Source: Candidatus Omnitrophota bacterium
GTDB taxonomy: Bacteria; Omnitrophota; Omnitrophia; Omnitrophales; Aquincolibacteriaceae
Assembly (NCBI GenBank): GCA_023247035.1
Contig: JAHFHG010000018.1
Coordinates: 1 to 39,884, forward strand
Direction of reading: 5' to 3'
DNA length: 39,884 nucleotides
How positions within the stretch are numbered: the first letter of the stretch is position 1; each line of letters starts with the position of its first letter. A program made the position numbers and the translations under genes. Below the pieces are notes generated by a model. That model saw nothing but the letters and a program-made list of their open reading frames with translations, had not been told where the DNA came from and ran no database searches. This document shows positions 1 through 39,884 of this stretch, piece by piece.

Positions 1-29
1 ATGCGGAGGACAAAATCCTGGACTTCCAT
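1..29 (-). CDS. N-terminal fragment of a CDS downstream of tmk, truncated by the window edge (possibly DNA pol III delta' subunit, by usual neighbourhood)
   Basis: ATG (complement 27-29) just after the tmk stop, reads MEVQDFVLR then runs off the window; identity is only a neighbourhood guess. Confidence 0.3.
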
Positions 30-33
30 TATT

Positions 34-654
34 TCAGAAGACACGATCCAGCGCCTCCTTCACTTTTTTTGCGACAGCCTCGATACTTTGGGCGGCATCA
101 ATCACGTTGCAGCGTTTGCGCTCACGCTTCGCCAGTCGGAGAAATCCCTTCCTCACGCGGTCGTGAAAAAGATAGGACTCGCGTTCGATACGATCGATCC
201 GGCCGCCTCTTTTCAGACCGCATCGCGGATCCAAATCCAGGACAAAGGTTAAGTCCGGCACGAGCGAACCGCGGACCACGAGCTTGCTAATGACTTCGAT
301 CGACGCTAAGGGAATTTTTCTTCCAAAGCCTTGGTAAGCGAGCGTGGAATCCTCGAACCGGTCGCAGATCACGATTTTTCCCTGCTGAAGCGAAGGCGAA
401 ATTTTTTCCTTCACGATCTGCGCGCGGCAGGCCAAATAAAGTAAAAGTTCCGTCTCGGGACGCATCTCCTTGCGACTCTTATTCAGGATGACTTTCCGGA
501 TCGCCTCTCCAATCCGCGTTCCTCCCGGTTCACGCAGCACAAGGACGGAATAGCCTTTTTGTTTTAGGTATTGCTCAGCGAGGCGGATCTGCGTGCTCTT
601 GCCCGCGCCTTCCGCGCCTTCAAAAGTGATGAAATAGGGTTTATGTTTTCTCAA
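34..654 (-). CDS. tmk: thymidylate kinase
   Basis: P-loop FEGAEGAGKSTQ, REPGGTRIGEAIR, DRFEDSTLAYQG motifs. Confidence 0.96.
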   Translation of the reverse strand: MRKHKPYFITFEGAEGAGKSTQIRLAEQYLKQKGYSVLVLREPGGTRIGEAIRKVILNKSRKEMRPETELLLYLACRAQIVKEKISPSLQQGKIVICDRFEDSTLAYQGFGRKIPLASIEVISKLVVRGSLVPDLTFVLDLDPRCGLKRGGRIDRIERESYLFHDRVRKGFLRLAKRERKRCNVIDAAQSIEAVAKKVKEALDRVF

Positions 655-2125
655 AATCCCACGTCCTTCTCTTTTTTTTTACCGTCGATGGCTCACCGGG
701 ACGACCGTCGTTGACCAACCATCCGAGTTTTTCAATCTCTTTACGCAACACGTCCGATTTTGAAAAATCTCTAATCTTTCGCACTTCAATATATTTTTTC
801 AAAATTGATTCGATTTCGGAAGGAATCCCGTCTATTTCGCATAACTTCAATCCGAGCACTTGATCAACTTTATAAAAAAAGTCCAAGACTGCATTCAAAT
901 GCTCCGCATGAATCCAATCGGCCAAAGCGGTATTGATTTCTAGAATGGACCGATGGATAAAATCCATTACATTTGAAATATTTAAATCATCACTCAAAAA
1001 ACGAACGGCGCTTTTCCAATATTCCTCAAGATATTTGGGCAAATCCTCATTAACTGGTTGTTTAGAAAATGGTAAAAAAGTTTTTACGCTTAAGCATTTA
1101 AAATAACACTCATCCAACCTCTTTATCACCTCCCCTGCTTCTTTAAGTCCTTCCAAAGTGAAGTTAAGGGGCGCACGGTAATGCGTTGAAAGGAGGGCGT
1201 AACGGATCGCCATCGGGTCGTACCCTTTGGCGAGTAAATCCCGGAGCGTGTAAAAATTCCCTTTTGATTTCGACATTTTTTCGCCGTTGACGAGCAAGTG
1301 TTTCGAGTGGAGCCAGTAGTTTACAAATTTCTTCCCGGTGGATGCCTCGGACTGGGCAATTTCATTTTCGTGGTGAGGGAAGATCAAATCCTCTCCGCCG
1401 ACGTGAATGTCGAAAGTCTCTCCAAGATATTTCATACTCATTGCCGAGCACTCAATGTGCCAGCCCGGTCGGCCTTTCCCCCACGGTGAATCCCACGAAG
1501 GCTCGCCTTCTTTGGCTTTTTTCCACAAAACAAAATCAGCGCCTTCTTCTTTATCGTATTCGTCCACATCCACGCGCACGCCTTTGATATTTTTTTCGAG
1601 ATTCTTTTTGGAGAGATTTCCGTAACGCGGAAAGGACGAAACTCGGTAATAGACAGAGCCGTCGCTTGCGTACGCTGTTCCGCTTTTGATCAACTTCTCG
1701 ATCAACTCCAACATTACAGGAATCTCTTCGGTCGCACGCGGCTGAAGCGTAGGAGGAAGAATATTCAGAGTCTTTAAATCTTCCTGGAAGGCCTCGATAT
1801 ATTGGGCTGTGAATTGATTCAATCGCTGTAGGGGCAGGCCTGGTGCCTGCCCTGTAGGGGCGCCCACCAGGGGCGCCCCTACATTTTGATTCGATCCGGC
1901 GATTGTTTTGTCGTCCACGTCGGTAATATTCATCACGTGCTTGACCTTGAAGCCTCGAAATTCCAGGAAGCGCCTCAGCAGGTCTTCAAAAACAAAGGTG
2001 CGGAAGTTTCCGATGTGGGCGTAATCGTAAACCGTCGGGCCGCAGGTGTAAAGGCGCGCTTCGGGAGGATCGAGCGGCTCAAAGGAGTCGAGCTTGCGAG
2101 ACAGCGTATTAAAGAAACGGATCAT
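641..2125 (-). CDS. cysS: cysteinyl-tRNA synthetase carrying an in-frame palindromic-element insertion
   Basis: YTCGPTVYDYAHIGNFRTFVFEDLLRR, ECSAMSMKYLGETFDIHVGGEDLIFPHHENEIAQSEA, KMSKSKGN motifs. Confidence 0.96.
   Translation of the reverse strand: MIRFFNTLSRKLDSFEPLDPPEARLYTCGPTVYDYAHIGNFRTFVFEDLLRRFLEFRGFKVKHVMNITDVDDKTIAGSNQNVGAPLVGAPTGQAPGLPLQRLNQFTAQYIEAFQEDLKTLNILPPTLQPRATEEIPVMLELIEKLIKSGTAYASDGSVYYRVSSFPRYGNLSKKNLEKNIKGVRVDVDEYDKEEGADFVLWKKAKEGEPSWDSPWGKGRPGWHIECSAMSMKYLGETFDIHVGGEDLIFPHHENEIAQSEASTGKKFVNYWLHSKHLLVNGEKMSKSKGNFYTLRDLLAKGYDPMAIRYALLSTHYRAPLNFTLEGLKEAGEVIKRLDECYFKCLSVKTFLPFSKQPVNEDLPKYLEEYWKSAVRFLSDDLNISNVMDFIHRSILEINTALADWIHAEHLNAVLDFFYKVDQVLGLKLCEIDGIPSEIESILKKYIEVRKIRDFSKSDVLRKEIEKLGWLVNDGRPGEPSTVKKKRRTWDFEKT
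1827..1883. repeat. 57-bp double-palindrome element inside cysS
   Basis: GGGCAGGC-ctggt-GCCTGCCC (1832-1852) followed by TGTAGGGGCGCCC-accag-GGGCGCCCCTACA (1853-1883, perfect 13-bp arms); both units start TGTAGGGGC. Confidence 0.9.
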
Positions 2126-2133
2126 AACGATTG

Positions 2134-3558
2134 CTAATTCAGGCTTAAGGCGCGTTCAAAGCGTTTCTTGAGATTCTCAAAAGCGAGGATCGGAAAAATC
2201 CTTTTGAGCTCCGGCCCATGTTCTTTTCCGGTCAACGCGAGGCGAATGGGCATAAAAAGATTCTTTCCCGTCGCCTTCACTTTAGGCTTTAAGGCATTGA
2301 CAAAGGCCTCGTAACCGGATTCCGCCGCCGTAGGGATTGAAGGAAGGACTTCAAGGGCGGCCTGTAAAACTTCTTTGGCCTGAGGCGTTTTGAGCAGGGC
2401 TTCATCTTCATAAGAAAATTCTTCGGAAAGGATTTCAAGCCGCTCCGTGAGCTGTTCAAACCGCTCAATGTTGTCTTTAAAGACCGGCAGCAGTTTGAGG
2501 ACCTGCTTTTCATCAAAGGGAAGCTTCTTGTACTCTTTCAAATAAGCGGCCGAAAGCCGGACGAAATCCTGATCCGAAAGGCTGCGGAGATGCTGCCCGT
2601 TGACCCAGTCCAGTTTGTGCGGATCGAAAATAGAGGCGGACTTGCCGATGCGAGCGAGGTCAAAGACTTGCTGAAGCTCCTGCCAGGTAAAAATTTCACG
2701 GTTATCTCCAGGGGACCAGCCGAGCAGGGCGATAGCGTTGGCCAGCGCGGGAGGAAAGTAGCCGCGCTTGCGGAATTCCCGTAATGAAACCGCTTCCAGG
2801 CGCTTGGATAAGGGCTCCCCTCCTGGGCCGTGAATCAGCGAAAGATGCCCATATTGCGGCGGCTTAAAACCCATCGCCTCTAAAAGTAAAATATGCTTCG
2901 GCGTATTGGAAAGGTGGTCTTCCCCGCGGATCACGTGCGTGATTTTCATTAAAGCGTCATCGACGCACACCGCCAGGTGAAACGTGGGGCTGCCGTCCGC
3001 GCGCTGGATGACGAAATCCCCCATCATATCGTCCAAATTGAATTTCACTTCCCCGCGGATCAGGTCGTGCATTCGAAGCATCGGATTTTCAATTTTGAAC
3101 CGCACGGTCGGCTTGATGCCCCGGGCCTTTCGTTCGGCAATTTCTTGCGCCGTAAAAAATCTTCCGCGATTGTCAAAACGCGGCGGGCGTTTTTCCAAAC
3201 GCGCCAGGTGCTTCATTTCCTCCGTCTCCGCCTCCGTCACGTAGCAAGCGTAAGCCTTTCCTTGATCCAGCAAACGATTCACGTAAGATTGATAAATTTC
3301 GAGGCGCTCGGATTGCAGATACGGCCCGTATTCGCCCTCAACTCCCGGCCCTTCGTCCCAGCGAATGCCCGTCCAAAGAAGGTCTTCACTCAAGGCCTGA
3401 CGGTATTCTTCCCGCGACCTCTCCCGGTCCGTATCCTCGATCCTTAAAATAAATTTTCCGCCCTGGCGTTTGGCGAAGAGATAATTAAAAAGAGCCGTAC
3501 GGACGTTGCCTAAATGAAGGAAACCGGTTGGGGACGGAGCGAATCGAACGCGAATCAT
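2134..3558 (-). CDS. gltX: glutamyl-tRNA synthetase
   Basis: RFAPSPTGFLHLGNVRTALFNYLFAK; LSKRLEAVSL KMSKS-like motif. Confidence 0.96.
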   Translation of the reverse strand: MIRVRFAPSPTGFLHLGNVRTALFNYLFAKRQGGKFILRIEDTDRERSREEYRQALSEDLLWTGIRWDEGPGVEGEYGPYLQSERLEIYQSYVNRLLDQGKAYACYVTEAETEEMKHLARLEKRPPRFDNRGRFFTAQEIAERKARGIKPTVRFKIENPMLRMHDLIRGEVKFNLDDMMGDFVIQRADGSPTFHLAVCVDDALMKITHVIRGEDHLSNTPKHILLLEAMGFKPPQYGHLSLIHGPGGEPLSKRLEAVSLREFRKRGYFPPALANAIALLGWSPGDNREIFTWQELQQVFDLARIGKSASIFDPHKLDWVNGQHLRSLSDQDFVRLSAAYLKEYKKLPFDEKQVLKLLPVFKDNIERFEQLTERLEILSEEFSYEDEALLKTPQAKEVLQAALEVLPSIPTAAESGYEAFVNALKPKVKATGKNLFMPIRLALTGKEHGPELKRIFPILAFENLKKRFERALSLN

Positions 3559-4745
3559 GAAACAATCCGCTGCAAGGTCACAAGCGCTTCGGCAGTAACC
3601 GCCAAGCCTTGGCCTTCAGGGCCCAGTCCTTCCATTGTTTTGGCTTTGACGGAAACATATCCCTGCGGAATTGAAAGGAGTTCAGCGATCGACCGGCGGA
3701 GTTTTTCTTTGTAGGGGCTCAGTTTCGGTCTTTCAAGAAAAATCGTTGAATCCAGATGCTGGATCTTCCAGCCCATCGGGACAATCTTTTTAAGGACGGT
3801 TTGCAGCATGAACTTGCCGGCAATGCCTTTATTTTTCGGGTCCTTATCGGAGAACCATTCTCCGATATCCCCTTCCCCTGCAGCGCCCAGAATGGCGTCG
3901 ATCACGGCGTGCAAAAGGACGTCGCCGTCGGAGTGGCCGAGCGGGCCTTTTTCAAATGGAATTTCCACGCCGCCGAGTATAAGCGGGCGGCCGTCGACAA
4001 GGCGGTGCGTATCGCGGCCGATCCCGGTCGTGGTGATGACTTTGTTTTTCTGATGAAGATAAGCCTCGGCAAGCTCCAAATCGTGATACGTGGTAATTTT
4101 AGGATTCCAATCTTCGTGGATAAATATCCGGACTTCAGCGCCCACAGCTTCCAGAAGAGAGGCCTCGTCAGTCGCTTCAAAAGCCTTCGGAACTTTACGG
4201 TAGGCTTCCTCTAAAAGTTCACGGCGGACGACCTGCGGCGTCTGGGCTTCGAAAAGAACACGCCGGTCCACCGTCCGCCTGATGAAGCCTTTTCCGTCCG
4301 CTTCTTTAATGGTAGGTACAATTTTTTTTGCGAGAATGACGCCATCTGAATTCTCCGCGCCCTGAAAAAGTTTCTTTAAAAGCGTCGGTGAAGTAAAAGG
4401 CCGCGCGCCGTCGTGCACCGTGACCCATTTATTCCTGGGATTGGCCTTCCGAAGCGCCTTCCACACCGACTCCGCCCGTGTCCGCCCGCCGCGGACGAGC
4501 CTGACGGCTTGCCAGCCGCGTTCCCGGACCAGCCTTCGCGCCTCGCTTTGCGCGCCTTCCGGGACCGCTAAAATTGTTTCGGAGACTTGAGAAATTTTTT
4601 GAAAGGCTTCAACCGTATGAGCGAGCAAAGGCTTGCCGCACAGTGGAAAAAAAAGCTTCGAAGAATACTGCCCGCCGGGTAAGGGAGAAGTTTTTTGAAA
4701 CCGGCTGCCGCTTCCTCCCGCAGCCACGATCAAACTCGTGCGCAT
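3555..4745 (-). CDS. ispDF: bifunctional IspD/IspF (MEP pathway: cytidylyltransferase + MECDP synthase)
   Basis: N-terminal IspD (IVAAGGSGSRF, VHDGARPF) fused to C-terminal IspF (GIGRDTHRL, LGHSDGDVLLHAVIDAILGAAGEGDIG). Confidence 0.94.
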   Translation of the reverse strand: MRTSLIVAAGGSGSRFQKTSPLPGGQYSSKLFFPLCGKPLLAHTVEAFQKISQVSETILAVPEGAQSEARRLVRERGWQAVRLVRGGRTRAESVWKALRKANPRNKWVTVHDGARPFTSPTLLKKLFQGAENSDGVILAKKIVPTIKEADGKGFIRRTVDRRVLFEAQTPQVVRRELLEEAYRKVPKAFEATDEASLLEAVGAEVRIFIHEDWNPKITTYHDLELAEAYLHQKNKVITTTGIGRDTHRLVDGRPLILGGVEIPFEKGPLGHSDGDVLLHAVIDAILGAAGEGDIGEWFSDKDPKNKGIAGKFMLQTVLKKIVPMGWKIQHLDSTIFLERPKLSPYKEKLRRSIAELLSIPQGYVSVKAKTMEGLGPEGQGLAVTAEALVTLQRIVS

Positions 4746-4748
4746 CCA

Positions 4749-5867
4749 CTACCTCGGGCCGCCCGCGCTCTGCTGCGTTGGACGCTTTTCCGTCGGGCGG
4801 AAGCGGTCCATTCCGCGGGAATCAGCCCCGCGCTCAACATTTCGTTCCTGGCGCTCGCTGTCTTCGCCGTGCTTTGCAAAAATCATCCGGCCGGCCTGAG
4901 TCTGAAGAACGCTGGTAATCGTCACGTTCAGCGTCTGTCCAATGCGCCGGCGCGCGTTATCCACCACCACCATGGTTCCGTCATCCAGGTAGGCGACGCC
5001 CTGATCGTGCTCCTTGCCTTCTTTTAAAATCTTGACCTGCATCAACTCCCCGGGCATCACAATAGGCTTGAGGGCGTTGGCCAGTTCATTGATATTCAAC
5101 ACCTTGACCCCTTGCAGCTCGGCCACTTTATTGAGATTAAAATCATTGGTGAAAACTTTTGCGTTCAGGACCTGGGCCATTTTGACAAGCTTCGCGTCCA
5201 CGGTGGAAAATTCCGGGAAATCCATCTCGTTGATTTTAACCTGGATATCGGGATTGGACTTGATCCGGTTGAGGACGTCCAGCCCCCGCCGGCCGCGGTT
5301 CCTTTTTAACGGGTCCGAGGAATCGGCGATCAACTGAAGTTCTTTGAGGACAAAGCGCGGAAGGATAAACTTGCCGGAGAGAAAATGCGTTTTGCTGATG
5401 TCGTGAATCCGGCCGTCGATAATGACGCTCGTATCAAGGAGAATGAGTTCTTCCGAAGAGCCCTTGGTGTCCAGCGTCACGAAAGGAATCATCAAGGTGA
5501 ACTCATCCTGCCCCCTTAAAATCGTAATCGCTCCCAGATAAGCAAAAATGATGGCGGAGGCAATTCCCAGGTGCCGCACGCTGTCGGAGTGAAAATTGGC
5601 GTACGAGATGACCGTCATAAAAAGACGGTGGATCAGAAGTCCCAAAGCAAAGCCGATTAAAACGGCCAGGATATTACGGACGGTATACTGCTTGAAAAAG
5701 ATATCGAGCGAGAGGACCAAAGTCCCGATCAGGAACCCGATCCCTGCGCCGAGCCAAGGCGCGTGCGGCAGGTGGAACAGTTGCAGCCACGACATTTCCG
5801 TTATGTAACCGAACACCGAACAAAGCAAAATAAATAAAACACGAATTAATAAAATCATGATACACAC
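4749..5867 (-). CDS. membrane PIN/TRAM-domain protein (YacL family)
   Basis: N-terminal TM segments, PIN motif [23 protein letters not shown]-terminal TRAM ([28 protein letters not shown]); AAGGAG upstream of ATG. Confidence 0.9.
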
Positions 5868-5914
5868 TCCTTCTTTGCTGAACCCAGGATATGAATAAAT
5901 GAAACCTCATCGGA

Positions 5915-6712
5915 TTAAAAGAATAAGAAATGCTTCCTGCCGTCTTTTTTGAGTAAACGCCAAGGCCTGGCCTTGATCTCGGCCACAAAGCCTCTTAAAT
6001 CTTGGTAAAGCTCATCGCGGAAAATAAGCCGGCCTGCCGTCCCTTCTCCCTTTTGAATCTTTTCCATAATGGCCTGCAGCGAATCCGTGGCCGTCTTCAT
6101 ATTTTTCATGGAATCTTTCAAATCCCCTTCCGAACCGCTCATCACCTTGTTCATGGAATCGGTCAAGGAAGATAAATTCAAAATCACCTTTTTCAAAGCG
6201 CTGGCTGTTTCATTTCCTTCCAAGGCAGAATGAAACGTCCCCACGATTCCCTCGATGTCCGCGGCGATCCTGTGGGCGCGCTCGATCAAAGCCTCCACAG
6301 GGACCGGATCAGCGCCTTGGATTAAAGCGCCGTCTTTCAAGACAGGCTCGTCCCCCGGCTTGGGAGTTATTTCAATATGAGGTTCGCTTAAAATATGCGT
6401 CCCCCTGATCTCAAACAAGTAATTTTCCCGGATACGCACCTCCTTTTCAATAAAAAGTTTCACCAGAACGCGGGTCTGTTTGGATTTTTCATCATACATG
6501 AGTTCAACCTTGCTGACTTCCCCGATCCTTACGCCCGCCATCCGCACTGGCGCGCCGCGGTCGAGAATACTCACGTAGTTATATAAAATATTGACGCCAT
6601 AACCGGAGCGGAAAAAATAGACGCCGCTGACAAAAAACACAATAAGGGCGAGGATAATAAAACCAATCACCACAAAAGCTCCTACAGCAGCTTCATTCTG
6701 ACTTTTCTTCAT
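5915..6712 (-). CDS. mlaD: MlaD-like (MCE domain) lipid-transport substrate-binding protein
   Basis: Single N-terminal TM then MCE domain (YVSILDRGAPVRMAGVRIGEVSKVEL). Confidence 0.88.
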   Translation of the reverse strand: MKKSQNEAAVGAFVVIGFIILALIVFFVSGVYFFRSGYGVNILYNYVSILDRGAPVRMAGVRIGEVSKVELMYDEKSKQTRVLVKLFIEKEVRIRENYLFEIRGTHILSEPHIEITPKPGDEPVLKDGALIQGADPVPVEALIERAHRIAADIEGIVGTFHSALEGNETASALKKVILNLSSLTDSMNKVMSGSEGDLKDSMKNMKTATDSLQAIMEKIQKGEGTAGRLIFRDELYQDLRGFVAEIKARPWRLLKKDGRKHFLFF

Positions 6713-6722
6713 GGACCCGTTT

Positions 6723-7475
6723 TCACCTTTCTAGTTCGTTCATCGGCCCCTTGGCGGAACCGGTTATAAATTGCCGGACAATGGGATTAGACGTATTTTT
6801 TATTTCGTCCGGAGAGCCGAGGCCGATAATTTTTCCGTCATAAAGCATGGCAATACGGTTAGCGACCTTATAAGCGCTTATCATATCATGAGTTACGACA
6901 ATAGAAGTCACTTTTAATTTTTCCTGCATCCGCAATATCAAATCATTAATACTGTCGGCGTTAATGGGATCCAGGCCCGTTGTCGGCTCATCATAAAGGA
7001 TAATCTTCGGTTCATTGCAAATGGCGCGGGCAAGGCCGACTCGTTTTTTCATTCCGCCCGATAAGTCCGAGGGCATCAGATCCTCGATCTCGTGAAGCCC
7101 CACCAAGCCCAGTTTTTCCTGGACCCTCTTTTCAATTTCCGCCGGCGCCAGATTCGTATGCTCGTAGAGAGAAAATCCCACGTTCTCCCGGACCGTCAGA
7201 GAATCAAACAATGCTGCGCCCTGAAAAAGCATCCCTAAGGATAAACGGAACTGATCCTGGTCACGCGTGGAGAGCGTGAAAATATTCACCCCGTCAATCG
7301 TTACGCTGCCCTCTTCCGGCTCCATCAACCCGATGATGTGCTTCAGGAGGACGCTTTTCCCGCACCCCGATCCTCCGATAATCACAATCGTCTCTCCGTC
7401 GTGGATTGTCAGGTCCAGGCTTTTCAGAACTTCTTTGCCTCCGAATCTTTTGCACAATCCCTGGATTTCTATCAT
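6723..7475 (-). CDS. mlaF: MlaF-like ABC transporter ATPase
   Basis: Walker A GGSGCGKSVLLKHIIGL, LSGGMKKRVGLARAI, ILYDEPTTGLDPI; start placed at MIEIQ rather than the ORF-track start. Confidence 0.9.
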   Translation of the reverse strand: MIEIQGLCKRFGGKEVLKSLDLTIHDGETIVIIGGSGCGKSVLLKHIIGLMEPEEGSVTIDGVNIFTLSTRDQDQFRLSLGMLFQGAALFDSLTVRENVGFSLYEHTNLAPAEIEKRVQEKLGLVGLHEIEDLMPSDLSGGMKKRVGLARAICNEPKIILYDEPTTGLDPINADSINDLILRMQEKLKVTSIVVTHDMISAYKVANRIAMLYDGKIIGLGSPDEIKNTSNPIVRQFITGSAKGPMNELER

Positions 7476-7476
7476 G

Positions 7477-8301
7477 TCAGAAGAAATAAAATATCGCGGT
7501 CGTAAGGGCATCGGAGGCGATGATCAAAATCAGAATAGTCACCACCGCAAGGGTCGTTGCGCGCCCTACTCCCTCGGCGCCTTTTTCCGCCTTAAAACCA
7601 AAATAACATCCTACGAGAGCGATAATTCCCCCGAAGCCGAAGGCCTTGATCAAGCCCGTCATCACATCCTTGATCATAAGGATATTAATCGTGCGTTTAA
7701 GGTATTGATGCGGGCTGATGCCGAGCTTAAAAACAGCGACGCAGTACCCGCCCAGGATTCCGATCGTATCCGCATAAATCGTCAGCACAAAGAGCATCAA
7801 AAAGGCCGCGACGAAACGAGGCGCTACCAAATAGCGGGTCGGATTCACGGCCAAGGCCTTCAGGGCATCGATCTGCTCCGTCACTTTCATGGTACCGAGC
7901 TCGGCTGCAATGGAAGCGCCCACGCGCCCCGCAACGACCATTGCCGTCAGAACCGGCCCGAGCTCGCGCGTAATCGAGAGGGCCACGAGGTCCGAGGTAA
8001 ACTGCTCGGCGGCGAAAAGGCGCAATTGATAGGCCGATTGCAGGGACAGCACCATACCGGTAAAAAGGGCGGTGAGGAAAACCAAAGGCAACGAGGTGAC
8101 CCCGATTTTATGCATTTGATCGAGCGTGGCATTCCACCTCAGCTTCGTCGTGAAAAGAATGTGAAGCGTATCTAAAAAAAGGAACGTGATCCCCCCGGCG
8201 TTATAAGCCAGGGCAATCGACCCCTCGCCGAGCTTATGAAGCCATCCGCGCAACGAAACCCAACGGCGAAGCGACCCGAATTTGGGAATAAGAGTTTCCA
8301 T
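7477..8301 (-). CDS. mlaE: MlaE-like ABC transporter permease
   Basis: ITRELGPVLTAMVVAGRVGASIAAELGTMKVTEQIDAL signature. Confidence 0.92.
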   Translation of the reverse strand: METLIPKFGSLRRWVSLRGWLHKLGEGSIALAYNAGGITFLFLDTLHILFTTKLRWNATLDQMHKIGVTSLPLVFLTALFTGMVLSLQSAYQLRLFAAEQFTSDLVALSITRELGPVLTAMVVAGRVGASIAAELGTMKVTEQIDALKALAVNPTRYLVAPRFVAAFLMLFVLTIYADTIGILGGYCVAVFKLGISPHQYLKRTINILMIKDVMTGLIKAFGFGGIIALVGCYFGFKAEKGAEGVGRATTLAVVTILILIIASDALTTAIFYFF

Positions 8302-8333
8302 AGTGACTTCCCGATTTTGGGAGAAGCTACCCT

Positions 8334-10790
8334 CTAGGATACTTTCTCAAACTGTATCGTTTCTCCGCGAAGCAGGGCCTGGATTTTATCGCTTTCGTGA
8401 AATTTCCCGGAAAGGATTTCCTCGGCGAGCACATTTTCAATGTACCGCTGAATCGTACGCTTCAGCGGGCGAGCTCCGAAGACCGGATCGTATCCTTTAT
8501 CAATCAGGAATTTCGTGACTTCCGAGGATAAGACCAGCTCTATTTTTTTATCCTTCAGGCGGTCTTTGACTTCTTTAAGTTCAAACTCGATGACCTGATC
8601 GAGATCCTGGCGGCTTAAAGGATGAAAGACAATGATATCGTCGACACGGTTTAAGAATTCCGGCCGGAATACTTTTTTCGTTTCATCCAGCAATTTGCGC
8701 TTGAGATTCTCGTAATTAATCTCATCCTGCTGCGGCTTAAAACCGAGATCGCCCTGCCGTTTGATCAAGTCCGCCCCGACGTTGGAGGTCATGATCACGA
8801 TGGTATTGCGGAAATCCACTTTCCTGCCGAAGGAATCCGTGAGGCGACCCTCCTCCATCAGCTGCAGGAGGATATTGAAAACGTCGGGATGGGCTTTCTC
8901 GATTTCATCAAACAAAATGACCGTATAGGGCCTGCGCCTGACTTTTTCCGTGAGCTGCCCGCCCTCTTCATAGCCGACATAGCCCGGAGGCGCTCCGACA
9001 AGCCTTGAGACGTTGAATTTCTCGCCGTATTCCGAGCAGTCGATCACCACCATGGCATCGCCGTCGCCAAACATAAACTCCGCCAAAGCGCGCGCCAAAA
9101 GCGTTTTACCGACGCCGGTCGGCCCTAAGAAAATGAACGCGCCGATGGGTCGCCTGGGATTCCTGAGTCCGGAGCGTGACCGCCGCACCGCGTGCGAAAT
9201 CGCGCGGAGCGCTTCGTCTTGGCCGATCACGCGGCTGTGGAGCTCATCTTCCATACGAAGCAGGCGCGCAGTTTCTTTTTCCTCAAGACGCGCGAGCGGG
9301 ACGCCGGTCCACTTTGAAACAATGTAGGCGATGTCTTCCCCTGTGACCTGGACTTCGACTTCGGACTTGGATTCTTTCCAATTTTTCTTCATCCGCGACA
9401 ATTCTTCCTTGGCGCGGCGCTCGTCGTCGCGCAGTTTAGCGGCCTTCTCAAAATCCTGCGCCTTGATGGAGGCCTCTTTTTCCCTCTTGAAACTTTCGAT
9501 TTCGGACTCCAGTTTTTTCAGGTCCTTGGGAAGGGTTGTCACCGCAAGTCGCGCGCGCGAAGCCGCCTCGTCGATCAGGTCGATCGCCTTATCGGGCAGG
9601 AACCGGCCCGTGATATAACGGTCCGAGAGTTTGGACGCCGCCTCCAAGGCCTCATCCGAAATTTTGACGCGGTGATGAGCTTCATATTTGTCGCGAAGTC
9701 CTTTGAGGATCTGAATCGTTTCATCCACCGAAGGCGGATCGACAATAATAGTCTGAAAGCGCCTCGCCAGCGCCGCATCTTTTTCAATATACTTTCGGTA
9801 TTCGTCCAGCGTTGTCGCGCCAATGCACTGAATCTCGCCGCGGGAAAGGGCGGGCTTTAAAATGTTGGACGCGTCAATCGCGCCCTCCGCGCCGCCGGCT
9901 CCGACCAGCGTGTGGAGTTCATCAATAAAAATCACCACATTGTCCGAGCGGCGGATCTCATCCATGACGGCCTTGATCCTTTCCTCGAATTGGCCGCGGT
10001 ACTTGGTTCCGGCCACCATTAACGCCAGGTCGAGCACGACCATGCGTTTATCAATCAAAATTTCAGGCACGTCCCCGGCGATAATCCGCTGGGCCAGGCC
10101 TTCCACAATCGCCGTCTTTCCAACCCCGGCTTCTCCGAGGAGGACAGGATTATTCTTCGTGCGGCGCGCGAGAATCTGAATGACCCTTTCGATCTCGTCC
10201 TCGCGATCCACAACCGGATCGAGTTTTCCTTCACGCGCGAGCTGGGACAAATCCCTGCCGAAAGCGTCAAGCGCCGGCGTTTTAGTCTTGCCCTTTCCGG
10301 GCCCGCCCACTGCCGGGGTTCCTCCACCGGGAGTTGCGGATCCACCGGGCGTCGAAGAACCCAGCAGCTTGATCACTTCAGCCCGGACTTTATTCAAATC
10401 CAGGCCCACATTCATGAGAACGTGGCTGGCCACGCCCTCTCCTTCTTTGATCAGGCCCAGCAGCAGGTGCTCGGTCCCGATATAATTATGTCCGAGGCGC
10501 CGCGCCTCATCCATCGCAAGCTCGATCACTTTTTTTGCCTTGGGCGTAAAAGGAATGTCTCCGGAAACAATCGTGCTGGGCCCGAACTGGACGAGCTTCT
10601 CCACTTCGAGGCGGATGGTGTCCAAGGAAAGCCCTAAATTCTGCAGGACCGCGGCGGCAACGCTTTCGCCTTCCTTGATGAGCCCTAAAAGGATGTGCTC
10701 TGTCCCGATATAATCGTGATTGAAACGCTTGGCTTCCTCTTTGGCGAGGATGATGACTTTTCTTGCTCTTTCCGTAAAACGATCAAACAT
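8334..10790 (-). CDS. clpC: ATP-dependent Clp protease ATP-binding subunit ClpC
   Basis: Clp-N repeats ([38 protein letters not shown]), GEAGVGKT and GPTGVGKT Walker A boxes, UVR-like middle region; GGAGGT SD before the ATG at 10790. Confidence 0.95.
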
Positions 10791-10852
10791 TCGAACCTCC
10801 GGCAATCTTCATTTGTATTTTAAAAAATAAGGAACAGGCATTCTAACTCGCG

Positions 10853-11917
10853 TTACAGCGAAATCTTTGCAAGATGCTCCCGGATCAAATCCGCGCGGCA
10901 AATATCACGTTCCGCGGCATTGAGCGTTTTTTCCATAATTTTCTGCAGATGAGCCGGCTGAATCAAAAGAAAAAGCGCATTCAAATCCGTTTTGGTTAAG
11001 CCGGAATCCAAAAGCTCCATCAAAATGCCCAGCTGGACGAGCGATAAAAGCTGCGTCGCCTCGGAAGAGGGAATCACCCTTGCGGACTTCAAAATGCCAA
11101 GCGCCCTCCAAATCTGATCTTCAAACTTGGGTTTTCTTTTCTCGCGCAGATAATTCCGCGCCTCCCTTTCATGCTCAATCACTTGGCGGATGACTGAGGC
11201 CAGATTTTCAATAATCTCCTCCTCCGACTGTCCCAGAGTCATTTGATTGGAAAACTGAAAAAAATTTCCGGTCGCCTGAGTCCCCTCTCCGTAAAGCCCG
11301 CGGGCGGCAAGGTTGAGTTTCGCCAGGGCCTGCAAAACTTTATGAACCTGTTTGGTGAGGACCAGGCTCGGCAGGTGGAGCATACAGGAGGCGCGCAAGC
11401 CCGTTCCTACATTCGTGGGGCAGGCGGTAAAATAACCGAGCTCTTCACTGAAGGAAAACTCGATATTTTTTTCAATTTCACTATCGATTTGATTTGCAAT
11501 GCGCCACGCCTCCATAAGATTAAAACCGGACTGGAAGCTTTGCAGCCGCAGGTGATCTTCCTCGAGAATCATAATACTTACCACCTCATTGGAAGTAATG
11601 GCGACGGCTTTTTCCTCTTTCGCCGCGGCGTGTTCCCGGCTGACCAAATGCCGCTCCAGCAAAAATTGGCGGTCAAGATCGGTCAGGCCGGAGTAGCGGA
11701 AATAATAAGTCCGTTCGAAAATCCTGCCCTTGGGGACGATTTCGCCCATCCGGCCGACGATTTCTTCGCGTTGTTCGGCGTTCAGCTTGGACAAAAAGGG
11801 ATATCCCTTTAAATTCCGGGCAAGGCGCAGCCGCGAACTGACAACCACGTCGCTCTCGGGCCCTGAGGCGCGGAGCCATTCCGCGGGCTGTTTGACAAAC
11901 GTATCAATGTCACTCAT
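10853..11917 (-). CDS. mcsB: protein arginine kinase McsB
   Basis: VSSRLRLARNLKGYPF, EEDHLRLQSFQSG, GTGLRASCMLHLPSL, GLYGEGTQATGNFFQFSNQMTLG; C-terminal RDICRA matches the RDxxRA pArg-binding motif. Confidence 0.94.
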   Translation of the reverse strand: MSDIDTFVKQPAEWLRASGPESDVVVSSRLRLARNLKGYPFLSKLNAEQREEIVGRMGEIVPKGRIFERTYYFRYSGLTDLDRQFLLERHLVSREHAAAKEEKAVAITSNEVVSIMILEEDHLRLQSFQSGFNLMEAWRIANQIDSEIEKNIEFSFSEELGYFTACPTNVGTGLRASCMLHLPSLVLTKQVHKVLQALAKLNLAARGLYGEGTQATGNFFQFSNQMTLGQSEEEIIENLASVIRQVIEHEREARNYLREKRKPKFEDQIWRALGILKSARVIPSSEATQLLSLVQLGILMELLDSGLTKTDLNALFLLIQPAHLQKIMEKTLNAAERDICRADLIREHLAKISL

Positions 11918-12434
11918 TTTTACTTTTCCTGCCCTTTTTCATCTTTTCTTCGAATTGTTTAATCTCGTCTCTCAGACGGGCGGCCGTTTCGAATTCCTCG
12001 GCTTGAACACTTTTGCGCAGCCTGTCTTGAAGGAGCCGCAAATCGTTGTGGGACGAAGCCCCTCCGGATTTCAGCGGGCGTTTGCCGACGTGCCGTATCG
12101 AACGCTGAATGCGTTTAATCAGCGGCAAGAGCATTTTCGAAAAAGCGTCGTAGCAGTTTTCGCAGCCCAGGCGGCCCGATTTGCTGAATTCGCCATACGT
12201 CATTCCACACTGGGCGCACTGCCCTGTCCATTTCTTTTCAGTCTGGCTTTTAGACGATTTCCCGGCGGCTTCCGGCAGGCCCGCAAGGAGCTCGGTAAAA
12301 TTAAAGTGCGTTTTGAAATCCGTACCTTTTTCCTGCGCGCAGTTCTCGCAAAGGTGAATTTCAATCATCTGGCTGTCGACAATTTCAGTAAGGTGAATGG
12401 TCGCTTCCTGAGTTCCGCATAAGTTGCATGTCAT
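11910..12434 (-). CDS. mcsA: McsA-like zinc/UVR-domain activator of the arginine kinase
   Basis: CxxC pairs (CNLC, CENC, CAQC, CENC) and C-terminal UVR motif LRKSVQAEEFETAARLRDEIKQFE. Confidence 0.9.
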   Translation of the reverse strand: MTCNLCGTQEATIHLTEIVDSQMIEIHLCENCAQEKGTDFKTHFNFTELLAGLPEAAGKSSKSQTEKKWTGQCAQCGMTYGEFSKSGRLGCENCYDAFSKMLLPLIKRIQRSIRHVGKRPLKSGGASSHNDLRLLQDRLRKSVQAEEFETAARLRDEIKQFEEKMKKGRKSKNE

Positions 12435-12444
12435 AAGTTTTTTT

Positions 12445-12453
12445 ATTATATCA
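12445..12453 (-). promoter_or_regulatory. extended -10 promoter element for mcsA
   Basis: Minus strand TGATATAAT (TGn-TATAAT); 10 nt AAAAAAACTT then ATG at 12434. Confidence 0.6.
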
Positions 12454-12510
12454 CACCTTGCGAGAGTTTTTCTTTTGCAGGGATAAGCTAACCCTTTTAT
12501 CCTAAAAAGG

Positions 12511-13407
12511 TTAAAGAGTATAATGAACCCCCTCTTTTCTCGTTAAATTCCGGAATTCTTTGCGAAGGATCCCCGTCCAGGGGCCCGGTTTACCCTTCCC
12601 GATCAGACGGCCGTCCAGCTTAACGACCGGAATGATCTCAGCGGCGGTGCCGGTCAAGAAGACTTCATCGGCATTAAAAAGATCGTGCCGCGTAAGAATC
12701 CTTTCCTCGAAAGGGATTTGCTTGCGCGCGGCGATTTCGATAATCGCCTGGCGGGTAATCCCCTTGAGCGCTCCAAGATAAACCGGCGGCGTCAAGAGCC
12801 GCGGCCTCGCAGCACCGTCCTCATTTTTGACCATAAAAATATTGTCTCCCGTGCATTCCGCGACATACCCTTGGTGATTGAGCATCAGGGCCTCCATACA
12901 CCCGGAATTCTTGGCCTCAATTTTTGCGAGAATGTTATTCAAATAGTTCAGGCTTTTAATCGAAGGATTGACGGCCTCCGGCAGATTCCTGACCGTCGGG
13001 ACGGTAATCATCTCAAGTCCGTTGGCGTAAAGTGATTCCGGGTAAAGCACAATTTTATCCGTAATGATAAAAATCGTAGGCCTCAAACACTTTGCCGGAT
13101 CCAGCCCGAGATCACCGACCCCGCGCGTCACGACCACGCGGATATAAGCGTCGAGCAGTTTGTTCCGCTTCAAGGTTTCAAGGATCGCCTTTTGCATTTC
13201 CGTTTGAGTCATCGGAATCTCAAGCATCAGGGTGTGCGCAGACTCCCACAACCGGTTCAAATGCTCTTTGAGTTTAAAAATGAGCCCGCCGTAAGAGCGG
13301 ATCCCTTCAAACACGCCGTCTCCGTAAAGCAGACCGTGATCAAAAACCGAAATCTTGGCCTCGTTTTTAGGGTACCACCGGCCGTCTAAATAGACTTGCA
13401 ATGGCAT
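12511..13407 (-). CDS. ilvE: branched-chain amino acid aminotransferase (class IV PLP enzyme)
   Basis: VFDHGLLYGDGVFEGIRSYGG, SIKSLNYLNNILAKIEA, EAFLTGTAAEIIPV-type ending; GGGAG SD before the ATG at 13407. Confidence 0.88.
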   Translation of the reverse strand: MPLQVYLDGRWYPKNEAKISVFDHGLLYGDGVFEGIRSYGGLIFKLKEHLNRLWESAHTLMLEIPMTQTEMQKAILETLKRNKLLDAYIRVVVTRGVGDLGLDPAKCLRPTIFIITDKIVLYPESLYANGLEMITVPTVRNLPEAVNPSIKSLNYLNNILAKIEAKNSGCMEALMLNHQGYVAECTGDNIFMVKNEDGAARPRLLTPPVYLGALKGITRQAIIEIAARKQIPFEERILTRHDLFNADEVFLTGTAAEIIPVVKLDGRLIGKGKPGPWTGILRKEFRNLTRKEGVHYTL

Positions 13408-13446
13408 GATTTTTTCTCCCTCAATCTTCTTCATCCGGCTTTGAAG

Positions 13447-14163
13447 CTATTGGACCTGCTCGACCGTCGGGACCTGGCCCCGGTCCTCGCGAAGCAAAAC
13501 ACCGTCGACCAGCCGGAGGACATTGGAATAACGCCACGCCAAACCCTCGTCGTGGGTCACGATCACAAAGGCCTGCCCTTCCCGCTGGTTGAGGTCGTGG
13601 ATCAAAGAGAGGATCGACTCCGCGGTTTCCCGGTCCAGGTTTCCGGTAGGCTCGTCACAGAGCACGACAGAAGGCCGGTTCACTAAGGCCCTGGCGATTG
13701 CCGCCCTTTGCTGTTCTCCTCCGGAAAGTTCCGAAGGATAATGATCCTGACGGCTCAAAAGTTTGACGCGCCGCAAGATTTCCTTGGCCCACTTTTCATC
13801 CGGCTTTCCGGAGATCATCGAAGGAAGCAGAACGTTTTCATACAAAGTCAGTTCCGGAAGCAAATGATAAAGCTGGAATACAAACCCAAAGCGGCGGTTA
13901 CGGATTTTAGCCAGCGCCTTTTCGCCCATCGAAGTAAGGTCTTCGCCCTCGAATAAAATTTTTCCCGCCGTCGGCTGATCCAGCCCGCCGAGCAGATGAA
14001 GCAAAGTGGACTTGCCGGAGCCCGACCGGCCTACAATAAAAATCATTTCACCGGCCTTCAGAATCAATTGGACGCCCTTCAGAATGCCGATCCGCCCGGC
14101 CGGGGAGTTATAATCCTTCTTAAGGTCGTAAGTGGCCAGCAGCGGAGAGTCCGTGTTATTCAT
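13447..14163 (-). CDS. lolD: LolD-like ABC transporter ATPase
   Basis: GRSGSGKSTLLHLLGGLDQPTAG, FQLYHLLPELTLYENV, LSGGEQQRAAIARAL. Confidence 0.87.
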   Translation of the reverse strand: MNNTDSPLLATYDLKKDYNSPAGRIGILKGVQLILKAGEMIFIVGRSGSGKSTLLHLLGGLDQPTAGKILFEGEDLTSMGEKALAKIRNRRFGFVFQLYHLLPELTLYENVLLPSMISGKPDEKWAKEILRRVKLLSRQDHYPSELSGGEQQRAAIARALVNRPSVVLCDEPTGNLDRETAESILSLIHDLNQREGQAFVIVTHDEGLAWRYSNVLRLVDGVLLREDRGQVPTVEQVQ

Positions 14164-15460
14164 AATGAAGCGCCTCCACCGGATTCAGCCGGGAAGCGCG
14201 GTGCGCCGGATACAGCCCGGCCAGCACGGAAGCGCACAAGGCGAAAGCCACAATGATCATAACATCTTCCGGATGAACGTCCGCGGGGATCCGGTCAAAA
14301 TAATAAATATCGCTTGGGAAAACTTCTAATCCCGTAGTTTGTTTGATGAAATCCGAAATTGGATTCAGATTAAAGGCCATCGCGAGGCCCGCCGCCGTTC
14401 CCAGGAGAATGCCCAAAAAGCCGATACTGAATCCCTCGAATAAGAAAATTTTCCGGATGTGGCCGCGCGTTGCGCCGATCGCCCGAAGGATTCCGATGTC
14501 TTTTGTTTTTTCCATCACGACCATCGTGAGCGTCGAAACAATGTTGAATGCCGCGACCGTAATAATCAGCGCCAAAAGAATCGTCATCACGGACTTCTCC
14601 ACTTTCAACGCCTGAAAGAAATTGTGGTTCATGTCATACCAGGACATTAAAACGTAATCCATTGAAAAATCCTGGCGCAGCTGATACTTCCATTTCTGCG
14701 CGTGATCCACATTTGCGAAACGCAAACTGATCCCCGTAACCCGGTTCTCGAAATGATAAAGCTTTTGAGCGGCCGGAAGGCCGACGAGCACCAAGGCGGA
14801 GTCAAAATCGTTCATTCCGAGCCGGAATATTCCTCTGACGATAAACGATTGCGTTTCCGCGCTCAGGAGGGAAAACGGTTTTTGAGTGTCCTGAAACGGC
14901 GCAATCAGCGTTACCGAATCCCCGACCCGAACCCGCAAGCGGCTTGCCAAACTTTCCCCGATCAAAATGCCCGGCGTGCGTTTCTCAGAAACCTTTTTAA
15001 AAAAAATCAGCCAGCGGCGGGTGGTGCGTGTCACAAGATCGTCAAAATGAATCTCCCCGGAAATAATGTGCCGGTTGTAAATCGACAAATCTTCGCGCGC
15101 CGTGTCAAGGCCTTTGACAACGACTCCCAGCGCATTTTCCTCGGAGCGCAAAATCGCCTGCCCTTCGATAAAACCGGCGATACTCTGAAGCCCCGGAATA
15201 TTCCGGCTCTTGATCTTACCCAGATCTTCAGCAACGTTGGAAATCCCGCCGAATTTTTCAATCCGCAAGTGAGGCTGGACATTGACAATCTTGGATTTGA
15301 GTTCCCGGTCAAAGCCGCTCATGACCGCGAGGACCACAATCAGGGCCATCACGCCGATCCCGACTCCTCCTACCGAAATAAAGGAGATCAGCGAGATGAA
15401 TCCGGCCCGGTGGCGGTGCGTCAGGTGTTTCTTCGCGATAAAGGCCTCAAAACCCATCAC
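14156..15460 (-). CDS. LolC/LolE-like lipoprotein-releasing permease
   Basis: N-terminal TM, periplasmic MacB-like domain, C-terminal FtsX domain (KTKDIGILRAIGATRGHIRKIFLFEG). Confidence 0.88.
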   Translation of the reverse strand: MMGFEAFIAKKHLTHRHRAGFISLISFISVGGVGIGVMALIVVLAVMSGFDRELKSKIVNVQPHLRIEKFGGISNVAEDLGKIKSRNIPGLQSIAGFIEGQAILRSEENALGVVVKGLDTAREDLSIYNRHIISGEIHFDDLVTRTTRRWLIFFKKVSEKRTPGILIGESLASRLRVRVGDSVTLIAPFQDTQKPFSLLSAETQSFIVRGIFRLGMNDFDSALVLVGLPAAQKLYHFENRVTGISLRFANVDHAQKWKYQLRQDFSMDYVLMSWYDMNHNFFQALKVEKSVMTILLALIITVAAFNIVSTLTMVVMEKTKDIGILRAIGATRGHIRKIFLFEGFSIGFLGILLGTAAGLAMAFNLNPISDFIKQTTGLEVFPSDIYYFDRIPADVHPEDVMIIVAFALCASVLAGLYPAHRASRLNPVEALHYE

Positions 15461-16872
15461 GGCTCTTGATCCGATCCCTCGGATTCCTTCTTTTCGGGTT
15501 TCAGTTGAGGGAACAGGATCACTTCTCTTATCGAATGCTGGTTTGTGAGAAGCATAATCAGCCTGTCGATCCCGATCCCAAGCCCGCCGGCCGGAGGCAT
15601 TCCATATTCAAGGGCCATCAAGAAATCCTCATCAATGATTTTATGCTCGCCGATCTGCTCCTTCTGGGAAACCAAACGCTGCCGCTGGACGTGCGGATCG
15701 TTGAGTTCCGAAAAGGCGTTGGCGATTTCCATTTTTCCGATAAAAAGTTCAAAACGGTAAACCAAATCAGGATCTTCTTCCTTGGCTTTTGCAAGCGGCG
15801 TCATAGCGGTCGGATAATCTATCACAAAGGTGGGATTCCAAAGTTCTTCTTCGACATACGCGCCAAAAATCTCATTCAGGATATCCACTTCCTCTTCCTT
15901 CTCAAGATCCATCGATTGACCCATTCCCAGCTTCCGGGCCGCCCCGCGAATGTCCGTGCTCCGGAAGTTCACGCCTGTTTTTTCCGACAAGGCCTCGTAA
16001 AAGGAAATTTTTTTCCAAGGCCTCTTGAAGGAAATCGACCGGTCGCCGTAAGGAATCTCCGCGTTTCCGTAAGAAAGATGGACCAAATCCGAAATCAATT
16101 CCTCCGTGAGCAACATCATATCTGTGTAATCGGCAAAAGCCTGGTAAAGCTCAAGCATGGTGAACTCCGGATTATGCTTGACGGAGATCCCTTCATTGCG
16201 GAAATTCCGGTTGAGCTCATAAACCTTTTGAAATCCGCCGACGAGGAGCCGCTTCAGATAAAGTTCAGGAGCCACTCTCAAATAAAGATCCGCATGAAGG
16301 GCATTGTGATGCGTCACAAAAGGTTTGGCGCGCGCGCCGCCCGGGACCGGCTGCATCATCGGAGTTTCGACTTCCATAAAGCCGCGGCGGCTCAGAAAAT
16401 TCCGGACCTCGTGAATGATCCCGCTTCTCTTTTTGAAGGTTTCCCTCACCTCGGGATTGACGGCCAGATCGATGTAGCGGTGCCGGTAGCGCGTTTCAAT
16501 GTCCTTTAACCCGTGCCATTTTTCCGGCAGCGTCCGGACAATGCGGGAAAGAAGCTGGAATTTTTCGATACGGACCGTTTTCTCGCCGGTCTTGGAAAGA
16601 AAAAGGACTCCTTCGATCCCTATAATATCCCCGAGGCTCAGGGAGGAAAAAAAATCGTATTGCCCGTCGCCCAGATCGTCTTTCTTCCCATAAATCTGGA
16701 TCCTTCCGGACTCGTCCCGAAGATCGCCGAACGTGCTCTTGCCCATAATCCGGCGCGCCATCAGACGGCCGGCCGTGCGTATTTTCCGGCCCTCTTCAAA
16801 AGGATCCAGAAAGGAATGGATCGCCTCTACGGGCAGGTAACGGGAACCATAAAGATTTTTCGTCTCGTCCAT
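15457..16872 (-). CDS. lysS: lysyl-tRNA synthetase, class II
   Basis: OB-fold, FLSRRGFMEVETPMMQPVPGGARAKPFVTHHNAL, LGIGIDRLIMLLTN motif 3. Confidence 0.96.
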   Translation of the reverse strand: MDETKNLYGSRYLPVEAIHSFLDPFEEGRKIRTAGRLMARRIMGKSTFGDLRDESGRIQIYGKKDDLGDGQYDFFSSLSLGDIIGIEGVLFLSKTGEKTVRIEKFQLLSRIVRTLPEKWHGLKDIETRYRHRYIDLAVNPEVRETFKKRSGIIHEVRNFLSRRGFMEVETPMMQPVPGGARAKPFVTHHNALHADLYLRVAPELYLKRLLVGGFQKVYELNRNFRNEGISVKHNPEFTMLELYQAFADYTDMMLLTEELISDLVHLSYGNAEIPYGDRSISFKRPWKKISFYEALSEKTGVNFRSTDIRGAARKLGMGQSMDLEKEEEVDILNEIFGAYVEEELWNPTFVIDYPTAMTPLAKAKEEDPDLVYRFELFIGKMEIANAFSELNDPHVQRQRLVSQKEQIGEHKIIDEDFLMALEYGMPPAGGLGIGIDRLIMLLTNQHSIREVILFPQLKPEKKESEGSDQEP

Positions 16873-16916
16873 ATTTTCTTAGCCAAGATATCTGCAAGGG
16901 TTACAAAGAATTGGAA

Positions 16917-16946
16917 ATTATAGTATGGGGCTGGAGATACTGTCAA
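16917..16946 (-). promoter_or_regulatory. consensus sigma70-type promoter for lysS and downstream genes
   Basis: Minus strand TTGACA-N18-TATAAT, both hexamers perfect, 45 nt upstream of the lysS ATG. Confidence 0.82.
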
Positions 16947-16998
16947 TAAACCAACTTGAGTCCAATTGAGTCCGAAAAAAGGCAAAATGCGAAGGGAA

Positions 16999-17883
16999 TT
17001 ATTTCCTTTGGTTCAGGCCCAGGTTTTTATAAATCTGGAGCGCCGCATTGGATTTGTTCAAGGTGTAAAAATGCAGGCCGGGAACTCCGCGCGCCAAGAG
17101 ATCCTCACACTGGCGCGTCGCATAATCAATGCCGTAAGCCTCAATGGATTTCTGGTCCTCGCCGAATCGCGCAATGGCCTCTCGCATCGGGGCGGGTATT
17201 GCGGCCCCGCACATCGAGGCAAAGCGCTGGATCTGCGGGCCGTGCGTCACGGGCATAATTCCGGGGACGATCGGAATTTTGATTCCCGCCTTGAATGCGC
17301 GATCTTTAAAATTAAAAAAATCCAGGTTATTAAAAAAAAGCTGGGTGATGACCACGTCGGCGCCTTGATCGACTTTATGTTTTAAATGGTCGAGGTCTTT
17401 TTGTTTATCCTTACATTCAATGTGGCCTTCCGGATAACCCGCCACGGCCAAAGAAAAATAGGTCTTGTGCCCGCCCTGGCGGATAAAGGCCACAAGTTCT
17501 GAGGCATACCGGAAACCGCCCGGAGCCGGTTTGAATTCCATTTCTCCTTTGGGCGGGTCGCCGCGCAAGGCCACGATATTTTCAATGCCCTCGGCACGAA
17601 GCTCCTCCAAGATCGACGCGATCTCCTCCCGAGTATGCCCAAGGCAAGTCAGATGGGCGGCCGCCTCCAACCCGATCTCATTTTTAATCCGCGAAACAAT
17701 TCGAAGGGTATTCCGGCGAGTCGTCCCCATTGCGCCGTAAGTCACGGAGACAAAAGAAGGCCCGAGCAAACTGAGTTCGCGGACGGTCTCAAAAAGTTTT
17801 TCCTCCCCCTCCGGCGTCTTGGGCGGGAAAAACTCAAAGGAAAACGTGCGCTTATGATTTTTGTAAAGCTCGCTTAATTTCAT
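16999..17883 (-). CDS. metF: methylenetetrahydrofolate reductase
   Basis: FSFEFFPPKTPEGEEKLF, FVSVTYGA, DVVITQLFFNN, VPGIMPV. Confidence 0.95.
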   Translation of the reverse strand: MKLSELYKNHKRTFSFEFFPPKTPEGEEKLFETVRELSLLGPSFVSVTYGAMGTTRRNTLRIVSRIKNEIGLEAAAHLTCLGHTREEIASILEELRAEGIENIVALRGDPPKGEMEFKPAPGGFRYASELVAFIRQGGHKTYFSLAVAGYPEGHIECKDKQKDLDHLKHKVDQGADVVITQLFFNNLDFFNFKDRAFKAGIKIPIVPGIMPVTHGPQIQRFASMCGAAIPAPMREAIARFGEDQKSIEAYGIDYATRQCEDLLARGVPGLHFYTLNKSNAALQIYKNLGLNQRK

Positions 17884-17964
17884 CGGAATGTGTGAATGAT
17901 AACGAAGACCATCCGCATTGAGAAGGAAATAATTTACAAATCTTTCTTGTTCTTATCAAATAAC

Positions 17965-17980
17965 ACGATTGTGTTAGAAT
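17965..17980 (+). promoter_or_regulatory. extended -10 promoter element for metH
   Basis: TGTTAGAAT (TGn-TAGAAT) ending 11 nt before the ATG at 17992; possible -35 TTATCA 16 nt upstream. Confidence 0.5.
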
Positions 17981-17991
17981 ATCGGCCGCTT

Positions 17992-20900
17992 ATGGGACAT
18001 CCTTTTCTTGAAGCGCTGAAAAAAAGAATCCTTATTTTCGACGGGGCTATGGGAACGAACATCCAGAGCCTCGGGCTCGGCCCTTCGGACTTTCACGGCA
18101 AGGACGGCTGCAACGAATTCCTGGTCGTCACCAAGCCGGAGGCCATTACTCAGATTCACGAGAGCTTTCTCGAGGTCGGCTGCGACGCCATCGAGACGGA
18201 CACGTTTGGAGCGAATCGGATTGTGCTCGCGGAATACGATTTGGCGGACCGCACGCACGAGCTTAATGTAAAGGCCGCGCAGCTTGCCCGCCAAGCCGTT
18301 CAAAAGTATTCCACTCCGGATCATCCGCGCTTTGTAGTCGGTTCGATCGGCCCGGGAACGAAAATCCCTTCCTTGGGGCACATCGGCTTTGATGAATTAA
18401 AAAGCGTCTTCAAAGAACAAATCGCGGGCCTGGCCGAAGGCGGCTCGGACGTGATCCTCATTGAAACCTGCCAGGACCTGCTCCAGGCGAAAAGCGCCGT
18501 GATCGCGGCCGATGAATTTTTTACCGAAAGCGGCAGACGCCTTCCCTTAATGGTTCAGGTGACTTTTGAGCGGACCGGCACCATGCTCCTCGGAACGGAT
18601 ATGATGGCCGTGATTGCCTCCCTTGAAATGCTTCCGATTGATGTGCTGGGAATGAACTGCGCGACCGGGCCGCAGGAAATGGCGGATCATCTCCGGACGC
18701 TGTGCGAGTACTCTTCCAAACCTATTTCGGCCCTGCCGAACGCCGGCCTTCCGGAAAATGTCGGAGGCACTGCCCACTACCGCTTGACGCCGCAGGAACT
18801 CGCGGATTTTCACGAGCGCTTTGTCCGCGAATTCGGCGTTTCCATTGTCGGAGGCTGCTGCGGCACGACGCCCGAACATTTGAAGGCCGTGATTGACCGC
18901 GTCGCCGGCCTGAAACCCAAAGCGCGCCAGGTCAAACACGAATCCGCGTGCGCCAGCCTCTACTCGGCCGTGACTTACAAACAAAATCCGCCGCCGCTGA
19001 TTGTCGGCGAGCGCACGAACGCCAACGGAAGCCGGAAATTCAAGGAACTCCTGGAACGCGAGGACTACGACGCGATGGTCTCGATGGGGCGCGAGGCGGT
19101 CCGCGAAGGCGCGCACGTGATTGACGTCTGCGTGGCCTACGTCGGACGCAACGAAACTCGCGATATGATCGAAACGATTTTCCGCTTCAACCAGCAGATC
19201 ACGCTCCCTTTGATGATTGATTCGACCGAGGCGCCGGTCCTTGAGGAGGCCCTAAAACGGATCGGCGGCAAATCCATTATTAACTCGATCAACCTGGAAG
19301 ACGGTGAAGAGCGGATGAGAAACGTCTGCCCGCTGGCCAAGAAATACGGCGCCGCGCTTGTGGCTTTGACGATCGATGAAAAAGGAATGGCCAAGACCGC
19401 GCAGGACAAGCTGCGCATTGCCAAACGGATTTTTGACCTCGCCACACAGAAATACGGAATCCTCGCCGAGGATATTTTCTTTGATGCGCTAACCTTTACT
19501 CTGGGCAGCGGAGACGCCGAATTCCGCCGCGCGGGGCTGGAAACGATCGAGGCGATCACGCTCATTAAAAAGGAATTGCCCGAGGTCCGCACCCTGCTCG
19601 GAGTCAGCAATATTTCTTTTGGCCTCGATCCTGAAGCGCGCCAAGTCCTGAACAGCGTATTCCTCGATATGGCGATTGAGTCCGGCCTGGATGCCGCCAT
19701 TGTCAACGCGCAGAAAATTCTTCCGCTCCATAAAATTTCTCGCCAGGAAATCCAGTTATGCCGGGATATGATTCGTGACGACCAATCCAAGGGCGATCCC
19801 CTTCAAGCCTTCCTCGTTTATTTCGAGAAGAAAAAGGGAACGGTCAAAAAGGAAGAAAAAAGAAAGCCGGTCTCGACGGTCGAGGAATCGCTCAAGAATA
19901 AAATCATTGACGGAGAAAAAGAAGGTTTGGAGGAGGATCTTAAACGCGCCCTCGAAAAATACAGCGCGCTTGAAATCATCAATACCGTTTTGCTGGACGG
20001 CATGAAAGTGGTGGGCGACCTCTTCGGCGCGGGCAAGATGCAGCTTCCTTTTGTGCTGAAATCCGCGGAAGTCATGAAGCGCGCCGTCGCTTTTTTGGAG
20101 CCTTTGATGGAAAAAGTTTCGGGGCAGGAAAAAGGAAAAATTGTCCTGGCTACGGTGAAAGGCGACGTCCACGATATCGGAAAAAATCTCGTCGATATCA
20201 TCCTCACGAACAACGGCTACAAGGTCTACAACCTCGGCATCAAGCAGCCGATCGATTCGATCCTGCGCGCGGCTCAGGAATACGCCGTCGACGCCATCGG
20301 CCTGTCCGGCCTGCTGGTCAAATCCACGCTGGTGATGAAAGAGGACCTCGAAGAAATGAACAGCCGCGGGATTGCGCTTCCGGTGATCTGCGGCGGCGCG
20401 GCGCTGACGCGCAAGTACGTCGAAGAAGACCTGGCCGGTCTTTATCACGGCGAAGTCTATTACGGCCAGGACGCCTTTTCCGGCCTGCGGATTATGGATG
20501 AACTCACCAAACCGGACCGGGCGGCGCGGCTGACTCAAACGGTCCGGGTCCGGGGCGTGAAAAAGGAAGCCGTCATCCTTGAGAAAAACGAAATCACCGA
20601 ACGCTCAAAGATCGCCCGCGACAATCCGGTTCCCCGCGCTCCCTTTCTGGGTTACCGCATTCTCAATAATATCCGCCTGGAAGACGTCTTCCCTTGGATC
20701 AACACAATCGCCCTGTTCCGCGGCCAGTGGCAATTCCGCCAGGGACAAACGCCGCTTGCCGAATACGAAAAAATCATCCGTGAAAAAGTGGCGCCGATTT
20801 TCGAAGAAGTCAAAGCGCGCGCGATCCGGGAAAAAATTTTAGTCCCGCGCGTGATCTACGGTTTTTATCCCTGTTATTCCGAAGGCAACGATTTGGTGGT

Positions 20901-21420
20901 CCTGGACGAGGCGGCGAAAAATGAAAAAGTGCGCTTCAATTTTCCCAGGCAGCGAAAGGAGCCTTTCTTTTGCCTTTCGGATTTCTTCCGTTCCAAAGAA
21001 TCAGGGGAGCTTGACGTGGCGGGCTTTCAAGTGGTGACCGTCGGGGCGCGCGCGACCGAAGAGGCCAAAAAACTTTTTGAAGCGAACCGGTATACGGATT
21101 ACCTTTATTTGCACGGGCTTTCGGTGGAAACTGCGGAAGCGCTGGCCGAATGCGTTCACAAGATGATCCGCAGGGAATGGGGAATCGGCGCTTCGGACGC
21201 CCCCGCGCGCGAAGAAGTGTTCCGGCAGGGCTATCAGGGCTCGCGCTACAGTTTCGGCTATCCGGCCTGTCCAAATCTGGAAGAGCAAACCAAACTTTTC
21301 CAGCTTATTCCGGCGGAAAAAATCGGCGTGACGCTGACCGAAGAATTCCAACTCGTTCCCGAGCAATCCACTTCGGCGATCGTCGTCCATCATCCCAGAG
21401 CGAAGTATTTCAATACTTGA
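17992..21420 (+). CDS. metH: cobalamin-dependent methionine synthase with Hcy, pterin, B12 and AdoMet-activation domains
   Basis: LIFDGAMGTNIQ, GGCCGTTPEH, pterin-binding VGERTNANGSRKF, B12 motif DVHDIGKNLV, C-terminal activation domain (YGFYPCYSEGNDLVVL, RYSFGYPACPNLEEQ); start moved from 17896 to 17992, where homology begins. Confidence 0.96.
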   Translation: MGHPFLEALKKRILIFDGAMGTNIQSLGLGPSDFHGKDGCNEFLVVTKPEAITQIHESFLEVGCDAIETDTFGANRIVLAEYDLADRTHELNVKAAQLARQAVQKYSTPDHPRFVVGSIGPGTKIPSLGHIGFDELKSVFKEQIAGLAEGGSDVILIETCQDLLQAKSAVIAADEFFTESGRRLPLMVQVTFERTGTMLLGTDMMAVIASLEMLPIDVLGMNCATGPQEMADHLRTLCEYSSKPISALPNAGLPENVGGTAHYRLTPQELADFHERFVREFGVSIVGGCCGTTPEHLKAVIDRVAGLKPKARQVKHESACASLYSAVTYKQNPPPLIVGERTNANGSRKFKELLEREDYDAMVSMGREAVREGAHVIDVCVAYVGRNETRDMIETIFRFNQQITLPLMIDSTEAPVLEEALKRIGGKSIINSINLEDGEERMRNVCPLAKKYGAALVALTIDEKGMAKTAQDKLRIAKRIFDLATQKYGILAEDIFFDALTFTLGSGDAEFRRAGLETIEAITLIKKELPEVRTLLGVSNISFGLDPEARQVLNSVFLDMAIESGLDAAIVNAQKILPLHKISRQEIQLCRDMIRDDQSKGDPLQAFLVYFEKKKGTVKKEEKRKPVSTVEESLKNKIIDGEKEGLEEDLKRALEKYSALEIINTVLLDGMKVVGDLFGAGKMQLPFVLKSAEVMKRAVAFLEPLMEKVSGQEKGKIVLATVKGDVHDIGKNLVDIILTNNGYKVYNLGIKQPIDSILRAAQEYAVDAIGLSGLLVKSTLVMKEDLEEMNSRGIALPVICGGAALTRKYVEEDLAGLYHGEVYYGQDAFSGLRIMDELTKPDRAARLTQTVRVRGVKKEAVILEKNEITERSKIARDNPVPRAPFLGYRILNNIRLEDVFPWINTIALFRGQWQFRQGQTPLAEYEKIIREKVAPIFEEVKARAIREKILVPRVIYGFYPCYSEGNDLVVLDEAAKNEKVRFNFPRQRKEPFFCLSDFFRSKESGELDVAGFQVVTVGARATEEAKKLFEANRYTDYLYLHGLSVETAEALAECVHKMIRREWGIGASDAPAREEVFRQGYQGSRYSFGYPACPNLEEQTKLFQLIPAEKIGVTLTEEFQLVPEQSTSAIVVHHPRAKYFNT

Positions 21421-21575
21421 GTTCCGCGAATTTTGTTTTTCTTTCCGTCATTGAATGTTTTTATCGGGAGTCCAGATTTTAGACGATATGTTAAAGCGTC
21501 AGTCCATATTTAAAAAGAATGCCCTGAGTTGCTAACGTAGACGCCCTCCCGAGTTCCCTGAATTCCCCAAATTCA

Positions 21576-21602
21576 AACTTAGCCCTAAAGGCCGGCTAAG
21601 TT
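21576..21602 (-). terminator. perfect 9-bp inverted repeat at the 3' end of nfu, candidate suf operon terminator
   Basis: AACTTAGCC-ctaaaggcc-GGCTAAGTT overlapping the nfu stop; on minus it is followed by T-rich TTGAATTT; convergent with metH. Confidence 0.45.
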
Positions 21603-22180
21603 AAAAGCGAATTGACTTGAACCACTTCTTTGATTTCTGGAATGGCTTGGCGGAGGCGGGTTTCGATTCCCATTTTGAGGGTCATGACTGAACTCGGACA
21701 GGAGCTACAAGAACCTTGCAGGTGCAATTTCACGACGCCGTTTTCATACCCATAAAAAACAATATCCCCGCCATCGCGGGCTACGGCAGGCCGGATTTCT
21801 TCATCGAGGATTTGACGGATTTTCTCTTCCGCTTCGTTTGCGGCCGGGTTTAAGGAAGATTGGCTTGAGCGGTCAGACACAACATTTTGAGAGGTCTTAA
21901 AAAACAACCGCAATCCGTCAATAATTTCAGGGGCCAAAAGATTCCAATCCGCTCCGGCGGTTTTCGTCACCGTAACAAAATGGGTTCCGATCAACACTCC
22001 GGCTACGGCGGGAATACGGAACAGCGCTTCCGGCAAAGGAGAACCTTGAGCCGTTTGGAGCGAGGGAAAATTCCTCGAGCCGGATTCCAAAAGCTCGCGT
22101 TCCACCACAAATTTGATCGTGTTCGGATTCGGCGTCATCTCTGCGGAAATCTCAACCGGCGTGGAAGATTCTTGTTTCAT
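21596..22180 (-). CDS. Nfu-type Fe-S scaffold (Nfu N-terminal domain + NifU C-terminal CxxC domain)
   Basis: TPNPNTIKFVVERELL...; ARDGGDIVFYGYENGVVKLHLQGSCSSCPSSVMTLKMGIE; start at MKQES has an upstream AGGAA. Confidence 0.9.
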   Translation of the reverse strand: MKQESSTPVEISAEMTPNPNTIKFVVERELLESGSRNFPSLQTAQGSPLPEALFRIPAVAGVLIGTHFVTVTKTAGADWNLLAPEIIDGLRLFFKTSQNVVSDRSSQSSLNPAANEAEEKIRQILDEEIRPAVARDGGDIVFYGYENGVVKLHLQGSCSSCPSSVMTLKMGIETRLRQAIPEIKEVVQVNSLLT

Positions 22181-22184
22181 TTCC

Positions 22185-22658
22185 TCACCGCTTGGGAGCT
22201 TTCTCAAAATTGAGTTTGGAATCTCTTAAGGCGTCCGCCAGCGCGTGCCAAATCAGGGTGGCGCATTTTACGCGCACGGGAAACTCCTTGACGCCCTCGA
22301 AAAGAATCATCCGGCCGACTTGGGATTTCACGGCTTCAGGGACATTGTCCCGGGTCATCAACTGTAAAAAATTTTCCTTCAGCCGTTCGGCTTCCTGAAT
22401 GGGCTTGTCTTTAATGAGGGACGTCATGATCGAGGCGCTGGATTTGGAAATCGCGCAGCCGCTTCCCTTAAAACCCACGTCCCGGACGGCTCCCTGCTCG
22501 TCAATCTTCAAATAGAGATGATAATCGTCTCCGCACAACGGATTGACGCCGTGCGAATATTGCGTCGCATCCGGAATCTCTTTGAAATTCCGCGGATTGC
22601 GGTTGTGGTCCAGAATGACTTCCTGATACAAGTGTTCAAGGCGCGGTTCGGGAATCAT
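22185..22658 (-). CDS. sufU: SufU/IscU-like Fe-S assembly scaffold
   Basis: EVILDHNRNPRNF, NPLCGDDYHLYL, GSGCAISKSSASIM, VRVKCATLIWHAL. Confidence 0.92.
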   Translation of the reverse strand: MIPEPRLEHLYQEVILDHNRNPRNFKEIPDATQYSHGVNPLCGDDYHLYLKIDEQGAVRDVGFKGSGCAISKSSASIMTSLIKDKPIQEAERLKENFLQLMTRDNVPEAVKSQVGRMILFEGVKEFPVRVKCATLIWHALADALRDSKLNFEKAPKR

Positions 22659-23899
22659 TGGAAGATTTGTTTCACCGTTTGCAGCCCTCGGGCCAGCGCC
22701 TCGATTTCTTCTTTGGTGTTGTAGAATGCAAACGAAGCGCGCGCGGTCGCGGGCAAATTAAAACGCCGCATCACGGGCTGGGCGCAGTGGTGGCCGGTCC
22801 GAATCGCGATCCCCTCCTGATCCAGAATCGTCCCGATATCGTGCGGATGAATGCCTTCGAGAGTAAAAGAAATCACCGCGGATTTATGCGCGGCAGTTCC
22901 AATAATCTTTAAGCCCTCAATCTCCGAGAGCCTTCGAGTCGCCTCAATCAAAAGCCCGTGTTCGTACGATTCGATCCGGTCAAACCCGAGATTTTGGAGA
23001 TAATCAATCGCGGGCCCCAAACCGACGATCTCGATAATCGCGGGCGTGCCGGCCTCAAATTTAAGCGGCGGTTTGGCGAAAGTCGTCTTCTCGAAAGTCA
23101 CGGTCTCGATCATCTCGCCTCCACATTGATAAGGATCCATGGCGTCGAGATGCTCGATTTTGCCGTAAAGGATTCCCACGCCCGTCGGCCCGTAAATTTT
23201 GTGGCCGGAAAAACAATAAAAGTCGCAGTCCAAATCCTGCACGTCCGCTTTGAAGTGCGGCGCGCCCTGAGCGCCGTCGATCAAGACTAACGCTCCCGCT
23301 TGGTGAGCAAGTTGAATCATCTCGCGAACCGGATTGATCGTCCCGAGGGCGTTGGAAACGTGCGTCACAGCGACGATTCGCGTCCGCGCGTTCAATAATT
23401 TTTTATATTCGTCCATCAAAAGCTCGCCCCGGTCATTCATGGGGATCACTTTAAGCGCCAGCCCCTTTTCTTCGCACAAACGCTGCCAGGGAACGATATT
23501 CGCGTGGTGCTCAAGACTGGAAATAAGGATTTCCTCCCCGCGTTTGAAAAATTTCCTGCCCCAGCTTGCGGCCACAAGATTAATGGCCTCGGTCGCTCCT
23601 TTTACGAAAATAATCTCAGTCGGCGTTTTGGCGTTCAAAAATTGGCGGCATTTTTCGCGGACTTGATCGCATTCCCAGGTCGAGTTCTGGCTTAAGGTAT
23701 AAACTCCCCGGTGGACTGTGGCGTATTCGTTCCGGCAGAAGTTGCTGATCCGGTCAATGACGGCCTGCGGTTTTTGAGTCGTGGCTGCGTTGTCGAGATA
23801 GGCCAAAGGATGCCCATTCATCTTGTGCGAAAGAAGCGGAAAATCCTTCCGGATCCGCTCGACGTTAAGGTCTTGGGTCATAAGCATTGGCTTTTCCAT
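22655..23899 (-). CDS. sufS: cysteine desulfurase SufS
   Basis: YLDNAATTQKPQAVID, HHANIVPWQ, FYCFSGHKIYGPTGVGILYG, RTGHHCAQPVMRRF. Confidence 0.95.
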   Translation of the reverse strand: MEKPMLMTQDLNVERIRKDFPLLSHKMNGHPLAYLDNAATTQKPQAVIDRISNFCRNEYATVHRGVYTLSQNSTWECDQVREKCRQFLNAKTPTEIIFVKGATEAINLVAASWGRKFFKRGEEILISSLEHHANIVPWQRLCEEKGLALKVIPMNDRGELLMDEYKKLLNARTRIVAVTHVSNALGTINPVREMIQLAHQAGALVLIDGAQGAPHFKADVQDLDCDFYCFSGHKIYGPTGVGILYGKIEHLDAMDPYQCGGEMIETVTFEKTTFAKPPLKFEAGTPAIIEIVGLGPAIDYLQNLGFDRIESYEHGLLIEATRRLSEIEGLKIIGTAAHKSAVISFTLEGIHPHDIGTILDQEGIAIRTGHHCAQPVMRRFNLPATARASFAFYNTKEEIEALARGLQTVKQIFQ

Positions 23900-25259
23900 T
23901 TTTGATCATTCCCTGAATCGTCGCCTGAGCCCATTGTTCGAGCCGGCGCCGCAAAGGCAAAAACAAAATTTTATCGAGGACCTCCTGGGCGAAACTAAAA
24001 ATCAAGACTTGGCGGGCCAGATTTTTATCCAGGCCGCGGCTTTGAAGATAAAAAAGTTCGTCTTTTGCAAGCTGCCCTGTGGTCGCGCCGTGATTGCATT
24101 GGACATCGTCATTGTCAATGCGAAGCTGGGGCCTGGAATACGCGCGCGCGGAATCGGAAAGAAGAAGATTTTTATCCAACTGCTCGGAATTGGATTGGGG
24201 CGCGTCCCTTAAGACGTGAACAAGACTGTTGAACTCCGCTTGAGCACGGCCGGCCAGAATATTTTTATAAACCTGCCGGCTTGTACAATGCCCGGCGCGG
24301 TGGCGCACCGTCGCGTGGTGAAACACTTGGGAATTCCCGGAAAGCGCGGCGAGCCCGGAAAGCGCGCAGGACGCATTTTCCGCTTCGAAATCCACATTGA
24401 CCTCATCTCGCGTTAAGGCGCCGCCGTGAAAGAAGGCCGCCCTTTCAAAAACGCTCTTTTCCTGCAAATGGCATTGAGTATTTAAAAACGAGTTCGCCCC
24501 GCTTCCTTCAAGATGGACATTCGTCCAGCGCAGCTTTGTATTTTTTCCTAAATAAATTTCCGCGGCCGCATTCATGAAATAAACATTCCTTGTAAGATCC
24601 AAATAATGCGTTACGACCTCCGCTTGAGCGCCGGTTTCAAGGAACACGAAAATCCTGGGATAAAAAACGAGCGGGCTTCCCGAGTCCGCGGCTACAAAAA
24701 TAAGCTCGATTGGATTTTCAACGCGCGCGTCTTTTGCAAGAGAGAGATAGACTCCCTCTTGAAAATTCGAAGCGTTAAGGGCTGTAAACGCATTGGTTTC
24801 ATTTTCAATGCCGCGGCCCAAATAGGCCGTTAGGATCGGATCGCCGTTTTTAAGGGCCTCGCCGAGGTTCTGAAGTTTTGATCCTTCGGGGAGATGAGCG
24901 GCGGACAAATCCTGACGACAGCGGCCGTTCACAAAAACAAGACGGTTTTCATTCGAAGCTAAAAAACTTTTTTTAATTTCTTGAATTTTTTCCGCGCTCA
25001 ATTCCGTCTGCCGGGCCGGCAACGCGAAAGAAGTCTTAAGAAGAGGTTCTAAATGAAGGTACTTCCACGCCTCGGATTTTCTATTGGGAAATCCCAGCGT
25101 TTTAAACCGCTCATAGGCCTTGCGCCGCAGCGCGTGGAGCCAATCCGCTTCCGAGCTGCGCGAGCCGCCCTGCGGCGAGCCGCGCCCGCGTTCAAGGTCG
25201 AGCGATTGGATCCATTCTTCGTAGGTTTTGTTTTCCTTCATTTCTTGTAAGGCATTCAT
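23865..25259 (-). CDS. sufD: SufD Fe-S assembly protein
   Basis: FPNRKSEAWKYLHLEPL; C-terminal NSLVHVLRDAPQSNSEQLDKNLLLSDSARAYSRPQLRIDNDDVQCNHGATTGQL. Confidence 0.92.
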   Translation of the reverse strand: MNALQEMKENKTYEEWIQSLDLERGRGSPQGGSRSSEADWLHALRRKAYERFKTLGFPNRKSEAWKYLHLEPLLKTSFALPARQTELSAEKIQEIKKSFLASNENRLVFVNGRCRQDLSAAHLPEGSKLQNLGEALKNGDPILTAYLGRGIENETNAFTALNASNFQEGVYLSLAKDARVENPIELIFVAADSGSPLVFYPRIFVFLETGAQAEVVTHYLDLTRNVYFMNAAAEIYLGKNTKLRWTNVHLEGSGANSFLNTQCHLQEKSVFERAAFFHGGALTRDEVNVDFEAENASCALSGLAALSGNSQVFHHATVRHRAGHCTSRQVYKNILAGRAQAEFNSLVHVLRDAPQSNSEQLDKNLLLSDSARAYSRPQLRIDNDDVQCNHGATTGQLAKDELFYLQSRGLDKNLARQVLIFSFAQEVLDKILFLPLRRRLEQWAQATIQGMIKNGKANAYDPRP

Positions 25260-26044
25260 TTTTTTGCTGCAAGCCCAGCCGCCTCCTGATCCTTATTTTT
25301 TTGAAGCAGTCCGTCGTAGCCCTTATTTTCCACTTCCAAAGCCAGTTTTTTATCTCCCGACTGAAGAATGCGCCCTTCGCCCAAAATATGAACGTAATCC
25401 GGCTGAATATAATCCAAAATCCGTTGATAGTGGGTCACCAGAACGACCGCATGATCGGGCCGGCGGAGTCGGTTCACGCCCGCTGCGACGGTCCGTAAAG
25501 CGTCCACGTCCAAGCCCGAATCCGTTTCGTCTAAAATGGCGAGCGTTGGATCCAAAACCGCCATTTGAAGAATTTCGTTCCGTTTTTTTTCACCGCCCGA
25601 AAATCCGGAATTGACGGAGCGTTCCATAAAATCAGCGGCAATCTCAACGACCTTGATTTTTTCCCTGAGAAAATCATCGAATTCCAAGGGATCCATTTCG
25701 GGCCGGCCCTGGGCTTTTCTTTTTTCGTTGAAGGCCATCCGCAAAAATCCGGCATTATTGACTCCGGGAATTTCTACCGGATATTGAAAAGCCATAAAAA
25801 CGCCGGCAAGGGCGCGGGCCTCAGGCGGCATTTCCAAAAGATTTTTTCCCTGGAAAAGGACTTCCCCTCCCGTGACTTCGATCTTGGGATCCCCTGCGAG
25901 GACTTTGGCAAAAGTGCTTTTCCCCGAGCCGTTCGGCCCCATAATGGCATGAACTTCTCCCGCTTTGACCTCCAGACTGATTCCTTTGAGAATCGTCTTT
26001 CCACCTGCATTCGCGCTCAAATTTTTTACTGATAAAAGGCTCAT
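25256..26044 (-). CDS. sufC: SufC Fe-S assembly ATPase
   Basis: MSLLSVKNLSANAGGKTILKG, GPNGSGKSTFAKVLAG, FSGGEKKRNEILQMAVLDPTLAILDETDSGLDVDALR; start corrected to 26044. Confidence 0.95.
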   Translation of the reverse strand: MSLLSVKNLSANAGGKTILKGISLEVKAGEVHAIMGPNGSGKSTFAKVLAGDPKIEVTGGEVLFQGKNLLEMPPEARALAGVFMAFQYPVEIPGVNNAGFLRMAFNEKRKAQGRPEMDPLEFDDFLREKIKVVEIAADFMERSVNSGFSGGEKKRNEILQMAVLDPTLAILDETDSGLDVDALRTVAAGVNRLRRPDHAVVLVTHYQRILDYIQPDYVHILGEGRILQSGDKKLALEVENKGYDGLLQKNKDQEAAGLAAKK

Positions 26045-26069
26045 TGCCTCCCTCTCGTTTTCCCCACGG

Positions 26070-27524
26070 TTATCCCACAGTTCCTTCAAGCTTAAGGCCG
26101 AGAAGCTGCGTGGCCTCGACCGCGAACTCCATCGGAAGCTCGTGGAAAACTTCTTTGCAAAATCCATTGATGATCGAACCCATTGCCGCTTCCTGGGAGA
26201 CGCCGCGCTGCTGAAAATAAAAAAGCTGGTCATCGCTAACGCGCGAAATCGAGGCCTCGTGCTCCACCTGCGCCGAAACATTTTGCACGTCCATATACGG
26301 AAAAGTATTGGCCGAGCAGCGCGAGCCGATCAAGAGCGAATCGCACTGCGTATAGTTCCTGGCGCCGGCCGCGTTGCGGCCGATCTGCACAAGGCCGCGG
26401 TAATTATTGACCGCTTCCCCTGCGGAAATGCCTTTCGAGATGATCGTGCTGCGCGTGTTCTTTCCGACGTGGATCATTTTCGTTCCCGTATCCGCCTGCT
26501 GGCGGCCGGCGGTCAGCGCAACCGAATAAAATTCTCCCACGGAATTATCGCCGAGCAAAATACAGCTTGGATATTTCCACGTGATTGCAGATCCGGTTTC
26601 CACCTGAGTCCAGGAAATTTTGGAATTCACGCCCTGGCATTTTCCCCTTTTCGTGACAAAATTATAGATTCCGCCCTTCCCCGTTTTGGGATCTCCGGCG
26701 TACCAATTTTGCACCGTGGAATATTTGATCTCGGCGTTATCCAGAGCCACCAGCTCCACAACCGCGGCGTGGAGCTGATTGACGTCAAACTTGGGGGCCG
26801 TACAGCCTTCGAGATAACTGACGCGGCTGTTTTCCTCGCAGAGGATCAACGTGCGTTCAAATTGTCCGGATCCTTCGGTATTGATCCGGAAATAACTCGA
26901 AAGCTCCATCGGGCAGCGGGTATTTTTCGGGATATAGACGAACGAGCCGTCCGTGAAAACCGCGGAATTCAGCGCCGCGAAAAAATTGTCGTTTGCCGGC
27001 ACGACCGATCCCATATATTTTTTGATCAGCTCCGGATATTCCTGAACCGCTTCGGAAAAGGAGCAAAAAATCACGCCCGCTTCTTTTAATTTTTCCTTAA
27101 ACGTCGTGGCGACCGAAACGCTGTCAAAAATCGCGTCGACCGCGACGCCCGCAAGACGCTTCTGTTCAACCAAGGAAATGCCCAGCTTCTCGAAAGTACG
27201 CCGGAGCTCAGGGTCCACTTCATCCAGGCTTTTTAACTGCGCGCCGGCGTTTTTAGGTTCCGAATAATAAATCACGTTTTGATAATCAATCGGAGGATAA
27301 GAAACGTGCGCCCACGCAGGCTCTTTCATTTTCTGCCAGCGCCGGAAGGCCTCGAACCGGAACTCCAGCATAAACTCCGGCTCTTTCTTGTGGTTTGAAA
27401 TCAGACGGATCGTGTCCTCGTTTAATCCGCGGATCGTCATTCCCGGTTCGATCTCGGTCTTGAAACCGTATTTGTATTCCCGGTTAATGAAATCCTGAAT
27501 ACTCATGCTTTTTTGAGCGTCCAT
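26070..27524 (-). CDS. sufB: SufB Fe-S assembly protein
   Basis: [86 protein letters not shown]. Confidence 0.96.
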
Positions 27525-27584
27525 TTTATGCCTCCGCTTCCGGTAAAATCTGACCTCTGAACTCCGAATACAGGTCAAAAAAAA

Positions 27585-28034
27585 TCATTTTGCGGTCGTG
27601 TGTGAAACTTCGGGGAGTTCGTTTTTTGCCAGCATCTCGAGCGTGACGGAACTGTAAAAGTTGTCTAAAAGTTCCTTTGTCTTCTGCCACACCGGCTTGA
27701 TATTGCACAAAGGAAAATGGGTGCAGGTAATTTCTTTCCGAATGTCCGGCTCGCAAAAGATTTCAAAGGTATCGCCCTCGAGGGCCTCAATCACTTCTTT
27801 GAGATTAATTTCCGAAGGAGAACGGCTCAAGATATAACCGCCTTGATTGCCGTGCTGTGAAGAAACAATTTTAGCAGCCCGCAAACTTTGAAGTATTTTT
27901 TCAGTATACGCAGGCGAATAGCGTTCAGCCGCCGCGAGCTCTTTAATCGTGATCGGATCAAACTTAAGCTCTGAGTGCCTGGCCATATAGATCAAGCAAA
28001 CTAACCCATACTCTGTTTTCGTTGTAAATCTCAT
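27585..28034 (-). CDS. Rrf2-family (IscR/SufR-like) regulator with three candidate Fe-S cysteines
   Basis: N-terminal wHTH MRFTTKTEYGLVCLIYMARH, GGYILSRSPSEINLKEVIEALEG, FCEPDIRKEITCTHFPLCNIKPVW. Confidence 0.9.
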   Translation of the reverse strand: MRFTTKTEYGLVCLIYMARHSELKFDPITIKELAAAERYSPAYTEKILQSLRAAKIVSSQHGNQGGYILSRSPSEINLKEVIEALEGDTFEIFCEPDIRKEITCTHFPLCNIKPVWQKTKELLDNFYSSVTLEMLAKNELPEVSHTTAK

Positions 28035-28066
28035 CTTAATAGCCTGTTACAATAAAAGTGTACCAA

Positions 28067-28091
28067 ATCGGACTAAACAAGTCCAGATTAA
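28067..28091. promoter_or_regulatory. candidate Rrf2/IscR-type operator over the rrf2-suf promoter
   Basis: GGACT-aaaca-AGTCC palindrome (28070-28084), GACT-N5-AGTC core; minus strand TGGACT-N18-TACACT promoter-like arrangement overlaps it. Confidence 0.6.
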
Positions 28092-28197
28092 ATTTATCTC
28101 TTTCTAAACTGGACAATCTGCTATTATTATGCTAGCTTTTATAAAAGTAATTAAAATATATTAAAAAGATAGGCCATATCTTATCAGGAGGCTTCAA

Positions 28198-29706
28198 ATG
28201 AAAAGAAACAATGCTCATTGGACTAATTTTGTAACACTTGCAAAATCTACTCTCGCTTTTATCGTAATTACAATTCTTGGCCTCAATCCTGCCGCACTCG
28301 CCGCCCTTACGGTCGGCACAGCACGGCCTATCGGCAGGCCTTATGAGTATCCCACCCCATTCACTCAAGCTATCATCAGCGATAACGATGGGTATGATTA
28401 TGTGGCGGCGCCAGGCGCAGACCTCGAGGGAAAGTCGCCTGTCAATTACATCAAAGTAAGAAAATACGCGCACAATCAACCTGTAACCGATGAAGTTAGA
28501 GTCGATACGGCCGAGGCTAACGTTGCTCGTTTCAATGAGCCGCAGCTTTGCGCCATTCCTAATGGAACACTTTATCTGGTTTATCAGAAACTCGATGTGA
28601 ATCTCCCCCGGCGTTGGGTGGATATATTTTTCAGCAGATCCTTAGATTCTGGACTCACCTGGACAGCGCCTCAAAAACTCAACACACCGGGATCGGTCGC
28701 AAGCCTTGAATCTCACCCCACCGTTATGTGCACTGCGGTAGGCGGGACAGGAATTATTGCAGTTGCCTGGATGACCCATGATAATCCGCAACAACCCCGA
28801 TACCTGAACCTCTATTTTACACGCTCCTTCGATAACGGGGATACTTGGCTTTCCGAAGTTAAAATTAATGACGACAACAGCCGGATACACTGGAATTTCC
28901 AAGGGCCGGCGCTTTTTTTCCAGGGGCCGACATACGGCAGCGCTTATATTGCCTGGATAGACAGCCGTAACGACCCGCAACGTTTCAATAGAGGCGACTT
29001 CTATCTTAGCCGTTCCACCGACAATGGCGTGACTTGGGGACCCAATGTTCGAGTCAACCATTCCCCCGGAACTGTTGAGGCAATCGGCCAGGATGCCCAC
29101 CTTGCGGCAGACGAAAATGGAAACGTTTATGCAACCTGGACAGGGGAAGGCGGAATCTATTTTAATCGCTCATTGGATAGCGCTGAAACTTGGGAATCTC
29201 AGGATACAAGGATTAGCGCTGACGGAAAACTTGGATTTTCCGGGTATAAGTCATTTGCTGCTGACCATAACGGCCGCGTCTACGTCGCTTACCTGGGACC
29301 TTCTCCAGGCCTAAAATTTAGATCGTCATCGAATTTCGGCAGGACCTGGGACACAGAACAGATGATCATCGAAGATGCGTTGCCTTATAGGCCTCCCCCC
29401 TATGGTTTGCCGGAATCTTACACAATGGCTACCGATCAAAATGGAAGTATCTTTTTGATTGCGATAGATTTTAACGAGAAATACTCTGCGTATGGGTCTA
29501 CGCTCATGAATGCTTCAGATGATGGCGGAGCAACCTGGGCCTGCGGAACGAGAGGCTGCCGACTGGGACGCACGCAGGTGCAGCCTTTGGTGCAAGGAGA
29601 AATAAGCTGCAATGCGGCAGGGCATTCGGCCGTTATTTGGTCTGAAAGACGCGGCGTTAATGACGAGTTTCCTTCACTCATCAATTACGGCGATTTCGCC
29701 AGCTAA
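28198..29706 (+). CDS. secreted sialidase-like/BNR (Asp-box) repeat protein
   Basis: AGGAGG SD at 28186-28191; signal peptide ending PAALA; about six SxDxGxTW-type Asp boxes (SLDSGLTW, SFDNGDTW, STDNGVTW, SLDSAETW, SSNFGRTW, SDDGGATW). Confidence 0.85.
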   Translation: MKRNNAHWTNFVTLAKSTLAFIVITILGLNPAALAALTVGTARPIGRPYEYPTPFTQAIISDNDGYDYVAAPGADLEGKSPVNYIKVRKYAHNQPVTDEVRVDTAEANVARFNEPQLCAIPNGTLYLVYQKLDVNLPRRWVDIFFSRSLDSGLTWTAPQKLNTPGSVASLESHPTVMCTAVGGTGIIAVAWMTHDNPQQPRYLNLYFTRSFDNGDTWLSEVKINDDNSRIHWNFQGPALFFQGPTYGSAYIAWIDSRNDPQRFNRGDFYLSRSTDNGVTWGPNVRVNHSPGTVEAIGQDAHLAADENGNVYATWTGEGGIYFNRSLDSAETWESQDTRISADGKLGFSGYKSFAADHNGRVYVAYLGPSPGLKFRSSSNFGRTWDTEQMIIEDALPYRPPPYGLPESYTMATDQNGSIFLIAIDFNEKYSAYGSTLMNASDDGGATWACGTRGCRLGRTQVQPLVQGEISCNAAGHSAVIWSERRGVNDEFPSLINYGDFAS

Positions 29707-29807
29707 GCAATCGTTCGAAAGTCTTTTGAATATTTGTGTTATTTCAAGCGAAGCGAGTTCCCCTCACTCCGATCCGCGAAATCATCACATAAGACTCGGA
29801 AGGGCGC

Positions 29808-30167
29808 TTAGGCGTTCGAATCTCTGAGGCGTGCAAATTCTTTTAATCCCCGACAATATTGAAAACTCGCCTCCGTCCTCCACTTCAGCGGAAATGTCCG
29901 GCACTGGCGCGGTTTGGCAGGATGGACACGGCAGCCGGAATCCGTCAAAAAAACGCAGGACTCGTTCTGATTTTTTTTAAGCACAAGCTTCCGCCGGTCT
30001 TCGAGATCGCAAAACTGATTGACGAAATCAAAAACTTCCATTCCTAAAAAAGCAGCCGTTTCCCCCGCTTCTTCAAGCGTCAGATAAACAAAACCCGGCT
30101 GTTTGCAGCATTCGTTGCAGCGCCGGCAAGCAAACGTTTCTAATTTTTTCTCGATTTCCATCATCAA
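29808..30167 (-). CDS. YkgJ-family CxxCxxCC metal-cluster protein
   Basis: CRRCNECCKQPGFVYLTLEEA, CVFLTDSGCRVHPAKPRQCRTFPL. Confidence 0.85.
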   Translation of the reverse strand: MMMEIEKKLETFACRRCNECCKQPGFVYLTLEEAGETAAFLGMEVFDFVNQFCDLEDRRKLVLKKNQNESCVFLTDSGCRVHPAKPRQCRTFPLKWRTEASFQYCRGLKEFARLRDSNA

Positions 30168-30213
30168 GAGAATCCTCCGACTTCGCGCCTCACGGTGCTC
30201 CGCTTTAAGATTT

Positions 30214-30248
30214 CGCCCTCGGGAAAACTCTGAGGGCGCAAGAGTTTT
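30214..30248. repeat. two interlocked inverted repeats in the leader of the Ski2-like helicase gene
   Basis: CGCCCTC (30214-30220)/GAGGGCG (30232-30238) and AAAACTCT (30224-30231)/AGAGTTTT (30241-30248). Confidence 0.8.
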
Positions 30249-30290
30249 ATTTACGAATCCTCCAGCTTGCGGTATTTTACTTCAACTCAC

Positions 30291-32237
30291 ATGAATTTTG
30301 AACTCGATCCTTTTCAGAAAAAATCCCTCGAGTGGATTGAAAAAGAGCATTCCGTTTTCGTTGCCGCCCCGACCGGAGCCGGAAAAACCCTCATCGCCGA
30401 AGCCGCGATTGATAAAGCCCTCGCGCGCAGTGAAGCGGCCATTTACACCGCTCCGATTAAAGCCTTGAGCAACCAGAAGTACCGGGACTTCCGCGCCAAA
30501 TACGGAGAAAACCGTGTGGGGATTTTAACCGGCGACGTCTCGATCAATCCCGACGCGCCCATCCTGATCATGACCACGGAAATTTACCGGAACTCTCTTT
30601 TCGAGAATCTGGATAGGATCCAGAAAGTGGGCTGGGTCATTTTCGATGAAGTCCATTATCTGGACGATCCGGAGCGCGGAACGGTTTGGGAAGAGGCGCT
30701 TCTTTTCACTCCGCCGGAAATCCGGATCCTCGCCTTGAGCGCGACGATTCCCAACGTCAAAGAAATTACGGATTGGATTCAAAAGGTACACGCCCGCCCG
30801 ATTGAAGTCGTGGAAGAAACGCATCGGCCGGTGCCGCTTCAATTTCTTTTTCAATGCCAGGGCCGGATTCTCGAAAATACCCGGCAGCTCCTCCAAGAAG
30901 GTTACCTGAACCGGGAGAATTGGAAGCTGAGCCGCGGCCAGCGCCGGGGCGGATTCCGGCTTGAGCGGCCAAAGCCCAACCGGCTCGACGCCTTGATCGG
31001 CCACCTTCGGCAAAAGGAGCGGCTTCCGGCCATTTACTTTGCCTTTGGACGCAAGCGCACAGAGGACCTAGCCTGGGAGGCCGTTGATTTTGATTTTCTA
31101 AAGGAAAATGAAAAATGCGAAATGATGGACTTCTATCACTCTCTTCTGGAACGCTACGGATTGACCCAGGAAAAATCCGCCAAAGATATCGAGCCCCTGA
31201 TCGAGCACGGCATTGCTTACCACCACGCCGGAATGCTTCCGACCCTCAAGGAAGTGATCGAGCAACTTTTCACGAGCCGGAAAATCAAACTCATTTTCAC
31301 CACCGAAACTTTCGCCCTGGGAATCAATATGCCCGCGCGCAGCGTGATTTTTGATGAGCTTGAAAAATTTTACGGGACAGGGTTCCGGATTCTCACGCAC
31401 CGTGACTTTTATCAAATGGCCGGACGTGCCGGGCGGCGCGGGATGGACGACCAGGGATTCGTTTATGTCCGCGTTTATCCGCCCGTGATTGCGTACCCTC
31501 AGCTGCAACGCGTTCTGTTTGGAAAACCCGAGCCCGTCCACAGCCAATTGAATACGACTTACGCCACGCTTCTGAACCTGTACCGGGATTTAGGCCGCAA
31601 GCTGGTCGAAATTTATCCGCGCTCTTTTCATTATTTTGAATCTTCAAACCACGGCCGGCGCGAAGGATTTGATCTCATCAAAAACAAACTCGGCCTGCTG
31701 GAAGAAATGGGTTACATTCAAAATACGGGCCTCAGCCTTAAGGGTGAATTTGCCGCGTCCGTTTTCGGTTACGAGCTTCTTCTTGGCGAAATGCACGAAG
31801 AAGGAGTCCTTGAAGGATTAGATGAGGCGGGCCTTAATGTTCTTTTATCAGGGCTCGTCTTTGAACCGCGTAAAGACGATCACCCTCCCCGTCTGAACTC
31901 GAAAAATGAAAAACTCCGCAAAAGCGCTGAACATTATTCTCATCTCATTTACCGTAAGGAATCCAAGTTCCGGATCCGGCCTTACTCCAAGATCCCGCAC
32001 TTCAACCTCGCCGAGGCTGTCGAAGCCTGGACGCACGGGATGTCGTTTGACCGGCTTTTTAGACTGACTTCCGCGGACGAGGGAGAACTGGTCCGTTATT
32101 TTCGGATGGTGATTCAGCTCTTAAGGGAAATCGAAAATGCCCCTCACACCTCGGAACAAGTCCGGGGAAAGGCCCGAAAAGCGCGCAGCCTCATCAATCG
32201 CGATGTGGTGGACGCGGAAAGGCAGCTGAGGGTTTAG
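30291..32237 (+). CDS. Ski2/HelY-like DEAD/DEAH superfamily 2 RNA helicase
   Basis: AAPTGAGKTLIAEAAI, TAPIKALSNQKYRDF, IFDEVHYLDD, LSATIPN, YHHAGMLPTLKEVIEQLF, QMAGRAGRRGMD; start corrected to 30291. Confidence 0.93.
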   Translation: MNFELDPFQKKSLEWIEKEHSVFVAAPTGAGKTLIAEAAIDKALARSEAAIYTAPIKALSNQKYRDFRAKYGENRVGILTGDVSINPDAPILIMTTEIYRNSLFENLDRIQKVGWVIFDEVHYLDDPERGTVWEEALLFTPPEIRILALSATIPNVKEITDWIQKVHARPIEVVEETHRPVPLQFLFQCQGRILENTRQLLQEGYLNRENWKLSRGQRRGGFRLERPKPNRLDALIGHLRQKERLPAIYFAFGRKRTEDLAWEAVDFDFLKENEKCEMMDFYHSLLERYGLTQEKSAKDIEPLIEHGIAYHHAGMLPTLKEVIEQLFTSRKIKLIFTTETFALGINMPARSVIFDELEKFYGTGFRILTHRDFYQMAGRAGRRGMDDQGFVYVRVYPPVIAYPQLQRVLFGKPEPVHSQLNTTYATLLNLYRDLGRKLVEIYPRSFHYFESSNHGRREGFDLIKNKLGLLEEMGYIQNTGLSLKGEFAASVFGYELLLGEMHEEGVLEGLDEAGLNVLLSGLVFEPRKDDHPPRLNSKNEKLRKSAEHYSHLIYRKESKFRIRPYSKIPHFNLAEAVEAWTHGMSFDRLFRLTSADEGELVRYFRMVIQLLREIENAPHTSEQVRGKARKARSLINRDVVDAERQLRV

Positions 32238-32238
32238 G

Positions 32239-32754
32239 TTAATCCCTTTGGCGCCAAGCAGGATAAAGGATTTGGAGATAGGAACGCTCTTCCCGATCCT
32301 TTTCGGAAAGTCCCAATTTTCGGGCGGCAGCTTCAATCGATCGAGGCTTTCCTTCAATTTCCGCAAACCCGCCGATCCCGGCAAGATAATCCAAAGTCAC
32401 GATGACGCGGCCCCATTTGTACGCTTCTCTTTTTTTACGGTAACGCGCAAGGATCGAAAATCCAAGCTGCTTCAGAAGCAGGCGGGCCGGCTTAAAATCC
32501 ACTGAAGTTTCAATCTCAAGACGCTTTTTATATTTGCTTTTAAGCCTCGGGCCTTTGAAAGTGAGGAGCGCCTTCTTGCCCCACCGGCGGAGCCGCAGGA
32601 TACTCCGCTTTGCCCTCAACCGCCCGTTGAAATCGTAAAGCTCGTTATATTCCTTTCCCGATTGGATTTTGGAGGCGCCTAGCCGCCGCAGGATAACGCG
32701 CATTTTGGAAAGATTTTTGAGCCGGTATTTTTGTTCGATCTCAAAATGTTTCAA
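32239..32754 (-). CDS. CYTH-domain protein (class IV adenylate cyclase/thiamine-triphosphatase superfamily)
   Basis: N-terminal ExExK-type signature (FEIEQKYRL), LRLRRWGKKALLTFKGP, FAEIEG. Confidence 0.83.
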   Translation of the reverse strand: MKHFEIEQKYRLKNLSKMRVILRRLGASKIQSGKEYNELYDFNGRLRAKRSILRLRRWGKKALLTFKGPRLKSKYKKRLEIETSVDFKPARLLLKQLGFSILARYRKKREAYKWGRVIVTLDYLAGIGGFAEIEGKPRSIEAAARKLGLSEKDREERSYLQILYPAWRQRD

Positions 32755-33980
32755 GCGGTTCTCGGGGTTTCAAAGAGCAGCCCGTTGCGGACTTTGATGT
32801 TTTGACGCGATGCGCGGGCGCGAAATTCATCCGTCACTTTTCCGCCATTCCAAATTTCGATAAAATTTTTCCGCCACTCTTCGGCAAGCTGATTGGCCTT
32901 TAAAAGAATCTGATCTCCCAGTTTAGACTGATCCAAATAATCGTAAGCGGTAACTAAAATCAATCGCTTGGAGTCTGCCAAGGCCAGCCCTTCGGAAAAA
33001 ATTTCTAATCTTTCGTAATTCGGGTTTTGTGCAGCCTCTTCGGCCGCGAGTTGCGCTTCATCCATGATTTTCCGAGCGGCTTCGGGCTTTTTCGCCTCGC
33101 AAACTCCGGCTGAGATTTCTTCGTATCCTTTTATATTTTTTAATTTCTCAAGATAGACCCGCAGATAAGTCACTTCGCGCGGCGTCAAAATCGAAGAATT
33201 AAGAAGGCGTTCCGCCTCTTTGCGGTCAAAGCCCAGGCTTAAGAGCGCCTGCTGATTGATACGAAATAAATCCGGCAGGCTTGAATCATTCACCAACCTG
33301 TCCGCCGTCGCGTTCACCCCGCTCGCCGTCAGCGCCACGGAAGCCAGCCCTGCGACGGGAATCAAGAACTTAAGGACCACCGTTGCCCCTTTTCCTCCGA
33401 GGCGGGCACGGGCCATTTCATTAAGGACCTCATTAAGATAAGGATTTGTAGTGTAAGCGTCGACTCCGAACTGTTTAGCCAATTCGCGTTTCGAGGAGCC
33501 GAGAAGTTTTTCATTGAAGGAAGTTTGCTCGCCCTTTTCTTTCTTCGTGAACGCCCTTCCGACCATTCGCCCCAGCTTTCCGGCCGCCTTCCCGACTCCT
33601 TTGACCGAATCGATAGGATGGCTTGCCAGAGTCGTGAGGCCTTTGCGTGTCGCTTCAACCGACGAAGCCGCACCGTCAAAAAATCCGCTGGTTTTTTCAT
33701 TGCGCCGCACCTTTTCAATGACCTCGATCTCGCGCAGCAGCTTTGCAAGAGGCCGCAGCCCTACGACTTCATAAGTTGCGTGTTCGGCCTTCACGCGAAA
33801 CTTCAAAAAACCAGGATTCTCCAAACTATAATCCGCTGCGCTGATTTCATAATATTCTGTCTGCGAAGGAATATTTCCAGGAAGATCCAAATCAGAAAGG
33901 CGCGGGACAGCCGCCATTGCAATTTCTGGCAGGGTTAGAAAAGAGAGCAAAATATAAAATCTGATTTTGGCGCTTCTCAC
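32751..33980 (-). CDS. secreted protein of unknown function
   Basis: GTG start with GGAGGT SD; signal peptide ending MAA; Gly/Ala-rich stretch SHPIDSVKGVGKAAGKLGRMVGRAF; no recognised enzymatic motif. Confidence 0.75.
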   Translation of the reverse strand: MRSAKIRFYILLSFLTLPEIAMAAVPRLSDLDLPGNIPSQTEYYEISAADYSLENPGFLKFRVKAEHATYEVVGLRPLAKLLREIEVIEKVRRNEKTSGFFDGAASSVEATRKGLTTLASHPIDSVKGVGKAAGKLGRMVGRAFTKKEKGEQTSFNEKLLGSSKRELAKQFGVDAYTTNPYLNEVLNEMARARLGGKGATVVLKFLIPVAGLASVALTASGVNATADRLVNDSSLPDLFRINQQALLSLGFDRKEAERLLNSSILTPREVTYLRVYLEKLKNIKGYEEISAGVCEAKKPEAARKIMDEAQLAAEEAAQNPNYERLEIFSEGLALADSKRLILVTAYDYLDQSKLGDQILLKANQLAEEWRKNFIEIWNGGKVTDEFRARASRQNIKVRNGLLFETPRTA

Positions 33981-34068
33981 CTTACCTCCACCTATCCTTT
34001 TAAAGGATAATCGAGAAAAGGACGCCCGGCAAAAGATCTCTTGAATAAATCAGGGCCTCTATTCGGTA

Positions 34069-34923
34069 TCAAGCGGATTGGCGTATGATCAGTTCGGGTG
34101 AGAATTCCTTTTGCACCGGGGGCTGCAATTTCCCTTCGACCAAGCCCAGCAGGATTTGGACCATTTCACGGCCCATCCGCTCGAGAGGCTGACGGATCGT
34201 CGTCAAGGAAGGAACGACATATTTCGCCCTCTCAATGCCGTCGTAACCCATCACCGCGACTTCCTCAGGGCACTTGATCCAGGATTCGCGCAAGGCCTTT
34301 AAAGCGCCGATCGCGAGATCGTCATTAAAACAAATCACCGCCCGGGGAAGCGGGTGGGAATTATGGATCATGTCCATCATTTTGAGGTAGCCGTCTTCTT
34401 CGAAGAAATAATCACATTTGCGGTAGTAAGACGGCTCAAATGACAATCCGTATTCTTTCATCAGGCGGCCATAGAACTGGAATCTTTCACGGGCGTCCAG
34501 CGAGTCCTCATCCGGCCCCTGCAGCATTCCGATCTTCCGGTAGCCCCGGTTGAGGAGATGCTTAAAAGCAAGCTCAACGCCGGTTTTATTATTGCAATAG
34601 ACAATGTTGGCCTTCACTTCCGGCGTGTAGTCATTGATAATCACCACGGGAAGTTCCGATCCCTCCAGAGATTCTCGAATGTGCTTGGGATGAATCCTCC
34701 ACGTCAAAAGCAGGAGCCCGGCGATCTCACGTTCCTTTAAAATTTTCCGCGTAGGGTCGGCATATTCTTCGTCCTTGACCATAATAAATTTGACGTCGTA
34801 ATCGCTCTCGCGCAGCGCGTCAATAATGCCGGCAATAATGCGGGTAAAATATTCGCTTTTGAAAATCTCGGGCGTGAAGGAAGTCAAAAGCCCTACCGTT
34901 CTTTGCGTTTTCATCTCGGACAT
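34069..34923 (-). CDS. LacI/GalR-type periplasmic-binding-like sensor domain without HTH
   Basis: GLLTSFTP..YFTRIIAGIIDALRESDYDVKF, VIINDYTPEV..IVYCNNKTGVELAFKHLLNRGYRKIGMLQG, FNDDLAIGALKALRE..PEEVAVMGYDGI, LTTIRQPLERMG; no LacI N-terminal HTH. Confidence 0.88.
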   Translation of the reverse strand: MSEMKTQRTVGLLTSFTPEIFKSEYFTRIIAGIIDALRESDYDVKFIMVKDEEYADPTRKILKEREIAGLLLLTWRIHPKHIRESLEGSELPVVIINDYTPEVKANIVYCNNKTGVELAFKHLLNRGYRKIGMLQGPDEDSLDARERFQFYGRLMKEYGLSFEPSYYRKCDYFFEEDGYLKMMDMIHNSHPLPRAVICFNDDLAIGALKALRESWIKCPEEVAVMGYDGIERAKYVVPSLTTIRQPLERMGREMVQILLGLVEGKLQPPVQKEFSPELIIRQSA

Positions 34924-34944
34924 GGGTATTTGGAGGATAGAAAT

Positions 34945-35103
34945 TTATCTTCTTAGTTTTAAATCCGTTTTTTCAAGGATTTCAAAGGAACCCCTCCGGG
35001 CGCCGCAAACGCAAGAGCGCGGCTCACAGCAGCCCATCTTTGAAATAATCTTCCCACATTTACGGCATTTAAATTTGCATCTGAATCGGAAAAACCTCGG
35101 CAT
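34945..35103 (-). CDS. 52-aa Cys-rich basic microprotein (not in the supplied ORF track)
   Basis: MPRFFRFRCKFKCRKCGKIISKMGCCEPRSCVCGARRGSFEILEKTDLKLRR*; purine-rich AAGGAAAGGAACA just upstream of ATG; 7 Cys. Confidence 0.6.
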   Translation of the reverse strand: MPRFFRFRCKFKCRKCGKIISKMGCCEPRSCVCGARRGSFEILEKTDLKLRR

Positions 35104-35162
35104 TGTTCCTTTCCTTCTCGGGAACCGGCCGTGAATGACGATTGCCTCGGAAGACTGCGGAT

Positions 35163-35527
35163 CTATTCCTTTTTGTCAAGGACCCCATCCCCATCGGCGT
35201 CCGCATCTTGAGGATTGGGAATTCCGTCGCCGTCGATATCGGGGTCTTGCAGATCAGGTACCCCATCTCCATCGGTATCCTTTGTCTTTTGATCGAGAAT
35301 CCCGTCCCCATTCGCATCGGGATCGCTTGCGTTCGGTATTCCATCTCCGTCGATATCAGGATCTTGCCCATCCGGCAGACCGTCTCCGTCGGTATCCTGG
35401 AACTGTTCCGGCTGCGCTTTGGCTTTCACTTCGACCGTGGAATCCAAATCCTCTTCATTGGGAATCCCGTCGCCGTCGATATCGCCGTCCTGTTCATCCG
35501 GGATTCCGTCGCCGTCCTGATCGATTG
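35163..35527. repeat. DNA-level tandem repeats encoding the TSP3 motifs
   Basis: Recurring ATTCCGTCGCCGTCGATATC-type units on the plus strand. Confidence 0.75.
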
Positions 35528-36164
35528 TTTCCGTATCTTGCTTTTTCTTTTTTAAACCTTTCTGATCCGCAAGTTCATCAGGGAGGACTAAAAGTTTTTT
35601 GGTGTCGGTCAAGGCTTCGGGCTGCGTTTCCGCTTGAGCGGGATTTTCGTTTTCTGCGTCGTTTTTTTTGAATTTGAGGCCGCTCTCGGAAATCTGCTTC
35701 TGCCTTTTCTTTTGAAGCGCGTCAAGCCCGCGAAGGGAAAAATCTTCGCGCAGATTCGTTGAACGGTTTGGACCTTGGGAAGGATTTTGTTCCCCGCTAT
35801 TTTTGTCTTTCCGCTCTTTTTGCATTTCATATCCCGGATCCGGCTCCTCGGCGCTTCCCGGACTCAACGCCCCCTGATAAAAGGAATTCAGCCTGCTTCC
35901 GTTTATGGCGTAACGGCGGACCGCGGCCTGATGGGTGACGATATTTTGGGCCGGATTCTCTGCGGATAATTGAGGTGAGGTTTGTTTACTTTCCGGTTCC
36001 AAAGATTTGACCGGAGTTTGATTTTGATTCGCTTCAGGGTTGGTCGAAGGATCCGCTTGATCTTGAGCGCGTAAGGAAGGACAAAAAAGAAAGCCGGCCA
36101 GCAAAAGAAAAAGAAAACTTTTTTTCACGGAATGACAGACTTTTAACTTTTTCACTATTTCCAT
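35163..36164 (-). CDS. secreted thrombospondin type 3 (DxDGDG) repeat, putative Ca2+-binding protein
   Basis: Signal peptide (LLLAGFLFCPSLRA), Gln/Asn-rich middle, eight D-x-D/N-G-D-G motifs at C terminus; GGGAGG SD. Confidence 0.88.
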   Translation of the reverse strand: MEIVKKLKVCHSVKKSFLFLLLAGFLFCPSLRAQDQADPSTNPEANQNQTPVKSLEPESKQTSPQLSAENPAQNIVTHQAAVRRYAINGSRLNSFYQGALSPGSAEEPDPGYEMQKERKDKNSGEQNPSQGPNRSTNLREDFSLRGLDALQKKRQKQISESGLKFKKNDAENENPAQAETQPEALTDTKKLLVLPDELADQKGLKKKKQDTETIDQDGDGIPDEQDGDIDGDGIPNEEDLDSTVEVKAKAQPEQFQDTDGDGLPDGQDPDIDGDGIPNASDPDANGDGILDQKTKDTDGDGVPDLQDPDIDGDGIPNPQDADADGDGVLDKKE

Positions 36165-36205
36165 AAAGGCAACCTCCCGGTAAAAGTTATTTTAACCTAT
36201 TTAAA

Positions 36206-36234
36206 AGTATAATGTTCCTTACGGAGATTGTCAA
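36206..36234 (-). promoter_or_regulatory. sigma70-type promoter for the TSP3-repeat/microprotein/LacI-like gene set
   Basis: Minus strand TTGACA-N17-TATACT, 42 nt upstream of the ATG at 36164. Confidence 0.8.
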
Positions 36235-36260
36235 AAAACCTAACCTTGAAAAAGGAATCA

Positions 36261-36836
36261 TTATTTATCCCTTTTAATAGGAATGGGTTGTGAGAGGCTT
36301 GCCTTGGAAATTTGCTGAAAATTATCCTTTTCCGGATTGGATCGGGTGGAGGCCAATCCGGATGAAAGTGCGCCGGCAGCGACAGCGCCTCCAGCCGCTC
36401 CGTAAACTCCAGCTCCTCCACTTGCGCCCGCCGCGGCCGATGAAGCGGGAATCGCAGCCGATGCGGTCACACCTCCGGCGGCTCCCAGCGCCGCCAGGCT
36501 CGCGGCAAAAATATAGATTTTTTTACGGTCGCTGGACGGGCCTTCATAAGAAATTTCCCCCGAATTTACTTTGGGATCCAGCAAGCGATAGTCAGGCCGT
36601 TTATATTTTTTCTGAGGGCCGTCTTTTGCGCTTTGATCCGGAAGGCGATCTTCAGCCGCCACACTCACATACGGACGTTTTGTTATCGGATGCTCTCTGA
36701 CGATGACTCGGGTATGAGTTTCTTCGATGACCTCAGAAGCATAAGTGAATTGGAAAAGAAAAAAAATTCCCGCAATCGCTGCGCTCACTACGCTCGCTAC
36801 GCTCGCAAAAAAAAATCTTATCCCTCGCCGTCTCAA
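36261..36836 (-). CDS. predicted exported or membrane protein of unknown function, TTG start
   Basis: TTG at 36836 preceded by GGAAGGAGTTAAC, 1 nt after the upstream stop; hydrophobic N-terminal segment; C-terminal Ala/Gly-rich helical segment. Confidence 0.65.
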   Translation of the reverse strand: MRRRGIRFFFASVASVVSAAIAGIFFLFQFTYASEVIEETHTRVIVREHPITKRPYVSVAAEDRLPDQSAKDGPQKKYKRPDYRLLDPKVNSGEISYEGPSSDRKKIYIFAASLAALGAAGGVTASAAIPASSAAAGASGGAGVYGAAGGAVAAGALSSGLASTRSNPEKDNFQQISKASLSQPIPIKRDK

Positions 36837-36837
36837 G

Positions 36838-37458
36838 TTAACTCCTTCCTTCCCAGCTCCCCGATAAAATAGAATCCTGAAGAAACTGAACAATCCCGCG
36901 GATATTATTTTCAAGCGCAGCATTCAGGTTCACCTCGGGACCGCCTTTTTTTGCAAAGACGCCTTCTGCGTCGCTGACGCCCGTCGCTTCGAATTTCGCA
37001 AGCAAATGCAGGCCTGAATCAAAGACCGCCGTCTCCGTCCTGACCGCCACCGCCTGGCCTTTCCAGGTCACCCGGTTTTGGAAATCTTTGATGCGGACTG
37101 CGGCAAGGTAAGGGATCCCGTAGCGTTTCAAAATTTGGGCGTCGGGTTCCACTTCCATAAAAATAAACTCCTCGAAGCCCTCCTGAAAAGCCTCAATAAG
37201 CATCGGGCTCAGGGCCTCGCCCACGTAATAAGTTTGAGGATCCGCGTTCCAGGACCCTTTATTCGCGGCGCGGTACTGAAGAAGATGGGGATCCAGATAA
37301 AGCGCGAGCCGGGTCGGGACAGGATAAACTTGTCGGATAAAATTTTCCGACAGGAGCCCGGGGGCGTGAATGTTCCAGCCAAAGAGGCGCGCGCAATTCA
37401 GATGGAAAAAAAAGAGAAGAAAATAAATAAGAAAAAACCTTCTTCTAAAACGAAACAC
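36838..37458 (-). CDS. secreted or lipoprotein-like protein of unknown function
   Basis: Hydrophobic leader LIYFLLFFFHLNC, no recognised family; translationally coupled to neighbours. Confidence 0.65.
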   Translation of the reverse strand: MFRFRRRFFLIYFLLFFFHLNCARLFGWNIHAPGLLSENFIRQVYPVPTRLALYLDPHLLQYRAANKGSWNADPQTYYVGEALSPMLIEAFQEGFEEFIFMEVEPDAQILKRYGIPYLAAVRIKDFQNRVTWKGQAVAVRTETAVFDSGLHLLAKFEATGVSDAEGVFAKKGGPEVNLNAALENNIRGIVQFLQDSILSGSWEGRS

Positions 37459-38791
37459 GGCGGCCTGAGTCCCAGGACCTTCCTTCGGGGATAGACGCAG
37501 GCGCCAGCTCCACCTGAGGCAGCCTATTCAGTATTTCAAAACCTCTCTGGACGACCGCGTCCCTGCCGAAGCTCTGCCGCACCACGCCTCCGTAAAGAAG
37601 ATTTGCGAGGGAAAGGAACCCGGCCGCCTGGCTTAGGGTGACATATTGTTTTGAGACTTCCCCGGTCCTCCAATTCAGGGAATCCCGAAATCCCAAGGTT
37701 GCTCCTTGTGAATTGATTTGCGGACGCGCTCCCAATTCCTCAGCTTTCTTTAAATTTTTATAGACCTCTTTTGGAAAATAGCCCACAGCCATCATCGAAG
37801 CGTAAGGCGCCACAATTTCATCGCGGAGTTCGCCGGCCGTCAGATATCTCCCTTGAGGCGTCTGGCTGGGGGACCACCCCCAAACAGGGGCCTTTATTTT
37901 CCCGGCGCGTTTCATCTGATAACGGGTATAATTTTTTTGGGAACCTCCCATTTCCTCTTCTCCTTCGTCCATAAAAATCCCCGCAAAGTACTGCGGCAAA
38001 AAACCTCCTTCTTCAGGACCGGACATAAAAAAACTCTCTCCCTCCTTCTCGCGCGGATCCCGAACCAGGGCAAACCAGTGGTCTTTAGGAACAAGTTTTC
38101 TGGCAATCAGATAGAAGCTCAAAAGACGGGTCTCGGAAGCGAAGTGTTTGTAATACCAATGCCCCCAAGGCTGAAAAATTGCGAAATTTTGAGTTTTCAT
38201 ATTGTAGCCGCCCTTCAGCCAGCCCTGATAAGGATCATACAGGCTTTTAAAGTCCGCGTTCAGAAGCATCCGTTCAATCTCCCCGGCAAACTCCGGAAAG
38301 GTTGTTTTCACAACAATGAGGCCTCCCAAAAGGCTTGCCAAATGAGGGCCGTAGGAAAATTCTTCCCCGTAGGTCGGCTTAAGGGTCCTGACGAGAATCC
38401 ACGGGCTGGGGAATCCCCTCCAAGCGGGAATACTCTTGATGCTGGCAAGGGCCTGCCGGACACGGCCTGCAGCCTCGTCCCGGGAAATAAGCCCGGTCTG
38501 ATAGGCGACCGCGGCCGAGGCAAGATAAAGCCCCACGTTCATCAGTGAGGTAGGCGGCTGCTTGGCGCTTGAATCATAAGGGAGCCCCGTACTTTTTTCT
38601 ACGTAAGCTGAAAGGTAATCCCACATATCCTTATAAAGGGAAGAAAAATAATCTTGTTCTTCGCGGCTCAGTTTCTTTAAAGGGGAAATTTCGCGGGCGC
38701 TGTAAACCGGAGGCGATAAAGGGAGGCCGGAGAGGATAAAAAGAAAAAGCAAGATCGCAGAAATTTTAAACAGGCCGCGTCGCCGCCGCAT
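37445..38791 (-). CDS. secreted glucoamylase-like/GH144-DUF3131-like protein
   Basis: Signal peptide; STGLPYDSS..PTSLMNVGLYLASAAVAYQTGLI, IVAPYASMMAVGYFPKEVYKNLKKAEELG, LGFRDSLN..GEVSKQYVTLSQAAGFLSLANLL pattern. Confidence 0.7.
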   Translation of the reverse strand: MRRRRGLFKISAILLFLFILSGLPLSPPVYSAREISPLKKLSREEQDYFSSLYKDMWDYLSAYVEKSTGLPYDSSAKQPPTSLMNVGLYLASAAVAYQTGLISRDEAAGRVRQALASIKSIPAWRGFPSPWILVRTLKPTYGEEFSYGPHLASLLGGLIVVKTTFPEFAGEIERMLLNADFKSLYDPYQGWLKGGYNMKTQNFAIFQPWGHWYYKHFASETRLLSFYLIARKLVPKDHWFALVRDPREKEGESFFMSGPEEGGFLPQYFAGIFMDEGEEEMGGSQKNYTRYQMKRAGKIKAPVWGWSPSQTPQGRYLTAGELRDEIVAPYASMMAVGYFPKEVYKNLKKAEELGARPQINSQGATLGFRDSLNWRTGEVSKQYVTLSQAAGFLSLANLLYGGVVRQSFGRDAVVQRGFEILNRLPQVELAPASIPEGRSWDSGRRVSF

Positions 38792-38872
38792 TTTGAATCC
38801 CGCCTTTCAGAAGGAATTTTCTTTATCATACGCCCACAGAAGGATAGGATGCAAAAAATTTTTATTCCCGGC

Positions 38873-39175
38873 CTACAAGGACGCGGCAAAGGGAAAACTT
38901 CCGGGATCAGCCAGGGATTGATAGGCTGCGAACCGCGGCAGAAAATCCTTGGCAATAAAGGGACAGGAAGGGACGACGCGGCACCCTTCTTTTGAGGCGT
39001 ATTCGAAGGCTGCAATTAAAAGTTTGGCCGTAATTCCCCGGTTCCGGTAAGGATCCGGGACGTAAATGTGGTAGAAGTCCAGCGCCTTTCCCTGTCGGGC
39101 ATAAAGAAGCACGGCTCGGTAGACGCCCAAATCCGTCCAAAATAATTTTTGGCCGGGATCATGCTCAATTTTCAT
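38873..39175 (-). CDS. small GNAT-type N-acetyltransferase
   Basis: DFYHIYVPDPYRNRGITAKLLIAAFEYASKEGCRVVPSCPFIAKDFL. Confidence 0.85.
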   Translation of the reverse strand: MKIEHDPGQKLFWTDLGVYRAVLLYARQGKALDFYHIYVPDPYRNRGITAKLLIAAFEYASKEGCRVVPSCPFIAKDFLPRFAAYQSLADPGSFPFAASL

Positions 39176-39672
39176 TGCGGGAGAGTTCCGGCTTCAGAGG
39201 CGCGCGCTGAGGTTTGAAGGCGCTTCTCTAAAACATTCAACTCATTGAGCAGCACCTCGGCCGCAGGATAAATTTTTCCGTCGGGGAATTGTATTCCGTA
39301 GTCTTCTCCGGTCCTGGAAGAGCGCCCCGCCACCTTCTCGATAAAATCAACGGCTTCCTTAATCAAATCAAAACGCCGCTGATACTTCAACGTCAGATGC
39401 GTCGCCGCTCTTGAACCATTGAAAGATTTCCCGTTTCTCATAAAACTATAGGGGGACTGCCGGATTCGAGAAATCAAATAGGCGATCTTAGCCCGTTCGC
39501 GAGAAATCCCGGCTTCGCTTGCAAGAATTTTCAGGAAAAAAGGATTTGTTTCGATCTGATCCGCCGGCGAAAGAAGAATACCCGGGGGTGTCTTGGGGAC
39601 GGCCTTTAAAAAAGCTGAAAAAATAAACGCCAAAGCTATCAGAGCAAAACCGGGGGGGAATTTTTTAGCCAT
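39172..39672 (-). CDS. exported DUF5329-like protein
   Basis: N-terminal hydrophobic segment; KIAYLISRIRQSPYSFMRNGKSFNGSRAATHLTLKYQRR..AVDFIEKVAGRSSRTGEDYGIQFPDG. Confidence 0.7.
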   Translation of the reverse strand: MAKKFPPGFALIALAFIFSAFLKAVPKTPPGILLSPADQIETNPFFLKILASEAGISRERAKIAYLISRIRQSPYSFMRNGKSFNGSRAATHLTLKYQRRFDLIKEAVDFIEKVAGRSSRTGEDYGIQFPDGKIYPAAEVLLNELNVLEKRLQTSARASEAGTLPQ

Positions 39673-39707
39673 TTTAAGGAGGGAATTATATCAAAACTTA
39701 AGCGCTG

Positions 39708-39740
39708 ATTCATTTAAAAATTAGGCCGGCGCTTCGCCGG
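39708..39740 (-). terminator. rho-independent terminator of the gene entering from the right edge
   Basis: CCGGCG-CTT-CGCCGG perfect 6-bp stem with triloop; minus strand followed by CCTAATTTTTAAA. Confidence 0.65.
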
Positions 39741-39771
39741 ATCGTAAGGTTCAAAAGATTCCGTGGGAGGC

Positions 39772-39884
39772 CTAAGCCGCCGCCTCGCCTTCCCGCTGGA
39801 TGGTCAGCGAGTGGAAAATGATTTGAAGGATCGCATCGTCCGGCCCCTGGCGGATCAGGCGCGGATTGGCTTCAAAAATAAGTT
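39772..39884 (-). CDS. C-terminal fragment of a CDS truncated by the window edge
   Basis: Open frame ...LIFEANPRLIRQGPDDAILQIIFHSLTIQREGEAAA* ending TAG at 39772-39774, followed by a terminator hairpin. Confidence 0.5.
   Translation of the reverse strand, partial: LIFEANPRLIRQGPDDAILQIIFHSLTIQREGEAAA

Follow-up and report, generated by a model that had tools for sequence, protein, structure and literature searches.

The question raised by this locus is whether a short, cysteine-rich open reading frame lying between two larger genes encodes a genuine protein and, if so, of what kind. The window, by which we mean the entire stretch of 39,884 nucleotides analyzed, comes from an Omnitrophota-type MAG of 1.85 Mb, and the frame in question occupies positions 34945..35103 of its minus strand. 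The preliminary description, which had drawn attention to this 52-aa frame after the gene track had missed it, proved correct as to coordinates, strand, translation (MPRFFRFRCKFKCRKCGKIISKMGCCEPRSCVCGARRGSFEILEKTDLKLRR), cysteine pattern, spacers and the SD-like AAGGAAAGGAACA read directly 5' of the frame (35104..35116, minus strand). The seven cysteines (positions 9, 13, 16, 25, 26, 31 and 33) form the pattern CX3CX2CG...CC-X4-CXCG, and the product is strongly basic, as had been stated, with a pI of 10.2 and 16 K+R residues against 4 D+E. It is separated by 59 nt from the stop codon of an upstream TSP3-repeat gene and by 21 nt from the ATG of a downstream LacI-like gene. Such a composition is rare: of the 21 ATG-initiated frames of 45-60 aa in the window this is the only one with at least six cysteines, while 100 third-order Markov windows, each with about 61 such frames, contained none with at least seven and displayed the CxxC...Cx(1-2)C pattern at a rate of 0.01 per window.

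Searches for homologues with conserved cysteines, proposed in the preliminary description together with a dN/dS comparison, recovered one homologue, in the Omnitrophota MAG OFTM55 (loci L002/L030), which belongs to the same order as the window genome and to a different family. This 51-aa protein (pI 9.9) is 66% identical to the window copy (33/50 residues), shares six of its seven cysteines and is preceded by an SD-like AAAGGAAGG of its own; the two frames start at the identical ATG and end within two codons of each other. The 57 nucleotide differences between them fall predominantly at the third codon position (14, 12 and 31 at positions 1, 2 and 3), with 20 codons differing only synonymously and 17 nonsynonymously (dN 0.26, dS saturated). 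When an equal number of changes was placed at random, an identity of 33/50 was never reached in 20,000 trials, 88% of which contained a stop codon. The sense frame outscores every other frame, the runner-up being one antisense frame with 14 synonymous and 19 nonsynonymous codons, and significant DNA-level similarity between the copies is confined to the frame. The microprotein thus evolves under purifying selection acting on the protein. Because it has a homologue related to it by a coding substitution pattern, the frame is a real gene and not a chance occurrence, which bears out the earlier proposal of a small cysteine-rich gene at this position. By implication, gene tracks that stop at about 60 aa overlook genuine conserved genes in uncultured Omnitrophota. 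The same observations bear on the idea that the frame is a non-functional remnant of a larger zinc-ribbon protein, such as a degraded rubrerythrin or the zinc domain of a transposase: its similarities are limited to a domain usually found within larger proteins, and Zn_Tnp_IS91 gives the homologue a weak, sub-threshold match (E 0.0027), but the shared ATG, SD and near-coincident ends, together with the purifying selection evident in the substitution pattern, disfavour this reading, and we regard it as very improbable.

The distribution of the microprotein is patchy, with representatives in two of about 386 Omnitrophota genomes. A profile built from these two sequences, the only ones known so far, detected no convincing third member among 47 genomes of the order, 49 of the class and 386 of the phylum; in a scan of the genome contigs OFTM55 was the sole match, and no homologues were found in the viral contigs, plasmids or phages searched. 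Two further candidates were rejected. One (L018, G091:C1:875348, E 1.4e-5) reads 'TRWLPRSYRFCPEWYSKRAGK...' and is devoid of the CxxC of the first knuckle; by eye this stretch resembles an inverted repeat whose translation is like part of the microprotein. The other (L016 in G005, 40%) showed no comparable cysteine-rich frame on the matching strand and frame. Several weak matches in the phylum turned out to be the rubredoxin-like domains of rubrerythrin-type proteins, and these served as a pointer to the fold.

No domain library, including Pfam and NCBIfam, produced a match above its cut-off, and the leading sub-threshold matches were to zinc ribbons, among them RCKP rubredoxin, rubrerythrin, FmdB, HypA and the IS91 zinc domain. 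PF21349 scored 13.0 bits with the homologue, below its cut-off of 26.5, and NF045720 gave 18.8 and 12.8 bits, below its cut-off of 45. When compared by hhalign with rubrerythrin rubredoxin-like domains, the family gave a probability of 94.5% and a score of 35.1, albeit against a somewhat favourable set of Omnitrophota rubrerythrin-type proteins drawn from matches of the same profile; as 300 cysteine-preserving shuffles reached a maximum of only 21.4 against these domains, the similarity extends beyond cysteine spacing. An independent sequence search of the PDB pointed in the same direction, with rubrerythrin (1ryt/1b71, E 0.034) aligned over residues 9-44, as well as rubredoxins; matches to the zinc fingers 2i13 and 1mey were discarded since their scores were the sum of repeated CxxCGK snippets. 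AlphaFold models of both copies, built from two-row alignments, display three strands with pLDDT values of 78-79. Foldseek searches with the model of the homologue retrieved rubrerythrin as the top match (probability 1.00, E 0.08), followed by MCM zinc ribbons; over both models rubrerythrin is among the top matches, with TM-scores of 0.55-0.57 and E-values of 0.08-0.3, which are not significant, as is usual for so small a domain. In both copies the first knuckle is a CxxCG (in the window, codons C13-R-K-C16 at 35056..35067, minus strand, followed by G17). A CPxC second knuckle lies at ribbon spacing in the OFTM55 protein (CKKCG...CPFC), while in the alignment the window copy (CRKCG...CVC; codons C31-V-C33 at 35005..35013, minus strand) is one residue short, a difference at a likely metal ligand that would mean either that the window copy lost a codon in frame or that the OFTM55 copy gained one. 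Taken together, profile, fold and shuffle control show that residues 10-43 resemble the rubredoxin-like domain at the rubrerythrin C-terminus, to which the microprotein is closest. Of the metals offered in the preliminary description, zinc or copper, they favour a rubredoxin-like zinc ribbon over a copper protein for the putative metal site.

Other small proteins with cysteine knuckles offer further parallels. The bL33 proteins are likewise basic, of about 50 aa and equipped with two CxxC knuckles; this identity was rejected on a profile comparison of 0.4%, and the window genome encodes a separate bL33 of its own. The Ruc/Rv0991c and FmdB-type ribbons (TIGR02605, PF09723) are similarly small four-cysteine zinc ribbons, but the microprotein differs from them in knuckle spacing and residues and has no disordered tail; its FmdB family score of 15.2 bits falls below the cut-off of 31.3 and its hhalign score of 18.9 lies inside the shuffle range (maximum 21.6), and we accordingly rejected this assignment. 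As a separate observation, an FmdB-type zinc ribbon (PF09723) is present in 11 of 14 relatives and was not found in the window genome. Judged by their published descriptions, the haloarchaeal C(P)XCG zinc-finger micro-proteins, such as HVO_0758 and HVO_2753 of H. volcanii and Brz of Halobacterium salinarum, are also single-domain proteins of less than 70 aa with two cysteine knuckles and have accessory functions (PMC6562870, PMC11241148, PMC2253796), whereas the microprotein is bacterial and has six conserved cysteines. Such two-knuckle micro-proteins play accessory roles in regulation, biofilm formation and stress (PMC6562870, PMC2253796); of the predicted C(P)XCG zinc-finger proteins of Haloferax, however, several do not bind zinc, and AlphaFold still predicts the metal pocket once the cysteines are removed (PMC11241148), which tells against a zinc reading of the microprotein. 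The microprotein is best described as a new, small and unnamed family of an otherwise familiar kind, the bacterial zinc-ribbon microproteins.

With the rubrerythrin C-terminal domain (RUBY_RBDX; 1ryt, 1b71) the microprotein family shares the CxxCG...CPxC knuckles at similar spacing, complete in the OFTM55 copy, together with a predicted three-stranded ribbon and residues beyond the cysteines. It departs from that domain in being stand-alone and strongly basic, in its N-terminal extension MPRxFRFxC, in the extra conserved cysteines 9 and 26 and, in the window copy, in its CxC second knuckle, and all its family scores lie below the cut-offs. The microprotein could accordingly be a small iron rubredoxin-type electron carrier, a detached rubrerythrin domain serving as electron donor in the anaerobic defence against peroxide or oxygen: the site of its best fold and profile match holds Fe(SCys)4, and the homologue has a weak match to the NCBIfam RCKP-rubredoxin (E 0.0009), whose 18.8 bits fall below the cut-off of 45. 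However, typical rubredoxins are acidic, unlike the microprotein with its pI near 10, and they carry a CPxC where the window copy has a CxC; the latter, which in the homologue is a CPFC, speaks against an iron rubredoxin site and would better suit a structural zinc site. Moreover, inspection by eye of the frame lists of the window and of the 12-kb OFTM55 locus revealed no rubrerythrin, flavodiiron or superoxide-reductase gene, and we consider the electron-carrier reading unlikely.

The two cysteines in excess of the needs of a zinc ribbon are compatible with yet another role, that of a redox switch in which cysteine oxidation frees the zinc and activates a chaperone or regulator. Small zinc-ribbon chaperones of this type are known, M. 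tuberculosis Ruc (Rv0991c) being redox-activated (PMC7448276). Yet Ruc activity requires a disordered C-terminal tail (PMC7448276), of which the microprotein has almost none, and its similarity to FmdB-type ribbons is no better than that of shuffled sequences, making this role rather improbable in our estimation.

The Cys9/Cys26 pair, the pI of about 10 and the first strand with its many K and R residues point to an adaptor held together by zinc more than to an electron carrier, and we propose, with about even confidence, that the microprotein is a stand-alone metal ribbon, stabilised by zinc, that would bind a nucleic acid or protein partner. The CxxCG and CxC/CPxC knuckles (Cys13, 16, 31 and 33), the likely metal ligands, would hold one Zn2+ and thereby staple the three-stranded sheet, and the K/R-rich N-terminal strand would attach the protein to nucleic acid (RNA, DNA or the ribosome) or to a partner protein of acidic character; of these, nucleic-acid binding is plausible from the charge. 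The additional conserved cysteines, Cys9 and Cys26, may constitute a redox switch or contribute to metal binding. As almost all relatives are without it, the microprotein would be a small accessory adaptor and not essential. A more specific version, to which we attach a low probability, holds that a rubrerythrin-derived ribbon was freed and became a basic microprotein that binds nucleic acid or the ribosome and uses its second, conserved cysteine pair as a redox switch; if true, a fold that carries electrons would, within Omnitrophota, have taken on a regulatory function.

As to genomic context, the TSP3-repeat protein (35163..36164; Pfam TSP_3) is lineage-specific: for its N-terminal 203 residues, the 46 further genomes of the order yielded no match. 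It is secreted-looking. The LacI-like protein (34069..34923; Pfam Peripla_BP_3 only) comprises just the ligand-binding Peripla_BP part without an HTH. Both are encoded on the minus strand, a sigma-70-like promoter-like site TTGACA-17-TATACT (36206..36234, minus strand; 11/12 match in a consensus scan) precedes the TSP3 gene, and no terminator-like site was found on this strand between the three genes. With the short gaps, these features make co-transcription plausible and, judging by position, the microprotein gene probably shares a transcript with both neighbours, as the preliminary description had held. Such co-transcription would in itself say nothing of a shared function. A functional link to these neighbours is unsupported, because the homologue lies among different genes and the microprotein is missing from G001, the nearest of the relatives that retain the LacI-like gene (76% identity). 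In OFTM55 the homologue is flanked by genes that appear from their sequence to encode a short-chain dehydrogenase and an MscS-like channel, with neither a LacI-like nor a TSP3 gene adjoining, and in G001 the order o206-o220-LacI-like is uninterrupted, both TSP3 and the microprotein being missing from it. The arrangement is therefore particular to this lineage, and the microprotein emerges as a patchy gene with no fixed LacI-like or TSP3 partner, neither conserved neighbourhood nor co-occurrence having linked it to either. The preliminary description had held that a lack of homologues in relatives keeping the flanking genes would tell against it; this is what was found, and it counts against the linkage, while the gene itself stands on its homologue elsewhere. 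The genuine gene call can thus be separated from an attractive but unsupported story of operon partners.

One form of that story is a split regulator, in which the HTH-less LacI-like protein relies on the basic zinc ribbon to bind DNA, as its possession of Peripla_BP domains only and the location of the two genes 21 nt apart on one strand might suggest. Yet the microprotein was not found in the genomes of family members with LacI-like homologues of 70-76% identity (L032-L035; HTH-less in the three tested by Pfam), and OFTM55, which has the microprotein, has only more distant LacI homologues (36-38% identity), which lie at other genomic sites and have longer open frames, so that we deem this arrangement extremely improbable. 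Given its HTH-less homologues in relatives, the LacI-like protein looks like a member of a conserved family of LacI-type sensors devoid of DNA-binding domains. Finally, upstream of the homologue in OFTM55 (L030:13-5019) lies a gene for a 1668-aa protein with many repeats of the motif FPQPDG...LYWNG.
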